Source of the DNA: Candidatus Puniceispirillum sp. | GTDB lineage: Bacteria > Pseudomonadota > Alphaproteobacteria > Puniceispirillales > Puniceispirillaceae | Length of the DNA stretch: 64,000 bases | Reading direction: 5' to 3' | Assembly: GCA_028382965.1 (NCBI GenBank) | Contig: JAOEUK010000003.1 | Location: 124,001-188,000, forward strand | Notes under the pieces: model-generated | The model's input: only the letters and a program-made list of their open reading frames with translations | Told to the model about the DNA's origin: nothing | The model's database searches: none | Translations under genes and position numbers: made by a program | Part shown: positions 1-64,000 of the stretch, piece by piece | How the letters are laid out: every line of letters starts with the position of its first letter | Numbering within the stretch: position 1 is the stretch's first letter

Positions 1-35
1 ATATAGCCTAACGTCTAGCGCCGATTAACTATCAT

Positions 36-905
36 TCACAACACACTTGGTAAGTAAAACTCAGTGCGAGCTTTGGCAAGGTAACCCTTGCGAAGTGCAA
101 GGGTAAAAACGCCTGCCTTGCCATCACCAATTACATTGCCATCAATCTTTCCAACAGGTAAAACATAAATTGACGATCCCGTAATCAGTGCCTCATCAGC
201 AGTCAAAACCTCATCAAGACTATAGGTCCGCTCGACCAGCAAAATACCCCGTTCTTTTGCCACGCGAAGCATTGTCTGACGAGTTATTCCATGCAGAATT
301 TCTCTGCTAACTGGCCGCACATAGAGCATATCGTCCTTGACAAAGAAAAAACTGGACGATCCAGCCTCAGTCACAAACCCATTTGCATCAACCATTAATG
401 CTTCATAGGCGCCAGACTGATTAGCAGCTTGCTTTGCCATTACCTGTGCCAAAAGATTGGTTGATTTAATATCGCGTCGCGCCCAGCGCAAATCTGAATA
501 AGTCAGTAATTCAATCGCCGGGGGGGTGTCATCGGCACTAAATTTCTCACCCTGGGTAAAAGCAAAAATATTTGGCACATAATGGTCATGATAATGAAAT
601 GCACGATCGCCCGCGCCGCGCGTGATATGAAGATAGAGAAAACCGGTCTGCGCCTTGTTCTTTTTAATTAACCCCATTAAAGCCTGAAACATCTCATCAA
701 TGCTAAATGTCATCGGGATTGATATTTCACCAAGCGAGCGCTCAAGACGATGCATATGATAAATGAAGTCCACTAACTGTCCATCAAGAATGCCAAAGCC
801 TTCATAAACTGCATCGGCAAACAGCAGACCACGATCAAAAACTGTCAGTTTTGCTTCGTTTTCAGCTAGATAATTGCCATTTAAATAAATAATACGTTCG
901 CTCAT
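36..905 (-). CDS. dat: D-amino-acid transaminase (PLP fold type IV)
   Basis: The product is a 289-residue class IV aminotransferase that interconverts D-amino acids and 2-oxo acids, probably supplying D-alanine and D-glutamate for peptidoglycan. The N-terminus (SERIIYLNG, then FDRGLLFADAVYE) is typical of the Dat/IlvE fold. The PLP lysine is in RRDIKSTNLL and the cofactor-binding stretch is FVTEAGSSSFFF, followed by HGITRQTML. Length matches the family. It reads away from hflX, 171 bases downstream of it on the same strand. Dat is favoured over branched-chain transaminase or aminodeoxychorismate lyase by overall resemblance to alphaproteobacterial Dat proteins; the substrate is not proven by sequence. 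Confidence 0.85.
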   Translation of the reverse strand: MSERIIYLNGNYLAENEAKLTVFDRGLLFADAVYEGFGILDGQLVDFIYHMHRLERSLGEISIPMTFSIDEMFQALMGLIKKNKAQTGFLYLHITRGAGDRAFHYHDHYVPNIFAFTQGEKFSADDTPPAIELLTYSDLRWARRDIKSTNLLAQVMAKQAANQSGAYEALMVDANGFVTEAGSSSFFFVKDDMLYVRPVSREILHGITRQTMLRVAKERGILLVERTYSLDEVLTADEALITGSSIYVLPVGKIDGNVIGDGKAGVFTLALRKGYLAKARTEFYLPSVL

Positions 906-1076
906 GCTGCTCTCTTTCCCTGCTCTTCCATTGGCTTCTTCATAACAACCAGCCTACTCATCACATGATTTAACAAAACGACAAGATATAATCTTCATAG
1001 TGGAAAATCTTAATCCGAGATAACGAAAATGGAAACTAAATATCATACGATGATAACAATTCCAAAAAAATCGAAG

Positions 1077-2399
1077 TTACAGCTTGGCAAGGCAAACGCC
1101 AAGATTTGGCCAGCGAGAACAAAGCCGCGCATGATCGGCTGGATCAATACTTACCAAAATCCGTTCATGCCCCAGATCATCAGAATTTGATGATTTGACC
1201 ATTGCGTTCTGATACAACCAAGCGCGTACCGCGCCATCTGTTGGCGTTATATCTATTATCACCAAGATCGCCGATTTACCTAAATGCCGGTCAAGATATC
1301 CCAACAGGTCATCCAAACCCTCACCAGTAACAGCCGAGGCAAAAACACCGTTTGGAAACATGTTTTGTAAGCGAGCAACCTGTTCATCATCATTATCCAA
1401 CAAATCTGCCTTGTTAAGCACGTGTAGGATACGCGCCTCATGGGTTTCAGCATCCATGCCAAGATCACCTAAAACCTTAATTACATCTGCCGCCTCTTCA
1501 ACCACCAAAGGCGATGAGGCATCATGAACATGGAGCAAAACATCAGCATTAACCACCTCTTCAAGCGTGCTTTTAAAAGCTTCAACAAGCTCGGTTGGGA
1601 GCTGGCTAATAAACCCAACCGTGTCGGCCAAAACTGCCTTGCGGCCAGAGTCAAAATCGAGTTCACGCATTGTTGGGTCGAGCGTTGCGAACAACATGTC
1701 TTTTGACAGAACGTCAGCACCCGTTAACTTGTTAAAAAGTGTTGATTTTCCTGCATTAGTATAGCCTATCAAAGCCACAGTTAATGTTCCGCTTCGCAAG
1801 CGGTTACTGCGCTGCAATGTACGGGTTCTGGTCACTTCTTTTAATTCGCCTTTAATGCGAGTCACCCGCTCCATCAACATACGGCGATCAAGTTCAATTT
1901 GTCGTTCGCCGGGGCCGCCAAGAAAGCCGTTGCCACCACGCTGGCGTTCAAGGTGCGTCCAACTTCGTACTAAGCGGCTTCGCTGAAAACTTAACGCTGC
2001 AAGTTCAACCTGTAACCTTCCAGCATGAGTTTGAGCACGTGCGCCAAAAATTTCTAAAATGAGCTGAGTGCGGTCAATGACCTTGGTCTTGATCTGCTTT
2101 TCAAGGTTACGTTGCTGCACGGGCGATAGGCTTGTGTTCACAATCACTACAGGAGCACCAATTTCATGGGTAAAATTTTCAGCCAAATTAGCCAGCCGTT
2201 CGGTCACTCCTTTCCCAAAATACGAACCGGCACGCAATTTTGTGAGCGCGATAACTTCACCATGCATTATCTTAAGACCAATGGCACGGGCCAGCAAACA
2301 AGCCTCCTCAAGCATCAAATCAGCTGGGCGGCTTGATGGCGCATTTCGTAATTCAGGATGGATGACAAATGCAATTGGGGTGCCCAAGGCAAGCCTCAC
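1077..2399 (-). CDS. hflX: GTPase HflX
   Basis: This is a 440-residue ribosome-associated GTPase that splits or rescues stalled ribosomes. An N-terminal HflX domain is followed by the glycine-rich linker (GGNGFLGGPGERQIELDRR) and a Ras-like G domain with P-loop GYTNAGKST, G3 DTVGF and G4 NKAD. The start is GTG at 2399, the only start codon after an in-frame TAG a few codons upstream. In many alphaproteobacteria dat, hfq and hflX lie together with hfq between; here hflX precedes dat in the reading direction and the 171-base gap has no hfq. The identity is secure. Confidence 0.95.
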   Translation of the reverse strand: MRLALGTPIAFVIHPELRNAPSSRPADLMLEEACLLARAIGLKIMHGEVIALTKLRAGSYFGKGVTERLANLAENFTHEIGAPVVIVNTSLSPVQQRNLEKQIKTKVIDRTQLILEIFGARAQTHAGRLQVELAALSFQRSRLVRSWTHLERQRGGNGFLGGPGERQIELDRRMLMERVTRIKGELKEVTRTRTLQRSNRLRSGTLTVALIGYTNAGKSTLFNKLTGADVLSKDMLFATLDPTMRELDFDSGRKAVLADTVGFISQLPTELVEAFKSTLEEVVNADVLLHVHDASSPLVVEEAADVIKVLGDLGMDAETHEARILHVLNKADLLDNDDEQVARLQNMFPNGVFASAVTGEGLDDLLGYLDRHLGKSAILVIIDITPTDGAVRAWLYQNAMVKSSNSDDLGHERILVSIDPADHARLCSRWPNLGVCLAKL

Positions 2400-2585
2400 T
2401 GTGAAATAACTATGCTGATGTCTCTAATAGCGCGGCACTCAGTGATCACCAAGCCAAAAAACGATTCCTAAGTGCAGCAAAGTTATTTACCAGATAGACC
2501 TTAACCCTATTCTTTGCCTAATATAGAAGTCAGATTATGACAAGGTTACGATTTCAGCCCCTTTTTAAAATAGAGGATTCAGACC

Positions 2586-3323
2586 ATGAGCAAAACCATT
2601 ATCATTACCGGTGCGGGAAGCGGCATTGGCGCAGCAACTGCAAAAGCCTTTCTGGATGACAACTATCATGTCGGGTTGATCGGACGGCGGACTGAGATGC
2701 TCGAAGATGTTGCCAATGGCCATGAGAATGCGCTGGTGCTCTCATGTGACGTTGCCAATCCAGATGCAGTGGACACAGCTTTTACCAGCGCATTGAAAGC
2801 GTGGGGCAGAATTGATGCGCTATTCAACAATGCTGGCATTGCAAGTTTTTCAACAACCATTGACGAAATACCGATTCAATCATGGCTTGACGTCGTTTCA
2901 ATAAACCTCACTGGATCATTTTTATGTGCACGCAAAGCTTTCAAAATTATGCGTGAGCAGTCTCCAAACGGAGGAAGAATTATCAATAATGGGTCTATTT
3001 CAGCACACTCACCTCGTCCTGGATCAACTCCCTACACAAGCACCAAGCATGCTATTACTGGGCTAACTAAAAGCATATCACTTGATGGAAGACCCTTCAA
3101 TATCTGTGCTTCCCAAATTGATATTGGCAACGCTATGACAGAAATGGCACAAGCAATGGTAAAAGGAATGCCTCAGCCTGATGGAAGTATCCGACCCGAA
3201 CCCACAATGCATGTTACTCACGTGGCGTCTTCTGTTTTGTATATAGCTAACCTACCGCTTGATGCTAACGTTCAGTTTATGACTGTTATGGCTCCTAATA
3301 TGCCTTTTATTGGGCGAGGATAG
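2586..3323 (+). CDS. Short-chain dehydrogenase/reductase
   Basis: A 245-residue classical SDR oxidoreductase. It shows the dinucleotide-binding TGAGSGIGAATA at the N-terminus, the structural NNAG motif and the catalytic YTSTK (Tyr-x-x-x-Lys), with a serine in the preceding strand (NGSIS). An AGAGGA Shine-Dalgarno sits seven bases before the ATG. It is divergent from hflX and convergent with the first glycan gene, and so marks the left edge of the glycan locus. The substrate cannot be told from sequence; the codon use and higher GC resemble the chromosomal flank rather than the glycan genes. Confidence 0.85.
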   Translation: MSKTIIITGAGSGIGAATAKAFLDDNYHVGLIGRRTEMLEDVANGHENALVLSCDVANPDAVDTAFTSALKAWGRIDALFNNAGIASFSTTIDEIPIQSWLDVVSINLTGSFLCARKAFKIMREQSPNGGRIINNGSISAHSPRPGSTPYTSTKHAITGLTKSISLDGRPFNICASQIDIGNAMTEMAQAMVKGMPQPDGSIRPEPTMHVTHVASSVLYIANLPLDANVQFMTVMAPNMPFIGRG

Positions 3324-3384
3324 CCCAATAATTCAAGAACTTTGGAGAGAAAATTTTATTAACAACATAAATATAAAAAATTTA

Positions 3385-5283
3385 CTAAAAAGAACTTTTT
3401 TCAAGTTCTTTTGCCTCTATATCTGACAAAAAACCTACTGCGAATTGAACTGCCGATTTTTCATCATTTAGAGAAACATATCTCTCTAAAGTTTCAAATT
3501 TGGTTTTATCTTGATACTCCGTCTTATCATAAACCTTGAGTATCCGGGGATGTGCTGTTAAGACCACCTCATTATCGAGAAAAAGCTCCTCATAAAGCTT
3601 CTCTCCTTTTTTCAAACCAGTAAATTTTATCGCAATATCACCGGAAGGTGACGTGGCATTTTTCTCTGTTTTATTTGCCAAAAAAATCATCCGTTTGGCC
3701 AGATCAAGAATTTTTATAGGGTTTCCCATTTCCAAAACAAATGTTTCCCCACCTTCCGACATCGCCGCAGCCTGCAAAACAAGTTGTGCAGCCTCTGGAA
3801 TACTCATAAAATAACGCATTACTTTTTGGTGGGTTACGGTAACTGGCCCACCTTCGTCAATTTGTTGTTGAAAGATAGGGACAACAGATCCAGATGACCC
3901 CAAAACGTTACCAAATCTAACAGAAAGAAATTTTCCATCACCTGGATGCGATGCATATAGTTGAACTATTAGCTCAGAGATGCGTTTTGTTACTCCCATA
4001 AAGCTAGAAGGCCTGACAGCCTTATCTGTACTGATTAGTATAAAATGACTTGTTTTTCTTTCATGTGCAATTTGAGCCAAGTTAAGTGTTCCAAAGACAT
4101 TTGTTCTTATTGCACTTAAAGAATTTCTTTCAACTAAATCAACATGTTTGTATGCAGCAGCATGTACAATCACATCAGGACTGTGATTATTGAAAACTTG
4201 ATTTAATAAATGTCGATTTTCAATAGAGCCAAGTACAGGGACAATATCGAGTTTAGAGCCTTTTGAGAACTTTTGAAGAGATGATAGAATAGAAAATAAA
4301 TTGAATTCACTCGAGTCCAACAATATAATAGATTTTGGCTCTAAAGAAAAAATTTGACGGCAAATCTCACTTCCAATTGACCCACCAGCACCAGTAACTA
4401 GCACTCGTTTATTTTTAATAATTCTCCTAGAAAGAGAAAAATCCGCCTCTACTGGAGGACGGCCTAGAACGTCATCAATTGTTAAGGCATCAAAAGTTGA
4501 TTTTGGCCGGCTATATCTCGAGTTAAAATTCAACTCTGACGAAACCTTAACCTCAATCTTTTTCTCAATAAGAAAATCAATAATCGATTGTTTGATGTCA
4601 TGATCAAGGTCGCTAGGTGTTAAGGCAACAAAGTCAAATTCTCCTAAATCAAATAACGTCGCCATCTCATCTCGACTGTACAATCTAATTCCATCAACAA
4701 AAGTTCCATGAAGAGTTTTATCATCGACAACAAAACCTTTAATCTTAATCGAACGGTTTCCAGCAAAAGCTCTCGATAAACTTCTAGCTATATCACCGGC
4801 ACCAAAAAACATTACTCGAATGGAATTGAATTCAAGCGCATCTAGTTGAAGTCTTGGTAATATCGATATTAATTTTCTCATCAAAAGTATCACAATAAGA
4901 AACACAATTGGGTGAATCACCCCTACCGTTCTCGGGATGCTAAACACGGTTCCAAAACCATAAAATACTGTGGAAAATATAAAAATTAAAATGCTGGACC
5001 AGTAAAAATTTTTAGACGAAAGGAGAGAACCGTATCTTGTTAAGTGTCTATAAACGTCAAAAAAATGGAAACTGGATAAACAAAAAACACAAGAAACAAT
5101 GGCTCCATAAACAAAGCTAATTCTTAATTCATAAAAAGTGCCAAGCCTCAAACAGACAGCCAGATACAAAGCTAAAACACACACTGTTGCGTCTAAACAC
5201 ATTAATATAATTTGCTTATTAGCTCGAGTCAGACCAAAAAACTTCTGTATCAAATGTTGTGACATGAATTGACGAACTGTCAT
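3385..5283 (-). CDS. Membrane nucleotide-sugar 4,6-dehydratase (WbpM/CapD/PglF family)
   Basis: A 632-residue protein of the long SDR dehydratase family that converts UDP-GlcNAc to a UDP-4-keto-6-deoxy sugar at the inner membrane. About four hydrophobic segments fill the first 130 residues, then comes a Rossmann-like CoA-binding-type domain, then the SDR domain starting near VLVTGAGGSIGSE. The active-site motif reads MGVTK, with Met in the usual Tyr position as is normal in this family. The product could feed bacillosamine-, QuiNAc- or legionaminate-type sugars. It shares direction with the phosphoglycosyl transferase 32 bases upstream, a pairing common in initiating modules. Confidence 0.88.
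   Translation of the reverse strand: MTVRQFMSQHLIQKFFGLTRANKQIILMCLDATVCVLALYLAVCLRLGTFYELRISFVYGAIVSCVFCLSSFHFFDVYRHLTRYGSLLSSKNFYWSSILIFIFSTVFYGFGTVFSIPRTVGVIHPIVFLIVILLMRKLISILPRLQLDALEFNSIRVMFFGAGDIARSLSRAFAGNRSIKIKGFVVDDKTLHGTFVDGIRLYSRDEMATLFDLGEFDFVALTPSDLDHDIKQSIIDFLIEKKIEVKVSSELNFNSRYSRPKSTFDALTIDDVLGRPPVEADFSLSRRIIKNKRVLVTGAGGSIGSEICRQIFSLEPKSIILLDSSEFNLFSILSSLQKFSKGSKLDIVPVLGSIENRHLLNQVFNNHSPDVIVHAAAYKHVDLVERNSLSAIRTNVFGTLNLAQIAHERKTSHFILISTDKAVRPSSFMGVTKRISELIVQLYASHPGDGKFLSVRFGNVLGSSGSVVPIFQQQIDEGGPVTVTHQKVMRYFMSIPEAAQLVLQAAAMSEGGETFVLEMGNPIKILDLAKRMIFLANKTEKNATSPSGDIAIKFTGLKKGEKLYEELFLDNEVVLTAHPRILKVYDKTEYQDKTKFETLERYVSLNDEKSAVQFAVGFLSDIEAKELEKSSF
3388..3412 (-). terminator. Probable bidirectional terminator
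   Basis: A perfect 10-bp inverted repeat (AAAAGAACTT / AAGTTCTTTT) with a 5-base loop overlaps the last codons of the minus-strand dehydratase and sits about 65 bases after the SDR stop. The T-rich DNA on its low-coordinate side suits termination of the minus-strand transcript, and the symmetric arms could also stop the convergent SDR transcript. Confidence 0.6.
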
Positions 5284-5315
5284 TTAGCGCCCTTTTTAAA
5301 TATCTGCTCGGTGTC

Positions 5316-5876
5316 TTAACTTTTAACGCCCTCAGACCTAAAAACTTTTATAAGGGTCAAGCCAAGGATCGTAACGTCAAACCGTATTGACCTTTTCTTA
5401 CTATATTCCACATCATAATACACCTTAGTTTGATTGCTATTTTCATCCCGACCATTAATTTGAGCCCAGCCTGTTAAGCCGGGAACTAAATTATGTACAT
5501 TCTTACTCTCGCGCAAAGCTATGAGATCTAATTGACTGTGAAGAGCCGGCCTTGGCCCAACAAACCGCATTCGACCTGTTAGAATTGAGTAAAGTTGTGG
5601 GAGTTCATCCAAACTTGTTTTTCTCAGAAATCCTCCAAACCTAAGAAAGTATTGGCTGGGTGAGGCAAGCTCATCAGTAGCAACTTCAGGCGCTTCCATT
5701 CGCATTGTTCTAAATTTTGGCATTAAAAAAAATTTTTTATCTTTTCCAAACCTTTTGCTCCAATAAAGAACAGGAGAGCCAGAGGAAAATAAAATCAGGA
5801 AATATATTACGCAAATCGAGGGCGCCACCAAAGGAAGAATTAAAACTAACAAAAGTAAATCTAACGCTCTGTTCAT
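5316..5876 (-). CDS. Undecaprenyl-phosphate phosphoglycosyl transferase (PglC/WcaJ-type)
   Basis: A bacterial sugar transferase that moves a sugar-1-phosphate from a nucleotide sugar to undecaprenyl phosphate, the first step of glycan assembly. It is short (about 186 residues), like monotopic PglC: one N-terminal membrane segment, then the conserved catalytic region (FRTMR, later LRKTSLDELPQL, VGPRP and PGLTGWAQINGR). The ATG at 5876 is preferred over an upstream GTG at 5885 because family members begin with a short charged segment before the hydrophobic helix. No clear Shine-Dalgarno is visible for either. It probably shares a transcript with the dehydratase. Confidence 0.9.
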   Translation of the reverse strand: MNRALDLLLLVLILPLVAPSICVIYFLILFSSGSPVLYWSKRFGKDKKFFLMPKFRTMRMEAPEVATDELASPSQYFLRFGGFLRKTSLDELPQLYSILTGRMRFVGPRPALHSQLDLIALRESKNVHNLVPGLTGWAQINGRDENSNQTKVYYDVEYSKKRSIRFDVTILGLTLIKVFRSEGVKS

Positions 5877-5885
5877 TAAAATCAC

Positions 5886-6221
5886 TGTAAAGTCGACGGA
5901 GTTAAGAATAAATAAAATAATAAGGATTCATTACTTTAACAAATTAAAAAACTATAAGACTAACGCGTTAAAAAACGCCATACCCGATAAACATTTTGTT
6001 TCTTTAAGCCTTAGTTAAATTTATAAAAATTATCCTTGTACTTCAGAAACATAATCTTTTAATACTTTTAGGAAACCTTTTTTTAAAAAACTAGATACGC
6101 GACATACTTATAGCACATATAATTACATACGAAATCTACTTAGTGAAAACAGTCAATCAATTACTCAAAGCCTAAAAAATGGTCTCAATGTTGAATACAG
6201 TAAGAAAATTAAACAAACCCA
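5886..6221. other. Intergenic stretch without a gene
   Basis: 336 very AT-rich bases lie between the FnlC-like gene and the phosphoglycosyl transferase. I see no ORF with a ribosome-binding site and no clear hairpin. It must hold the end of the fnl transcript and perhaps a promoter for the transferase-dehydratase pair, but no convincing -35/-10 pair stands out from the AT-rich background. Confidence 0.5.
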
Positions 6222-7355
6222 CTAATCTGGTGTTTTCCAAACATAATTATTGATGAAATGCGTGTAGCTCTGGATCAATCTGACTACCTTTGTTGAAACG
6301 TTTTTAGCCTTGTAATCCATAACCAAATCATTCAGCTCATCAGTTTTAGTGTTTTGGCTATTTATTTCAATTGCTTGACAAACTCTTTTTGATGACAGCC
6401 CGGAAAATATCACTGCCGCTTCTTCCATACCCTCAGGGCGCTCATGCGTGTCACGAATATTGACGGCGGGAAAACCAAGAATATTCGACTCTTCTGTAAT
6501 TGTTCCACTATCAGATAACACACAACGTGCAGATCGTTGCAGCTTGCAGTAATCATAAAAGCCCATTGGTTTTAGGACTTTTACTAATGAAGAAAATTCT
6601 ATCTTAGCTTCATTAATTTTCTTTAAAGTCCTTGGATGAGTAGACATTATTATTGGCAATTTGTATTTTTCTGAAACACAATTTAAGACCTCAACCAAGT
6701 TTGAAAGGTTGGCTAACGTGTCAACATTTTCTTCTCGGTGACAACTAACAAGAAAATATTTATGTTTCTTTAAATCTAATTCTTCTAGAATTTTAGAACT
6801 GTCAATATCTGGAAGGTAATGCATCAACACTTCAAACATTGGACTCCCTGTTTTTATAACCCTGTCTGGAGGAAAACCTTCATTAATAAGGTAGGATCTC
6901 GCAATGTCGCTGTACGGAAGATTAACATCTGACAAATGATCAACAATTTTTCGGTTTGCTTCTTCAGGCACCCTTGCATCAAAACAGCGATTTCCAGCCT
7001 CCATATGGAAAATAGGAATACGGCGTTTTTTGACTGCGATTGCTGAAAGACAGGAGTTTGTATCACCTAAAATTAAAACCGCATCCGGTCTTTCTTTTTC
7101 TAAAACGTTATCAACAAGCCCGATTATATTCCCTATTGTTAGAGCACTTGTTGCAGCCGCCGCATTGAGGAGATAATCAGGTTGTCGAAGCCTAAGCTCT
7201 TTAAAAAAGATTTCATTAAGCTCGTAATCATAATTCTGTCCAGTATGGACCAGCACGTGATCAAACACCTCATCTAATTTAACAATGACCCGTGACAACC
7301 TTATGATCTCAGGTCGAGTCCCAATTACAGTTAACACTTTCAATGGCTTAATCAT
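6222..7355 (-). CDS. fnlC: UDP-N-acetyl-L-fucosamine synthase (WecB-like C2-epimerase)
   Basis: A 377-residue non-hydrolysing UDP-HexNAc 2-epimerase fold (WecB/FnlC/WbjD/CapG). It has TRPEIIRL near the N-terminus, HMEAGNRCFDARVPEE and NRKIVDHLSD in the middle and DSGTITEE in the C-terminal domain. Position decides the role: it directly follows fnlB and fnlA with a 4-base overlap, so it should perform the last C2-epimerisation giving UDP-L-FucNAc, rather than making UDP-ManNAc. Length fits the family. Confidence 0.9.
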   Translation of the reverse strand: MIKPLKVLTVIGTRPEIIRLSRVIVKLDEVFDHVLVHTGQNYDYELNEIFFKELRLRQPDYLLNAAAATSALTIGNIIGLVDNVLEKERPDAVLILGDTNSCLSAIAVKKRRIPIFHMEAGNRCFDARVPEEANRKIVDHLSDVNLPYSDIARSYLINEGFPPDRVIKTGSPMFEVLMHYLPDIDSSKILEELDLKKHKYFLVSCHREENVDTLANLSNLVEVLNCVSEKYKLPIIMSTHPRTLKKINEAKIEFSSLVKVLKPMGFYDYCKLQRSARCVLSDSGTITEESNILGFPAVNIRDTHERPEGMEEAAVIFSGLSSKRVCQAIEINSQNTKTDELNDLVMDYKAKNVSTKVVRLIQSYTHFINNYVWKTPD

Positions 7356-8467
7356 TCAACAACCTCTGGAAATGTGTCAGAATTTTCTGGTAGATATATT
7401 TCACTGGACCAAAACAAGGTTTGAAGATCGCCGCTACCAATATTTTTAATTGAATGGGTGTAGAATGTTGGAATGTCTATAACTTCTGCAGACCCACCCA
7501 TTATCTCAAAACGGAAGATTTTTTCAGAAAACAGCTTTCGAATTGAAATAAGAGCATGACCCTGCAAAACTGAAAATCTTTCATTTTTGCGTAGATGCCA
7601 GTGATCACCTCTTTGATAACCCGGCTTAGTAGTAGACACAAAAACCTGTCCACATTGATCTGTCTTGATTATCTCAACTAGTTGTCCTCGCTCCTCATTT
7701 ATTTCAACCAAAGCGATTGGATAAAAATCTGGAAAAAAGTGGCTTTTAAGGCAATTAAATAAATCTAAATCGAGTTTAGAACTTAAGTTTGGTATTACTC
7801 CGTCTTGAAGATAACGGTTGGCAAGCACAGCCAATTTTCTCCACAAACCTGGAACAGACAACTTTATCCCTTCCAGTCTTATTTGCTGAGAAAATCCAGG
7901 CATTGGCTTGGACAGCCATAAAATCATCGGTTCCACCGCATTCTGCGCGTGCAATAATTCAACCCATCCATGTGGATCAACAGTTGGTTTGCCCCCCTGG
8001 CAAATACTGGAAATAAAATTAGCAACTACTGAATTATAATTTGGGCGAGAAAACTCACCAAATATATTGGGTAAAACAAAATCACCAAATGAGACATTCA
8101 CATTATCCGCCCAATCTCTTAAAATATTTGCCGCCCCCTTTTTCCCTCGTCCATACGGTGTATCTTCTGATGACTGGACAGAATTAGCATAGGCAATATT
8201 AATTTTGCACTTCGATTTTTTTAAAGCACAAACAAGTTTTTCTGCTATTTCAATGTTTAATAACTCAACTCTCTCTGGATCACCTCGGTTTACACCAGCT
8301 AAATGCAATATACCGTTTAATCCTAAAACCGCCTTGGATAATTTCTCTGGATCATTTAAAATTTCTTTTGAGATAAGGAGTAGGTCAAATTTGTCTCCTA
8401 AAGAATAACAAAAGGACCTTGCGTGAAAGCCAAGAAAACCATTTGCACCAGTAATACCAAGTTTCAT
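7352..8467 (-). CDS. fnlB: UDP-2-acetamido-2,6-dideoxy-hexulose reductase (WbjC/CapF-type)
   Basis: A 371-residue two-domain protein. The N-terminal SDR-like half (ITGANGFLG; active-site-like YGRGK) reduces the 4-keto group made by FnlA. The C-terminal third is a cupin (GYQRGDHWHLRKNERFSVLQ) that in CapF epimerises C3 and binds zinc. This SDR-cupin layout is specific to the CapF/WbjC/FnlB family. It overlaps fnlC and fnlA by 4 bases each, so the three genes are translationally coupled. Confidence 0.92.
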   Translation of the reverse strand: MKLGITGANGFLGFHARSFCYSLGDKFDLLLISKEILNDPEKLSKAVLGLNGILHLAGVNRGDPERVELLNIEIAEKLVCALKKSKCKINIAYANSVQSSEDTPYGRGKKGAANILRDWADNVNVSFGDFVLPNIFGEFSRPNYNSVVANFISSICQGGKPTVDPHGWVELLHAQNAVEPMILWLSKPMPGFSQQIRLEGIKLSVPGLWRKLAVLANRYLQDGVIPNLSSKLDLDLFNCLKSHFFPDFYPIALVEINEERGQLVEIIKTDQCGQVFVSTTKPGYQRGDHWHLRKNERFSVLQGHALISIRKLFSEKIFRFEIMGGSAEVIDIPTFYTHSIKNIGSGDLQTLFWSSEIYLPENSDTFPEVVE

Positions 8468-9531
8468 TCTGCTTTTCCTGAAGCCAAGAACGCCTTTAAA
8501 TATTTCTGAACCTCTGGCAACTGAAGTAACAATTTCTTAATTGAAGTTAACTCCAAACGCTCAGTATTGTCAGAATGATAGTCATCAAAAAACTTGGAAC
8601 ATGGGACACCCTCAGAGACATAGGAACTATAGTTCAAATCTCTACTGTCCATTGGAATTCGAAAGTATTGATCAAATTCCTCAGCATTATTAAGTTCTTC
8701 AGTTGTGGCTAATGTCTCATAAGTTTTCTCACCGTGTCTTTTTCCTATTACTTGAATAGGTACATTAGATGAAAAAATATCTTTTAGTGCCTCTGCTAGA
8801 GATTCAACCGTACAAGCAGGAGCTTTTTTAATAAACAAATCACCTTGTTGAGCATTTTCAAAAGCGAACCTGACCAACTCAACTGCATCAGGTAGTGGCA
8901 GCAAAAACCGAGTCATCTCTGGCAACGTGATGGTTATAGGTTTTCCCGCAGTAATTTGCTTTATAAAAAGTGGTATAACAGAACCTCTTGAGCACATTAC
9001 GTTTCCATAACGCACTGCTGATAGCACCGTCCCACCTTTCTGCACAGTTCTTGCCGCAGCTAAAGTGACTTTTTCCATTAACGCTTTTGTCATGCCCATT
9101 GCATTCACGGGATAAACAGCTTTATCGGTGGATAAACAAACCAAACGTCGTACACCGCATTTTATCGCTGCATTAATAACATTTGAACTTCCCATAATAT
9201 TTGTGGAGACAGCCTCTATTGGAAAAAAATCGCACGATGGCACCTGCTTCAAGGCTGCTGCGTGAAAAACAAAATGTACGCCTTGCATTGCAGATTCTAT
9301 GCTGTCCCTGTCCCGCACATCTCCAATATAAAACTTTATTCGATGATCTGCGTACTTAATCCGCATTTCTTCTTGTTTGAGTTCATCTCGTGAAAAAACC
9401 CTGATTTGCTTTATCTCCATGCTTATTAAGAGCTCAATCAATGCATTACCAAAAGATCCTGTACCACCGGTAATCAATACAACAGCTCTGTCAAAATTTA
9501 TTTTTGCAATCATAGAATTGTTATTGTTCAT
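8464..9531 (-). CDS. fnlA: UDP-GlcNAc 4,6-dehydratase / 5-epimerase (WbjB/CapE-type)
   Basis: A 355-residue C5-inverting 4,6-dehydratase that opens the UDP-L-FucNAc pathway. It has the nucleotide-binding LITGGTGSFG, then STDKAVYPVNAMGMTK, in which Met145 and Lys149 replace the usual Tyr-x-x-x-Lys, a feature described for CapE. The C-terminus contains RHGEKTYETL and the FRIPMDSRDLNY-type end of FnlA proteins. Its immediate product, the beta-L-arabino 4-keto sugar, is also the PseB product, so it may feed pseudaminate synthesis as well (inference). It overlaps the WbuB-like gene by 11 bases. Confidence 0.92.
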   Translation of the reverse strand: MNNNNSMIAKINFDRAVVLITGGTGSFGNALIELLISMEIKQIRVFSRDELKQEEMRIKYADHRIKFYIGDVRDRDSIESAMQGVHFVFHAAALKQVPSCDFFPIEAVSTNIMGSSNVINAAIKCGVRRLVCLSTDKAVYPVNAMGMTKALMEKVTLAAARTVQKGGTVLSAVRYGNVMCSRGSVIPLFIKQITAGKPITITLPEMTRFLLPLPDAVELVRFAFENAQQGDLFIKKAPACTVESLAEALKDIFSSNVPIQVIGKRHGEKTYETLATTEELNNAEEFDQYFRIPMDSRDLNYSSYVSEGVPCSKFFDDYHSDNTERLELTSIKKLLLQLPEVQKYLKAFLASGKAE

Positions 9532-10741
9532 TATTCAAAGACTTCTCAATAATTCTTTCCAAACGATCAAGTATTTTTTTTCGATCAAACTCTTTAAGTG
9601 CATATTTTCTTCCGGCCTCACCAATATTTTTGCGCTGCTCCGTAGTTTTGCTTGCAAGCTTTATGACATTCTCACAAAAATGATCAACATCTGACGCGTC
9701 GGCTACAAATCCCCCTCCGGAGTCAAATATTATTTTAGCGCCCTCACCATTTATCATTGCCAGTATAGGCTTGCCTGAAGCCATATACGTCTGAACCTTT
9801 CCTGGAACAGTTAGAGATACTACGGGGTCATCACACAACGTCACCAAAAGCGCGTCAGCTTTGTCAAAAATTTTTGGCAACTCATTTGCAGGCAACTGAC
9901 CAGAAAACTCAATAATTTTATCTAAGTCTAAACGCGAAACCTCCGACTTAAACCAAGAAAGCAACCTGCCGTCACCAACTATTTGCCATCGTATTTCAGG
10001 GAGACAGTTAGCCAATTTAGAAGCAGCCTTCAATAAAGATGGCAAGTCCTGAGCCACCCCAATATTTCCGGCGTAAACAATTTTAAAATATTCTAATTCT
10101 TTTTTTTTACAAATCGATTGGTGAGCTTCATAATCTTTTTCAATCCAATTTGGAAGATACTTTATTTTATCTGTTTGGATACCCTGAAGCTTAAGACTCT
10201 TTGAAAAAGATCTTGAAGAAATGAACAAGATTTCACATCTAGCATATACCCATTTAACCCAATAGTTAACTGCATTGAGAAGAAACAGAGATTCAATTGC
10301 TTTCGTGGCCCTCAAACTCTCAGGCCATAAATCAAGAATCCAAAAAAATACGGGAACTCCAATTATCTTTGATGCTAAAATAGCGGGAAATCCAACTGTT
10401 GCGGGGGAAGTCTGAAATACTATGATTGCAGATTGCTTTCGTGAAACCCGCCAAAAAATACAAATTGAGGCAACAAGTGCAAAGCTTATATAGTTTAAAA
10501 ACAATTGCCACCATGTCCCTGAAAATCTTGGTAACATCGGGACCCGTATTATAGAAGCTCCAAACAGTTGTTCCTTCCAAGGTCCCATCCAACCATACCC
10601 ATGATAAAATTTTCCCTGAGGATAATTCGGTAACCCTGTCAAAACAGTTATTTTATGTCCTCTTTTTATAAAATCAGCGACTAATTCATTAATACGAAAG
10701 TTTTCTGGGTAAAAATATTGAGAGATTATGAGTAAATTCAT
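9521..10741 (-). CDS. wbuB: WbuB-like glycosyltransferase (probable L-FucNAc transferase)
   Basis: A 406-residue GT-B glycosyltransferase of family 4. The opening NLLIISQYFYPENFRINEL and GHKITVLTGLPNYPQGKFY are characteristic of WbuB, which in E. coli O26 transfers FucNAc. The C-terminal donor-binding half contains PGKVQTYMASGKPILAMING. Adjacency to fnlABC supports L-FucNAc as donor (inference). The ATG at 10741 is preferred over the one three codons upstream because relatives start with Met-Lys/Asn directly before the first strand. Confidence 0.82.
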   Translation of the reverse strand: MNLLIISQYFYPENFRINELVADFIKRGHKITVLTGLPNYPQGKFYHGYGWMGPWKEQLFGASIIRVPMLPRFSGTWWQLFLNYISFALVASICIFWRVSRKQSAIIVFQTSPATVGFPAILASKIIGVPVFFWILDLWPESLRATKAIESLFLLNAVNYWVKWVYARCEILFISSRSFSKSLKLQGIQTDKIKYLPNWIEKDYEAHQSICKKKELEYFKIVYAGNIGVAQDLPSLLKAASKLANCLPEIRWQIVGDGRLLSWFKSEVSRLDLDKIIEFSGQLPANELPKIFDKADALLVTLCDDPVVSLTVPGKVQTYMASGKPILAMINGEGAKIIFDSGGGFVADASDVDHFCENVIKLASKTTEQRKNIGEAGRKYALKEFDRKKILDRLERIIEKSLNNEQ

Positions 10742-10763
10742 GCCACACATTCTTCTAAAAAAC

Positions 10764-11921
10764 TCATTTTTTTTGGACTTTAACTAAATAATTAGCCCAC
10801 TGCCATCCAATCTTTTCAAGATTAAATTGTTTTACCACATATTTTGATATTTTTATCCCTCTTTCGACCCTATCATTATTGCTCCAATTAGCTGCATCTT
10901 CAATAGCCGTCTTTAAAGCTTTCGCGTTGAGATCTATTAAAACTCCACCATATTTATCCCAACAATTCAACCCTGTTTCTTTGCTTGTAATAGTCGGTGT
11001 TTTTAACTGAGCTGCCTCTAGATTGACCATGGCCAAGACCTCAGAATAGGACGGTACAAGCACCACCCATGCAGAACTGACAAGTTTTTTTTTCTCTTCG
11101 CCATATACAGGTCCTAGAAATTTTATCCTTGATTTCTTTGATGACAAGTTTGTTAGTTTTTTTAACCTGCTGTAATAATTACTAACTTCTTTTGGTCCTG
11201 CAATTAGAAGCTCCCAATCGGAGGATATTACGGAAGCACTGAAAGCCTTGATTGCGATATCAACTCCTTTGACTGGATGCAGTCTTCCAAGAAACAAAAA
11301 ATATTTTTTAGAATCAAAAGCTTTAACATTTGCAATCTTAATATTCAAAGGGAGAAGCGAGTTTGGTATTATCAACTTTGCTCGCTTTTTAAAAAATAAT
11401 TCAAAATGGTTTGCCTCCAATTCAGTGATTGCATGAAGATGAACATTTTGATGAAGAAAAAAATGAGCAAAACCCTTCCAGTAAATTTGTTTTTTTAGAT
11501 GTTTTAGCCACCCCTGATGGCTCAGAGCCCATGGAGAGGTTGAGCCATGCGCGGACAGAATAAGGGGAAGTTTTAGTAAATGTGTTGCAATAGCGCTTAT
11601 GATAAATCCTGCGCGCCAAAATTCATGGACGTGAACATGGGTAATTTTTTGCAACCGGCAAATTTTCATCAGGCCTTTCAAACCTGTCAATGGATAGTTC
11701 CAACGACCAAATAGGAACCTCTTTTTGCTGACATTAATTACAACGCCATCTGGCCTAAAAACCTCGTTTTCGTTGACTGTGTGAACCCCAACCCATCCAA
11801 AATGCTTGGCCTGCCAGCCAGCTATTTGAGATACCGTTTTCGACACTCCAGTATTTTTAACCGAAAAATCATCTAAAACGTGAAGTATCCGAATAGCGCC
11901 ATATCGTTCTTCATTCAACAT
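10764..11921 (-). CDS. Glycosyltransferase family 4
   Basis: A retaining GT-B glycosyltransferase of about 385 residues. The N-terminal half has RILHVLDDFSVKNTGVSK and HVHEFWRAG; the C-terminal half has FLFLGRLHPVKGVDIAIKAF and the E-x7-E-like segment SYSEVLAMVNLEAAQLKTP. The ATG at 11921 lies just after the stop of the preceding fusion gene; a TTG at 11945 would give a 23-base overlap, and neither has a strong ribosome-binding site. Donor and acceptor are unknown. Confidence 0.8.
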   Translation of the reverse strand: MLNEERYGAIRILHVLDDFSVKNTGVSKTVSQIAGWQAKHFGWVGVHTVNENEVFRPDGVVINVSKKRFLFGRWNYPLTGLKGLMKICRLQKITHVHVHEFWRAGFIISAIATHLLKLPLILSAHGSTSPWALSHQGWLKHLKKQIYWKGFAHFFLHQNVHLHAITELEANHFELFFKKRAKLIIPNSLLPLNIKIANVKAFDSKKYFLFLGRLHPVKGVDIAIKAFSASVISSDWELLIAGPKEVSNYYSRLKKLTNLSSKKSRIKFLGPVYGEEKKKLVSSAWVVLVPSYSEVLAMVNLEAAQLKTPTITSKETGLNCWDKYGGVLIDLNAKALKTAIEDAANWSNNDRVERGIKISKYVVKQFNLEKIGWQWANYLVKVQKK

Positions 11922-11922
11922 T

Positions 11923-14031
11923 TTAAAAAGAAATGCCCTCACCAATTAACCGGTACCGCTCGCCACCGAGGCCAACTTTAAAGTTTGCAACCCCAAAGGT
12001 CTTAACTTCGTCTATACCGCCAAGATCAAAAAAATCAAAGCCTTGCTTTTTTGCACAAATAATTGCCGCCCATAAAAGTAAATAATGGCCCCGTAACCTT
12101 CGTCCGTCTGAACCGCTCCAGCCCAGAAAATATGTCAATGTATTGCCATGTGGCACACAAACTATTCCAGCTATCGGGATTTTATTTTCAAGAGCAACTG
12201 ACACAGTCAAGTGAGCCCCCGACGTTTTCATTTGATTGTATATTTCTTGGTATAACTTTATTGGAAACTTTTCACCTCTAGACTTCATCATCTCCAGACA
12301 GTTTTCCAAAAGCCAAGTAAAGGTCTTCTCATCACTCGATTTAATTACTTCAAGATTATTTTTTTGCGCTGAATTTAATAAATTACGCCATTTCCCAGCA
12401 AGTTGAGCCCGTAATAAGCTTTCGTCAAGCTTAAGATTTAGTAACGATGAACTCCAACCTTTTACATCGAGTAATTTGAATCTACTTGTATAAATACATG
12501 TTACATTTTCTTGTTGAATCCGTAATTCTGGTGCCCAAAACAAGACCCGCCCTGCTGAAAGCATACCAAGCTCTTTGCTAACACGTTCAAAGCAACTCTT
12601 CTTTAGCGATTCCGGGCAATTTTTTGCAAAAATTGGCCCTCGGTTTATTCTATAAATCTTAAAAAAACCAAATTTCAACTGCAGTACTTGAGCTACTGCG
12701 ACTAAGATCCCATTATGTTTTATTGCTAATCTTTTTAAATTCCAAATTGAATTTTTTTTCTTTGCCTCACCATAACTCCAACTTTGCAAAATATTTGAAT
12801 ATAAACAGTTCAGTAGAAATTCATTCCATTCTACCAGACTTAAACTATCCCATTCAAAAGTTATATTTTTTAAAGAATCATTCATTTTTTTATGAGAAAA
12901 CCAACTCAGTAAATCGTGTCCTTTTAATGATTGATGAATAGGCAAAAACATATTTTCATTTCTTAACCTTAAAGCAGTCGAATGATCATTTGAATCCATC
13001 TTACAGTTTGAGTTTAAATCAGGCCAACTTGACACTGGAATGCCCATTTCATTTAAAATCTTAAATGATTTTTTTGAATTTAATGAGCTATAACTAGCCC
13101 AGTAAGGCGTTCCTTCAGATTGAGGTGATCGCAAACTAGGTCGTAAGCCAAGTTGTGGATTCATTTCAACTAACTCATCCAAAATCTTTAGATTTAACTC
13201 ACGCGACAAACAGACAGACATTTGTGCACTCAATAGCTTTGGAATAGCACGTAAAGAAACATCTGAGATTTTCACCGTTTGCCAGCAAAAGACGGATGCA
13301 TCATCATTAAACATTAGAGGAATTTTTTTTGATCGAAAACCAAATTTTTGAAGAAGTCTCTTGATAAACCAGAGAATATTGTGGTTCACAAAGCGGTTAT
13401 TTACGAAGTTTTTTTTATTGTTAAAAACATATTCTTTTAATGAAAGTCCTGATAATATATCTACATTCAGTTTACTTGCACCCGTTGACTGCGCAAGCAA
13501 GACGGCACCATCAGGTATCGGGAGAATTTTATGAGGACTATAAAAAACAAAATCTCCCTCAGTCCCAATTGCTTTGTTATTTGGAAAGCAATGAGTTGCA
13601 TCCTCAACTAACCACGCGCCTGTTTTTTGGCAAAATTCCCGAGCTTTAGCAATTGGTTTGGCAAAACCAAAATAATGAACAAATATAAATATATCAGGAA
13701 CACTAATAGTCGACATCTTATAAACTGAGGAGTACTTTGGCTCTAATTTTTCGTCTATTGGATAGTAAAATATTTTTGCACCAACCTCCCTTAAAGGAGC
13801 AAGCGATACTTCACAAAAATATTCAGGAACCCAAACAATTACTGATTTATTAATATTTTTCTTTTTTCTGCACTCCGCTACCAATGCAAATGAATAGGCC
13901 GACTTCGATAGCCAGCCAACAAAAGCATCATTATCCCGAGTAAAGTGTGATCTGGCTACTTCGACATTACCTTTTTTGCCTGGCAAAAAATCAACAAATC
14001 CCTTCCAAGTGGGCAGTGGAACAAATGTCAC
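11923..14031 (-). CDS. DegT-type aminotransferase fused to FemAB-like acyltransferase
   Basis: A 702-residue protein with two enzyme halves. Residues 1 to about 380 resemble a DegT/DnrJ/EryC1 PLP aminotransferase: VEDATHCFP near 142-150 and the probable PLP lysine Lys168 in SPHKILPIPDGAV. The last 300 residues look like a FemAB/GNAT-fold peptidoglycan-bridge-type acyltransferase, with SAQKNNLEV, GIVCVPHGNTLTYFLGWS, LRGHYLLLWAAI and DFFDLGGID. I infer that one half could aminate a sugar and the other acylate an amine, perhaps with an aminoacyl group. The reading frame is continuous with no internal start. I do not know a named family with this layout. Confidence 0.72.
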   Translation of the reverse strand: MTFVPLPTWKGFVDFLPGKKGNVEVARSHFTRDNDAFVGWLSKSAYSFALVAECRKKKNINKSVIVWVPEYFCEVSLAPLREVGAKIFYYPIDEKLEPKYSSVYKMSTISVPDIFIFVHYFGFAKPIAKAREFCQKTGAWLVEDATHCFPNNKAIGTEGDFVFYSPHKILPIPDGAVLLAQSTGASKLNVDILSGLSLKEYVFNNKKNFVNNRFVNHNILWFIKRLLQKFGFRSKKIPLMFNDDASVFCWQTVKISDVSLRAIPKLLSAQMSVCLSRELNLKILDELVEMNPQLGLRPSLRSPQSEGTPYWASYSSLNSKKSFKILNEMGIPVSSWPDLNSNCKMDSNDHSTALRLRNENMFLPIHQSLKGHDLLSWFSHKKMNDSLKNITFEWDSLSLVEWNEFLLNCLYSNILQSWSYGEAKKKNSIWNLKRLAIKHNGILVAVAQVLQLKFGFFKIYRINRGPIFAKNCPESLKKSCFERVSKELGMLSAGRVLFWAPELRIQQENVTCIYTSRFKLLDVKGWSSSLLNLKLDESLLRAQLAGKWRNLLNSAQKNNLEVIKSSDEKTFTWLLENCLEMMKSRGEKFPIKLYQEIYNQMKTSGAHLTVSVALENKIPIAGIVCVPHGNTLTYFLGWSGSDGRRLRGHYLLLWAAIICAKKQGFDFFDLGGIDEVKTFGVANFKVGLGGERYRLIGEGISF

Positions 14032-14077
14032 AAAACTATCCTCGACAATATTTTTACTTTTTTAGCGCCATAATAAA

Positions 14078-14959
14078 TCAAAGCAGCTTAACTCCCATTT
14101 TTCCTGCCAAATGCATATCTAATAACTTTGCTTTTGAAGAGTACCTGAGATCACAAGCACCCTCAAGAAACGAACCAATAGTATAAACATTTTCATGAAC
14201 TGTGAGTGAATCTCGCCTTAAAATTTTTGCTGAACCCCAATCACGATTAAAGCCCCTTAAGCCAGAGTAAACAAAATCAAAATGCTCTGAAGCAATTTGT
14301 AATGCATCTTGCCCAATACTTGCAAAATCACCAAAAGGAAAAGCAAAGTGTTGAACTTTGAAACCTAATTTCTTTTCAATCACTTTTGCAGAATCTCTGA
14401 TTTCAACTTCCAATGTTTCTTTTGCTAGGCCTTGGGTTAAACGCTTATGCGATTTTGTATGCGCGCCAATTACATGGCCCATTTTCCTCAATTTTTTTAA
14501 ATCCTCCCAGTTCATGCTCCAGAGGTGATCCGAAAGGCCACTCTCTTTAGGATTTAATTTTAAGTTTTCTCTCACAAATTTTAGTGTCTGGCACTCTCTC
14601 TCTTCCTCAACAAAATCTGTAATCACAAAAAATATAGCCTTAATGTTCATCGGCTTAAGCACCTTATCTGCAACAAAAAAATCTGACTTAAAGCCATCAT
14701 CAAACGACACTAACAAAGAGTCTTTTTTAAGGAACTTACGTCCAGAGACAACTTTCTCAAAGTGCGTTGGGGTTATAAAGTTCCATCTTTTAGATAGCCA
14801 TTTCAATTGACTTTTCAGCAAATCCACTTCATTCGGTGCTATCCCATGATAAAGGAGAACCCTCAATGAGGGTTTTTCATTAACCCTAAAAGCACTACTA
14901 AATCGCCGAAACGTTCGGTAAAATGGGTACACAATTGGTAAACAAGCCTTTAAGAGCAT
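14078..14959 (-). CDS. Polysaccharide deacetylase family protein (NodB-like)
   Basis: A 293-residue carbohydrate esterase family 4-like protein. It has LLYHGI near residue 35, the catalytic-type LVSFDDGFKSD (Asp-Asp of motif 1) and HVIGAHTKSHKRL (His-x3-His metal site), then FAFPFGD. The N-terminus (LLKACLPIVYPFYRTF) is mildly hydrophobic but not a clear signal peptide. It probably removes N-acetyl groups from a glycan or glycolipid. It lies 46 bases upstream of the aminotransferase-FemAB gene, so it could expose amines for that enzyme (inference). Confidence 0.85.
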   Translation of the reverse strand: MLLKACLPIVYPFYRTFRRFSSAFRVNEKPSLRVLLYHGIAPNEVDLLKSQLKWLSKRWNFITPTHFEKVVSGRKFLKKDSLLVSFDDGFKSDFFVADKVLKPMNIKAIFFVITDFVEEERECQTLKFVRENLKLNPKESGLSDHLWSMNWEDLKKLRKMGHVIGAHTKSHKRLTQGLAKETLEVEIRDSAKVIEKKLGFKVQHFAFPFGDFASIGQDALQIASEHFDFVYSGLRGFNRDWGSAKILRRDSLTVHENVYTIGSFLEGACDLRYSSKAKLLDMHLAGKMGVKLL

Positions 14960-15184
14960 ATAAAAAATCCTTGTGTAAGAAACTCTGACAAAATAAAATG
15001 ACTTTCATACTAAGACTTTTAATCGCAGTCCAAAAACAGTCTCAGAGAAATAACATAATTATCTACTAATAAACAAAGAGACAATTGATAGTTAGCAACT
15101 AATCTAGCACACATTTATAAAAGCTAATTAAATGAGAAACTAGACGATTTAGCGATTAAAGTAGTACCTATTTCGGAGATTGAA

Positions 15185-17062
15185 TTAATTGTCGCGGTTG
15201 CCCCCGCATTCATGTAGCTTATTAGTATTAAATTTTATAAGCCACGCCCCTGAAATGACGGAACGGTTAAAAGGATTGCGTGAAGCAATTTTCATTGGAC
15301 CAGACGTCGCAATAATCTCTTCAAAACAATTAAACAATGGCATTTTGTTGTTTGGCATACTTGTTAACAAGACATGAGTTACCCCTTCAGCCACCAAGCG
15401 ATCCAAATAAGCTTTGGGATAAGGTGCTGTATTAGGCAAATAATGAACCCAGGTATAATCCACTGCTAACCTCGGTGATAGGGCCATAGATCTGTGACCA
15501 TTTAGCAAAACTGCATCTTGAGGCAGAACCTTATCCACCCATTTCATTAAACTATATCCATTTGCAGAACTTCGCATTACGGCATCCCTCCAAGGCACAT
15601 TTAGCGATCCAGAAAATAAATATATCGAACTAATACTAGCAATTAAAAGAACACAAACAGTTTGCGCATAAATAATCTTATGAAGAAATGGTGGGAATAT
15701 AACATGTTTTGTCTGTATCCCCGATGCAACAATGACAAATGACAGTAAAATTGGTTCAAGATACACGCGTCCCGAGGGTGGAGCCAAAAAAGTATTTGCT
15801 ATAAAAATAAACCCAACTGTGAGTAAGGCCGCTAAATTCATATTGTTCAATTTCAACCTGAGAAAAAAGATTGGAAGAATCGAAAATCCAATAATAACGG
15901 ATATATCACCAATACTTGAAGGTAAAAAAATTGATATTGGAAATGGTAGCCAACCAGATGTATCAGCATTCTTGCTAAACAAGGAAATCATCTCCGCCGT
16001 CCCAGGATATTTTCCAGGCAAGGGAGAGAATAACGCCTCAAAAACATTGCCGCCCCAATTAAAAGCTTTCCAAATAGCGGAAGGCAGGACTAGGACCAAA
16101 AATGTTGAAAAAGCGATTAGAAGACTACTCTTCATCTCTTTTTGTAAAATCATTATATAAAGAGCAAACAACCCAACACAACCACCGCCCAACAAAAAAT
16201 TAAACTTCACTTGTGTGGCCGACGCGCAAAGAAAGCACACCATAGCGAATCGTTTTTTTAATACGACAACACTTATTCGCTCTAAAGAAGGGTGAGTGGC
16301 TATAAAAAATGCAATGACCAGCATTGATATTGGCCACATTAAAGGCTTAGCACCAGAAAGAAGGAACAACATTAAAGGACATGAAAGAACAGCAAGTGAT
16401 AGCACTCGTTCTTGACTGCAACCTCTCGAAAATGGTTTGAAATTTTCACCCCAAAACAAAGAGATAACTCCCATTACACTGCAATATTGAATCAAAGAGC
16501 CAAATTGTTCAGAACCAACAGATAAACCGATTGCATTTAAAGATTCGCCGCTGCCTGCTAGCCTTGCAGTGAACCACTCAGGTTTTCTTGGTAAAGAGCC
16601 TGAATTCAAAATTTCGATTGCAGAACCAAGATGATAATCTAAAACATCTGCAGCCGTTGTTGGCCCAAGTGAGAGCATCAACAAGATGATGGAAAGTAAT
16701 CCAAATAATATTTGTACTGGGCCTAAATAAAATTTTTCCAATTTCGTTTTTTGAATAAGCTCCGAATAAAATTTTACTAGTCTTAAAAAATTCAGTGTTC
16801 CAGCGGCCGCTATGAACAAGCCAAAAACCTGTCCAGTTGCATAGCCTGCAAATCCAAAAAATGAGATAAAATGGAAAATATTAGCGGTCACCATTGCCCC
16901 GACAGGAACCGAACAAAATCTAACTGGAAGACTATTGTCAGTTTTTAGAAATCCTAATAATTGAAAAAAGCGACTTCCAATTAAATCTAGACCTAAAACT
17001 AAAAAAATTGACATAATAAGAGAGTACGGAGCAGGGTACAGAAAGTTATCTAGACCAAACAT
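15185..17062 (-). CDS. Polytopic membrane protein, GT-C-like
   Basis: A roughly 625-residue inner-membrane protein with at least ten hydrophobic segments and a soluble C-terminal tail. The pattern of a first luminal loop (GPTTAADVLDYHLG, then PEWFTARLAGSGE) followed by many helices resembles GT-C glycosyltransferases and the LIC_10190-type membrane proteins of glycan loci. The ATG at 17062 follows a GGAG Shine-Dalgarno by six bases and is preferred over an upstream TTG. The neighbour is a GtrB-like GT2, so it may use the polyprenyl-phosphate sugar made by that protein (inference). A polymerase role cannot be excluded. Confidence 0.6.
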   Translation of the reverse strand: MFGLDNFLYPAPYSLIMSIFLVLGLDLIGSRFFQLLGFLKTDNSLPVRFCSVPVGAMVTANIFHFISFFGFAGYATGQVFGLFIAAAGTLNFLRLVKFYSELIQKTKLEKFYLGPVQILFGLLSIILLMLSLGPTTAADVLDYHLGSAIEILNSGSLPRKPEWFTARLAGSGESLNAIGLSVGSEQFGSLIQYCSVMGVISLFWGENFKPFSRGCSQERVLSLAVLSCPLMLFLLSGAKPLMWPISMLVIAFFIATHPSLERISVVVLKKRFAMVCFLCASATQVKFNFLLGGGCVGLFALYIMILQKEMKSSLLIAFSTFLVLVLPSAIWKAFNWGGNVFEALFSPLPGKYPGTAEMISLFSKNADTSGWLPFPISIFLPSSIGDISVIIGFSILPIFFLRLKLNNMNLAALLTVGFIFIANTFLAPPSGRVYLEPILLSFVIVASGIQTKHVIFPPFLHKIIYAQTVCVLLIASISSIYLFSGSLNVPWRDAVMRSSANGYSLMKWVDKVLPQDAVLLNGHRSMALSPRLAVDYTWVHYLPNTAPYPKAYLDRLVAEGVTHVLLTSMPNNKMPLFNCFEEIIATSGPMKIASRNPFNRSVISGAWLIKFNTNKLHECGGNRDN

Positions 17063-17142
17063 GTTAGACTCCAAAAAAACAAAAAAATGAGGTATGAACT
17101 ATTTGTGATTTATTGGTTAACAATATTTTAATTTTGTTCCTG

Positions 17143-18081
17143 TTATTTCTTTGAGTTTATAAACTCACGTTCAAACGCGCGCCTATCAAGATAGGCAATG
17201 CTGTCAAGAATAAGGGCGACAGCGGCCGTAATAATTGCAACTATCTCAATCGCACTTGCTAAAATTGCTGAAGGTATCAAGGAGACATATCCAGTCTCAA
17301 GAAATTCTTTTATCACTGGGTAGCCAATAATAAGACCAAGAAAAAACAATAGAAATGACATAGTGCCAAAAAGCTTCAGAGGCCTGTAATACCGAAAAAT
17401 GTTTAAGAGTGTTAAGATAACACGGATTCCATCTTTAAAAGTATTCAACTTTGATACGCTGCCTGTTGGCCTATCTTGGTACGAGATTGAAACTTCTTTA
17501 ATATGTAATCTTTTATCAAGAGCGTGTAGAGTCATGTCCAATTCCACATCAAAACCCGCCGCCATTACCGGATATGTCTTAACAAACCTTCGAGAAAAAA
17601 CACGATACCCACTTAGAATGTCAGAGAGGCTAGTTGCAAACAGCCAATTCACCAAGTTCCTAATCATCTTATTGCCAAAGTTATGGAATTGCCGTTTATT
17701 TTCTTTAGCGTAGTGTCCTCCAACGTGTCTGTCCCCAACAACCATTTCAGCTTCACCGGCCACGATTGGCTGCAGTAATTTATAGATCTCTGCAGCTGGA
17801 TATGTTAAATCAGCATCTGCTACTACAAATATATCTGCTTCAACTTCATCAAAAGCACAACGAATGCCATTTCCTTTGCCAGATCGCCTCACATTTAGAA
17901 CACCACCCTTGCACTTAAGTTTATTTAAAGTATTCAACGAAATTGACTCAGTCGAATCTGTTGATAGATTATTGGCCACCCATATTTCAGCTTCCGGGGC
18001 GTGCTTGTTAAAATCTTCAATAGTAAGCCTTATCGTTGCTTCCTCATTATAAGCTGGCAAAATAATCGCGATTTTTTTCAT
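17143..18081 (-). CDS. GT2 polyprenyl-phosphate glycosyltransferase (GtrB/ArnC/DPM1-like)
   Basis: A 312-residue family 2 glycosyltransferase. The GT-A domain has IILPAYNEEATIR, VVADADLTYPA (DxD-type metal site) and ILSGYRVFSRRF; two C-terminal membrane helices follow after residue 230. This layout is that of enzymes that load a sugar onto undecaprenyl or dolichyl phosphate. The ATG at 18081 is chosen because the family starts directly with MKKIAIILPAYNEE; an upstream GTG at 18105 is possible. It partners naturally with GT-C enzymes and GtrA flippases, and both types occur in this locus. Confidence 0.85.
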   Translation of the reverse strand: MKKIAIILPAYNEEATIRLTIEDFNKHAPEAEIWVANNLSTDSTESISLNTLNKLKCKGGVLNVRRSGKGNGIRCAFDEVEADIFVVADADLTYPAAEIYKLLQPIVAGEAEMVVGDRHVGGHYAKENKRQFHNFGNKMIRNLVNWLFATSLSDILSGYRVFSRRFVKTYPVMAAGFDVELDMTLHALDKRLHIKEVSISYQDRPTGSVSKLNTFKDGIRVILTLLNIFRYYRPLKLFGTMSFLLFFLGLIIGYPVIKEFLETGYVSLIPSAILASAIEIVAIITAAVALILDSIAYLDRRAFEREFINSKK

Positions 18082-18111
18082 TTTTAAAATCTCTTGTTTG
18101 AACACTTTGTT

Positions 18112-18999
18112 CTAGTAGTTAAATTTGAAAAGATTAGAACACAAACCAACCCAACATCTTGCGCAAAATGGGAAACTAATAACAGACTTAAAAAAATAGT
18201 AATATGCTCTACTAAAATTTCCATTTTTTTGCAGAGAACGAGCTCCCTCATAATAAATCAAGGATGAACGACGCCTAACATGCCACCATGATGGTTTTAA
18301 TGACATTGTTAAAAGATGGTGTTGAAAGACCGCTTGAATTGCACGCATATTACGCAAAGGTTTGGCGCTATTACTATCTGAATGAACTCGATACTCTCCT
18401 AAAATTTCATTTAAAAAAGTAATTTTTGCGCCCCCCCGAGCCAACCTTAACCAAAGGTCATAATCTTCCGCTGTGACAAATTCTTTTGATTCACAAAACA
18501 GACCTACTTTTTTTAAAAAATCTCGAGACAAAACAACTGCAGAAGTCGAAATACAGTTCCTAGAAAAAAGTAGTTTTTCATAAGTTGCTAAAGTAGCTGG
18601 GCCATAGAGTACATGACGTGTTTTTGAACCATTCTCGACCCAAGCTTCTCCGTGACAAACAAGGTCAAAGCCCTCACCTAAAATTTTCAAACATTTAGAT
18701 AACTTTTCTGAGGTCCAAGTGTCGTCAGAGTCCAAAAAAGCAATAAAGGGGGCCTTTGACATTTTTAGAGCAATATTTCTTGAAGCTGCGATTATACCAT
18801 TATTTGAATATTGGATGGTTTTAATTCTAGAATCATTAAACGATGCCAGAACAGTGGCTGTGTGGTCATCAGAGTAGTTATCGACGACAAAAGCTTCCCA
18901 CAACTTAAAGCTTTGACTTAGTAAAGAATTCAATGCCTCAGACAAATAATCTGCTTGATTATATGTCGGTATAATTACTGAAACAATTGCTCGTGGCAT
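18112..18999 (-). CDS. Glycosyltransferase family 2
   Basis: A 295-residue GT-A glycosyltransferase with VSVIIPTYNQADYLSEAL, FVVDNYSDDHT and the metal-binding FLDSDDTW, then VTAEDYDLWLRLA, which places the catalytic base region. No membrane helices are needed for its role; the C-terminus is moderately hydrophobic. It is cytoplasmic and extends a lipid-linked glycan. The next gene downstream, GtrB-like, starts 30 bases after it, which suggests one transcript. Donor unknown. Confidence 0.88.
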   Translation of the reverse strand: MPRAIVSVIIPTYNQADYLSEALNSLLSQSFKLWEAFVVDNYSDDHTATVLASFNDSRIKTIQYSNNGIIAASRNIALKMSKAPFIAFLDSDDTWTSEKLSKCLKILGEGFDLVCHGEAWVENGSKTRHVLYGPATLATYEKLLFSRNCISTSAVVLSRDFLKKVGLFCESKEFVTAEDYDLWLRLARGGAKITFLNEILGEYRVHSDSNSAKPLRNMRAIQAVFQHHLLTMSLKPSWWHVRRRSSLIYYEGARSLQKNGNFSRAYYYFFKSVISFPFCARCWVGLCSNLFKFNY

Positions 19000-19305
19000 C
19001 AGACTTTTTTGAACATGTTATGTTAATCCTCAAAGCTTTTATTTTCTTTAATTCTCGTTGGACATCAAAAATTACTCGTGTGATTAGATTTAATCTAGGA
19101 ATTTGTCCGATTAGTATAATAAAGCAAGTCAACTGGTATAAATAAGACAGCACCTTTTATTAAAAATTTATCCATCCGCATGAGTAGTTAGAAATATGTT
19201 AATAGATGCGATTGCGAGCCCTTTATCTGTTCTTCCCCAAACACTAACATACATCTCTATAAAATTCCTTATTCGCATATTTTTTAAATGACACCCTATA
19301 GGCTT
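19000..19305. other. Intergenic stretch without a gene
   Basis: 306 AT-rich bases lie between two minus-strand genes. A short open stretch reaches back from the GT2 gene but lacks a ribosome-binding site and looks like chance. This may carry a promoter for the GT2/GtrB-like/GT-C group, since the gap breaks otherwise tight spacing, but no clear motif is visible. Confidence 0.4.
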
Positions 19306-20247
19306 TTAGAGCCTGTGAAGGAAGAACTTCAGGGCTTTGTCGATTTCAGAAGAAAAGTCTAATTTTCCCTTAAAGCCCGCCGCCTGAATCTTTTTTAGCC
19401 CATAATTAAATTTAGTCGGTTTTTTTTCTAAGCTGGTATTTATTCTATTGATTAACAGATTTTTTGATAAAACATTAGCGGCTCGGCTTGAAACAAGCTC
19501 TGCCATTTGCAAAACCGACATGGTTTTGCCGCCAAGATTAAACAATCCGTCTCCAAGCTGGGAATAATCGGTTTCGACAAAGTGCTGCAATGCATTGCAT
19601 ACATCTTCAAGTGAAATAAAATTACAAAATTGTGCACCACTACTATTTAATAAGAGATCGTTCTTTGTTACTGCTTGGATACATAAATTATTAACCAGCA
19701 AAGACCAACTACTCTCACTCTCGGTCATTGGCCTCCCAAAGCTGTTGGACAAACGAATAATAACTCCTTCAATTTGCCCAGCTTTACTTGCAGCAAAAAC
19801 AAAATCTTCTGCTGTTCTCTTTGTAATCCCATAAGCATCTAATGGATTGGGTAAAGTTCTCTCTGATACGTTGCCTATCAAACTTCTGCCATAAACGTGG
19901 GCAGTAGACATAAAAATAAAGCGAGGGACTTTGGCTTTAATTGCTGCTTTAAGAAGATTGTATGTATTAACACAATTAACTCTTATCGCCTCATTTGGCG
20001 ATATGGATGACTCAGCACGTCCCAAGCCAGCCAGATGAACAATACAATCCGCTCTGGCACATAAAGAAAGCAACCTTGATTCATTGTCCCATTCAACCGT
20101 CTCAATTAATATGCCTTGGCTCTCTTCAGAAAGATGATTCTTTCCTTCTCTGGAGACAGAGACAACATTGTGACCCATTTTATAAAGATGGTTTGTTGCG
20201 CGTCCACCAACGTAGCCAAGTCCGCCAAAAATAACGATGTTAGCCAT
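19306..20247 (-). CDS. NAD-dependent nucleotide-sugar epimerase/reductase
   Basis: A 313-residue extended SDR. It has the NAD-binding IVIFGGLGYVGGR, a conserved STAHVYG strand and the catalytic AYGITK (Tyr-x-x-x-Lys). It follows the 3,5-epimerase-like and CDP-glucose genes with 14 bases between, so a role as 4-ketoreductase or epimerase finishing a CDP-6-deoxyhexose is the natural inference. By sequence alone it could equally be a UDP-hexose 4-epimerase-like enzyme. Confidence 0.8.
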   Translation of the reverse strand: MANIVIFGGLGYVGGRATNHLYKMGHNVVSVSREGKNHLSEESQGILIETVEWDNESRLLSLCARADCIVHLAGLGRAESSISPNEAIRVNCVNTYNLLKAAIKAKVPRFIFMSTAHVYGRSLIGNVSERTLPNPLDAYGITKRTAEDFVFAASKAGQIEGVIIRLSNSFGRPMTESESSWSLLVNNLCIQAVTKNDLLLNSSGAQFCNFISLEDVCNALQHFVETDYSQLGDGLFNLGGKTMSVLQMAELVSSRAANVLSKNLLINRINTSLEKKPTKFNYGLKKIQAAGFKGKLDFSSEIDKALKFFLHRL

Positions 20248-20261
20248 TGAGACCCTTTACT

Positions 20262-20696
20262 TTACCAAACATAGGGGACTTTAGGGTCCAAATAAGAAAT
20301 GCGCAATATTTCTTCCGGATTGTGCGGAATACTCGAGCAATTAGCAATCAATGCAGGTGTATCACCCATGCCTTTAAAACCATTCCAAATTAACGGAGGA
20401 ATTTTGACACAACAATATTTATCAGGGCTTAATAGTATTTCTTCAACTGTTCCCTTGCTTTTACTGGTTTGCCTATCATCGTAAAGAACTAATTTAATAC
20501 TCCCAATTGGAACCGCATAATTTATTTCCATTTCGAGGTGAAGGTGCCATCCCTTTACGAAACCAGGATTTACTGTTGAAAAATAAATTTCACCAAATTG
20601 ATTGAAGTTTTCGTTATCACTTCTCATCATGTGCATCACTTTTCCACGATCATCCTCTATTTGCCGTAATGCAGTGATTTTCACTCCTTCAATCAA
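20262..20696 (-). CDS. dTDP-4-dehydrorhamnose 3,5-epimerase-like cupin
   Basis: A roughly 144-residue RmlC-like cupin. It starts like relatives (IEGVKITALRQIEDDRGKV) and has GWHLHLEMEINYAVPIGSIKLVLYDDR. The TTG at 20696 follows a GGAG by six bases and gives the family N-terminus; it overlaps the rfbG stop by 8 bases. The protein is shorter than RmlC (about 180), as is usual for the group found with CDP-sugar genes. It probably epimerises C3 and/or C5 of CDP-4-keto-6-deoxyglucose (inference from the adjacent rfbF and rfbG). Confidence 0.8.
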   Translation of the reverse strand: MIEGVKITALRQIEDDRGKVMHMMRSDNENFNQFGEIYFSTVNPGFVKGWHLHLEMEINYAVPIGSIKLVLYDDRQTSKSKGTVEEILLSPDKYCCVKIPPLIWNGFKGMGDTPALIANCSSIPHNPEEILRISYLDPKVPYVW

Positions 20697-21777
20697 ACTT
20701 AACTCCAAAATAACTCTCAAGTTGTATCTTTGTTACTTTATGTGGGCATTGTTTTTGTTGAAAAACATCAACATACCAGCTAGCCGTTTTTTCGATCGTA
20801 GTCTCAAAATCCCATCTAGTTTTCCAATTTAGAAATTGTTTAGCTTTGTCACTATTAAGTTGTAAAATATTTGCCTCAATTAACTTGGAACCTTCGGCAC
20901 TGATACAAACTTCACCATTTTTAAAGTAACTTGCCAAACCCCTTGCTACATCTAAAACTGTTTGAACTTCTCCAACATCTGGTCCAAAATTCCATGCTAA
21001 ATCATAATCGTCTGGTTTATCAAAGATACGAACAGCTAACTCCAAATATCCCGATAAAGGTTCTAAAACATGCTGCCAAGGACGAACCGCATCAGGGTTC
21101 CGCAAAGTTATAGGTTCATTTTCTAAGAAAGCTCTCATGCAATCAGGAACAATTCTGTTAGCAGCCCAATCACCACCTCCAATTACGTTTCCTGCACGCA
21201 CCGTAACAGCTCCAAAGCTATCCCGATTAAACAAAAAAGACCTGTAGTACGCCGAAAAAACAATCTCCGCCGCAGCTTTTGATGCACTATATGGATCTTT
21301 ACCACCTAGTATATCTGTTTCGCGGTAGCCCCAGGCCCATTCTAAATTCTCATAACATTTGTCAGAGGTAACAAAAATCAATGCTTTGATACTTGGCGTT
21401 TCTTTTACCGCATCTAGTAAATTAACACTGCCCATAACATTAGTCGAAAAAGTTGTATGAGGATCAAAAAAAGCCTCACTGACTAGTGCCTGTGCGGCGA
21501 GATGAAACACAATTTCGGGTTGGTGTCTCGAAAAAGTATCTTTTAAAGCTGCTGCATCACAAAGATTCCCATCGGTATGGTCGATTACTTTACTAAGCTG
21601 CAATAAATCATAGTTGCTGTTCTGATAGCTTGGCGGTAATGCAAAGCCAGAGACCTTAGCTCCCAATTTCATCAACAGAAAACAAAGCCATGAACCTTTG
21701 AACCCTGTATCACCCGTAACAAGAATACGCTTGCCTCTGAAAAAGCCATCATCTAATTTTTGTTTTAAACCACCCAT
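20689..21777 (-). CDS. rfbG: CDP-glucose 4,6-dehydratase
   Basis: A 362-residue extended SDR that converts CDP-glucose to CDP-4-keto-6-deoxyglucose. It contains RILVTGDTGFKGSWL, typical of RfbG/DdhB, the HLAAQALV motif, FVTSDKCYEN and the catalytic DPYSASK. RAGNVIGGGDWA and RPWQHVLEPLSGYL are also hallmarks. It overlaps rfbF by 13 bases and the 3,5-epimerase-like gene by 8. The identity is strong. Confidence 0.94.
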   Translation of the reverse strand: MGGLKQKLDDGFFRGKRILVTGDTGFKGSWLCFLLMKLGAKVSGFALPPSYQNSNYDLLQLSKVIDHTDGNLCDAAALKDTFSRHQPEIVFHLAAQALVSEAFFDPHTTFSTNVMGSVNLLDAVKETPSIKALIFVTSDKCYENLEWAWGYRETDILGGKDPYSASKAAAEIVFSAYYRSFLFNRDSFGAVTVRAGNVIGGGDWAANRIVPDCMRAFLENEPITLRNPDAVRPWQHVLEPLSGYLELAVRIFDKPDDYDLAWNFGPDVGEVQTVLDVARGLASYFKNGEVCISAEGSKLIEANILQLNSDKAKQFLNWKTRWDFETTIEKTASWYVDVFQQKQCPHKVTKIQLESYFGVKFD

Positions 21778-22538
21778 GGAGCATTACCTGTCTTGTAAAG
21801 TTCATTTAGTAGGCCGTAATCGCGTTGGGTATCCATAGGCTGCCAAAACCCATCATGCCTAAACATGCAAAGCTGCCGCTCTTGAGCTAGAGTTCGCATT
21901 GGGTTTTGTTCAAACACTAAGTTATTATCATCGTTGAGGTATTCAAAAATTCTTTTGCTCACCACAAAAAAACCACCGGATATTCTTCCGCCGGATGCCT
22001 GGGGCTTTTCATTAAACTTAGTTACAAAATCACCGCTTTCCTCAAGTTCACCAAACCTTCCGGGAGGGCGCACACCGGTAACTGTTAAAGTTTTCCCATG
22101 GGCTAAATGAAAAAGTTTAAGTTTCTTAAGATCTACATTTCCCAGCCCGTCACCATAGGTGAGCATAAAATCATCCCCATTAATATAACTCTCGATAGCC
22201 TTAACCCTCGCGCCAGTCATTGATGCAATACCTGTTTCAACAAGAGTAACCTTCCAATTCACGCCAACATTTTCTCGATGAAACTCTATGCCTCCTGACG
22301 AGCCTAATTTAACCGTAATATCATTCACGTTGGTGTCATAATTGAGAAAGAAATCTTTTATTCTCTCACTTTTGTAGCCAAGGCAGAGTATAAAATCATT
22401 AAATCCAAAACTAGAATAATGATTCATTATGTGCCAGAGAATTGGAAAACGTCCAATGGGTATCATTGGTTTAGGCAAATGCTCGGAGACATCTCTAATT
22501 CTTGTTCCATAACCACCACATAAAATTACGACTTTCAA
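21765..22538 (-). CDS. rfbF: Glucose-1-phosphate cytidylyltransferase
   Basis: This 257-residue nucleotidyltransferase makes CDP-glucose from CTP and glucose-1-phosphate. It has KVVILCGGYGTR and KPMIPIGRFPILWHIMNHY at the N-terminus, FMLTYGDGLGNVD for metal binding and VTGVRPPGRFGEL. The start is taken as TTG at 22538, which has a GGAG six bases upstream and gives the usual N-terminus; a GTG at 22550 is the alternative. It opens the CDP-6-deoxyhexose module. Confidence 0.94.
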   Translation of the reverse strand: MKVVILCGGYGTRIRDVSEHLPKPMIPIGRFPILWHIMNHYSSFGFNDFILCLGYKSERIKDFFLNYDTNVNDITVKLGSSGGIEFHRENVGVNWKVTLVETGIASMTGARVKAIESYINGDDFMLTYGDGLGNVDLKKLKLFHLAHGKTLTVTGVRPPGRFGELEESGDFVTKFNEKPQASGGRISGGFFVVSKRIFEYLNDDNNLVFEQNPMRTLAQERQLCMFRHDGFWQPMDTQRDYGLLNELYKTGNAPWVV

Positions 22539-22574
22539 TTTAATCTCCACCCAAATTACTCTATTATAGAAATA

Positions 22575-23774
22575 TCAACGAAAATGATGATAATAAGAGT
22601 CCATCATTTTATCCACAGTAAATAGGGTTTTAACCCTCTTATACCCCTCCTGTCCCATTTTTTTGCGGACTGTTGGACTTGTTAATAAGTCATTGATAGC
22701 TCTACCTAACACAACTGGATCATTTGCCCGAACAACTCTCCCAGTAACACCATCCAACACAATTTCTTTCATGCCCCCAAAATCACTGCAAATAACAGGT
22801 TTTTTGTGAACCATAGCCTCCAAAATTACCATTCCAAAAGCCTCATAATCAATTGAAGGAACAACAAGAATGTCAATATTCTTTAAAAAGGCTTCAATAT
22901 CCTCTTCGTTAATTGAAAATTTACAATGATATGGTTGAAGACCAGCAAGACCCTCTAATCTCCGTAAATAGGAAGGATCACCTTTGCCTAATAATTCTAA
23001 TTTACAATTTGAACTTATATATTGCCCAGCTTCAATAAGAACATGGGCGCCTTTTGTTGGGACAAAGGCGCCAAGAAACCCGACTAGCGGAAGAGCAGAG
23101 CCTTTATTAATTTTTTTAACAGGTTTTTCTATTGTTTGAATACCGTTATAAACAACATAAATAGGCCTCATAAAATTACGCTTTGACAAAGCAGCTGAAG
23201 CAGCTTTCGACACAGTTAGGATTTTTGAAGCTGCTCTGCCAATAAGTCGCTCTTGTATTAATTCTAAAAATTTAAGCCTTTTGCTATACGGAGACGGAAA
23301 GCTATGCAAAACAAGACAACGGTTCTTTGCACCAAAAATCCATCCGAGTAATAACAAATGCCGAACAAAAGCCCCAGCCGGCCAACCACCATGATGAAAA
23401 ACTATCACGTCAAAGTCTTTGCTCCTCAATATGTACAAAAACCATATTGCAATCTTTGGAAGAAACACAATTTCGTTTACAAGCAAACATAGGAGACGCA
23501 AAAACCATTGTAGATTTTTATTTCCTATGCCTTGAAACATTTCTTCGACTTGATGAAGGGGAACCAAAAATGGACAACTGACAACATCTTGTAACTTTTT
23601 ACTGCCCTTCTCTTTACAATCAGCATTATGCTTAAGGCTTGCAAACCAGTGCTCCTTATTGAGAAGAATAGTTACCTCGTCAGAAGGATGTAAGTTTTTA
23701 CAAAATGTACTCCAAACATTGAACATACCAACTGTGAGTTTTTCATACTCCTCAGTTATCAATAGAATCTTCAT
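22575..23774 (-). CDS. Glycosyltransferase family 4
   Basis: A 399-residue GT-B glycosyltransferase. The C-terminal half has VGFLGAFVPTKGAHVLIEAG and the donor-site PSIDYEAFGMVILEAMVHKKPVI... region ending in GGMKEIV. The N-terminal half includes a hydrophobic patch (LLCLLVNEIVFLP) that may touch the membrane. It overlaps the LIC12162-family gene by 4 bases (ATGA) and lies 36 bases from rfbF, so transfer of the CDP-deoxyhexose is possible but unproven. Confidence 0.86.
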   Translation of the reverse strand: MKILLITEEYEKLTVGMFNVWSTFCKNLHPSDEVTILLNKEHWFASLKHNADCKEKGSKKLQDVVSCPFLVPLHQVEEMFQGIGNKNLQWFLRLLCLLVNEIVFLPKIAIWFLYILRSKDFDVIVFHHGGWPAGAFVRHLLLLGWIFGAKNRCLVLHSFPSPYSKRLKFLELIQERLIGRAASKILTVSKAASAALSKRNFMRPIYVVYNGIQTIEKPVKKINKGSALPLVGFLGAFVPTKGAHVLIEAGQYISSNCKLELLGKGDPSYLRRLEGLAGLQPYHCKFSINEEDIEAFLKNIDILVVPSIDYEAFGMVILEAMVHKKPVICSDFGGMKEIVLDGVTGRVVRANDPVVLGRAINDLLTSPTVRKKMGQEGYKRVKTLFTVDKMMDSYYHHFR

Positions 23775-25588
23775 ACTGAAAGACCAGTGACTGATTTGAT
23801 CGATAGGAGTGCTCTCTTCAATTTCCTTACTGGTTGGTCCTCAAATTTTGCATATTTGTTGCAAAAGGTCTGTCGAGCATCTTTAACTGCCTCACTTAAC
23901 CACCACTCATCAACACTATTCCAACAGCAATCAAGCCAATCAGCTGCCTCCGATGCATTTAAATGAATTAACCCGACACTCACTAATTCTTCATAATCAC
24001 TTTGAGCGGAAACTAATAAATGATCTAAACCACCGTGCCAAAGACAGATACAAGGAATACCTAGCGATAAAAATTCCAAAAAGCCCGCTGAGTCATAAGC
24101 AAATATCGTTAATCTATTTGTCTTGGCCAATTTTAGAATGTCTATATGCCCATCATCTATTTCAACATCAGGGATGTTCTTATACCATCTCTTTTTATCA
24201 CTCCACTCCCTTTTCTCTGCCAAATGATGGAGGCGAACGACTAAGTTCTTCTTGATATTTTCTGGTAGTGACTGAACAAAATTAATTTGGAATTTTTGAT
24301 TCAAGTTAAAATCACGCAGGCTATCCCAATGATGAACAAAATGAGGCATAAGAGGCATAACTAGCATTAATCTTGAATAGTTATTCAAGGATCGTTTTAC
24401 TTTGCCCCCTACAAATTTTTGTCCAGCAGTTTTCAACAAAAACATTGGCATTTCCCTTGTTTGAGAACAGCACCACCCCCAAGTCAAGAAGCGATCACTG
24501 GTTGTCATTTCAGGGCCAAACTTTGTTAAAAGATACTTGTGTGTTCCATAGGCAGATCCATGTTGACCCACGATATAAGGAACTCCCTTCTCTACCTTTG
24601 TTCCTACCCAAAATTTAAAAACCTCATCTGTGTCGAAATTATTAGAAGTAAAAATGAACTTTGGGTTCTTGGGCAAATTCTGCTGTTCTGCTAATATTTT
24701 CAGCTCTGAAAATTTTTCAAGAAAACACCTTGGAATAAAATCAAATAAAAGCTCTCTTGCGATCCCCTCAAAATCATTTGTTTTAAACCCAAATTCTGTT
24801 TTCAAAGATGATCTCAAAGATTTATCTTCAGGACAAAGAGATATACCTGCTGAGGTATGAAACAGAGGCAGTTGTCCCAGTGACAAATGCAAAAATAGCT
24901 CTACCTTTTTTGGTAAATATGGCTTAACAATCACAGCATCATTGTGCTTCATTAAGGTTCTTGAGACTGTTTGCAGAGTCTTCTTCGTAATTATTTTGAA
25001 TTGATTTGGGGGCAACGTATTTTGTTTTTTTTCGGGAGACAGCGTGGCGTCAATTTTGCTTTTTAACGTCAGACATTCAATGTCATGGCTCATCCGTTTG
25101 AGGAGCATGCCAAACAAGTGATGATTCCAGTGTTGATCGTTAGTCCTAAGAATAAAATCAAGGGAGGTCAAAGCTGAAAATTCATACTGCTTTCTTTCAA
25201 TAATATAAGTGTGCGTAAGTCCAGGAATTAAAAGAGCAGATCTTAAACGTTGGTATCTGAAGAGAAGGCTTGAGACATATCTTTGGAGCCAATGGCCAAG
25301 TAAAATATTCCAAAACCTTGATGAGTAATCACAACAATTTACGTTATTGAGTATTGGGATAACATCATTTAATATACTTAACGAAAGTTTTTGTATGTAA
25401 AAAAAATTAGCATCTCTGCTTTTTACTGAGTTATTATTTGCATTAATTAATTCATACTTATAACCGTTAAGACATTTTTTTTCTGGAGATGGGACAGCCC
25501 ATAATCCAAGAAGTTTGTTAGGCGCACTTTTATCCCATGTCTTCATAATTGAAGTCGTAACAAGACACTCTTGTCGTTTCACAATCAT
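23771..25588 (-). CDS. LIC12162-family putative surface-glycan transferase
   Basis: A 605-residue protein that fits the LIC12162 family of putative transferases seen in O-antigen and nonulosonate loci. The N-terminal signature is LVTTSIMKTWDKSAPNKLLGLW. The C-terminal part looks GT-B-like, with YIVGQHGSAYG, a basic VVRLHHLAEKREW and TIFAYDSAGFLEFLSLGIP. It lies three genes from neuCBA, so transfer of a CMP-nonulosonate is a fair inference, but the family has no established reaction that I know of. Confidence 0.72.
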   Translation of the reverse strand: MIVKRQECLVTTSIMKTWDKSAPNKLLGLWAVPSPEKKCLNGYKYELINANNNSVKSRDANFFYIQKLSLSILNDVIPILNNVNCCDYSSRFWNILLGHWLQRYVSSLLFRYQRLRSALLIPGLTHTYIIERKQYEFSALTSLDFILRTNDQHWNHHLFGMLLKRMSHDIECLTLKSKIDATLSPEKKQNTLPPNQFKIITKKTLQTVSRTLMKHNDAVIVKPYLPKKVELFLHLSLGQLPLFHTSAGISLCPEDKSLRSSLKTEFGFKTNDFEGIARELLFDFIPRCFLEKFSELKILAEQQNLPKNPKFIFTSNNFDTDEVFKFWVGTKVEKGVPYIVGQHGSAYGTHKYLLTKFGPEMTTSDRFLTWGWCCSQTREMPMFLLKTAGQKFVGGKVKRSLNNYSRLMLVMPLMPHFVHHWDSLRDFNLNQKFQINFVQSLPENIKKNLVVRLHHLAEKREWSDKKRWYKNIPDVEIDDGHIDILKLAKTNRLTIFAYDSAGFLEFLSLGIPCICLWHGGLDHLLVSAQSDYEELVSVGLIHLNASEAADWLDCCWNSVDEWWLSEAVKDARQTFCNKYAKFEDQPVRKLKRALLSIKSVTGLSV

Positions 25589-26868
25589 TATAACCTACGC
25601 AATGCCTTCAGATAGGCAGTCGGCCTGTGTAATAACCTGTTATAATGATAATTGCGCATTGCAGAAAATGAAAACCTATTTTTTAAGAGCAATTGACAAA
25701 GCCTCAAAAAATCAATGAACACAAGGCATATAAAATCAAGCCTTTGAAACAATCGCGAAATACTTGATAATTTACTTTCTTCAGACACAATTAAATCAGC
25801 AACTTGAGATACAGGATCAGGGTTTGCAGACAAAGAGTAAAATGAATCTAAATACAAATCTACTTTGTCTGACTTTTTTGCTTCCAGATCCTTTGCCATA
25901 CAAAGGCCTGCTACTTCTTCAACATTATTAGGTAAGTAAGCACACTCACTTAACTCATCCAAACTTTCGTAAACCTCCTTGTTCGAATATCTAAATTTCT
26001 GAATATTATGAAAAGAGACAATCGGCACTCCAGAGATATACGCCTCAGTGTATGCCGACGACACCGGTCCAGTCACAACATCAACGGAACTCAAAAACTC
26101 ACAAACATCAAGACTTCTATCAATAGTAACTTTTGGCCCAAACTCTTTTACTAATATTTTATAGCCATCAATGGCTTCATTAGGATGAGGCCTTATCTTT
26201 ACATTTTTGTCCGCCAAAATTAATTTTCTTATCAACTTGCACATAATCGCAAAGGATTCAGCGTCAATACTCTTCTTTTCAAAATAAAAACGAGTGTCAG
26301 CAGCATCATAATCCTCAGGATCTAAATTTAGTATATCCATAAATTGATGACGGCTATCCCAATTATTTAAACTTTCAAATCTACTCAAAACACCAATGGT
26401 ATTGTTATCACTCTTTAAAACCAATCGATTTAACAAACTGTTTCTAATAGACCCAAAATTATGGACTCTTTCATGCAGAATGTTTGTATTTTCTTTAACC
26501 CAATTAGAAGACCACTTGCTCCAAACTATTAGGCCTGAAAATGTCTCTACCTTTAACTCATCTCGATACAGAACCTCCATGCATGTTTGATCCTCAATAA
26601 CCTCCTCAACAATATTTACGTAAAATCTAACACCTTTCTTGATTGCTTTAATTCTGTCATCTACGTCTAGCGTGAATGGATGGCTTAATACGACTGCATC
26701 TGGAACAAGAAATTTAAGAATCAATCGAGTGCTTAAACGTGATGTTAAAGCCACTCTATAGCCACGCTTCCTCAACTCTTCACCTAACAACCACGAAGAC
26801 GTATATTCACGCCTGAAGGTATCAACATGTATTAGGGCTAAAGGACGTTTGTTCCAAAAATAAGACAT
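25588..26868 (-). CDS. Surface carbohydrate biosynthesis protein, GT-B-like
   Basis: A 426-residue protein without clear catalytic motifs. ALIHVDTFRREYTSSWLLGEEL, LKFLVPDAVVLSHPF and the C-terminal VDVVTGPVSSAYTEAYISGVPIVSFH resemble the surface-polysaccharide GT-B family in which a nucleotide sugar sits under a Ser/Thr-rich loop. The ATG at 26868 is preferred to the TTG one codon earlier. It touches the LIC12162 gene by one base, suggesting coupled translation and a joint role, possibly in adding the nonulosonate. Confidence 0.6.
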   Translation of the reverse strand: MSYFWNKRPLALIHVDTFRREYTSSWLLGEELRKRGYRVALTSRLSTRLILKFLVPDAVVLSHPFTLDVDDRIKAIKKGVRFYVNIVEEVIEDQTCMEVLYRDELKVETFSGLIVWSKWSSNWVKENTNILHERVHNFGSIRNSLLNRLVLKSDNNTIGVLSRFESLNNWDSRHQFMDILNLDPEDYDAADTRFYFEKKSIDAESFAIMCKLIRKLILADKNVKIRPHPNEAIDGYKILVKEFGPKVTIDRSLDVCEFLSSVDVVTGPVSSAYTEAYISGVPIVSFHNIQKFRYSNKEVYESLDELSECAYLPNNVEEVAGLCMAKDLEAKKSDKVDLYLDSFYSLSANPDPVSQVADLIVSEESKLSSISRLFQRLDFICLVFIDFLRLCQLLLKNRFSFSAMRNYHYNRLLHRPTAYLKALRRL

Positions 26869-26963
26869 CAATAAATTCTTCTTTAATTCTTAAGATTACT
26901 TGGTGTTTCGTTCACTAACACAACCAATAAAAAAGGTTCTAAGATTTTTAGCAAAGCTTGATC

Positions 26964-28088
26964 TTAAAGTTCTACAAACGACTTCTGAACGGACACTTTC
27001 CACAACTCATCCTGTTTCAGAATTTTAACAAACATTTTAGCACTCTCACCTCTTCCAAATAAGTTAGATTTATCTGGAGTGAATTTATTTGCCAATACAA
27101 TTGCTTTGTTTATTTCAGTAGGATCTAATAATGCGTTGATTACACTTCCTTTTCTTGATCGTCCTGTTTGGCGACTGCCCAAATCTATAGCTGGCGTTCC
27201 AAAATACGGTGCTTCCCGAATACCTGCACTAGAGTTACCAATAATAAAGCCCGCATACTTTAGCAATGTAAGAAAGCATTCAAACCGCATCGACGGAAAG
27301 ACTTTAAATTTTTTATTCTGAGCCAATCGATGATATTCCTGTATGATTGATTGCGACCCTAAATCGTTGTTTGGATAAATGACAACGTAATTTCTATTGC
27401 TGGCAACCAAAGTGTCCACAAAAACTTTTACTTGGCGCTTAATGTCATCTACCTCGGTTGTAACAGGGTGAAATAAAGCTACGTTGTATTCCAGAAAGTC
27501 GATGCCGTATTGATCCATTACTTTGGTGCGCGAAGGCAATTCATCCGACAGCATAATATCAACATCCGGTGATCCAATAACAAATACATGCTTTTTGTTC
27601 TCCCCAAGTTGTAACAATCTAGCCTTAGCTGAATCGTTAGCAACAAAATGCACATGAGACAATTTTGTGACCGAATGACGCAGCGATCCATCAATTGTAC
27701 CTGACAACTCCCCCCCTTCTATATGGGCAGTAAGTATATTGTTCAAAGCACCAACTGCGGCACCAGCAAGTGCCTCGACTCTGTCGCCATGGATCACCAT
27801 CATATCTGGTACTATGTTTTTGATGTAATCAGATAAACCAAAGATAGTTTTTCCTAAAACAACATCCATTGGGTCATTAATACTCTGATTTCTGAATTTA
27901 AAGAGATTTTTAAACCCCACTTTTTCAACTTCTACATATGTGTCACCGTAAAGTGGCAACATATGCATTCCTGTAACAAAAATATGAACTTCAAAACAAT
28001 CTTCTTTGGAAAGCTCCTGAATTAGTGGTTTTATCTTACCAAAATCAGCTCTTGTGCCTGTTACAAACAGTATGCGCTTAAAACTCAT
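26964..28088 (-). CDS. neuC: UDP-GlcNAc 2-epimerase (hydrolysing), NeuC-type
   Basis: A 374-residue hydrolysing epimerase that releases ManNAc (or a diacetamido analogue) from UDP-sugar. It has ILFVTGTRADFGKIKPL, HGDRVEALAGAAVGAL, AHIEGGELSGTIDGSLRHS and IIGNSSAGIREAP. Overall it resembles Campylobacter NeuC1, which acts in Neu5Ac synthesis, as far as I recall that sequence. It overlaps neuB by one base. A LegG role (6-deoxy-diacetamido substrate) cannot be excluded, but no legC/legH neighbours support it. Confidence 0.88.
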   Translation of the reverse strand: MSFKRILFVTGTRADFGKIKPLIQELSKEDCFEVHIFVTGMHMLPLYGDTYVEVEKVGFKNLFKFRNQSINDPMDVVLGKTIFGLSDYIKNIVPDMMVIHGDRVEALAGAAVGALNNILTAHIEGGELSGTIDGSLRHSVTKLSHVHFVANDSAKARLLQLGENKKHVFVIGSPDVDIMLSDELPSRTKVMDQYGIDFLEYNVALFHPVTTEVDDIKRQVKVFVDTLVASNRNYVVIYPNNDLGSQSIIQEYHRLAQNKKFKVFPSMRFECFLTLLKYAGFIIGNSSAGIREAPYFGTPAIDLGSRQTGRSRKGSVINALLDPTEINKAIVLANKFTPDKSNLFGRGESAKMFVKILKQDELWKVSVQKSFVEL

Positions 28089-29131
28089 TATTGTTCCAAA
28101 TCCTGTTTGCTAATCTGTTTTCCCATCTTTATTGCACGACAGGTTACTGAACCGAGCAAACCGTCATAATCTGCTGCACCAAAATCACCAGTTCCTGGGC
28201 GCATAAGCCATACATTATCTGAAGTAAGCGATTCACCCTTATTAAGTTCTTTAGAGGCTACAACAGATGTGAAGGCAAATTTTATTGTAGATGATTCTTC
28301 TTCAAGTGCCCCTTTTACCCCTCCCTTCGCCATAAAAATATTTTGGGTGCCTAAAATCATATCAGTCAGGGAGCTTGGATCCATTGAGCAAATAATATCA
28401 GGACCTTCCCTCTCCATACTATCTGTAAAATGCCTTTCTACAATTAAAGCACCAAGCGCGACAGCAGCAAAGCACGAGTGATTAGATTGCGTATGATCAG
28501 AAAGGCCAATCACCGCATCTGGGAATGAATTTTGTAATTCCTCAAGCGCACCTAATCGAACCAGTTCAGGCGGGGTTGGGTAAACATTTGTACAATGGAG
28601 CAACGCAAAGTCAATGCTATTATCTCGCAAAATTTGAACAGTCCTACGAATATTGTTTATCGAATTCATACCCGTAGAAACTATCATTGGTTTGCCCACC
28701 TTTGCAACTTCACGAACAAAAGGGTAATTATTGCACTCACCCGAGCCAATTTTAAAAGCTGGCACATCGAATCGTACTAACCTGCGCAGTGCCCCAAGCG
28801 AGAAAGGGGTACTTATAAAAATACGGCCGCGCGATTCTATGTGTTGCATCAAACGCCATTCGTCTGCTTCGTCAAGGGCACACTGTTTCATAATCTCATA
28901 AATGGATATTTCAGCGTTTCCCGGTATAATACTTTTTGCCTCCTCAGACATTTCATCTTCAATCACATGAGTTTGATGCTTAACCACTTCAGCTCCAGAA
29001 TCAATGGCTGAATCTGCCATTTCAATAGCAACATCAATATTCCCCCCATGATTGATACCAATCTCGGCAATGACTAGTGGAGGTTGCTCCACACTCACCA
29101 AACGGCTTCCAATTGAAAGTTTATTCATCAT
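28088..29131 (-). CDS. neuB: N-acetylneuraminate-type synthase, NeuB
   Basis: A 347-residue nonulosonate synthase that condenses phosphoenolpyruvate with a HexNAc. The TIM barrel has VIAEIGINHGG, VKHQTHVIEDEMS and GSGECNNYP, then FALLHCTNVYPTP and GLSDHT; the C-terminal SAF/antifreeze-like domain includes NVWLMRPGTG. The KHQTHIVEDEMS and FKIGSGECNNYP-type signatures match Campylobacter NeuB1 as I remember it, so Neu5Ac is favoured over legionaminate. It lies between neuA (16 bases upstream) and neuC. Confidence 0.88.
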   Translation of the reverse strand: MMNKLSIGSRLVSVEQPPLVIAEIGINHGGNIDVAIEMADSAIDSGAEVVKHQTHVIEDEMSEEAKSIIPGNAEISIYEIMKQCALDEADEWRLMQHIESRGRIFISTPFSLGALRRLVRFDVPAFKIGSGECNNYPFVREVAKVGKPMIVSTGMNSINNIRRTVQILRDNSIDFALLHCTNVYPTPPELVRLGALEELQNSFPDAVIGLSDHTQSNHSCFAAVALGALIVERHFTDSMEREGPDIICSMDPSSLTDMILGTQNIFMAKGGVKGALEEESSTIKFAFTSVVASKELNKGESLTSDNVWLMRPGTGDFGAADYDGLLGSVTCRAIKMGKQISKQDLEQ

Positions 29132-29147
29132 TATCTTACCAAACTAT

Positions 29148-29846
29148 TTAAGGATCATTTTTGACTCTATCTTTAATGATCAATTCTGCCATTAACCAAT
29201 CAAAAAAGGAGTCTATATCAATAGATCGCTCAGGAGGCATCAAATATCCAAAAGTTTCATTATTGACAAAAGTAAGTTTATCCCTTAGCCAAGCTGCCTT
29301 CACCCAGTACATTGCTCCGTTGGTATTGTATGTTGCTTTTGCGTCTTGTCTTGCTGTTAAATTAACTGTGTCTTTTACGCCGAACAGGCGGTCATTTTCA
29401 TCAATGTAATAGGTCCACTCAAGAGGAGCAGCTGTAGCAGTAATTGAGGCTATACTATCCAAATTGGTTCTTTCTACTTTTTTTAGCAATCCATTAATAT
29501 CCTCAACAATTCTTAAAGGTGAAGTTGGTTGCAGCAAGAGCAGTGACTCAAAACCGTCTAATTCCTCTAACGCATGTAAAGCTGGCTTTACTCCCGGTGT
29601 ATCATCTTTAGCCAACTCAGCTGGCCTGATGAACGGAACTTTTGCGCCACAATTTTTAGAAATCTGAGCAATTTCATCGTCATCAGTACTGACAATTACA
29701 TCACTTATATACTTGGACTTTAAAGCTTCAGTAATTGTCCAATTTATTAGCGGCTGACCACAAAGTGGTTTGATATTTTTTTTAAAGATTCCCTTGCTTC
29801 CGCCACGAGCGGGAATCAATACAAGCATTTTTGAAAAATCAATCAA
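29148..29846 (-). CDS. neuA: CMP-nonulosonate cytidylyltransferase, NeuA-type
   Basis: A 232-residue cytidylyltransferase that activates the NeuB product with CTP. It has LIPARGGSKGIFKKNIKPLC, VIVSTDDDEIA and LLLQPTSPLR, the standard CMP-sialate synthetase motifs; length is typical of the short form. It starts 4 bases after the stop of the amidotransferase gene. The second such enzyme in the window, at 42038, is assigned to pseudaminate by its neighbours. Confidence 0.9.
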   Translation of the reverse strand: MIDFSKMLVLIPARGGSKGIFKKNIKPLCGQPLINWTITEALKSKYISDVIVSTDDDEIAQISKNCGAKVPFIRPAELAKDDTPGVKPALHALEELDGFESLLLLQPTSPLRIVEDINGLLKKVERTNLDSIASITATAAPLEWTYYIDENDRLFGVKDTVNLTARQDAKATYNTNGAMYWVKAAWLRDKLTFVNNETFGYLMPPERSIDIDSFFDWLMAELIIKDRVKNDP

Positions 29847-29850
29847 CGCC

Positions 29851-31098
29851 TTATCCTTTCCCTACGTTAGCAGGAGTCCATCCTTTACCAATAGTGACAT
29901 ACCCCTTCAATCCATCAATCTCAAAGCAGGAATTAGCAACAAATTCAGGCTTTAAAGAGGTTTTAAAATCAATCACATTTCGATGAGGATCATTATAATT
30001 CCAACGGCTTGGTCGGGTCTCTTCCCAGAAAATAGGGTTTCTGTGTTGATTTAAAATAAATGTCAAAGCATTTTCATCGACACCCAACCAATCACAAAAA
30101 TAATTTAGAAACCGGGGCTTCACGCATTGCATTTTTTTTACCCAAAACAAACCCTGTTGGCGGTTCAATCTCCCATGTCGGATTTCTCGTGTTGCATGAT
30201 CCGTAACTCTAGAATAGCCATGTTTGAGAAGTTTAATAAAATCATGCAAGTTCATATAATTAAAGCACTCAACATGTTCATATGTGTCAAAGGTCCGATC
30301 AGAGGAAGCACTCAGATAGCCTAATTTATTAATACTACGATGGTTTTGAACTCTTTGATCCCACCGGACATAGTTCCCAAGATAAATACCCCTGACACCA
30401 ACTCGCTGAAGCATTTGGTCATCTGGGTACCGATATTGAAAAATATCGGATTCTCCAAGCTCATCAAAAATCGTTAGCAAATCATCGGCTTCATAGCCCA
30501 TTAAATCATGGTCCTTTCGATAACGCCGAGTCATCTCAATCTCATTTTCATGGGAGAACATGCCCACTTGCTCCAATCCTTGGTGGGCTCCCCAAATTAT
30601 CAGTGGAATTTGATAATTTACTGCAGTTTGAACAGGAAAAACAGTTTGCCCCGCTAAAATAGGCCAATACATACTACCCATAATTCGGAGAGTTGTTCGT
30701 GTTATATTTTTTACACTTACGGGATTAACATTCTGAATCAATATATCTGAGTCAAAGTTAATACGAAGATTTGCAAGATTACGAATCCCAAGTGGTGTGT
30801 TAAAATACCTGTTGTAAGTGACTAACAGAGGGTTCATGCCTAAGCGGTTTTTTACCAAATCTACAATGAAATAGGAATCGTGGCCTCCAGACACCGGTAT
30901 TATACAATCATAGCTTGTTCTTGATCGATAGGGCTCAACAAGTTTTTCTAATTTTCGCCATCGCTCATTCCAATCTAAAACATCCTTCTCATCATGTATT
31001 AAACACCCAGAACAAATACCTTTTTCATTAAAGGTTAACCCAAGCGGATGTTCAGAAGAATAAAGGCATTTTTTACAAAATTGGATTGGCTTTTTCAC
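29851..31098 (-). CDS. N-acetyl-sugar amidotransferase 1 (WbpG/PseA-like)
   Basis: A 415-residue PP-loop ATPase of the N-acetyl-sugar amidotransferase family, which turns an N-acetyl into an acetamidino group using ammonia. It has a Cys4-type zinc site (CKKCLYSS and CSGCLIH), then the ATP-binding PVSGGHDSYF and LLVTYNRYFNTPLG. It overlaps the hisF-like gene by 4 bases. With the HisH/HisF-like pair it should form a glutamine-fed complex, as WbpG-HisH2-HisF2 does in Pseudomonas. Which nonulosonate it modifies is unknown. Confidence 0.88.
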   Translation of the reverse strand: MKKPIQFCKKCLYSSEHPLGLTFNEKGICSGCLIHDEKDVLDWNERWRKLEKLVEPYRSRTSYDCIIPVSGGHDSYFIVDLVKNRLGMNPLLVTYNRYFNTPLGIRNLANLRINFDSDILIQNVNPVSVKNITRTTLRIMGSMYWPILAGQTVFPVQTAVNYQIPLIIWGAHQGLEQVGMFSHENEIEMTRRYRKDHDLMGYEADDLLTIFDELGESDIFQYRYPDDQMLQRVGVRGIYLGNYVRWDQRVQNHRSINKLGYLSASSDRTFDTYEHVECFNYMNLHDFIKLLKHGYSRVTDHATREIRHGRLNRQQGLFWVKKMQCVKPRFLNYFCDWLGVDENALTFILNQHRNPIFWEETRPSRWNYNDPHRNVIDFKTSLKPEFVANSCFEIDGLKGYVTIGKGWTPANVGKG

Positions 31099-31871
31099 TG
31101 AGACACTCCCTTTGAAAAGCCACGTGTGGCATCTCGAAACTGTGTTCCATTTACCTCCTGCATCAACTTATTTACTGCTAATTCTGAGTAGTTTAAAAAA
31201 TTACCAACGCATATTGCAACCACTTGATCAATTGATGACAAGTCCTCGATTTGTTGAGGTTCACTTATGCCTCCAAAAACTATAATGTTCTTTATCATTC
31301 CTCTTAAAGGTTCAATTATTTGAGCATCAAATTTATTCTTTTTGCCCTCATTTACTGGATCAACTATTAACCACTCCGAAACAACTGAATTAATAATGAC
31401 ATCTTTTATTTTATCCAAGGGTTTGTATTCACTCCTTACATAATCAAACCACTCTAGCCTCTTTTTATTGAAACTGACTGGCAAGCATCCAATTATAGCT
31501 TGTTGCCCAATTTTTAAGCTAAGACTTCTTGTCAAAGCAGAATTTGAGTGTAATGCACAATCTAATACAACCCTATCAGCACCTGCTCTAACAACGTCTT
31601 GCCCGTGTTGAACAGTTGAAATACCACCGCCATAAATTAGAGGGGTTCCCAAACCAAATTTTGAAACTCGATCTAAAAGATCTAAATCGGGCCCTAACCC
31701 ACTGCGCGACCGATCAATCGACTGTAGAAGAATCTCATCGACACCCCATCGATCAAGATTTTCAGCAATTAATTCAGGGCGGCCTAACGGCAAATATTTT
31801 GAATAGCTCGATGATTGGACAGCCCAGCCATCTTTTACCGTTACCACTCCTACAATACGTTTCTTAAGCAT
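31095..31871 (-). CDS. HisF-like ammonia-channel subunit
   Basis: A 258-residue (beta/alpha)8 HisF homologue. The phosphate-site LIYGGGIS and the second-half NIIVFGGIS are kept. The two catalytic aspartates of true HisF (Asp11 and Asp130 in Thermotoga) are absent: position 11 is Thr in GVVTVKDG, and the second falls at Pro in GCLPVSF. It is therefore unlikely to make imidazole glycerol phosphate and more likely passes HisH ammonia to an amidotransferase. It overlaps hisH by 8 bases. Confidence 0.86.
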   Translation of the reverse strand: MLKKRIVGVVTVKDGWAVQSSSYSKYLPLGRPELIAENLDRWGVDEILLQSIDRSRSGLGPDLDLLDRVSKFGLGTPLIYGGGISTVQHGQDVVRAGADRVVLDCALHSNSALTRSLSLKIGQQAIIGCLPVSFNKKRLEWFDYVRSEYKPLDKIKDVIINSVVSEWLIVDPVNEGKKNKFDAQIIEPLRGMIKNIIVFGGISEPQQIEDLSSIDQVVAICVGNFLNYSELAVNKLMQEVNGTQFRDATRGFSKGVSQ

Positions 31872-32472
31872 TGATCATATTTTTCAAAATGTTTTGGAGA
31901 AACTTTGCGCCATCTTGTTGACTTTTTTCCGGATGAAATTGTACACCTATTATCTTTTTTCTTCCAATAGCTGCAGCAAACTGATTTCCATGTTTCACTT
32001 GACCTAATTTAATTTTATCTGGACCTTTGTAACGAAAGGAGTGATTAAAATAGTATTCGCAAGAATTTAAACTGTCAGAGATATCCAGATCTTTAGAAAA
32101 TGTTACAGTATTCCAACCAGTATGAGCATTATGACAACTAAACGGCACAAACTTACCCGGCAACAAGCCTAGCCCACGAGCGCTCACACACTCTAAAGAC
32201 CCTTTTGTAAGTAATTGCATGCCTAAGCAAATCCCCAACAAAGGCTTACCATTGCCTACATGCTCTTTTATTTGACTAGAAAAGTTTGATTGCTCTAAGA
32301 AATCCATTGCAGCACCAAAAGCACCGACTCCCGGCAGTATAACAAGATCAGCATTCGCAACTAATTTGCTATTAGACGTTCCCCATGCTTTGTAGCCTAG
32401 TTTTTCTAATCGATAAATGATTGAAGATAGATTCCCAAATCCATAATCGACAACTAAAACTGACTTTTTCAT
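31864..32472 (-). CDS. HisH-like glutamine amidotransferase
   Basis: A 202-residue class I glutaminase. The triad is intact: the nucleophile is in LLGICLGMQLL, and His and Glu lie in GVQFHPEKSQ. LPGVGAFGAAM is also typical of HisH. It hydrolyses glutamine and supplies ammonia, here to a glycan amidotransferase complex rather than histidine synthesis, judging by the neighbours and the altered HisF. It overlaps the second amidotransferase gene by 4 bases. Confidence 0.92.
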   Translation of the reverse strand: MKKSVLVVDYGFGNLSSIIYRLEKLGYKAWGTSNSKLVANADLVILPGVGAFGAAMDFLEQSNFSSQIKEHVGNGKPLLGICLGMQLLTKGSLECVSARGLGLLPGKFVPFSCHNAHTGWNTVTFSKDLDISDSLNSCEYYFNHSFRYKGPDKIKLGQVKHGNQFAAAIGRKKIIGVQFHPEKSQQDGAKFLQNILKNMINA

Positions 32473-33602
32473 TTTAAACCCACACCGACCTGAAATTTTG
32501 GAATTATTTTGTTAGAGTTATCAATATAGAATAAATCTTTATTAGTTGCGCCACGCACATGTGTCCAAAACTCTTTTTTATCAAGTTCAATAAATTCACA
32601 AAAGCTTGTAATATATTCATCTCCACATGAGTGGTCGTAGGCATCCACCAACTCGATGCCTCGTGCTCTTGAGAGTCTTCCAAGTCTAATTTCTTCATTA
32701 ACATAATCGGTGACACGGCCAAAACCGTATTTATAGTATTTAATCATTTGATTAAGGGTGACCCAGTCTTCATCAAGCGCAGTTACTCCGGCAAGATCAC
32801 CCGTATTTTCAACAAAGTCATCTCGAATCTTAAGTCCATTTACACTCGAATAAACCCCATTATTGATCAAAGACCAATCTCCAAGGAACCAACCTAAATA
32901 AACAATTTGAATCTTTTTAGTCTCAAAAGATTCAACACTTGGATATTGATAAGGCGTCAATTGGTTTATAACAAAACCTGCATTAAACATCCAATCAATA
33001 CCTCCTCCCGAAAGGGTGTTCATGTTACGCAAGTTGTTTCCATCGTAACCCGTCTTTCCTAAAGTCTTTAAATCACCTAGTTGTACCCCCGGGTTCTCAC
33101 CCCAGAAAATTAGAGGGATCTTATAACGGATAGCAATTTGTGGCACAGAACTATACAGTGCCATTTCCGTGGACCTTGCCCAGTTCGTAAAAGTCAAGAA
33201 ACCCTCTCGCGCAAGTTTACGCCAGGTCTCTGGAGCTGGTCCAGATACGACAACGTCAAAGCCAAGATTTATCAAATTTGAAAGATTTTCACATCCTCGC
33301 TGAGTAACTTGTTGCGGGGGATAATTCAAACAAACCAATAACGGCTTTAGCCCAAGCTTGTCTCTAATCCAAAGCGCTTGCCTACTACTATCTTTTCCGC
33401 CACTAACTCCTATTATACAATCAAAAAATTGACCTTCAGTACGAGGATTTTTCTCTATCAAATTTTGAAGAATTTCATATCTCTCTCCCCAATCCACCTC
33501 TTTTAGCCGTCTGCTATAATCACAAGCAGGACAAACACCACCATCACGGAATTCACTGTTAGGTCGAGTATCAGGTTGCAAACAATAGATGCAATAATTC
33601 AT
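32469..33602 (-). CDS. N-acetyl-sugar amidotransferase 2 (PseA-like)
   Basis: A 377-residue PP-loop protein related to but clearly different from the first amidotransferase. The zinc-type cysteines are in CIYCLQPDTRP and CPACDYSRR, and the ATP site is IIGVSGGKDSSRQ, followed by LLVCLNYPPQ. It should install a nitrogen on an N-acyl group of a sugar. Its start overlaps the upstream GT-B-like gene by 32 bases. Two amidotransferases with a single HisH/HisF pair suggest two targets or two positions (inference). Confidence 0.86.
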   Translation of the reverse strand: MNYCIYCLQPDTRPNSEFRDGGVCPACDYSRRLKEVDWGERYEILQNLIEKNPRTEGQFFDCIIGVSGGKDSSRQALWIRDKLGLKPLLVCLNYPPQQVTQRGCENLSNLINLGFDVVVSGPAPETWRKLAREGFLTFTNWARSTEMALYSSVPQIAIRYKIPLIFWGENPGVQLGDLKTLGKTGYDGNNLRNMNTLSGGGIDWMFNAGFVINQLTPYQYPSVESFETKKIQIVYLGWFLGDWSLINNGVYSSVNGLKIRDDFVENTGDLAGVTALDEDWVTLNQMIKYYKYGFGRVTDYVNEEIRLGRLSRARGIELVDAYDHSCGDEYITSFCEFIELDKKEFWTHVRGATNKDLFYIDNSNKIIPKFQVGVGLK

Positions 33603-34536
33603 TGTTAGCCACCTTTGAGAGATTGATTAAATTAGACATTGGTAGTCTAGACTTAATTGCCCAAGGGGGCAACGTACACAGCACTGGATAGCCAGCCTCA
33701 AGCGCGACTACAAGCGCATACGTTTCACACCCACCCACCCAGGAAGCCTCACCAATTGACTCAAATAAATCAAATTTATCATCGATCGTAACAAAAATAT
33801 TTTTTTGTATTTTTATCCAATCATCATATTTTCCGGGTGCATCAGACGGGTGGGGTCGCAACACTAAATGAAAATCATTAGGCAATTTTATTTCTGATAG
33901 CCTATTAATAAAGTAATCAAGAGCTTGAAACTCTCCGGCCCGCACAAAACCCCAGTCATTCCTGATTGGCTCCAATAAGTATAAGAACTTTTTAGGAATT
34001 GCACTCTCAGTAACTTTTATTAAGTTTATTGATCTTTCTAAGTATTTGTTTTTTTTTAATTTAATAGAACGCTCTGGGAAGAAAAGTTTGGCTTCTGCTA
34101 AAGCAAACTCATCAAAAACCCAGAACTCATCTGGCAAGACAGTTATGTTGTCCCTGATAAACCTTTCTGGATAATTAACCCAGTGGTCTAAAGCAGCGAT
34201 TGATCGCATGCCATTTCTTTTTGCTAGCCACCGCGCATCATGCTCAACTGACGAGGCCCAACCAGTTCCACTGACTAACGTTTTGCAACCATCAATTGCT
34301 TCACTTATCGATCCAACTAAATTTTTCTTGCCATAGCGCCTTGACCATAAATCAAATGCTGGTCCAAGCATGCAGACTTTAATATCACAAGTTAAACAAT
34401 CATCAAGGTACGCAATCAATAAATTAGCAGCACCACTATCATGGCAAACAACCGCAAATGGTCCACAAAACTCACTCATTTGATCAGCTGTCGACCTCCA
34501 CAGTAACGTTTCTACCGGTGAATTGAAGTGGTTCAA
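33571..34536 (-). CDS. Unknown GT-B-like protein of glycan locus
   Basis: A 321-residue protein that I cannot place in a named family. AVVCHDSGAANLLIAYL, HLVLRPHPSDAPGKYD and WVGGCETYALVVALEAGYPV resemble the nucleotide-binding side of GT-B glycosyltransferases, including some putative nonulosonate transferases. The start is TTG at 34536 without a good ribosome-binding site; the next ATG, 19 codons in, has none either. It overlaps the second amidotransferase by 32 bases and follows the DegT gene by 43. Confidence 0.55.
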   Translation of the reverse strand: MNHFNSPVETLLWRSTADQMSEFCGPFAVVCHDSGAANLLIAYLDDCLTCDIKVCMLGPAFDLWSRRYGKKNLVGSISEAIDGCKTLVSGTGWASSVEHDARWLAKRNGMRSIAALDHWVNYPERFIRDNITVLPDEFWVFDEFALAEAKLFFPERSIKLKKNKYLERSINLIKVTESAIPKKFLYLLEPIRNDWGFVRAGEFQALDYFINRLSEIKLPNDFHLVLRPHPSDAPGKYDDWIKIQKNIFVTIDDKFDLFESIGEASWVGGCETYALVVALEAGYPVLCTLPPWAIKSRLPMSNLINLSKVANNELLHLLFAT

Positions 34537-34579
34537 TACAACCTGAAGCTAGAACAGAAAAACTTACTACAATACTCAT

Positions 34580-35902
34580 TCAAATCACCAAAGATTTTAG
34601 AGAGCTCAAATTTTCCCATACCTTATGGAAAGCCAGCACAACATCACTCAGATCATTCTTGGTCATGCCAGGGCGCATTAATTCATGTGTTATTAAGGAC
34701 GAAAAATGCGCATGCTCAGATTGAGGACAGCAACCAATCTGGTATGACACTTGGCAACTTTTGACTGCTTTGGCAATTGCTGATTGCTTGCCAAAAATTA
34801 AATGAGGCGTTTGAAAAATTGGCATGAAGTACAGCGGGCGCACATAACCTTGCCCAACCAGCGGTCCTTCGCCTTCACGCAAATCTGTAACCGGCAATTC
34901 CGCTTTGAGGGCGGTGACTACCTTGTCCCGGCTAACCCCCGTAATATTTGCATCATAGCGCAGAGAATGGACATAAAATACGTTATCCATTCCGTTGATG
35001 TCTGCTGGCATTAGCAGGCCTGGTAAAGCTGAGAGACCGGCTTCAATAACTTTAACATTATCCACTCGCTCTCTTATCAATTGGGGGCCTTTTTTAAGCT
35101 GCTCGATACCAATTGCCGCTTCCATCTCTCCCATCCGAAAATTAAAGCCAATCATATTGATGAGATTTTGCACTCCTTTTTTTTCCACCACAGCTTCAGC
35201 ATGGTTACGGATAAGTTGGAGACGGTCTGCCAATTGCTCATCATTTGTAGTCACCACCCCTCCCTCGCCTGTATGAATATGCTTATGGTAATTGAGTGAA
35301 AAAACTCCCATATGCCCAATTGTCCCTACGTTCTTTCCATTGTATTTAGCAAACGGTGCTTGTGCACAATCTTCAATTACTATTAGCCCATATTCATTCG
35401 CCAACTTCATGATTGGTTCCATATCAGCAACCTGACCAAATAAATGTACAACAATGATTGCTTTTGTTCTTGCGCTGATCTTAGACCGAATTGTTTCTGC
35501 CGTTATACAGTGTGTTTCTGGATCAATGTCTGCAAATACTGGAACACCATTAAAAATAAGTGGTGCTGTTGCAGATGCACACATAGTGTAAGGTGACACG
35601 ATTACTTCATCACCAAATTGTATACCTGCAGCACCTATAGCTGAATATAGGCCGCTGGTGTTAGAATTCATCGAAACCGCAAACTCAGCATTACAGCTTT
35701 TTGCCCAATCTTGCTCAAACTTCTGAACAAAAGGTCCGCCATAAAAATCAGGGTGCCACGATCCTAGAAACCTTGAAAGAATTGCGCTTTCCAAAACTTG
35801 GTTAACCGCTTCTTTTTCTTCAGAACCTAATACTTTATAAGCTGGAAATGGCGTTTTCCGAACAGGATCTCCACCACAAACTGCTAAATTTTGACTTTTC
35901 AT
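34580..35902 (-). CDS. DegT/DnrJ/EryC1/StrS sugar aminotransferase
   Basis: A 440-residue PLP-dependent aminotransferase acting on a keto sugar. VIEDCAQAPFAKYNGK binds the cofactor, and the Schiff-base lysine is in SLNYHKHIHTGEGGVV. It is longer than PseC and carries a C-terminal extension, like the StsC or scyllo-inosose type. It overlaps the Gfo/Idh oxidoreductase by 4 bases; such pairs oxidise a hydroxyl and then transaminate it, as WlbA/WlbC-type pairs do. The substrate is unknown. Confidence 0.85.
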   Translation of the reverse strand: MKSQNLAVCGGDPVRKTPFPAYKVLGSEEKEAVNQVLESAILSRFLGSWHPDFYGGPFVQKFEQDWAKSCNAEFAVSMNSNTSGLYSAIGAAGIQFGDEVIVSPYTMCASATAPLIFNGVPVFADIDPETHCITAETIRSKISARTKAIIVVHLFGQVADMEPIMKLANEYGLIVIEDCAQAPFAKYNGKNVGTIGHMGVFSLNYHKHIHTGEGGVVTTNDEQLADRLQLIRNHAEAVVEKKGVQNLINMIGFNFRMGEMEAAIGIEQLKKGPQLIRERVDNVKVIEAGLSALPGLLMPADINGMDNVFYVHSLRYDANITGVSRDKVVTALKAELPVTDLREGEGPLVGQGYVRPLYFMPIFQTPHLIFGKQSAIAKAVKSCQVSYQIGCCPQSEHAHFSSLITHELMRPGMTKNDLSDVVLAFHKVWENLSSLKSLVI

Positions 35903-36912
35903 AGCGAATCATTTTCTACAAATTTAACACTAAGTTCGCGAAGCCTCTCACAAACAACTTGTGCATTAACGGCATCTTTTACTGGCTGAGATGTATCGCC
36001 ACTGGTCTCTAGCACCCTAACAATATCTGCAACAGCCAGCAACATGGAATGATGTACCTTTCCTTTTAACGACTTAGGTTTCCCCAGAATTTTATAGCCC
36101 TCAAAAAACGGGCTAGCAACAATTTCCCTGACAGTCCAGGACTGTCCACCATTTTGCATACGTACAATGGATCTTTCTGAAACTATTTCCAATTCAAAGA
36201 CACTGAAATCCGACGCGTCACCACAGTTTAGCGATACAAGAACCGAACCACATCTCAAAAATCCAGAAATACTAGGATCGCTATCGATAGCATCAAATAT
36301 TGGTGGTCCTGCGAACATTGCTTCGACTGGCCCCAAAAGATCGGCTATCAAGTCAATCATGTGAGAGCCATTATTCAAAAGGCCTTTATTATAAGTAGCT
36401 GTCGCTGACTTAATTTTTCCCCATTTTTCAGTTCGGAAGTCCTGCGCAAAACGATTTACTGTTGGATCCCATCGACGCGTATGGTTGACAACCAGCATAA
36501 TCTCCAGACAGGAGCAACGTTCTATAATTTCACGAGAAAAATTAACGTTTGTTGTTAATGGCTTTTCGCAAAAAATTATAGATGGTCGCATATTAATAGC
36601 CGCATCAAGATCAGACATATGCTGGCTACTCGGGGAACAAATGCTAATTACATCAAATTTTTTATCTGACTTTTCTAATTCCTTTATTGATGAAAAACCC
36701 TGTTCAACATTCCAACGTTTAATAAATCCTAGGCGCCGTTCTGCATTTGGCTCTACGCACCCTGCCAACTGAAATTGACCATGGCGCAAATATGCCCCAG
36801 CATGAGTCAAAGGCCAATCGGTCACCCTGCGCTCTTCATCAAAACCGCCAGCAATTCTTCCGCACCCAATTATCAAAACATTATAGATTGGCTTCAAATT
36901 AGGGCATCCCAT
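35899..36912 (-). CDS. Gfo/Idh/MocA-family oxidoreductase
   Basis: A 337-residue NAD(P)-dependent sugar oxidoreductase. The Rossmann start is VLIIGCGRIAGGFDEE; the catalytic-site IIFCEKPLTTN (Glu-Lys-Pro) follows; NNGSHMIDLIADL in the second domain provides the usual His/Asp. It lies between pseI (19-base overlap) and the DegT aminotransferase (4-base overlap), so it probably makes the keto substrate of that enzyme. Confidence 0.86.
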   Translation of the reverse strand: MGCPNLKPIYNVLIIGCGRIAGGFDEERRVTDWPLTHAGAYLRHGQFQLAGCVEPNAERRLGFIKRWNVEQGFSSIKELEKSDKKFDVISICSPSSQHMSDLDAAINMRPSIIFCEKPLTTNVNFSREIIERCSCLEIMLVVNHTRRWDPTVNRFAQDFRTEKWGKIKSATATYNKGLLNNGSHMIDLIADLLGPVEAMFAGPPIFDAIDSDPSISGFLRCGSVLVSLNCGDASDFSVFELEIVSERSIVRMQNGGQSWTVREIVASPFFEGYKILGKPKSLKGKVHHSMLLAVADIVRVLETSGDTSQPVKDAVNAQVVCERLRELSVKFVENDSL

Positions 36913-37940
36913 TTGATTGGCATACCACGACTAATGGACATGCGAGCTGTTTTTCCTAAAATTTCCTTAAAATATTTGGGCATCAACCCTAATCCTGGTC
37001 TGATAACCTTTACATTATCATTAGTAATAAGTTCTCCTTCTGCAATGTCACAAATAGCATAGATGGATCTTCTGAACTGTTTAGACTTTTCTTCAGATTT
37101 TGACTGTGTTCCATAACTAATTGAACCAATCGCGTCCCAGCCTCGTCGAACTTCAGAGCACAACAATTTCATTTCACTAGGCTCAAGAGAGAAATCTGAG
37201 TCAACCCCACCGTCAGCTCGCGATAGTGTGAAATGCTTTTCAATAACAGCGGTTCCAAAAGCAACACTTGCCAACGCTACACCAATACCTAAAGTATGGT
37301 CTGAAATCCCAACCTCACAGCCAAACAGATCTCGCATGTGAGGTATGGTCATCAAATTTGTCTCAGTCGGCTCAGCTGGGTATGTGCTTGTACACTTTAA
37401 CAGTGTGAGATTTTCACAACCACCCTCTCTTGCAACTCTGACAGCTTCTTCTATTTCAGATATTGACGCTGTACCGGTGGATATGATTAATGGTTTTTTT
37501 GTTTCAGCAACTCTCTGGATTAAAGGTAAGTCTGTATTTTCAAATGATGCTATCTTGTAAAACGGTACATCTAACGTTTCAAGAAAATCTACAGCTGTCT
37601 CATCAAATGGTGTACTAAACGCAATAAGTCCAAGTTCTCTGGCCCGGGCAAAAATAGGCTCATGCCAATCCCAAGGAGTGTGAGCTTCTGCATACAATTC
37701 ATAAAGCGATTTTCCGTGCCAAAGGCTTTCAGAATCAGTAACAAAAAACTCACTGAAAGATGCATCAATTGTCATGGTGTCAGCAGTGTACGTTTGTAGT
37801 TTTACCGCTTGGCAACCCGTATCTGCTATTGCCTCAATGATTTTCAGTGCTCTATCAAGAGACTGATTGTGATTTCCAGACATCTCAGCTATCACGAAGG
37901 GAGGATAGTTCTTGCCAATTGAATGATTGCCTAATTTCAT
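36894..37940 (-). CDS. pseI: Pseudaminic acid synthase
   Basis: A 348-residue NeuB-family synthase that condenses 2,4-diacetamido-2,4,6-trideoxy-L-altrose with phosphoenolpyruvate. FVIAEMSGNHNQSLDRAL is the PseI form of the N-terminus; TLLKCTSTYPA, GISDHTLG and the C-terminal SAF domain (VKVIRPGLGL) follow. The ATG at 37940, behind an AGGA, fits better than the TTG at 37955. It begins a tightly overlapping gene run reaching at least 34580. Confidence 0.9.
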   Translation of the reverse strand: MKLGNHSIGKNYPPFVIAEMSGNHNQSLDRALKIIEAIADTGCQAVKLQTYTADTMTIDASFSEFFVTDSESLWHGKSLYELYAEAHTPWDWHEPIFARARELGLIAFSTPFDETAVDFLETLDVPFYKIASFENTDLPLIQRVAETKKPLIISTGTASISEIEEAVRVAREGGCENLTLLKCTSTYPAEPTETNLMTIPHMRDLFGCEVGISDHTLGIGVALASVAFGTAVIEKHFTLSRADGGVDSDFSLEPSEMKLLCSEVRRGWDAIGSISYGTQSKSEEKSKQFRRSIYAICDIAEGELITNDNVKVIRPGLGLMPKYFKEILGKTARMSISRGMPIKWDALI

Positions 37941-38016
37941 TTTAATTCCTAGCAAATAGTAAAGTTTATTTCATAACTTATTTTAAATTAAAAGCCTGGT
38001 TCTAAGTAAGAAAATT

Positions 38017-38035
38017 CATTGCCAGGAAGGCAATG
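38017..38035 (-). terminator. Hairpin, probable terminator
   Basis: A 7-bp perfect stem (CATTGCC / GGCAATG) with a 5-base loop is followed on the minus strand by AATTTTCTT. It lies about 200 bases after the broken formyltransferase gene and about 75 bases before pseI, a suitable place to end the upstream transcript. The stem is short, so this is tentative. I see nothing else in 38036-38228. Confidence 0.4.
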
Positions 38036-38228
38036 CTGCCAATTCTTGTTTTCGCGTGAATTAGTTTATCTCAATTATTCAAGATAACTTTTAATTTTTG
38101 ATACATTTGGTTTTTCTATCAGTTTCAAATTTTGGGTCTTCTAGGATAAAAATGTGACATTTTATCGTGCTCTCTAGTAAACTTTCGTATTAGATACAAC
38201 AGTTTTTGATACTTATACCCACGTGAGT

Positions 38229-38959
38229 TTATATGTTCACAACCTCATTAAACTTATCATTTGGTATTGGATTCAAATATTTTGCTAAAGATTCATCTTG
38301 TTGAATACCATCCTTTTGTTTCATTTCAGAAATCATTAGTTTTTTTAGTACTTTTCCAGCTAAAGTCACGCCATTTGTGTACACTTTAACCCTAATAGCC
38401 TGGTAGTTTGTATCTTTTGGGAATTCATACCATTCACGAAGAATTACAGGACCCCCATCATATTCCTCAGTCAAAAAATGAGCCGTATTCCCTACTCTTT
38501 CATTATTAAAAATCGTCCACTCGACAGCAGAGCAGCCGCGATACTGAGGCAATAAGCCGGGGTGGACATTAACAATACCTAATGGAATGGAACAGAATTA
38601 ATTATCTGTTGTGACAACTTCCTAGGTGTTCCAGCGTTCAAAAGCACATCAATAGATAGCGCTTTAATTAGTCTAATAGTGCTGTGATCGTTATGGCTCT
38701 TTACAAAATAAAAAGGGACTTGCGCATCACACAGTGAATGAATATCCAAACCAGCATTATAAGCTTTTTCAAAAGCGTGGCCAGCTCTTTGAACCCAAAT
38801 GTCTTTATCTTTTTTGGACCTGGTTTTTGAGTCAAAAATAACCAATATGTCAGTGATTTTTTGGTTTAATATTGACGTGACAAAGAGCGGCAACAATGGA
38901 TTACCAATAGTTGAAAGCACGCCCACTCGATATTTCTTTGCCATTTTTTCAACTCTCAT
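38229..38959 (-). pseudogene. Formyltransferase (MTF-like) broken by a 5-bp duplication
   Basis: Two reading frames together encode a formyltransferase of the methionyl-tRNA formyltransferase fold, of about 240 residues. The first part runs from ATG 38959 to a TAG at 38579 and ends NSVPFH. The second continues in another frame as GIVNVHPGLLPQYRG, which holds the catalytic Asn-x-His, and YDGGPVI with the Asp. TGGAA occurs twice in a row at 38583-38592; removing one copy restores NSVPLGIVNVHP exactly. The protein would N-formylate an amino sugar with formyl-tetrahydrofolate. The rest of the gene looks undamaged, so the lesion is recent, reversible, or an assembly error. Confidence 0.85.
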
Positions 38960-39084
38960 TCAGCAAATCCACCGTCAGGCATTTTCGCGTGAAGGTAAAT
39001 TTTTTCAGGAGATATCCGCCTTGCTCAGTTCATCAAAGCACCCACCCTCCTTAGACTTAGATACCGTTTACTAATAAAATTTTC

Positions 39085-39768
39085 TTATATAATAAGACGT
39101 CCAAGCTCAAAAGCTTCCGCCGCTTCAACACCAATTGTTGTCCCACGAAAACGCGCCAAGTGCTGAACAGCATCAACCGAGCGTGGATGTGGAAAATTTT
39201 GACACTCAATATCATATCTTTTTAGCGCTTCGCATTTAGTGTCTAAATTATCAGAAATATCAACAAAAACGTTAGGACTGAAAACTTTTGATGATGCAGG
39301 TGTATTCCACTCCGTGGACGACAAAACCTCAAAAAACATTAACTCTTTAACTGATCTCCGTGGTAAAGGCCTACAAGCCGCAAGAACTGCTTGGTGTACT
39401 ACTCTATGGTCAATATTTACATCTCCAGAATGATGCGTTAAGACCAATGAAGGCTCGAATGACAAAATTTCACGCTCAATAGACTTAACTACTTCTAATA
39501 ATGGGAGTGTATCCATTTGATTGTCAGGCATCTGAAGCATTTTTAACTTTTTTACTCCCATTGTCTCAGCTGCATCCTCAGCGCAACATTTTCTTTTATT
39601 AAGTTCATCGCCAAACCCTTCACTATTTTTAAATCTTGCAGCGACACCGTCAGCCAATACCAGAACATGGACCAAATGTCCTTCAACAGACCACCTAGCT
39701 ATGCTTCCCCCACACCCAAGAACTTCATCATCTGGATGAGCAACAACTACTAGAATTTTTTTTCTCAT
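39085..39768 (-). CDS. PIG-L family N-deacetylase
   Basis: A 227-residue LmbE/PIG-L zinc deacetylase. The N-terminal metal motif AHPDDEVLGCGG and the later HHSGDVNIDHRVVHQA are intact. The family removes N-acetyl groups from amino sugars such as GlcNAc-PI or bacillithiol precursors. It overlaps the next formyltransferase gene by 4 bases, so I infer that it exposes an amine on the pseudaminate precursor for formylation. Confidence 0.9.
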   Translation of the reverse strand: MRKKILVVVAHPDDEVLGCGGSIARWSVEGHLVHVLVLADGVAARFKNSEGFGDELNKRKCCAEDAAETMGVKKLKMLQMPDNQMDTLPLLEVVKSIEREILSFEPSLVLTHHSGDVNIDHRVVHQAVLAACRPLPRRSVKELMFFEVLSSTEWNTPASSKVFSPNVFVDISDNLDTKCEALKRYDIECQNFPHPRSVDAVQHLARFRGTTIGVEAAEAFELGRLII

Positions 39769-40442
39769 GGCGTTTCTATCTTTTTTATTTCAACTTTTGC
39801 GACAATACTGTTGCCTTCTACTTTAGCATCCTTGAACTCGAAGTGAAGATCCCCCATTTCTAAAAAAGCTCTGGGATAACTATCTGCGTCAAGCATTCGT
39901 ATTTTATCAAACACCTTCAAAAGAGAAGCATCAGGATCAATCTTACTTTGCTCAGGAGTTCTTCGTTTAAAATAAACTGGAGCACCTTGTTGTTCTACTG
40001 CCTTTGGTTTGTTGATCAATATTTCAGATATCATCTCTGCCATAATGATAGCTCCTCTCAGCAAAATTTCCTCAGCGGATCCACCTAAACATAACTTTCT
40101 TCTACAATAAACAGCCCCTGAGTCTATAGCGCTATCACAAACTATAGCGGAAATCATGGTGTCAGTGTGACCCCTTTCAATAAGATTTTGCAAGGGACTT
40201 CCACCGCGGCCGTATGGAAGATCTGTCATATGGAAAATTACGCAGTGGATTTTTTTAAAGACAGTTTTTGGAACTACCCATGACCAGTGAAGAAAAAATA
40301 TATGATCAAATTTAAGCGGCTGATTGATTGCGTTATTCAACTCTTTTGGTGTTTTGCAATATTCAACATAAACACCAGCTTTAAATAGTTGCTTAACAAC
40401 AATCTTGTAACGATCGTGTTTAGCTGCAATTATAATTTTCAT
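39765..40442 (-). CDS. Formyltransferase-like protein of pseudaminate loci
   Basis: A 225-residue protein of the formyltransferase fold. The motif CVIFHMTDLPYGRGGSPLQ aligns with the Asn-x-His-x-x-x-LP-x-x-RG signature, but the Asn position is Ile. The His and RGGSP are kept, and a later Asp lies in CDSAIDSGAVY. Family members in similar loci, as I recall, share this form, so it is probably functional. It lies between the PIG-L gene (4-base overlap) and pseG-pseH, and likely acylates a pseudaminate precursor or the free sugar. Confidence 0.78.
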   Translation of the reverse strand: MKIIIAAKHDRYKIVVKQLFKAGVYVEYCKTPKELNNAINQPLKFDHIFFLHWSWVVPKTVFKKIHCVIFHMTDLPYGRGGSPLQNLIERGHTDTMISAIVCDSAIDSGAVYCRRKLCLGGSAEEILLRGAIIMAEMISEILINKPKAVEQQGAPVYFKRRTPEQSKIDPDASLLKVFDKIRMLDADSYPRAFLEMGDLHFEFKDAKVEGNSIVAKVEIKKIETP

Positions 40443-40454
40443 TTCAATTTTCGC

Positions 40455-41972
40455 TTAAATTAGGCTCAAACCATACACCGAGTTGGCTTGTTTAACAAAT
40501 CCAGCACTCACAAACATCTTAGAGGACGCAACATTTTCTTTTTTCACTTTAGCCGTCACTAGACGAACATTACTGCAATTTTGTTCCAACCACTCACAGG
40601 CCATTTCTAAGTACAACTTTCCAAGTCCTTTGCCTTGACTTCCTTGCACCAGTGAAATTGAAATCACAGCTTCATCAGTCTTAATATCAAATCTTAAAAC
40701 ACCAACCGAATAGCCTTTTTTTTCTAAGATGAACATTTTGCAATCCTTACCCTTAAGTGCTTTTTCAAACCAGTATTTATGAGATACATAAGTAACTGGT
40801 AATGGGTTTAAAAAATATTTGTAGACCTCATATTCATTCCTTAAGGCGAACGTGAAATCAATGTCATCAACTCCCGCTGGCCTCATTGAATTTACACTAT
40901 TCAATTTTTTTCCACGCATTTCAGCTAACCAGACGACCCTGCTCACACCATATCCGTCCACGATACCTTTTGCTCTTTTTCTCATAATTTCCAAACAGAA
41001 AAATCTTTTCTCCAAAAAAGAAATTATTTTCTGCATTTTCTCTAAACTCTCCTCGTTCACTGAACCAAGATAAAATGCTATCCTTGACTTTGCCGCGCCA
41101 ACACCATTTGGTATTTGATTTTTGGCAGTGCTAAATAAAATAGAGGGTGTTCCTAGATAACATCTCTCCCATGTTGTTGTCGCAGGAGTGCCAATCATCA
41201 AATCTGACTCCGCCATTAATTGAGAAAAGTTTTCTGGTTCAACCATACACTTAAATCCAATGGAAGCACATTGCTCTAAGAGAGCAAATTTATTTTTGTT
41301 GCTAGCGTCAATAATTATTTTTACTTCCAGATTTTTGAAATCAGCAAGGGCACCAATCACCCCTTTTGTACTGTTTCCTGTGTCACCAGCTCCCATGAAC
41401 ACCAAAATTTTATGCAATTTATTTGATAAAAAAGTGCTTTTGATTTGCCTGAAGCTGTTACGCAAAAAAACATACTTGGGTCCAAGCAATTTTATATCAC
41501 CTGATATATTAATATTCATTTTGTCGTTTTTGCAGTCGTTGAAATTTGGATTCAGAAAAAGGTCACAATCATGCTCACGGTATAGAAGATCGTCAATTAC
41601 TAGAATTTTACAATTCAACTTTCTAACACTGTTCTCCCAACTACAGTTTAATCCGTAGTGATCAACCACAACCCAATCAATATCCCCAGAATCAGCTAAA
41701 GCTGCAATTGTTTCTTCCGCATCAATATTTTCTGTTGTTCCAAGCCATGTGTTATGATCCTCATTTCTTGCTATGTATTTTTCAAAGCCATCCAGAACAA
41801 GAACTTCAAAGTTTTTATCAATAATGTTTTGAATTTTGTGGCCAGGTATCGCTCGGCAAACAAATATCACATTATGGCCTTGTAAAAGAAATTCTTCAGC
41901 TAACGCAATACAGCGCATCACGTGACCACTGCCAATAACCGTTGAACAATCAGTGCGAATAGCAATATTCAT
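40455..41972 (-). CDS. PseG-PseH fusion: UDP-sugar hydrolase plus N-acetyltransferase
   Basis: A 505-residue bifunctional protein. Residues 1 to about 340 are PseG, with IRTDCSTVIGSGHVMRCIALA, VVDHYGLNCSWE and VFMGAGDTGNSTKG; it cleaves UDP from 2,4-diacetamido-2,4,6-trideoxy-L-altrose. From about residue 360 a GNAT domain follows (MRPAGVDDIDFTFALRNE, then the acetyl-CoA loop QGSQGKGLGKLYLEM); it should be PseH, which acetylates N4 of the UDP-4-amino precursor. These are successive pathway steps, so the fusion makes sense. Confidence 0.9.
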   Translation of the reverse strand: MNIAIRTDCSTVIGSGHVMRCIALAEEFLLQGHNVIFVCRAIPGHKIQNIIDKNFEVLVLDGFEKYIARNEDHNTWLGTTENIDAEETIAALADSGDIDWVVVDHYGLNCSWENSVRKLNCKILVIDDLLYREHDCDLFLNPNFNDCKNDKMNINISGDIKLLGPKYVFLRNSFRQIKSTFLSNKLHKILVFMGAGDTGNSTKGVIGALADFKNLEVKIIIDASNKNKFALLEQCASIGFKCMVEPENFSQLMAESDLMIGTPATTTWERCYLGTPSILFSTAKNQIPNGVGAAKSRIAFYLGSVNEESLEKMQKIISFLEKRFFCLEIMRKRAKGIVDGYGVSRVVWLAEMRGKKLNSVNSMRPAGVDDIDFTFALRNEYEVYKYFLNPLPVTYVSHKYWFEKALKGKDCKMFILEKKGYSVGVLRFDIKTDEAVISISLVQGSQGKGLGKLYLEMACEWLEQNCSNVRLVTAKVKKENVASSKMFVSAGFVKQANSVYGLSLI

Positions 41973-42037
41973 TTATCACCCAACGCAATAAGAACTTAGC
42001 TTTTGAAGCCAATATCGCTGTTTCCATTTTACTGATT

Positions 42038-42724
42038 TTACTTTCTTAAAAATTTACACATGTTTTCAGCAAGCACCCAGTCCTCCTCATCGTCAATATC
42101 AATTCCTCGCCAAAAAGGCACCTCTAGAACTACACTATTAGAGTGAATGTTTAATGAAGTTAGCCATGTTTTTTTTTTGGCAAGATAGAAGCTTCCTGAG
42201 TCAAAGTATGCATCATCAAGGTCTTGTGTCCTTACAAGTTCATTTTCAGCAAAAAAGGGAGCTACAGCATTAGTTGAGCATTCTTTTTTCAGGGCTCGCC
42301 TAATTGAAGATTGAAACTTAACAACAGGAAAAACATACTTATTACTGTTTTCCTTCAATATACTAAAAGCCTCAATCAAATCATTAATATTAATCAATGG
42401 TGCGCATGGATAAATGCAACACACCGCATCAACTCTCAAACCATTTCCCATTAGATAGTCTATTGTATGTTGGATGACTGGAACTGTTGGCGTATAATCG
42501 TCTGATAAACAGTCTGGTCTAAAAAAAGGCACCTCTGCCCCACAGCCCTTTGCTATACTACATATTTCATGGTCATCTGTACTTACAATGACTTTATCAA
42601 AAAGTTTTGAATTCAGCGCAGCATTTATGGAATACGTTATCATTGGTAAACCCATAAACAACTTAACATTTTTCCGAGGTATCCTTTTGCTACCACCTCG
42701 AGCTGGTATAACCGCTATAATCAT
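42038..42724 (-). CDS. pseF: CMP-pseudaminic acid cytidylyltransferase
   Basis: A 228-residue CTP-dependent transferase with VIPARGGSKRIPRKNVKLFMG, VIVSTDDHEI and CCIYPCAPL, then FRGIDIDDEEDW. The IYPCAP variant and SGSFYLAKK are typical of PseF rather than NeuA. Its start overlaps the pseC stop by one base. It completes CMP-pseudaminate together with pseC, pseG-pseH and pseI. Confidence 0.9.
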   Translation of the reverse strand: MIIAVIPARGGSKRIPRKNVKLFMGLPMITYSINAALNSKLFDKVIVSTDDHEICSIAKGCGAEVPFFRPDCLSDDYTPTVPVIQHTIDYLMGNGLRVDAVCCIYPCAPLININDLIEAFSILKENSNKYVFPVVKFQSSIRRALKKECSTNAVAPFFAENELVRTQDLDDAYFDSGSFYLAKKKTWLTSLNIHSNSVVLEVPFWRGIDIDDEEDWVLAENMCKFLRK

Positions 42725-43899
42725 TAAGATAGCGCCGTTGACAATAGTTCAATGCAGCGCTCTTGGTCCCCACTAGATAGATGCGGGAAAAGAGGTAAAC
42801 TTATTACTTCCTGGAAGTATTGCTCAGCATTAGGATATGCACCCCTTTTAAAACCGCGTCCCGCATAATAAGGCTGCAGGTGGCAAGGGATGTAATGTAA
42901 GTTTACCATCACACCATTTTTACGCATGAAATCAAAAACTTCTGGCTGAGATTTTTTAACCTCAGTTAATTTAATACGGATAATATATAGATGGTAACTC
43001 GATTGAACGTTTTTAAAACGCTTGGGAAGATTAAGTGGGAGTTCCTTAAGATCGTCATCATATTTTTTTGCTATACGACGCCTTGCTGCAACAAACTCAT
43101 CAATCCTCGCTATTTGTGATAAGCCAAGGGCTGCTTGCATATCTGTCATTCTAAAATTAAAACCCAAATCAACCTGTTGATAGTTCCAAATTTCATTTTT
43201 AGGACGTTCAAGCATGTCTGAAGGATCACTACTAATTCCATGGCTCCTAAATTTTTTCATTCGACTTGCCAAAACAGGGTCATTTGTTACAGCCATTCCT
43301 CCTTCACCAGATGTAATGATTTTTACAGGATGAAAACTAAACACCGTTATGTCACTATGATCACAGCTGCCAACTGGCTTCTCATCAAAAAAGCCGCCAA
43401 TAGCATGAGAGGCATCCTCAATAACCTTAAATCCATACTTTATTGCTAATTGATGTATCTTTGACATATCGCATGAGGATCCAGCCATATGAACGGCAAT
43501 GACTACATCAGGCAGATCAGCTTTAATTTCTGCATCTATAAGTTTATTTTCTAAATCGTCAAGACACACGTTATATGTCTGTAAGGAAACGTCCAAAAAA
43601 TTTACTCTTGCACCACAATTTAGAACGCAATTTGGCGTCGCTGCAAAAGTAATGGTAGAAGTCCAAACCAACGAACCAGGGCCTATTCCGAGCGCTTGGC
43701 ACGCTATTTGTAAACCACTAGTCGCACTATTCACAGCGATCGCGTAGTTGGCACCACAATAAGAAGAAACTGAATTTTCAAACTCTTCTACTTTGGGCCC
43801 TTGCGTCAAAAATTCAGCCTTTAAAACATCTGTAACTGCGTCAATATCAGATTGATCAATATCTTGGCAGGCGTAAGGAATAATCTTGCTATTTTTCAA
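42724..43899 (-). CDS. pseC: UDP-4-keto-6-deoxy-AltNAc C4-aminotransferase
   Basis: A 391-residue DegT-family aminotransferase. The N-terminus IPYACQDIDQSDIDAV and LTQGPKVEEFE are PseC hallmarks; VIEDASHAIGG and the PLP lysine in SFHPVKIITSGEGGMA follow. It uses glutamate to aminate the 4-keto sugar made by a PseB-type dehydratase. No pseB is in the window; FnlA at 8464 can make the same intermediate. Confidence 0.93.
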   Translation of the reverse strand: MKNSKIIPYACQDIDQSDIDAVTDVLKAEFLTQGPKVEEFENSVSSYCGANYAIAVNSATSGLQIACQALGIGPGSLVWTSTITFAATPNCVLNCGARVNFLDVSLQTYNVCLDDLENKLIDAEIKADLPDVVIAVHMAGSSCDMSKIHQLAIKYGFKVIEDASHAIGGFFDEKPVGSCDHSDITVFSFHPVKIITSGEGGMAVTNDPVLASRMKKFRSHGISSDPSDMLERPKNEIWNYQQVDLGFNFRMTDMQAALGLSQIARIDEFVAARRRIAKKYDDDLKELPLNLPKRFKNVQSSYHLYIIRIKLTEVKKSQPEVFDFMRKNGVMVNLHYIPCHLQPYYAGRGFKRGAYPNAEQYFQEVISLPLFPHLSSGDQERCIELLSTALS

Positions 43900-43960
43900 A
43901 ACTTTTACCTAAATAAATTCTAGTTTTTAAATAATTTCACTTCACCAAAATCAAACTAAA

Positions 43961-45703
43961 TCAAAAATTATTTTTTTTAGTCGGTCTAATTAGATTAAGT
44001 TTGCCGTTCTTCAACTCGAAGACTTTATCACAAAACTTTAATGATTCATGCCTGTGGGTAATCATTACAATAGTTTTGCTGGATTTCAATTCCATTATAA
44101 TCTTTATAAACTCCGATTCTGTTGCCTCATCGAGTGAGCTTGTAGCCTCATCCAAAACTAGAATTGGGCGATCTTGATAAAGCGCTCTTGCTATACCAAT
44201 TCTTTGTTTCTGCCCACCCGACAGTCTAACTCCATGTTCTCCAATTTCACTCTCTAATTCTTCAACAAACTGACTTAGTTGTGCTTGTTCCAGTACTTTA
44301 ACAACTTTTTTATTGTCGATTTCATCATTTGCCACACCCAAGCAAACATTGTGCCGCAGTGTGTCATCAGTCAGATGTATTTGCTGTGGAACAAAAGCGA
44401 CAAGTTGCATCAAAGAACGTGGCGATGATACTATGCTATGACTATCAATACTAATGTCACCCGAGCTTGGACTTTGCAACCCAAGTAGGATGTCTATAAG
44501 AGTTGATTTTCCTACCCCACTCTTCCCAATTACACCTATTGCCTCTCCCTTTTTTATTTTTAAATTTAAGTCATCAATTACCAAAAGTCCTTTGTCAGCG
44601 TAGCTAAACCTGATCTTTTTTAACTCCAGCTTTTCATTAAAAAGAATGTCCCCATCCTGAGCAGCATGACACTGCAATTTAAGTTCAATTAAATCATTGC
44701 TGATAACGGAAAAAGCAGGAAAAGCAAACTTCGCATTTTGGAAAGCAGTCAAAGCGCGATTCAAAGCTGGCAAAAGCCTAAATGCGGCAAGGGTGTAAAA
44801 ACCTAGAACTGGAATAATTTGGTTAACACTGTTACCTTGAAAAACTAGGGCAGTAACAACAATACTAACAGCACTCACAAAAATAAATTCAAGCCAAACT
44901 CGCGGTAAAGCCTGCATCGTAAATTGAAATCGTCCTGCAGTTGCAGCGCCTTTGTTTTCATAATCATACTTTTCGACAAAAGCACCTTCACAGCCCAAAA
45001 CCTTTATCTCCTTAACGCCACCTAGGCCTTGCTGAAGATGTTGAAGTCTCTTTCCCTCATGGAAATAATGTCTTTGTCCCGTGCGATGAATTACCGACCT
45101 CACAGTGCGGTGAAAAAGGAAGATAACAGAAAACAAAAACCCAATCGCAGTCAAAGCACCAATAGGATCAATAAGGATCAAAAGTGAGGATAGCCCAACA
45201 ATAACAAGCCCTTCAGCAATCACAACTAGTAGCATTTGAACGATTCCTACCATGTGACCAACTTGCAGAGTGACGTTGTTAATCAAACTCGCAGAATTGT
45301 TCCTCACATGAAAAGGATAAGGCTGGTGCAAATAAATTGAGTATAGCCGTCTTGAAAGACTTGCTTGAAAAGCAAAAATAAATTTTGACTGCTTCCAATA
45401 AAAAAAGGTCATGAAAACACTTTTCACAAGATACAAACAAAGAAAACCAAGCATCCCGATTGTCGCTAATTTTTCAGAAGATTCGCTGAGACCTTCTGCA
45501 CTCCACGTGAAACCTAGAAAATCAACTTTTCCTTCAATAAAGATACTTAGGGCTGGAATAACCATGCCAATGCCAATGGTATCTAGGACCATACTTATCA
45601 ACATCAGCCCAAGTAACGAAAAAGCAGCGAATTTTTCATCGCTTTTTAATAAAACAGATACCTTTTTTAAAAAATTCATCTCAACTAACTGGCCAATCTG
45701 CAT
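43961..45703 (-). CDS. ABC flippase for lipid-linked glycan (PglK/MsbA-like)
   Basis: A 580-residue ABC half-transporter with a six-helix exporter domain in residues 1-320 and an ATPase with Walker A GKSGVGKSTL, signature LSGGQKQR, Walker B ILVLDEATSSLD and switch ITHRH. It resembles PglK, which flips undecaprenyl-diphosphate oligosaccharides, more than capsule ABC-2 exporters, where the two domains are separate. An internal ATG eight codons in could also be used. It is the only flippase candidate for whole glycans in the window. Confidence 0.82.
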   Translation of the reverse strand: MQIGQLVEMNFLKKVSVLLKSDEKFAAFSLLGLMLISMVLDTIGIGMVIPALSIFIEGKVDFLGFTWSAEGLSESSEKLATIGMLGFLCLYLVKSVFMTFFYWKQSKFIFAFQASLSRRLYSIYLHQPYPFHVRNNSASLINNVTLQVGHMVGIVQMLLVVIAEGLVIVGLSSLLILIDPIGALTAIGFLFSVIFLFHRTVRSVIHRTGQRHYFHEGKRLQHLQQGLGGVKEIKVLGCEGAFVEKYDYENKGAATAGRFQFTMQALPRVWLEFIFVSAVSIVVTALVFQGNSVNQIIPVLGFYTLAAFRLLPALNRALTAFQNAKFAFPAFSVISNDLIELKLQCHAAQDGDILFNEKLELKKIRFSYADKGLLVIDDLNLKIKKGEAIGVIGKSGVGKSTLIDILLGLQSPSSGDISIDSHSIVSSPRSLMQLVAFVPQQIHLTDDTLRHNVCLGVANDEIDNKKVVKVLEQAQLSQFVEELESEIGEHGVRLSGGQKQRIGIARALYQDRPILVLDEATSSLDEATESEFIKIIMELKSSKTIVMITHRHESLKFCDKVFELKNGKLNLIRPTKKNNF

Positions 45704-45747
45704 AACTGCATATCTTCACACCCTTGATAAAGAGCCCGTTCCCTTAA

Positions 45748-46539
45748 TTACAATTGTGAAGACAAAGTCTCACTTTTTGTGCCAATACCAGTGTATCTAG
45801 GAAAGAAAGCAATACTTAAAATATCTCTTGATTTGCCAATAGAAGGAATAGTTGCGCGGTGCAATGTTGACCCTGTCGAAAATAGCAAAAAATCACCGCG
45901 TTTACCAATTAATTTTTGAGTCTCACAGACAGGTATTCTTTTATTTCTCTTTTTATAATACGGCATATGGTCGATCTGTTTATAACCATTTAAAAACTCA
46001 AACGGACCATGCTCATCCGCAGTATCGTGCAAAAGAATGAATAATTGCGCATTATATTGATCAATTACTAAATCTTGATGAAAACTGTCAGCAAACACCT
46101 CAACCGTACGTTCCGCAACATCAACCGGCACATGCTCATTTCGCCATAAACTAATTTTGTCAATATTAACGTTGTCTGCAAAATAGACCCTTAGAATAGA
46201 AGTTACCGCTAATACTTGAGCTCTTGCCGTTAATGGCAACTCTTCGAAGTCTAGTTCGTAGCTACTACTAAAATAAACCCCGTCAACACACGCCCCTCTC
46301 GGTTTTGCGCGTGCCGTTTCAAATTTAAAATCTTTATCAAGCTTAACATGCCCTTCAAATCTCAAATGCCCAAATCTATCGTTGAGTCCTCGCAACGCTC
46401 TTTTAACAAGAGCCAGATAATAAAAACACCATTTTTTTCGAGCTAGCAAAAATTCAAAAATAGAACTTCTACCAAAAAAATCGGAGCGAGCTTTTTCTCT
46501 ATCACTAAGGAGTGGATATTGAAATCTAGAATTAAGCAT
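45748..46539 (-). CDS. PhyH-like Fe(II)/2-oxoglutarate dioxygenase
   Basis: A 263-residue phytanoyl-CoA dioxygenase-type protein. The iron facial triad is visible as His154-x-Asp156 in SFHQDL and His227 in TLHRAT, with a likely 2-oxoglutarate Arg238 in GKSRDI; HGPFEFLNGYKQID is typical of the fold. It probably hydroxylates or otherwise oxidises a small molecule or sugar. It is encoded 6 bases after the acyltransferase gene. No glycan substrate is established for this subfamily as far as I know. Confidence 0.78.
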   Translation of the reverse strand: MLNSRFQYPLLSDREKARSDFFGRSSIFEFLLARKKWCFYYLALVKRALRGLNDRFGHLRFEGHVKLDKDFKFETARAKPRGACVDGVYFSSSYELDFEELPLTARAQVLAVTSILRVYFADNVNIDKISLWRNEHVPVDVAERTVEVFADSFHQDLVIDQYNAQLFILLHDTADEHGPFEFLNGYKQIDHMPYYKKRNKRIPVCETQKLIGKRGDFLLFSTGSTLHRATIPSIGKSRDILSIAFFPRYTGIGTKSETLSSQL

Positions 46540-46545
46540 ACAACC

Positions 46546-47265
46546 TCACCTATTTTTTATCAATTTTGCTGGATTTCCTGCGATGCAGCTATAAGCAGGG
46601 AAATCACGCGTTACGATTGATCCAGCACCGACAATACAACCATCTCCAAGCGAAACACCACCTAAGATTATTGCATTCATTCCAACCCAAACATCATCCC
46701 CAATTCTCACTGGTTTGTTAGGCAAGTGACCGTGTTTATCGATATAAATTTTGTCAAGGCTCCGGATAGGATCATGCCCATCAGTGACATGATTATCACT
46801 GATTACCGCCGTGCCGGGGGAAAAAATACAGCCTTTCCCTATCGCAATATCTCCAGTCAATGTCGCATTAGAATGAAATGTGGTCTTACACCCAATGAAT
46901 AATGAGTGAACACTGACACTTATTTCAGAACCAGGGCCAACATGAACATCTGTATCAAAAAAGAGCTTTCCATTTTGTCCAGCTCCAATAGCGCTACTTC
47001 TCGCAACTCTTACCCCATCTCTGAGCGTGATATTGGCATTTATGCAAGTGATAGAACCACTAACTTTTGCTTCATTTGATATAGAAATATTGCAAGATCT
47101 TGAAAAGTTTATTTTTCGCGAAAACAATAGAGATGGGTGACGTCTGGCCAAAAATGATTGAAATCGTGACTGCACATCTTCAATTCTCATTCCAACTAAA
47201 TTCCAATCACCTACAAAACAAACAAAATCTAATACACAACATTTCAACAGTGAGGAATATAACAT
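46546..47265 (-). CDS. Hexapeptide-repeat acyltransferase (left-handed beta helix)
   Basis: A 239-residue O-acyltransferase of the WbbJ/maltose-acetyltransferase type. Imperfect hexapeptide repeats fill the protein, with [39 protein letters not shown] and [12 protein letters not shown] at the acetyl-CoA end. The first 25 residues before MRIEDVQ are odd for the family, so the true start may be ATG at 47190. It likely acetylates a glycan residue. Confidence 0.82.
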
Positions 47266-47490
47266 GATTCAAAGGTCTTTGCATTACCATAATCATATTC
47301 CTGATTAAGTTTTTAAACAATTACAGGTTAAACATTGTTATATTCATCTAACAAGTTCGGTGTAGAGTATTAGATCAAAGAATTTCTTGCTAACATTTGA
47401 AACAGTGACAAAGCCGATCTGGTCAGTAACATTAAAAAATCTAAAGTAAATCTAACTAAAAATGTTTTTAGCAAAAGAAAAGAGTCAAGA
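47266..47490. promoter_or_regulatory. Divergent intergenic region
   Basis: 225 AT-rich bases separate the minus-strand acyltransferase from the plus-strand oxidoreductase, so promoters in both directions should lie here. It is the first place inside the glycan locus where transcription diverges. I cannot single out convincing -35/-10 elements. Confidence 0.4.
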
Positions 47491-48474
47491 GTGATAGGGC
47501 AAAAGAGGATCGCCTTGATTGGATCTGGAGCAATAGCAGAGGCTCATAAGACTGCAATGGATACTGTAGGCTTGTCTGTGGTTCATTGCGCGTCAAGCCC
47601 AAGATCCAAAACTATTGGTCATTTTGCTGACCGAATGAGAATCCCAAATATTTGGGAGGACCCATTGAAGTTATTGCATGCCAGTGATCAATGGGACGGA
47701 GTTATTATCGCTTCCTCTATCAATTCAACCCAAAAACTGCTTGACATTGCTATTCTTCAAAACAAACCCATCTTAGTTGAAAAGCCTGTCGGCAATAGCT
47801 CTTTACAACTTTCCAAATACAAAATTTTTCCTCCACCTTCCGTAATGGTAGGTTTCAATCGGCGGCATTACAGTACGGTTCTAAAAGCAAAAGAATTTGT
47901 CAAAGATCAAAGCTCATGCATAAGAGCATCGATAAACTTACCTGAACAAGTGTTCTCTGATAATGAAGAGCCATACGCACCCGTTCTTTACAATTCCATT
48001 CACGGCTTGGACATTTTACGGTTTCTACTGGGCGATATTGAATTATTACATGTCGAGCAACATCCTGTTGACCCCCTTTTTGGCAGAGTTGCCATAGCCA
48101 AGAGTTCACAAGGCCACATTTGTTCGATAAATTTAAACTGGAATTCTCCAGCAAAATTTTCATTAACGCTGGAGTCAGCTGATAGTAGAATTTTACTAGA
48201 ACCGTTTGAAACATATCAGCATTACCATGGAATGACCATTTCTGAACCTACTAAAAGTTACCCAGTAAGAAAATATTCCCCAACCGAAATCCATGCGTTT
48301 AACGTCTTTGATAATCAAAAAAATGATATAAAGCCAGGTTTTTTGGGCCAAAGCCTAGAATACAAAAGACTTGTTGAAGGTTTCCAAACTCCTAGCATTT
48401 CAGCAAATTTAAAAGATGCTTACAACGCTTTAAATATGGCAGAAGAGCTGATAGAGGGGGGTACCGTCAAGTAA
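47491..48474 (+). CDS. Gfo/Idh/MocA-family oxidoreductase
   Basis: A 327-residue NAD(P)-binding sugar dehydrogenase. It has IALIGSGAIAEAHKTAM, PILVEKPVGNSS (Glu-Lys-Pro) and YNSIHGLDILRFLLGDIE with the usual His/Asp. The start is GTG at 47491. Its end overlaps the convergent second Gfo/Idh gene by 8 bases. The two share little sequence by eye, so they are probably not a recent duplication. Substrate unknown. Confidence 0.82.
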   Translation: MIGQKRIALIGSGAIAEAHKTAMDTVGLSVVHCASSPRSKTIGHFADRMRIPNIWEDPLKLLHASDQWDGVIIASSINSTQKLLDIAILQNKPILVEKPVGNSSLQLSKYKIFPPPSVMVGFNRRHYSTVLKAKEFVKDQSSCIRASINLPEQVFSDNEEPYAPVLYNSIHGLDILRFLLGDIELLHVEQHPVDPLFGRVAIAKSSQGHICSINLNWNSPAKFSLTLESADSRILLEPFETYQHYHGMTISEPTKSYPVRKYSPTEIHAFNVFDNQKNDIKPGFLGQSLEYKRLVEGFQTPSISANLKDAYNALNMAEELIEGGTVK

Positions 48475-49432
48475 TCGGCAAAACCTTTTTACTATTGCGA
48501 CCTGAAGACCTCGCCCAGTGAGATTCCAACTCCTTTAATAGTGGAGCAAAGCATTTGGCCGCAGTGTGGATATCTGTAAGTTGCGTCCCTTCACCGCCCA
48601 TTAATTTGTCGAATAATACACCTGTAATTAAACTCTGGGGTGTAAAACCTTTATTATCCGAAAATTTTCCTTGAAATGACTGCCAACCTAGCGCTTCGTT
48701 TATAGTGAAACCTTCTTGGCTTTTGATAAAGGTGCCTGCGATCTGAGCCAATTTTACATTTTTTGCTGACAAAAGGCTTAATTTTGAGCCGCCTGAAAAG
48801 TTTACAATTAACTCACCTTCAATTTCTTTAAAGCCCTCGCGCTTTGAATTATGCCACTTTTTCTCAAGGCCTGAGGAGTCAAGATTTATTGGAAATTCCC
48901 CTGTCCAATAATTAATCAAGTCTACAAAATGCGAGCTGTTACATGCAATGCCCAAGTCTGAAGAGCAAACATTGACATTCACAGGCTCATAAGAAAAATA
49001 TTTAGTTTTTATATCTTGATGCCATTCGATTTCTCTTCGGGCATAGTTTACATAAGCACCTTCATTTGGAGCAGCATCAATCACCATCTCAAGTTGCTTT
49101 GAAGATTGAACCAAAGGCTTCTCTATTAGCCAAAATCGCGAATTAATATTTTTAAACAAACCAAGGAGAGTCTCACTTCTTTGTGTTGCTGTAGTGGACA
49201 CAATCACCAAATCAAAAAATGTTTTTTGTTCAACATGGGTTACGCTATCATAAAAATTTATAACCTTATCAGTTGCACTAAGATCGTTAGAATCAATAAA
49301 GCGTCTACATTTCAAAAGCGACAAGTTAAACGTGTCAACAATATGAATTTCAATAGCAAAATCAGAATAATATAAACCCTGAATATGCCGGCACCCCAGA
49401 TTACCACTTCCAATAATAAGAACTTTTTTCAT
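48467..49432 (-). CDS. Gfo/Idh-like oxidoreductase
   Basis: A 321-residue protein with a Rossmann start (KKVLIIGSGNLGCRHIQGL) and FWLIEKPLVQSS (Glu-Lys-Pro), then CNSSHFVDLINYWTGE. It is a divergent Gfo/Idh/MocA member. It converges on and overlaps the preceding plus-strand oxidoreductase, and its own promoter must lie before 49432, opposite the plus-strand SDR-like gene. Confidence 0.75.
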   Translation of the reverse strand: MKKVLIIGSGNLGCRHIQGLYYSDFAIEIHIVDTFNLSLLKCRRFIDSNDLSATDKVINFYDSVTHVEQKTFFDLVIVSTTATQRSETLLGLFKNINSRFWLIEKPLVQSSKQLEMVIDAAPNEGAYVNYARREIEWHQDIKTKYFSYEPVNVNVCSSDLGIACNSSHFVDLINYWTGEFPINLDSSGLEKKWHNSKREGFKEIEGELIVNFSGGSKLSLLSAKNVKLAQIAGTFIKSQEGFTINEALGWQSFQGKFSDNKGFTPQSLITGVLFDKLMGGEGTQLTDIHTAAKCFAPLLKELESHWARSSGRNSKKVLPIT

Positions 49433-49605
49433 TTAAACTTTACTTTACCAAGTGGCAAGATATCACGCATACTCTTTAAAATATTTCTTGTTGTAGCTAC
49501 TGTATGTTTTTGTCCATTAAACTCTTGGCAAGACAACGGCGTTTAAAAAAGGTCACCTTGCTAAAGTTGAAAAAACCTCATTTGATCCAAAAAGCCGGAG
49601 AACCC

Positions 49606-50286
49606 ATGTCTAAAATATTAATTGTTATTGGTGGCAATTCAACTTTATCACAAGCCTTGTTAGAAAACACAGAAACACGACAAATGTATTATCAATACAT
49701 TTTGTTTTCCACTCAACCGCTAAGAAAAAATAGAAAATTTATTTTAGCTACGGACTTAGTGCAACTCTATAACGGAACCCAAGATTTAATAACAAAAATC
49801 AAAATCATTCTCACAAATAACCATGAAGCAAAAGCAACTATAGTTTTTGCTGCCACTCCGTCTGATAAAAATTTGTATTCCAGTTCAAAAATAATGAAAA
49901 ATGCAATTGAATCTGTAATTTCTCAAACCCTAATGAAGTCTGAAGAACATGTGAAGTATTATATAATAGGGTCTTCCCTTGCAGTGGTCCCAATGTTAAA
50001 CAATAGTCATTACAAACGGATAAAACGATTGGAACTTGACCTTTTCTCCCTGCAAAGTGCTACTAATCACTCAACTAAATATGTTATGGTACCACCTATA
50101 AAACCTGCATTAGGCATGCTAGCAAACCTGTTTTCGACTTCGCTTGATGAGATGGCTGTACAACTTAATCAATCCTTTGCTCAAAACGGCTCAGACCAAA
50201 AATATCTTATAATTGGAAATAAATTTACTAAATTTGTAACGCACATTTTTCTCTTTCACTACCTATTAACTAGGGGAAAAACTTGA
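49606..50286 (+). CDS. SDR-like Rossmann protein of unknown function
   Basis: A 226-residue protein that starts SKILIVIGGNSTLSQALLENTE, like an SDR nucleotide site, and continues ATIVFAATPSDKN, YYIIGSSLAVVPMLNNSHYKRIK, where a Tyr-x-x-x-Lys-like pattern is possible. It is too divergent to name. The ATG at 49606 has GGAG five bases upstream; an earlier ATG at 49504 would add a basic segment and has no such site. It overlaps the radical SAM gene by 4 bases. Confidence 0.6.
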   Translation: MSKILIVIGGNSTLSQALLENTETRQMYYQYILFSTQPLRKNRKFILATDLVQLYNGTQDLITKIKIILTNNHEAKATIVFAATPSDKNLYSSSKIMKNAIESVISQTLMKSEEHVKYYIIGSSLAVVPMLNNSHYKRIKRLELDLFSLQSATNHSTKYVMVPPIKPALGMLANLFSTSLDEMAVQLNQSFAQNGSDQKYLIIGNKFTKFVTHIFLFHYLLTRGKT

Positions 50287-51608
50287 ATTATCTTTTTCTA
50301 GATGTTTATAAAGAAGCTCATTACCGTATTTCAAAGGATACTGCTGGTGGGTATGGCACGTCAAATGATCTTGGCGATGGTATATTCGGTTCAGTAGCGT
50401 CAAGAGTTATTAAAAAATCAATATTTTGGCCAAACCTATCTTTTGCCCAACTTTTGCAGCAGCTTGTCAGTCAAGGACATCATTGTAGATATAAAAGGGT
50501 TGGTGAAAACTGTGACATTCCTATACTTGATGGCATTGATGCAATCCTTATTTGTAGTTCTATCGTTTGTTTTGAGACTGAAATCAAATGGCTAAATGCA
50601 ATCAGCTCCTTCTTCTTAAAACCAATAATAATGTGCGGCACTTTCATTAGTAAAACGCCTTTAACATTGCCAGATAATTGTATAATTTTGAGTGGAAATT
50701 ATGAGCTTATAGATCTCAAAATCTTCCAAGACCCATCGTTAATCTTTGGTTTAAAGGATAATGAATTAGTTTTTGGAAAAGATACGGATGCGGCTAATCA
50801 ATTGGTAACTATTAGGTGGGGGGAAAATGGTCTTCCTATCCCAAAAAACGCTCTTATTAGCGGCCAAAAGGCATTTTTACCTGTAATTTTTAATAGGGGA
50901 TGCCCATATTCATGCTCGGAGTATTGCACTTACCCTACTACTCAAGGCCGTAAAGTATTTTCACCGTCCATTGATAATACCATTAAAAATTTAAAAGAAC
51001 TGGCAAGTTTGTACCCTGGTGCACATGTCGTCTTCCGTGACCCTGTATTTTCAATTGACATAAAACAGGCCAAAGATCTTTTGGGTGAGATTGTAAATTC
51101 GGATCTTGACCTCGAATTCAGCGCAGAGCTACACCTAAGAAATCTTGATGAAGAATTTATTAAACTCGCATCAAAGGCTAAGTTCACTACGCTAAAGTTT
51201 GGAATTGAGTCGGCGTTTGAGCATATCAGGAAATCAGTTAAAAGAATATCTGTTGATAATGACGAACAATTTCACAAAATATCCTTATTAAAGCGAAATA
51301 ATATAAAATCAGTTGGTATGTTTATATTGGCACAGCCCAGTGACACTTACGAAACATGTATAGGAACTATAGAATACTCCAAAGCCTTGAGCTTAAACAT
51401 CGCACAATACTCTGTTTTTACGCCATACCCCGGAACAGCAACTTATAAATTCATGGAATCAGAGATTACAGCAAAACAGTTTGAAAATTTTAACCAATAT
51501 CAACTTGTTTATCAGCACAAAACTCTCTCTCAAAAACAAGTCCGTCAATTGTTGGAAAAAGCCTACATGTCATTTGCGCTATCTCGGGCTGCAAAATTTT
51601 GGACTTAA
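50283..51608 (+). CDS. Radical SAM protein with CX3CX3C motif
   Basis: A 441-residue radical SAM enzyme, probably of the B12-binding-domain/Elp3-like group: the N-terminal 170 residues look like a cobalamin-binding-type Rossmann domain, then VIFNRGCPYSCSEYC, FRDPVFSIDI, FSAELHLRN and KFGIESAFEHI. The cluster cysteines are Cys207, Cys211 and Cys215, one residue wider than the usual CX3CX2C. The start is TTG at 50283 behind AGGGG. The reaction is unknown; relatives in glycan loci often lack a defined role. Confidence 0.78.
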   Translation: MNYLFLDVYKEAHYRISKDTAGGYGTSNDLGDGIFGSVASRVIKKSIFWPNLSFAQLLQQLVSQGHHCRYKRVGENCDIPILDGIDAILICSSIVCFETEIKWLNAISSFFLKPIIMCGTFISKTPLTLPDNCIILSGNYELIDLKIFQDPSLIFGLKDNELVFGKDTDAANQLVTIRWGENGLPIPKNALISGQKAFLPVIFNRGCPYSCSEYCTYPTTQGRKVFSPSIDNTIKNLKELASLYPGAHVVFRDPVFSIDIKQAKDLLGEIVNSDLDLEFSAELHLRNLDEEFIKLASKAKFTTLKFGIESAFEHIRKSVKRISVDNDEQFHKISLLKRNNIKSVGMFILAQPSDTYETCIGTIEYSKALSLNIAQYSVFTPYPGTATYKFMESEITAKQFENFNQYQLVYQHKTLSQKQVRQLLEKAYMSFALSRAAKFWT

Positions 51609-51973
51609 TTAAAACGTTTTTTAGATACAGTTTAGTTGGTTCAGTCGGCGTCATTATTCACGTGTCTATAATTGGAGCGTTCACAAGCTTCTTGAACATG
51701 CCGACAGTCGGCTATGTGGTAGGTTTTATTATAAGCAATCAATGGTCATACTATTTTAATAGTGGATTTACCTTTTCTTCAAACAGAAGTACTCAAAGAT
51801 TTTTAAGATACTGGGTTGTTGTCGCGTTCTCATTGCTTATATCCACTATTTTGTTCAAGATTTTGTATTTTCAGCTATCAATTTATGCGCTTTTAGTTTG
51901 TCTACCCTTAGGAATATTTTCTCAGTTTTTTGGACATCATTTTTTCACTTACAGAACCAAAATAAAATCCTAA
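51599..51973 (+). CDS. GtrA-family membrane protein
   Basis: A 124-residue protein with four predicted helices. FRYSLVGSVGVIIHVSIIGAF and VVGFIISNQWSYYFNSGFTFS are characteristic of GtrA, proposed to flip undecaprenyl-phosphate-linked sugars. The start is TTG at 51599, inside the end of the radical SAM gene (10-base overlap). The GtrB-like GT2 that would be its partner lies far away at 17143. Confidence 0.82.
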   Translation: MDLIKTFFRYSLVGSVGVIIHVSIIGAFTSFLNMPTVGYVVGFIISNQWSYYFNSGFTFSSNRSTQRFLRYWVVVAFSLLISTILFKILYFQLSIYALLVCLPLGIFSQFFGHHFFTYRTKIKS

Positions 51974-52033
51974 AAGTTCCTGTGCATGTTGCAAACGATT
52001 TTATCTGGTCACTGCCCTCAGCATCATAATTAA

Positions 52034-52630
52034 CGATACAAAACTAAGGTAGCCACTCACGAGTGGGAGCTGATGCGGTCTTCCAACCCAGTCAACTTCA
52101 TAAAGATGCCTCCAACCTCAAAGCCAAGGGAACGAAGGTTGAATAAAGGCGAGTATGGGCGTCTGGAGCAAGCGTCCCAGCTAACTCTCAATCCTCACAT
52201 ATGGTCCATCGTTGTCTTTGCTATTGAAACAAGGATGAGGTGCAGTGAAATCCTTGGTCTGACTTGGGATAACACAAGCCTAGAGCGACAGATTGTTTAT
52301 CTACCATTAACCAAGAATGGAACCAGCAGAGAAGTTCCTCTATCAAAGAAGGCAGTCCAAGTCTTGAGCAACCAGAGGTCACGACAGGACACCCCTATTC
52401 CATTCCCTGTTAATGCTAACGCCTTCAGGTTAGCTTGGGAGCGTTTGAGGAAACGTGCTGACTTGTGTGACCTTCGGTTCCACGACCTTCGTCATGAAGC
52501 CATCAGAAGATTCTTTGAAATGGTGTTAAGTGTTCCTGAGGTGGTAGTGATATCAGGTCATAAGGACGCCAGGATGCTCTTTAGATAAACTCATCTAAGA
52601 GCCAAAAACATTATCGTTAAACTTGGTTAA
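52034..52630 (+). pseudogene. Tyrosine recombinase (integrase) remnant
   Basis: The C-terminal catalytic part of a phage-type integrase. RERRLNKGEYGRL, the first catalytic Arg region ETRMRCSEILGL, a Lys in LTKNG, HDLRHEAI and ISGHKD are present. The frame then reads MLFR-stop-THLRAKNIIVKLG; the stop (TAA, 52586-52588) falls at the catalytic Tyr of the MLxRYTHLRA motif. The N-terminal arm- and core-binding domains are missing before an in-frame TAA at 52031. The enzyme is therefore dead twice over. It marks an old integration at the right edge of the glycan locus. Confidence 0.9.
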
Positions 52631-52747
52631 AAAGACTTATGGCACGACACTTGCCTATATGAAAGGGAAGAACCTAAATGCCAAATAAGTGACGCTTTAG
52701 TAGAGGTGTCCCTCCCTTAAGACTTGCCCTTGCTGGTTTATACTGGT

Positions 52748-52800
52748 GGGGGTATTTCTTTGGTAAAATTGGTTCCATACTCCAACAAACTAATACCCCC
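52748..52800. repeat. Inverted repeat, 9-bp arms
   Basis: GGGGGTATT (52748-52756) and AATACCCCC (52792-52800) are perfect complements separated by 35 bases. The DNA between shows no gene. It could form a weak cruciform or be a recombinase-type site near the integrase remnant. The rest of 52631-52891 holds no ORF that I trust. Confidence 0.45.
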
Positions 52801-52808
52801 TTACCCAT

Positions 52809-52840
52809 CGTAATCTCACGACTTCAAAAAAGGGACTAAA
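52809..52840 (+). repeat. Degenerate direct repeat, copy 1
   Basis: Begins TAATCTCACGACTTCAAAAA and continues GGGACTAAAGG. A closely similar stretch lies at 55575, and a weaker one at 56411. The copies bracket the LysR-DoxX-hydroquinone reductase block. They may be attachment-site-like remnants linked to the dead integrase (inference). Confidence 0.5.
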
Positions 52841-52891
52841 GGGTCGGGTTGTTGTTGTTGTTCTCTGTTTGGTTTGAAAAACTAAGATAAC

Positions 52892-53779
52892 CTAGTTCAA
52901 ACGGTCATAGAGCAAATCAATAAATTTCCTGACTTTTAGCGGCAAAAACCTTTTGTCGGGGTAAATTGCGTAAATAGCTCGTTCTGGCAAACACTCAATT
53001 TTACAAAGTAATCGGATTAACGCCCCACTTTCTATATGATTTTCCACTGCGAAAGCTGGAAGTCTTGCAAAACCAATGCCTTTTAATGTGCTCTCGACCA
53101 ACATTGCTAGGCTGTTCGTATAAATAGCGGGCGCAAGGCTGACTGAACCCTCTCGTCCACTATTTCCTTTATAGTTCAGAGTATTTCCAAGTGGACTGTT
53201 GGTGTATTGAACGAACGGCAGCTTTCGTAGGTCATCGGGACTTGATGGATTACCGTATTGGTTTATAAAATCTTTGCTTGCACATATGTGGGACGGAAAA
53301 TCACAGAGCCGCTTCGCAACAAGGCCAGAGTCTTCGAGAACACCAATGCGAATGACAAGATCATAACCCTCTTCGATTAAGTGCACTCGTTTATCGTCAA
53401 ACTCGATATCAAGAATGACATCTGGATAAAGACGCGCGTAATCAGCAATTGGAGAAACAAGAAACCGTTCTCCAAAAGCCATTGGAGCGTTGATCTTCAA
53501 TTTTCCTGACGGTTTCTCTTTTCCCTTCCCTAATTGTTCCAAACAACTTGAAACCTCGCCCTCGCTTCGGTTGAGAGCGTCAACCAAATCCCTCCCAGCC
53601 TCTGTTACGGCAACAGAGCGAGTGGTTCGATGGAGTAGCAGCAAACCCAAACGCTGCTCTAAAGACTTTACCTGCCTACTCACAGCTGCACTTGAAACAT
53701 CGAGCGCAGCTGCTGCCTTGGTAAAACTCTGATGTTTTGCAACTTCACGAAACATTTCAAATCCATTGGAATAAATCAT
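52892..53779 (-). CDS. LysR-family transcriptional regulator (YhaJ-like)
   Basis: A 295-residue LysR regulator. The N-terminal winged helix FREVAKHQSFTKAAAALDVS, VSRQVKSLEQRLG and LLHRTTRSVAVTEAG is intact and the effector-binding domain is full length. It is divergent from a small Cys gene, doxX and a glutathionyl-hydroquinone reductase. In E. coli the LysR protein YhaJ sits beside yqjF/yqjG, so it likely controls this set in response to a quinone- or aromatic-type signal (inference). Confidence 0.9.
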   Translation of the reverse strand: MIYSNGFEMFREVAKHQSFTKAAAALDVSSAAVSRQVKSLEQRLGLLLLHRTTRSVAVTEAGRDLVDALNRSEGEVSSCLEQLGKGKEKPSGKLKINAPMAFGERFLVSPIADYARLYPDVILDIEFDDKRVHLIEEGYDLVIRIGVLEDSGLVAKRLCDFPSHICASKDFINQYGNPSSPDDLRKLPFVQYTNSPLGNTLNYKGNSGREGSVSLAPAIYTNSLAMLVESTLKGIGFARLPAFAVENHIESGALIRLLCKIECLPERAIYAIYPDKRFLPLKVRKFIDLLYDRLN

Positions 53780-53796
53780 AAATTAGTAACCTAGCG

Positions 53797-53826
53797 TTAA
53801 TAGTTTTATTACAATTCATCTATTAA
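53797..53826. promoter_or_regulatory. Candidate LysR operator
   Basis: TTAATAG and CTATTAA form a perfect 7-bp inverted repeat with a 16-base spacer, just upstream of the lysR start and in the divergent promoter region. LysR proteins bind such dyads near their own promoter. Assignment rests on symmetry and position only. Confidence 0.45.
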
Positions 53827-53897
53827 TACATTTTTGTAGATAGTTTATATAGAGTGCTATTGGAATTAGGCAAATCAGAAACAAAGGAATTAAAACA

Positions 53898-54026
53898 ATG
53901 AGTGAAGCACCTAAATGTGGATGTGGAAGGTCGCCAACAGGAAATTGCATTGGCTGGCACGCCCTTTCCGAAGAAAATTATCAAAAGAAAAAAGCTGAAT
54001 ATGAAGCAAAAAAAGCTAACAAGTAG
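53898..54026 (+). CDS. Small Cys-containing protein (42 residues)
   Basis: ATG at 53898 follows AAAGGA at a good distance. The product starts MSEAPKCGCGRSPTGNCIGW and has a Lys/Glu-rich helical tail. Three cysteines (CGC and a third at residue 17) with a nearby His could bind metal or iron-sulfur. It is the first gene of the plus-strand unit opposite lysR. I do not know its function; the compact Cys/His pattern and clean start argue that it is real. Confidence 0.75.
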   Translation: MSEAPKCGCGRSPTGNCIGWHALSEENYQKKKAEYEAKKANK

Positions 54027-54033
54027 TGTAACC

Positions 54034-54060
54034 CGGGCGGTAGAGATGTTCTACCGCTCG
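54034..54060 (+). terminator. Strong intercistronic hairpin
   Basis: An 11-bp stem with one G-U pair and a 5-base loop (arms CGGGCGGTAGA / TCTACCGCTCG) starts 7 bases after the small Cys gene. There is no U run behind it, so it is more likely an RNA-stability or attenuation structure than a full terminator; doxX starts 22 bases later. Confidence 0.6.
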
Positions 54061-54081
54061 TGACTCAAAATAGAGGTGCCC

Positions 54082-54492
54082 ATGATGATAAACATTGATC
54101 AATTTATTATAAATAACTCAAAGCTTATTGCTCCTGCCGGAAGACTTTTGATCGCATTCATGTTTTTCATGTCTGGATTAAACAAAATGAATAATTATAA
54201 CAACACCGCGGGGTGGATGGACGCTATGGGTGTTCCCGGTAATCTTCTACCTTTTGTCATTGCATTAGAAGTGCTTGGTGGCGCAGCGATAATGATTGGT
54301 TGGCAAACCCGAATTGTTGCCGTTCTTTTTGCTGGCTTTAGTGTCGTATCTGCAGCCATTTTTCATGCTGATTTCTCAGATCAAAATCAAATGATCCATT
54401 TCATGAAAAATATTTCAATTGCCGGAGGCTTCCTGTTTCTCATTGTCCATGGTGCTGGAAACTACTCTTTGGACAAACTTGGAAAAGCCTGA
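54082..54492 (+). CDS. DoxX-family membrane protein (YqjF-like)
   Basis: A 136-residue inner-membrane protein with four helices. RLLIAFMFFMSGLNKM and LPFVIALEVLGGAAIMIGW are DoxX hallmarks. The ATG at 54082 follows AGAGG by five bases and is preferred to a GTG two codons earlier. DoxX proteins are linked to quinone/thiosulfate redox chemistry; the following hydroquinone reductase gene makes a redox-detoxification role likely. Confidence 0.85.
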   Translation: MMINIDQFIINNSKLIAPAGRLLIAFMFFMSGLNKMNNYNNTAGWMDAMGVPGNLLPFVIALEVLGGAAIMIGWQTRIVAVLFAGFSVVSAAIFHADFSDQNQMIHFMKNISIAGGFLFLIVHGAGNYSLDKLGKA

Positions 54493-54540
54493 ACCAAACT
54501 CTTATTCTAATTCAATCAAAAACTGAGAAGGACGAACATC

Positions 54541-55521
54541 ATGGGACTACTTCGGGACGGTCGCTGGGTAGACCAGTGGTACAACACCAAAGAATCCGAG
54601 GGTCAGTTTGTTCGAACTTCCCCCCAATTTCGAAACTGGATTACATCTGATGGGTCAGCGGGGCCAAGCGGGGATGCGGGGTTTAAAGCTGAATCAAATC
54701 GCTATCACCTCTACGTTTCTTTGGCTTGTCCTTGGGCACACCGCACATTAATTTTTCGTGAGTTAAAGGGCCTTGAAAGAATGATTTCAGTCTCAGTTGT
54801 TCATTGGCACATGGCAGAAAGTGGTTGGACATTCAAAGCTGGCGAGGGAGTAGTGCAAGATACAATAAATGGTGCTGAAAACCTGCACCAAATTTACACA
54901 TCCGCTGACGCCAATTATTCCGGCAGGGTTACTGTTCCAGTTTTATGGGACCAGAAGACCAAAACCATTGTTTCAAATGAATCGTCCGAAATAATTCGGA
55001 TGTTCAACAGCGCATTTAACGAAATAGGTGCTCACCCCACTGACTATTACCCTGAGAATTTACGTGCTGAAATTGATAAATTGAACGCTGTAATTTATAG
55101 CGCGATTAATAATGGTGTTTATAAAGCTGGGTTTGCCACCACTCAAAAAGCCTACGAAGATGCCATTGATCCATTGTTTGAAACATTAGATTGGTTAGAC
55201 ACACACCTCTCAAAACGTCGGTATTTAACTGGAGATCAAATAACCGAGGCTGACTGGCGGCTGTTCACAACATTGGTTAGGTTCGACCCAGTTTACGTTG
55301 GTCACTTCAAATGCAACTTGCGGAGAATAGCTGACTATTCAAATTTAATTGGATATGTCCGTGACCTTTATCAGCAGCCGGGCATAAATGGCACTGTAAA
55401 CATGAAACATATAAAGCATCATTATTACGGAAGCCACGAAACAGTAAACCCAACAAGAATTGTACCTCTAGGACCAGCTATTGATTATTCTCTGTCACAC
55501 AACAGATTAGAAATCAGGTGA
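54541..55521 (+). CDS. yqjG: Glutathionyl-hydroquinone reductase (Xi-class GST)
   Basis: A 326-residue Xi-class glutathione transferase. It reduces glutathionyl-hydroquinones with glutathione. The catalytic cysteine is about residue 63 in SLACPWAHRTLIFRELKGLE; VPVLWDQKTKTIVSNESSEIIR is the glutathione-site segment, and LTGDQITEADWRLFTTLVRFD and HHYYGSHETVNPTRIVP complete the family signature. An AGAAGGA lies before the ATG. It follows doxX by 48 bases. Confidence 0.93.
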   Translation: MGLLRDGRWVDQWYNTKESEGQFVRTSPQFRNWITSDGSAGPSGDAGFKAESNRYHLYVSLACPWAHRTLIFRELKGLERMISVSVVHWHMAESGWTFKAGEGVVQDTINGAENLHQIYTSADANYSGRVTVPVLWDQKTKTIVSNESSEIIRMFNSAFNEIGAHPTDYYPENLRAEIDKLNAVIYSAINNGVYKAGFATTQKAYEDAIDPLFETLDWLDTHLSKRRYLTGDQITEADWRLFTTLVRFDPVYVGHFKCNLRRIADYSNLIGYVRDLYQQPGINGTVNMKHIKHHYYGSHETVNPTRIVPLGPAIDYSLSHNRLEIR

Positions 55522-55574
55522 TTTATGACCGAATAGAAATCCTACTTAAGAAATCAGAGACTCAGCACTCATCA

Positions 55575-55607
55575 TAATCTCACAATTTCAAAAAAGGGGC
55601 TAGAGGA
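55575..55607 (+). repeat. Degenerate direct repeat, copy 2
   Basis: Reads TAATCTCACAATTTCAAAAA followed by GGGGCTAGAGG, differing from copy 1 at only a few bases over about 31. It lies after the hydroquinone reductase stop. A third, weaker copy (AACTTCAAAAAAGC, CTAATGG) starts near 56414. Confidence 0.5.
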
Positions 55608-55665
55608 TGGGGCTTTGTTATTGGATTGAGCTATTAAAAAACCGATTGCGCAAATTGTGTGTAAC

Positions 55666-55709
55666 TGCGGACAAAAGGCAACTGGTGCGTTGTTGTCCGC
55701 ATATTTTTA
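55666..55709 (+). terminator. Rho-independent terminator
   Basis: TGCGGACAA and TTGTCCGCA form a 9-bp stem, extended inside by CAAC/GTTG across a small bulge, and are followed on the plus strand by TATTTTTA. It ends the yqjG transcript about 145 bases after its stop and just before the convergent outer-membrane gene. Confidence 0.75.
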
Positions 55710-55717
55710 CACTGTTG

Positions 55718-56268
55718 TTAGAGACGATATTTTATGCCAATGCTCATATCAGTGACATTCGACGTGCCATAGGTTACGCGATCATAACCAGTAACAACAG
55801 CAATGGTCTCGGTCAGCTTATATTCTACACCAATTCCATACAGGACATCAGTACTATCATCTTTTGTGTCAGACTCCGACTTCCAAGAGTGGTAGCCAAC
55901 TTTGACGAATGCTCTAAAGTCATCTGTTAGATCAGTACCCGCTTTGGCTGCAATGCCCATGGTTGACAATTTAACTGTATCGGTGATGCCACGAAACGTA
56001 CTCTTGCCGTGGTTTGCGTAAAAGCCTTCGATTGCAAAGGTTTCATTTAAATCCATACCGACAAAGAGCGACATAGTGGTCACGTCGGGATCATGAATGG
56101 CAGCAGCAGCAGCACTAGTAAAACTTAAGTTTTGCTTTGCTTTGCCAACACTAATTCCAACATACATGTCAGAGCCAGTTTTCTCAGATGTATGATTATC
56201 TGCTTGTGCTGTTGCGCACAAAGGGAACAGCGCTGCGGTTGTTATTGCCGTCAGGAGTTTTTTTTCAT
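55718..56268 (-). pseudogene. Outer-membrane beta-barrel protein, frame broken at poly-A
   Basis: The body encodes an OmpA/Opa-like eight-strand barrel with YVGISVGKAKQNLSF, alternating strands and a terminal YRL ending in a hydrophobic residue. The start is ATG at 56268 with AAGAGG six bases upstream, but it is followed by eight A's and then a stop after five codons. One extra A would give MKKKLLTAITTAALFPLCAT, a complete signal peptide cleaved near AQA, in frame with the barrel. No other in-frame start upstream exists. This is a slippage-prone on/off arrangement, a fresh mutation, or a homopolymer sequencing error. Confidence 0.85.
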
Positions 56269-56549
56269 AAGGTGCCTCTTGTAATTTTTAAACTAATTGG
56301 CCAAGCATAGGTAGAGTTTTGCCACTCCCCCCCAAGTATTAAACCGGTTGGTTCTTATGCTAGTCTTAGCAAGAAATCAAGGGGACGTTCCGATAACACT
56401 GTCCTTTTGAAATCTAACAACTTCAAAAAAGCTGACTAATGGAACAGTTATTTGTAGAGTAAAACTAATGGATCAGCTGTCTTTAAGTTAAGTTAGTGGA
56501 AGAAAGGCCAAAGGATAAACCTCTAGCCTTAACATCACAGGAGAATTTC

Positions 56550-56726
56550 ATGGCAAACACCGTGGCAAATAAAGCCAGCCTCTATATCGTCGATCCTGAT
56601 CGTAAGGGGGCGGCTCCGAGTAAACCAAAGGATGCGGCAGACAATGAAAACCAAAAGGCTTATTACACCCGTAAGTACATGGAAATCCACGCTACCCCAA
56701 TGAAAAAGAAGGAGCCAGAGGATTAA
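56550..56726 (+). CDS. Small hypothetical protein (58 residues)
   Basis: ATG at 56550 is preceded by CAGGAG six bases upstream. The product (MANTVANKASLYIVDPDRKG, then a Lys/Asp/Glu/Pro-rich, charged tail) has no membrane helix or Cys pair. I do not recognise it. It follows the third degenerate repeat and converges with another small gene. Confidence 0.6.
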   Translation: MANTVANKASLYIVDPDRKGAAPSKPKDAADNENQKAYYTRKYMEIHATPMKKKEPED

Positions 56727-56758
56727 CCTCTAACCCAACTAAACATGTGAGTAATACC

Positions 56759-56929
56759 CTACTCATCATAAGAATACCCTAGCACCCAAGCCCCCACTTG
56801 CAAAGACAAGTAAAGACACTCCTTTGTTGTCTTTTTATGGCCCCAGTATTCAGAGGAAAGCTTGGGTTTACTAAAGGGGGCTAAATGCTCTTCTTCTTGT
56901 ATTTCTTCTTTGTCTTTTAATTGTATCAT
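56759..56929 (-). CDS. Small hypothetical protein (56 residues)
   Basis: ATG at 56929 has a perfect AAGGAG five bases upstream. The product is acidic at the N-terminus (MIQLKDKEEIQEEEHLAP) and ends YLSLQVGAWVLGYSYDE, with tryptophans and a Cys. I do not recognise it. It converges on the small plus-strand gene, with 32 bases between stops. The strong ribosome-binding site is the main support. Confidence 0.5.
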   Translation of the reverse strand: MIQLKDKEEIQEEEHLAPFSKPKLSSEYWGHKKTTKECLYLSLQVGAWVLGYSYDE

Positions 56930-57471
56930 TTGCTCTCCTTAATTGGTTGCAAAATGGCTATGGGGCATCTCGCCAGCCTCACAAGCCTGAAAATGAAAAA
57001 CCCCCAAAAGCCTGTGCCTCTAGGGGTGCGAGATAAGATAATATTTAAGTGCGTTAATGAAGCAGGGTAAAAACCAAGTTTGCCTCTACTTCTACTACGG
57101 TGCGGTATAACTACTGCATAAGTGGAAAGAGCTGAAAGCCACCTCCTATGCACAGGACATACATAACTTCAGTAATGGGTGTTTGGATGGTCCCTACCTC
57201 GATGGATATTAACGCCAATGCAGAGGTGACTCATTACATAAGCAACCCCTAAGTGAAATTGTTGTCGATCACTTCCCGCTTCCGTTAACGAAGGCTAACT
57301 TTGGTCCCAATAAAAATCTGATAATGCGCGTGTTTTTTGTCACTCTTCTGTCACTCTTGGGGCACTTTTAGAGTGACAAAGAGCCATTTCAGGCCGTAGA
57401 ATCAGTTTTAACAACAACAACCGGCAGAAGCTGTGATCGAGGGAAAGACTGAGGTTTTCACGAGAAAGAAA
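56930..57471. other. Non-coding stretch beside tRNA-Met
   Basis: No gene that I trust. A 75-codon minus-strand frame (56926-57153) looks like chance coding. The region holds an inverted/direct repeat cluster at 57336-57380 and then the 3' flank of the tRNA. It lies between the accessory stretch and the tRNA, where integrases often insert. Confidence 0.5.
57336..57380. repeat. Repeat cluster near tRNA 3' end
   Basis: TGTCACTCTT occurs twice (57338-57347 and 57349-57358), and an 11-bp inverted repeat TTTGTCACTCT / AGAGTGACAAA spans 57336-57380. It sits about 90 bases beyond the 3' end of tRNA-Met. Such short repeated arms resemble recombinase arm sites, but this is inference. Confidence 0.5.
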
Positions 57472-57548
57472 TGGTAGCGGAGGAGGGATTTGAACCCCCG
57501 ACACGCGGATTATGATTCCGCTGCTCTAACCAACTGAGCTACTCCGCC
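57472..57548 (-). tRNA. tRNA-Met (CAU anticodon, probably elongator)
   Basis: A 77-base cloverleaf read on the minus strand. The acceptor stem starts GGCGGAG and pairs with CTCCGCT; the D-arm has AGCTCAGTTGGTTAGAGC; the anticodon loop is ATCATAA with CAT in the middle; the T-arm contains GGTTCAAAT; CCA is encoded. The first acceptor pair is G-C-like, so it is an elongator rather than an initiator. tRNA-Ile with lysidine also carries CAT, but the stem sequences match elongator Met of alphaproteobacteria as I recall. Confidence 0.93.
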
Positions 57549-58019
57549 TAAAACCAAAGTATTATTGACTTGAACGTCAAAATATAGTTTGCACCCAAGA
57601 CTTATTACTGTTTTTGCGACCTAAAGGTCAAGCTGATATCGTGATGATTAACAAATATATTCAATCACAGCCAAAATCTAATTGCACTAACACCTTGGAT
57701 TGAAAGTGCGATTAAGTCCAAGCACTTTAAGTCCTGATTTCCCTTAAAGAATTAATTTATGATGACCAAATAAATGTGCTCAACAGAACTTTATTTTATA
57801 GCTGATTTAAATAGAATTTCTGTTCGCTGTTATTTTCTATCTTGTTAGTGAGCATGTTAGATTTATATCGCTTATCAAATGCTAACATTGACCAAGCTGA
57901 ACCAAATTTTGAATAATTAACAGCACCTTTAATTTATCTCAATGTTGGGATCTGAGAAGCGTTTGAAGAATAACACTTATCAACTTTAGAACTGGCTCAG
58001 AAGAAAGAATTGTGTTCAA
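57549..58019. other. Intergenic stretch without a gene
   Basis: 471 AT-rich bases lie between the tRNA 5' end and the K+ channel stop. The tRNA promoter should be in its first part, but no unambiguous elements stand out and I see no ORF with a ribosome-binding site. Confidence 0.45.
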
Positions 58020-58925
58020 TTATTCTTTTGTTTCCCGCGATAAATAATTTATGATTGCTAGCGCATCATCTTCTGAAATGTTGAGACGTTGTCGTAAGTC
58101 CTCAATTTTTTTACCCTCATCACCACTTATTACCCCATCACTGAGCGCCGATGATATTTCAGCCTCTAACTGATTTCGCCGCATAGCGACTTGATTAGTA
58201 AAACCAGTAGCCACAATACCAGTTAAAAGTGCGACAACACAGACACCCATAAGAGCAGTTAAAGTAGCAATGAATTTCCCTGCGACGGTAAAGGGAACAA
58301 TATCACCGTAACCAACCGTTGTAAGAGTGATAACCGTCCACCACATAGCTTGAGGAATGGAGCCAAAATGCTCTGGTTGAACGTCGTGCTCAACAACATA
58401 AATCAAAGAACTGGAAATTAGTAATGCAAGCACAAGCAGGTACAAGGTTGCAGCAAAAGAGCGGCTTTCATGCCGTACAGCTGAAATCAAATCCTCAAGT
58501 GCCGAGGAATAGTGAGAGAATTTAAGTAAGCGCATCAGACGCAAGATACGTAACCAACGCAGGTCAACACCTCCAAAAATAAGTGGTATTATACTCGGCA
58601 AAATTGCTAATAAATCGATGATCCCAGTAAAACTAAAGATATACTCTATTCTTTTTCTTAGTGCCGGACGATTTTCAACGTCTGGAGCCGCCGCGCGTGA
58701 CCAAATGCGAAGTATATATTCGATAGAAAAAATTAATACTGATAAAACTTCAACAAAAGTAAAAACAACAGAGTACTCCTCATAGAGGAGGCTTACTGTT
58801 TCAAGACAGACCGCTATCAGATTTATAACAATTAAACTAAAAAGAAACAGGTCACAAAAACGGCTAGCACGATCCTCTGCTTCGCCTTTTTCAATGATTT
58901 CAAAGATACGTTTTTGGCTAATCAT
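58020..58925 (-). CDS. Voltage-gated-type potassium channel
   Basis: A 301-residue six-helix channel subunit. S1-S4 occupy residues 20-140, with an arginine-rich S4 (RWLRILRLMRLLK, from about 123). The pore helix and filter are TVITLTTVGYGDIVP, with TVGYGD at 203-208, and S6 follows. The C-terminus (EISSALSDGVISGDEG...) is a short cytoplasmic tail without a RCK domain. The tetramer would conduct K+ across the inner membrane. Confidence 0.92.
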   Translation of the reverse strand: MISQKRIFEIIEKGEAEDRASRFCDLFLFSLIVINLIAVCLETVSLLYEEYSVVFTFVEVLSVLIFSIEYILRIWSRAAAPDVENRPALRKRIEYIFSFTGIIDLLAILPSIIPLIFGGVDLRWLRILRLMRLLKFSHYSSALEDLISAVRHESRSFAATLYLLVLALLISSSLIYVVEHDVQPEHFGSIPQAMWWTVITLTTVGYGDIVPFTVAGKFIATLTALMGVCVVALLTGIVATGFTNQVAMRRNQLEAEISSALSDGVISGDEGKKIEDLRQRLNISEDDALAIINYLSRETKE

Positions 58926-58971
58926 AATACTATTCTATGATTTTTTTTGCGTCATGAAGTCTCACCATTTT

Positions 58972-59346
58972 TTATTTTGCTGTCCGTTTGCACATAAAAT
59001 CTCGCTGGCAATTGAGAAATGCAGACATACTTAAGGTTAATTCATCAAGTCCAGTTCCATGACGCTTATAAATGCACATGCGCTCACCACTTTCTTTATC
59101 AATGTAAGTTCGTAACAACCTACACTCAGTGTTACTAGTTGAGCTATCAACTGCACGTCTCCGACACTCAGCTTTTTCACGTCCCATAATTGTTTGCGGC
59201 CATTTCAACCTTTCATTAGACCAAAGGGTGCAATGAGTTGAAGCTTCCTTTCCTTGGTAAGTTTTTCCACCAGCAAAGGAAAATTGTGAGCCCACAGCAA
59301 AAAAAAACACCACAGTCAATAACGTCATTCGAATACAAAAATACAT
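58972..59346 (-). CDS. Small secreted Cys-containing protein, unknown
   Basis: A 124-residue protein with a signal peptide (LLTVVFFFAVGSQFSFAGG) cleaved near FAGG. The mature part is basic and has seven cysteines (HCTLW, ECRRR, ECRLL, MCIYK, NCQRD, MCKR and so on), suggesting disulfides in the periplasm. I do not recognise the family. It is encoded 46 bases upstream of the channel gene on the same strand. Confidence 0.7.
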   Translation of the reverse strand: MYFCIRMTLLTVVFFFAVGSQFSFAGGKTYQGKEASTHCTLWSNERLKWPQTIMGREKAECRRRAVDSSTSNTECRLLRTYIDKESGERMCIYKRHGTGLDELTLSMSAFLNCQRDFMCKRTAK

Positions 59347-59976
59347 TAGCCCAATCCAATAAAAAATTGTTAAAATACCGGTTATTTCTCAAGAATAGCA
59401 TTATATTAAACGACAGTATTGAAAATTATTAAAGTTCCCATTCTAAATTGCGCCATTGAGTCTCTCGACTAATTCTAATTAGTCACTTGTTCATTTTTAA
59501 TAGCAAACCAATAAATATTAGGGAGAAGTTTTAATTTCTCTTGAAAAAATTTTCATACATAAACAGATTGTCCTTTTGGAATAGCCCGCTTTCTAATCAA
59601 CTAGAAGTTATCAGGGCTCCAAAAGAAAAGGCTGCGTTAAGAAAAATAACCTCAAAACTAGTCGAACTGAGAAATAGTCTTACATGGTCAGGCAATTCAG
59701 CGGCAATGCCTAATTGTTGTAAAGTGATCTGTGAAGCCCCAAAAGCTATGGTTGACAACCCCCAAAAACTTTTGCGACTGCGCTGGCGTAACACTATGTT
59801 CTGAGCACGCTAGTCCAGCCAACCTTTTTACCCACCGCGCCATTGCACGTTTGCTTTGAACATAAGCATAATGAGTAACTTTTGGCTCAAAAAACGAGCC
59901 GAGCTAATTCTAAAAATAATAGATTATCAGCATAATGACACGCAAAATCACGGCAAAAAAAATGAACGCTAGTCAC
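59347..59976. other. Low-coding stretch, perhaps degraded
   Basis: About 630 bases without a gene I trust. A minus-strand frame at 59597-59794 (65 codons, GTG start, two hydrophobic patches) and a plus-strand frame overlapping it both lack ribosome-binding sites. A hydrophobic, transporter-like remnant on the minus strand is possible, since a regulator remnant follows just beyond. Confidence 0.35.
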
Positions 59977-60198
59977 CTATCGTTGACAGGATTCAAATTG
60001 TTCGATCCATCGATCAAAAAGTCTATCATACACTGTAAATATCAGAGTCTCACGATTATCAAAAAAAAGGTGAACTGTTCCCTTCACAAGTTTAGCTGAA
60101 ATCGCAACTTCCTGCATCGTCACCACACCGTAACCTGATTGAGGTAGTAACCGCTCTGCCAAGGTCAGAATAACATCCTCGCGTTCAAATTTTTCAGC
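59977..60198 (-). pseudogene. TetR-family regulator remnant
   Basis: Only the DNA-binding part of a TetR regulator remains. AEKFEREDVILTLAERLL, GYGVVTMQEVAISAKLVKGT and VHLFFDNRETLIFTVYDR match the helix-turn-helix region. The frame opens after an in-frame TAA at 60199-60201 with no suitable start codon, and ends after about 73 codons, whereas the family has around 190. Both ends are missing. Confidence 0.75.
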
Positions 60199-60201
60199 TT
60201 A

Positions 60202-60667
60202 TGATCTAACGCATTGCATGATGCGCATGCGCCTTTATCTCTAAATGACTAAAGGTAAGCCTAAACGAATCAACAAAGGAAAGGAGACATATAACAAAGC
60301 AAAATAACTTTCTTAATATAGAAGTTAAGCACCTAATTATGTTGTGAAAATATTTAATAGCTCAAAAATAAAGTTTGCAAGATCAAATCTTATAAATACC
60401 ACTGCAAAGCTTTATTAAAGTCTGACAAATTTGTGTAACTATATCGACATGATATTCATTTAATTTTTTAATTTAAACGAGGCTGGTATTAAATGTTTAT
60501 AATTTTTAAAAAAGATTATAAATTTAAAAGCCAAAACTAGGGATAAATTCAAAGAACAATCAATAAATTATTTTTGATTTAAAGAATTTGATACTTCTTG
60601 TTAAAGGTTTGAGAAATTTGGTCGTTACTAGGAATGAACATTTTTATAACTACGACGGTTTTGTCAC
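60202..60667. other. Intergenic stretch without a gene
   Basis: 466 very AT-rich bases between the TetR remnant and the lipoprotein gene. It should hold the promoter of the lipoprotein operon. No ORF or clear hairpin is visible. Confidence 0.45.
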
Positions 60668-61165
60668 GTGCACATTATTTTATTAAAATTAGTCACATTG
60701 ATTGCTCTTGGCATGACAACAAGTGGCTGTCAGATGCTGCTTGATAATCGGGAAAACGGCATGGCCTCAGTCGTAGTTGTTCCCACAGCTGAATGGGATA
60801 AGATGCAACAGGACAAACTAAGATTAGAAATCACCCAAAATATGGATGAAAGTTCTAGAGAGGATAAATTAATGCCACTGGCGCCAACACCGATTGTCCC
60901 AGTAGAGGGTTCAAGATTAATCCAGTTCAGTAATCGTACAGACAGCAACCTAGCTGGCTGCAGCGCAATTGGCGCCATCGAAATACGCCACAAAGGTACA
61001 ATGGATGATGCAGTTATTATTCTAAAAAATGAGGCTCATCGGCTCAGCTCCAACATATTGGTTCCTGTCTTGATGGAACAATCTGAGACCAATGCGTACG
61101 CTTCATCAATTCAAATTGAAGCTCGGATGATGAAATGTCCACTAAAACTAGCGCGAGGAAATTAA
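60668..61165 (+). CDS. Lipoprotein, DUF4156-like
   Basis: A 165-residue protein with an N-terminal hydrophobic segment ending LGMTTSGCQ, a near-lipobox with Cys at residue 21. The C-terminal half, with GCSAIGAIEIRHKGTMDDAVIILKNEAHRLSSNIL, resembles DUF4156-type lipoproteins. The start is GTG at 60668. The next gene follows after 3 bases, so the two are co-transcribed. Function unknown. Confidence 0.7.
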   Translation: MHIILLKLVTLIALGMTTSGCQMLLDNRENGMASVVVVPTAEWDKMQQDKLRLEITQNMDESSREDKLMPLAPTPIVPVEGSRLIQFSNRTDSNLAGCSAIGAIEIRHKGTMDDAVIILKNEAHRLSSNILVPVLMEQSETNAYASSIQIEARMMKCPLKLARGN

Positions 61166-61168
61166 AAA

Positions 61169-61477
61169 ATGGGTGAAATCATTCAACTAGACAGGCATCG
61201 CGCAAATATTTCAGAAGTCATCAATAGTCACACGACACTCTCTGACAAAGACACATATAAAATTGAAAAAATTCGAGATTCTATTGAAATCGTTCTTGAA
61301 GACGTGGCAACTGATGAAAAAATGCCCTTAACAGTAGCAATGGCAGCTGGACGTTATGCAGCGATGCGTTTGTTCCAACTGCAGGGCCGCGCTGAAACTA
61401 TGGCCTTTATGGACCAATGCATTATCACTGCAGAACTGTGCGACGATTTAACTCGCCAATTAGATGAAGACGCTTGA
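61169..61477 (+). CDS. Hypothetical protein (102 residues)
   Basis: A soluble, acidic protein (GEIIQLDRHRANISEVIN at the start; RQLDEDA at the end) with probable helices. It has no motif that I recognise. It begins three bases after the lipoprotein stop, and GAGGA within the end of that gene serves as ribosome-binding site, so coupled translation is likely. It converges on the bactofilin genes. Confidence 0.7.
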   Translation: MGEIIQLDRHRANISEVINSHTTLSDKDTYKIEKIRDSIEIVLEDVATDEKMPLTVAMAAGRYAAMRLFQLQGRAETMAFMDQCIITAELCDDLTRQLDEDA

Positions 61478-61581
61478 AACATTGATAACCCAGAGGTTAC
61501 TAAATATAGACATTGTTTGAAACGCAAAATTTCAATAGTAAGATTGACATAGAAAACGGCTTATCTCAAACACAGGCAGTT

Positions 61582-61932
61582 TCAAGTTATTCTGCTGATA
61601 GAGCCAATTATTTCTGCTCCAAGATCAATTGATAAATTGTTTGCCTTAAGGTCACCTTCGACAACACCACTTTCAGTAACTATAAGGTTCTCACAAACCA
61701 AGTTTCCCTTAAAATTTCCACAGATGGAAGCTATTTCAGCCTTTATAGTTCCATCAACGGTTCCCTGTTGTCTTACAACAACATTAACAGCATTGATCTC
61801 ACCTTTAAAATGCCCTTCAATTACAACTGGATGCTCACCGCCATTCAGTGATCCTTCCATTACTAATCCCTCTATAATATAGGTTGCCTCATCCGGCAGA
61901 CTATTCATTTGCTCGTGTGGCTTCATCACCAA
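61582..61932 (-). CDS. Bactofilin 3
   Basis: A 116-residue polymer-forming bactofilin (DUF583). The beta-helix core has IEGLVMEGSLNGGEHPVVIEG, FKGEINAVNVVVRQQGTVDGTI and ESGVVEGDLKANNLSIDLGAEIIGSI, with glycine-rich turns every six to seven residues. Bactofilins form cytoskeletal filaments that localise wall enzymes. It starts two bases after the second bactofilin's stop. Confidence 0.9.
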   Translation of the reverse strand: MVMKPHEQMNSLPDEATYIIEGLVMEGSLNGGEHPVVIEGHFKGEINAVNVVVRQQGTVDGTIKAEIASICGNFKGNLVCENLIVTESGVVEGDLKANNLSIDLGAEIIGSISRIT

Positions 61933-61934
61933 AT

Positions 61935-62408
61935 TTATCCACCTTTTTTCTTATCCAGCAGTTTCTCATTTTGTTGAGAAGTCTTATTTTTAGGATCTTG
62001 ATCTATTTCCACTGTCTTAATCTCACTGTTTGGCAAAGAGTGATCAAAGTCCTCTTTTGTATACTCTTGCTGATCTTTAGACTCGACAACCCAGTTATGA
62101 ACCACATGACAATTCAGTGCCGCACCTCTATCCATCTGTAAAGTTTTATACTGAACACTTCCAGAAATTCTTGCAGTTTTTGTAGCCCAAACACTTCCAG
62201 CTTCCATGGCCCCATCATATTCACCTGAAATCACCGCAAGATTGGCACGAATAGAACCTTCAAAAACTCCACTTGAGCCAATAGTTACTTTGTCAGCTGA
62301 TAAATCAGCAATGACACTGCCGTTAATTTCAATCGCACGGGCGCCGGTAATTGTACCAGAAAACTTCACACCAACCCCTATTATCGCCCTGCTCCCAAGC
62401 TTATCCAT
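61935..62408 (-). CDS. Bactofilin 2, with charged C-terminal tail
   Basis: A 157-residue bactofilin. The core (VKFSGTITGARAIEINGSV, VTIGSSGVFEGSIRA and so on) is followed by a Lys/Glu/Asp-rich tail after about residue 110 (KDQQEYTKEDFDHSLPNSEIK onwards). The tail could be a binding site for a partner. It overlaps the first bactofilin by 8 bases. Confidence 0.9.
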   Translation of the reverse strand: MDKLGSRAIIGVGVKFSGTITGARAIEINGSVIADLSADKVTIGSSGVFEGSIRANLAVISGEYDGAMEAGSVWATKTARISGSVQYKTLQMDRGAALNCHVVHNWVVESKDQQEYTKEDFDHSLPNSEIKTVEIDQDPKNKTSQQNEKLLDKKKGG

Positions 62409-62760
62409 TCACATTCAATTCCTTAATAAATTTCGCCTCAACATTTGCACCTTCATCAATAACAACGGATCTACATCGCACCTCTCCTTTTAAGCAGCCA
62501 CTTGCTGATAGGTGCAGTTGTTCCGCAACAATGTTACCGATGACTGTACCATCAATTTTTAGGTTATCCGCTTTTATGTCACCGTTAATTACTCCAGTTG
62601 ATGCAATGTGCATCGACACGGCATCGATATTACCATCAAGCTGGCCTGACATTATGACTGGTTTAGACGCAGAAATGGAACCAGTGATTCGCAGGTCTTC
62701 ACTAATTCTAGAGCGCTCGATTTTTGTTGATGGCTCAGGAGTATTAATACCAAACATCAT
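62401..62760 (-). CDS. Bactofilin 1
   Basis: A 119-residue bactofilin, first of three in the reading direction. Core motifs are ISEDLRITGSISASKPVIMSG, GNIDAVSMHIASTGVINGDI and SGCLKGEVRCRSVVIDEGAN. Three bactofilin genes in a row, divergent from a probable M23 peptidase operon, fit the known coupling of bactofilins to cell-wall hydrolases. Confidence 0.9.
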   Translation of the reverse strand: MMFGINTPEPSTKIERSRISEDLRITGSISASKPVIMSGQLDGNIDAVSMHIASTGVINGDIKADNLKIDGTVIGNIVAEQLHLSASGCLKGEVRCRSVVIDEGANVEAKFIKELNVNG

Positions 62761-62956
62761 ATATTCTTGATTCTACTATCATTTTATTGTTGCTCCATAA
62801 GCATCTGGCCTTGTAAATGAAATCCCTTTAAATTTAGTATTGCATATTATGGTGATTTTCGCAAAATACATGGCACGTCATTTGCTTATATCATCCATTG
62901 AGCTTAAGTTTAATTAATGTCTTTTTTGAGCATCTCAGCAAAACCTAGAGTAAATA

Positions 62957-63346
62957 ATGGCTAATGAAGTCGTCGATATTCGCAAACGGATAGAGGAAAT
63001 GAGGAACGAAGTTTCGGCAGCCATTGTCTCGAACCGTGACCTTTCAGAAGCTTCGCGCTCTATCGGCGATAAAGCTGATATTGCAATTACGCACAGTGAC
63101 GTGGGCACTGATAACAAAACAGATAGAGAAGCTCAACAGAGTAAGTCTTCATTGGAAGACACCTCCTCGACCGTTTCTGATGAAACAGTTAAAGCATATA
63201 AAAGTCTTGAAATGGCCTCTAAGATGCCTACCTTCAATTTGAATGTACGAAATCAAGTCTCAAACCGATTTTTATTTTTTATGATTGGCATTCAAGTAGT
63301 AACAAACCTTCTTCTCATTTTGGTAATTTGGACTAGATTAGGATAA
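62957..63346 (+). CDS. Tail-anchored membrane protein, unknown
   Basis: A 129-residue protein with a helical, charged N-terminal part (VVDIRKRIEEMRNEVSAAI), a Ser/Thr-rich middle and one C-terminal membrane helix (RFLFFMIGIQVVTNLLLIL). It would be anchored with its N-terminus in the cytoplasm. It sits 7 bases before the next gene and opposite the bactofilins, so it may link filaments and membrane (inference). Confidence 0.65.
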   Translation: MANEVVDIRKRIEEMRNEVSAAIVSNRDLSEASRSIGDKADIAITHSDVGTDNKTDREAQQSKSSLEDTSSTVSDETVKAYKSLEMASKMPTFNLNVRNQVSNRFLFFMIGIQVVTNLLLILVIWTRLG

Positions 63347-63353
63347 GTAGGAA

Positions 63354-64000
63354 ATGGCAGTGGAAGGCAAAAAAATATCAAAATTAGTCTTTAATAATCT
63401 AGTAAAACGCTTAAACCTTGCCAATCTTAGCAACCGTTTTTTTCCAGATATGCGTCGGGGCAATCAACCTGACATGCCAACAACCACAACAGACAGGCTT
63501 TGGTTTTTGAGTGAGAATAGATTTCTGTTTTTCACCCGTGGTGGCCCAGTAGAAGTGACCCTCAAGCCTTCATTTGTTTTAGGTGGCATTCTTATTTGCA
63601 TGGCTGGAGTTGCTACAATCTTTTACTCAACACTAATTGCTAGTTATAGTGCAATCGAAGTGATACGCGATGAAACTATCCAGACAGCGCGGGCCAGCAG
63701 CACTTCAAATGTTGAAATTAAACCTCATATTGCTCTCTCCAGAGCTCGCGTTATTACTTGGCAACCATACCAGCTATCAGCATCCCGAGCGAAGCAACCT
63801 TACAACATCACCGACAAACACCCGCAGCCTTTCCATGAAAATTCTGATAGTCCCAATTATAACAACCCACAGACACCCAATTATGGGGCAACTACAGAAC
63901 ACAAAATTATTGATGAAATGCCAATGATTATTAATGGTGGGAAACGTATCACTCTCGGCAGTGAAGCAAAAAATTCCATCTCCAAAAGCAATTCAACACA
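63354..64000 (+). CDS. Membrane-anchored M23-type peptidase, N-terminal part
   Basis: The frame is open from ATG 63354 to the window end, at least 215 codons. A cytoplasmic N-terminus with LWFLSENRFLFFTRGGPVEV is followed by one membrane helix (FVLGGILICMAGVATIFYS) and then a long Pro/Asn/Ser-rich stretch. This start resembles DUF5930-type M23 peptidases of alphaproteobacteria, which sit next to bactofilin genes. The catalytic domain would lie outside the window, so the call rests on the N-terminus and neighbours. Confidence 0.6.
   Translation, partial: MAVEGKKISKLVFNNLVKRLNLANLSNRFFPDMRRGNQPDMPTTTTDRLWFLSENRFLFFTRGGPVEVTLKPSFVLGGILICMAGVATIFYSTLIASYSAIEVIRDETIQTARASSTSNVEIKPHIALSRARVITWQPYQLSASRAKQPYNITDKHPQPFHENSDSPNYNNPQTPNYGATTEHKIIDEMPMIINGGKRITLGSEAKNSISKSNST

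Follow-up and report, generated by a model that had tools for sequence, protein, structure and literature searches.

A recurrent aminotransferase–FemAB fusion gene accompanied by a NodB-type deacetylase in bacterial glycan loci

Described systems and the locus studied

The closest known system to the locus described here is the holdfast modification pair HfsH/HfsK of Caulobacter crescentus, in which HfsH is a NodB-type deacetylase, reported as cytosolic, and HfsK a FemX-like tandem-GNAT protein, both proposed in the available text of two reports to modify exopolysaccharide precursors (PMC5362036, PMC8449245). HfsK was suggested to acylate the amines exposed by HfsH, its exact role being called unclear in the same available text (PMC5362036). 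In Hirschia baltica, as far as the accessible part of the report goes, deletion of hfsK left holdfast binding visibly unchanged (PMC8449245), which counts against the HfsH/HfsK logic as a general rule. The DNA analysed here (64,000 nucleotides from Candidatus Puniceispirillum sp.; hereafter the window) resembles that pair in that a NodB-type polysaccharide deacetylase of 293 residues (14078-14959, minus strand; PF01522, E-value 1.5e-18), with no clear signal or transmembrane segment by hydropathy, is encoded beside a FemX-like protein. It differs in that the FemX-like protein is joined to an aminotransferase (AT), whereas in the available text on HfsH/HfsK no AT is described, hfsK lies outside the hfs locus, and HfsK is c-di-GMP-responsive. 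Against the HfsH model NF050820 the window deacetylase scored 27.9 bits, below the cut-off of 400.

The FemAB (TIGR03019) and deacetylase (TIGR03006) proteins of XrtA/PEP-CTERM systems likewise combine a FemAB protein with a deacetylase in an exopolysaccharide locus. The window proteins scored below the curated cut-offs of both models (13.2 versus 260.35 bits for TIGR03019; 12.9 versus 276.2 bits for TIGR03006) and, unlike the cassette around the fusion, these models include no AT. The Arn (aminoarabinose) pathway comes near in another respect, since a DegT aminotransferase, an N-acylation, a family 2 glycosyltransferase (GT2) and a NodB-type deacylase act in one pathway there, as in the fusion cassette, and ArnB, ArnA, ArnC and ArnD carry out protect-and-release for aminoarabinose. 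ArnA is a formyl-tetrahydrofolate user, not FemAB-like, and we know of no fusion of the AT-FemAB type in that pathway.

The fusion gene and its two domains

The fusion gene (14031..11923, minus strand; 702 residues) was delimited by its open reading frame, Pfam matches, structure model and recurrence. It is a single frame with zero internal stops, and the plus strand across 11923-14031 contains 65 stops when read; a continuous frame joining DegT and FemAB domains, as claimed in an earlier note on this DNA, is therefore present, but on the minus strand. The GTG start at 14031 follows a GAGGA Shine-Dalgarno-like site located 7 bases 5' of it (both within 14014..14046, minus strand), and the N-terminus aligned with the N-termini of other family members. 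The deacetylase gene ends 46 bases before the fusion gene starts, and a downstream gene for a GT4-type glycosyltransferase (10764..11945, minus strand; open reading frame and Pfam) overlaps the 3' end of the fusion gene. The locus is a long minus-strand run of glycan genes with FnlA-, FnlB- and WecB-type genes and CDP-glucose genes, and it also contains two NeuB genes together with HisF/HisH-like genes. Two adjacent proteins encoded elsewhere in the window (23771-25588, 605 residues; 25588-26871, 427 residues) had no Pfam match at E-value 0.001. No second full-length copy of the fusion was found in the source genome.

The AT domain (residues 1-381; 12889..14031, minus strand) was assigned by its fold and by the PLP lysine Lys168 with the cofactor-contacting Asp144 and with His147. 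The Pfam DegT family (PF01041) matched residues 78-169 only marginally (E-value 2.9e-4; 20.6 bits versus a cut-off of 19.8), compared with 262.7 and 353.3 bits for two ordinary DegT enzymes elsewhere in the window; at E-value 0.01, PF01041 matched 13 of the 14 fused proteins described below. An AlphaFold2 model of the fusion, computed from a 65-sequence alignment, had a mean pLDDT of 92.3 and a pTM of 0.91. Residues 1-381 of this model matched sugar aminotransferases and their relatives with Z-scores of 26-29 among the 50 matches listed, including Spr1654 (Z 29.1; 323 aligned residues, model residues 1-379), WecE (28.5), and ArnB and PseC (28.3 each), the fold-family assignment being one among the families listed by VIA-align. 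In a viral fold library no query TM-score exceeded 0.37 among the matches listed. Lys168, which the earlier note had called intact, is so and sits in the motif SPHK; together with Asp144 and His147 it was conserved in all 32 AT rows reaching the site, and Cys73 in 33 of 33. SPHK is one of the half's own motifs, the others being W67-x-P-x-YFC(N) and WPDL. Relative to the DegT/DnrJ/EryC1/StrS aminotransferases (ArnB, PseC, WecE, Spr1654), the fold, the PLP lysine and the conserved Asp and His are the same, whereas the sequence is very divergent and the domain is joined to FemAB. The model thus clearly places this half in the DegT-type sugar aminotransferase fold, with catalysis predicted.

The FemAB domain (residues 390-702; 11926..12864, minus strand) was assigned as a tandem GNAT by fold, profile alignment and conservation. 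Pfam reported FemAB (PF02388; E-value 2.1e-14, residues 615-698; 53.7 bits versus 24) and Acetyltransf_6 (E-value 2.6e-6, residues 541-675). The modelled domain matched FemA with a Z-score of 28.3 over 293 residues at 2.6 Å and S. aureus FemX with a Z-score of 28.0; the top Foldseek matches were Weissella FemX entries (E-value about 2e-17), followed by S. aureus FemX, FemA, Sbb17 and Sba18, the last two being peptide synthases that depend on tRNA. A profile of the FemAB half matched W. viridescens FemX from end to end (E-value 5.4e-17), and this profile alignment, read by eye, places Phe684-Lys685 on FemX Phe304-Lys305 and Lys424 on FemX Lys36, in a numbering consistent with the title of PDB entry 1xe4 (‘K36M’). 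According to the available text of the FemX study, Lys305 and Phe304 are catalytic and essential for activity, and Lys36, Arg211 and Tyr215 bind the substrate (acceptor) (PMC4964394).

Lys685 was present in 25 of 25 FemAB proteins from the loci, and in 31 of 31 AT-linked proteins and 36 of 36 from genomes without an AT (both sets are defined below), and is thus a family-wide residue; Phe684 was present in 24 of 25, with a single Tyr as the exception. Because the Phe684-Lys685 pair also occurs in all 36 FemAB proteins of the genomes without an AT, the motif alone is no proof of tRNA use. At the profile positions aligned with FemX Arg211 and Tyr215 neither residue is kept, which makes a peptidoglycan precursor an improbable acceptor. 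Relative to the FemABX transferases (W. viridescens FemX, S. aureus FemA and FemX, Orf11, Sbb17), the tandem-GNAT fold is therefore common across the whole domain and the residues equivalent to Phe304-Lys305 and Lys36 are retained, whereas Arg211 and Tyr215 are not retained at the aligned positions and an AT is attached.

We take the C-terminal half to have a FemA/FemX fold and to be a candidate user of aminoacyl-tRNA. If it were instead an acyl-CoA-dependent N-acetyltransferase, the protein would make an N-acetylated amino sugar; many stand-alone relatives are indeed annotated ‘GNAT family N-acetyltransferase’, and Acetyltransf_6 matches every one of the 14 fused proteins. Structure and profile searches, however, rank FemX, FemA and the tRNA-dependent Sbb17 as the best relatives, and the retained Phe304-Lys305 pair of FemX points the same way, which makes simple acetylation improbable. 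Both folds read from the sequence in the earlier note were recovered by structure prediction and domain search, the alignments bear out conserved catalytic residues in both halves, and the outcome that would have spoken against that note, a C-terminal half lacking the FemAB fold, did not occur.

Recurrence of the fusion and its partner genes

A collection of GTDB-species genomes was scanned with an alignment of the AT half (4 rows, 3 of them from fused proteins); since the query was the AT half alone, loci were not chosen for the fusion. The scan returned 32 loci, or 33 with the window, comprising 14 in which the two domains are fused, 11 in which they are split with the FemAB gene within about 1 kb, 7 without a FemAB gene in the locus DNA examined, and 1 contig-end fragment (L093), whose removal leaves the 32 scored loci used below. 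In the 13 fused loci besides the window the fusion proteins were at 26-34% identity; in L086, the contig starts inside the AT half. The genome that holds the stand-alone AT L089 contains one further fused gene (L096). By record title, fused genes occur in six phyla (Pseudomonadota, Bacteroidota, Bacillota, Nitrospirota, Bdellovibrionota and Planctomycetota), and their carriers include many MAGs as well as the named strains Syntrophomonas wolfei JCM 14075 (L066) and Lachnospiraceae GAM79 (L088), the record of the latter (AP018536) being titled a complete genome. A chance join, an assembly error or a decaying gene is refuted by this recurrence and has a negligible probability, given 14 fused loci (not all independent), named strains with a complete-genome record, and conserved catalytic residues. 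The same domain order, which the earlier note had proposed to look for, is found in other genomes, and that note's alternative of relatives that are always two separate genes is not what the loci contain.

Among the 8 genomes without a FemAB gene in the AT locus DNA examined (L093 included), 7 hold a FemAB relative with an E-value below 1e-88. One of these relatives is L086, from the same isolate as the fragment L093, another is the fused L096, and L094 and L098 adjoin a deacetylase gene at a contig end, so that in these two the usual trio of AT, FemAB and deacetylase was probably cut by contig breaks. Quick trees required four changes between fused and split states for the AT half and three for the FemAB half, with most Rhodospirillales split forms in one group; from these multiple changes of state, fusion or fission appears to have taken place repeatedly.

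The AT family is rare. Within the genus, only the window genome and a relative (G013; 724 residues, 30% identity) carry it among 16 genomes examined, several of them incomplete. An order-level search found it in 2 of 136 genomes at E-value 1e-20, and at E-value 1e-10 it was found in 6 of 385 genomes of the class and 7 of 398 of the phylum, the full-domain matches in each set being the window and one other (2 of 385 for the class). A plasmid search returned 16 records, none with 80% query coverage. A distant AT relative near alkaline-phosphatase-like and GNAT genes was seen on a plasmid of the haloarchaeon Natronorubrum daqingense (L009:4967-8945).

In 23 of the 32 scored loci a deacetylase gene was found no more than 1 kb from the AT or FemAB gene, and a limit of 2.1 kb raises the count to 24. 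The loci in which none was scored are L064, L070, L075, L077, L079, L080, L086 and L092; L070 and L086 both end a short distance away. The deacetylases of L087, L088 and L089 were scored with a profile built from L087 and L088, and Pfam confirms those two. Asp87-Asp88 of the deacetylase were conserved in 23 of 23 rows, and His167 and His171 in 20 of 20 non-gap rows. The deacetylase accompanies 12 of the 14 fused genes, and in 9 of these 12 a GT2 gene also lies within 1.6 kb of the deacetylase gene. In the window, the GT2 of the type found near the deacetylase elsewhere (18112..18999, minus strand; Pfam and profile) is 3.2 kb from it. Repeated occurrence in glycan loci, which the earlier note had named as a sign in favour, is supported by a nearby GT2 in 10 of the 14 fused loci, 8 of them confirmed by Pfam (PF00535/PF10111/PF13641) and two (L076 and L088) scored by a profile built partly on counted loci, seven of them. 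Between the cassette's deacetylase and GT2 genes of the window (15185-18105), a DUF1420 protein adjoins an AglJ-like GT2, and the two could belong to a polyprenyl-phosphate sugar pathway.

In G188 (L013, L081) the AT, FemAB and deacetylase genes overlap by about four bases, each start lying within the preceding stop, and in L085 (6127-7887) a 587-residue GT2-deacetylase fusion is followed directly by the AT-FemAB fusion, giving four predicted activities on two proteins. In several Rhodospirillales loci the split trio lies beside hemY, hemD or hemC, as assigned by Pfam in L072, L073, L074 and L083 and by sequence cluster in L067 and L078, and no GT2 was scored in these split loci beside heme genes. 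The earlier description of the fusion as a self-contained enzyme does not hold in this light, the deacetylase being with 12 of the 14 fused genes and several Rhodospirillales split forms adjoining heme-synthesis genes. A hydropathy scan found no clear signal or transmembrane segment in the AT, FemAB or deacetylase proteins, except in two rows, both from L081, with values of 2.0-2.1 inside the domain.

The kinds of enzyme that act in the Arn pathway (DegT AT, acyltransferase, GT2, NodB-type deacylase) recur together in these loci, and the adjacent GT2-deacetylase and AT-FemAB fusion genes of L085 fit an arrangement in which the AT makes the amine, FemAB acylates it, the GT2 moves the sugar to polyprenyl phosphate, and the deacetylase strips the acyl group. 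The conserved GT2 would have to be a polyprenyl-phosphate transferase for this, however, the AglJ-like GT2 cluster was seen in just 4 loci and DUF1420 in the window alone, and NodB enzymes are not known to reverse FemAB chemistry; we consider such protection and release quite unlikely.

Lys424 and the proposed function

FemAB proteins tied to an AT (n = 31; 25 from the loci and 6 from the genome search) were compared with FemAB relatives from genomes without an AT, that is, with no AT match at E-value 1e-10 in the class and phylum genome samples. Dropped from the Lys424 count were L020, whose frame is broken, L095, judged to be L086 again, L106 (same as L021), and L107, L110 and L115-L126, in which the match begins past the site or covers it poorly. 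Lys424 was the best-separating well-filled column of the FemAB half, occurring in 31 of 31 AT-linked proteins versus 1 of 36 from genomes without an AT, the sole exception (L113) being a distant relative; Trp430 was second best (31 of 31 versus 3 of 35). L015 and L023, which come from genomes without an AT, group in the tree with AT-linked FemAB proteins, yet lack Lys424. The AT-linked proteins form largely one group in the tree, so that shared ancestry weakens the argument and the counts are not phylogenetically independent. Read most simply, the alignment suggests that the FemAB acceptor differs where the AT is present.

Whether the two halves share an amine is the point on which the cassette could be read otherwise. 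FemAB might acylate the amine exposed by the deacetylase, with the AT making a second amino sugar of the same repeat unit and the fusion serving only to couple expression or localisation. A cytosolic deacetylase and a FemX-like protein were proposed to act in one Caulobacter holdfast pathway, in the available text of that report (PMC5362036). FemAB-deacetylase neighbours also occur in genomes without an AT (L039, L103-L105), so that FemAB could instead accept what the deacetylase produces, and in 7 split loci (L067, L072-L074, L078, L083, L091) the FemAB and deacetylase genes are on one strand and the AT gene is on the other. Set against this, Lys424 follows the AT and not the deacetylase, residue 424 being Ser in L039, Leu in L103, and Met in L104 and L105, and in the scored loci the partner joined to FemAB is the AT 14 times and never the deacetylase. 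We regard action on separate amines as possible but rather unlikely. A fusion-bearing Magnetococcales genome is in the same family as the genomes of L103, L104 and L105.

That the fusion exists and recurs is shown, as are its two intact folds and the co-occurrence of its halves with the deacetylase. We read its product, with a probability of roughly 0.5, as a bifunctional enzyme, probably located in the cytosol, that belongs to a recurrent cassette for modifying glycans (GT2, NodB-type deacetylase, AT and FemAB). The AT half, with PLP on Lys168, would transaminate a keto sugar linked to a nucleotide or to polyprenyl diphosphate; the FemAB half would then transfer an aminoacyl group, in a tRNA-dependent manner, onto that new amine; the deacetylase would free an additional amine on the same precursor; and a surface polysaccharide with an aminoacylated amino sugar would result. 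A common amine for the two halves is our inference, helped by the Lys424 correlation. A FemABX-like enzyme, Orf11, glycylates streptothrisamine from Gly-tRNA, according to the available text (PMC12945691), and the top fold matches of the FemAB half include Sbb17 and Sba18, both with structures determined with streptothrisamine.

Among the neighbouring genes, most of which were compared by sequence cluster, no type of dehydratase gene was found to be shared by every fusion locus. At distances of up to about 8 kb, glucose-1-phosphate cytidylyltransferase genes over the cut-off occur in the window, L062, L065, L085 and L088, and within the same distance one is found in L084 (by sequence cluster only) and in the split form G188. 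The window contains genes for a glucose-1-phosphate cytidylyltransferase, a CDP-glucose 4,6-dehydratase, a 3,5-epimerase-like protein and an epimerase/dehydratase-family protein (19306-22550), possibly a complete CDP-6-deoxysugar set. As a source of the AT substrate, the CDP-glucose genes are a weak lead: the cytidylyltransferase is over the cut-off in 47 of 190 class genomes anyway, the window, L062, L065 and L084 have several gene clusters in common, and the epimerase-like and epimerase/dehydratase genes of the window could finish a CDP-sugar without the fusion.

No single Pfam or NCBIfam model spans both halves, the window protein's matches covering one half each, and the Pfam families of the 14 fused proteins and the NCBIfam families of the 65 aligned proteins are all single-activity by description. 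In a published study that mentions both DegT and FemAB, the available text lists them as separate genes, in two loci. The earlier statement that no named family has this layout holds for Pfam, NCBIfam and the open-licence PMC literature, in which neither the layout, nor its distribution, nor the Lys424 marker was found. Each half belongs to a known superfamily, and the combination, its spread and the putative Lys424 marker are those for which we found no earlier description in these sources.

Aminoacylated sugars are present in some bacterial polysaccharides, and few of the enzymes that attach amino acids to polysaccharide sugars are known. The fusion bears on what FemX-like proteins do in exopolysaccharide loci, hinting at which enzyme makes the other's substrate and so making the question reducible to a single protein. 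Lys424 provides a one-residue prediction for telling AT-linked FemAB proteins from others. Tentatively, and at clearly less than even odds, these proteins may be rare, phylum-spanning and previously undescribed bifunctional amino-sugar aminoacyl synthases, in which the AT would aminate a diphosphate-linked sugar and the fused FemAB, its acceptor site marked by Lys424, would charge the amine from tRNA, and which with the cytosolic deacetylase and GT2 would make up a cassette for placing genetically encoded amino acids on the surface glycans of bacteria. The recurrence of the fusion beside a deacetylase points to an unstudied route of surface-sugar decoration.
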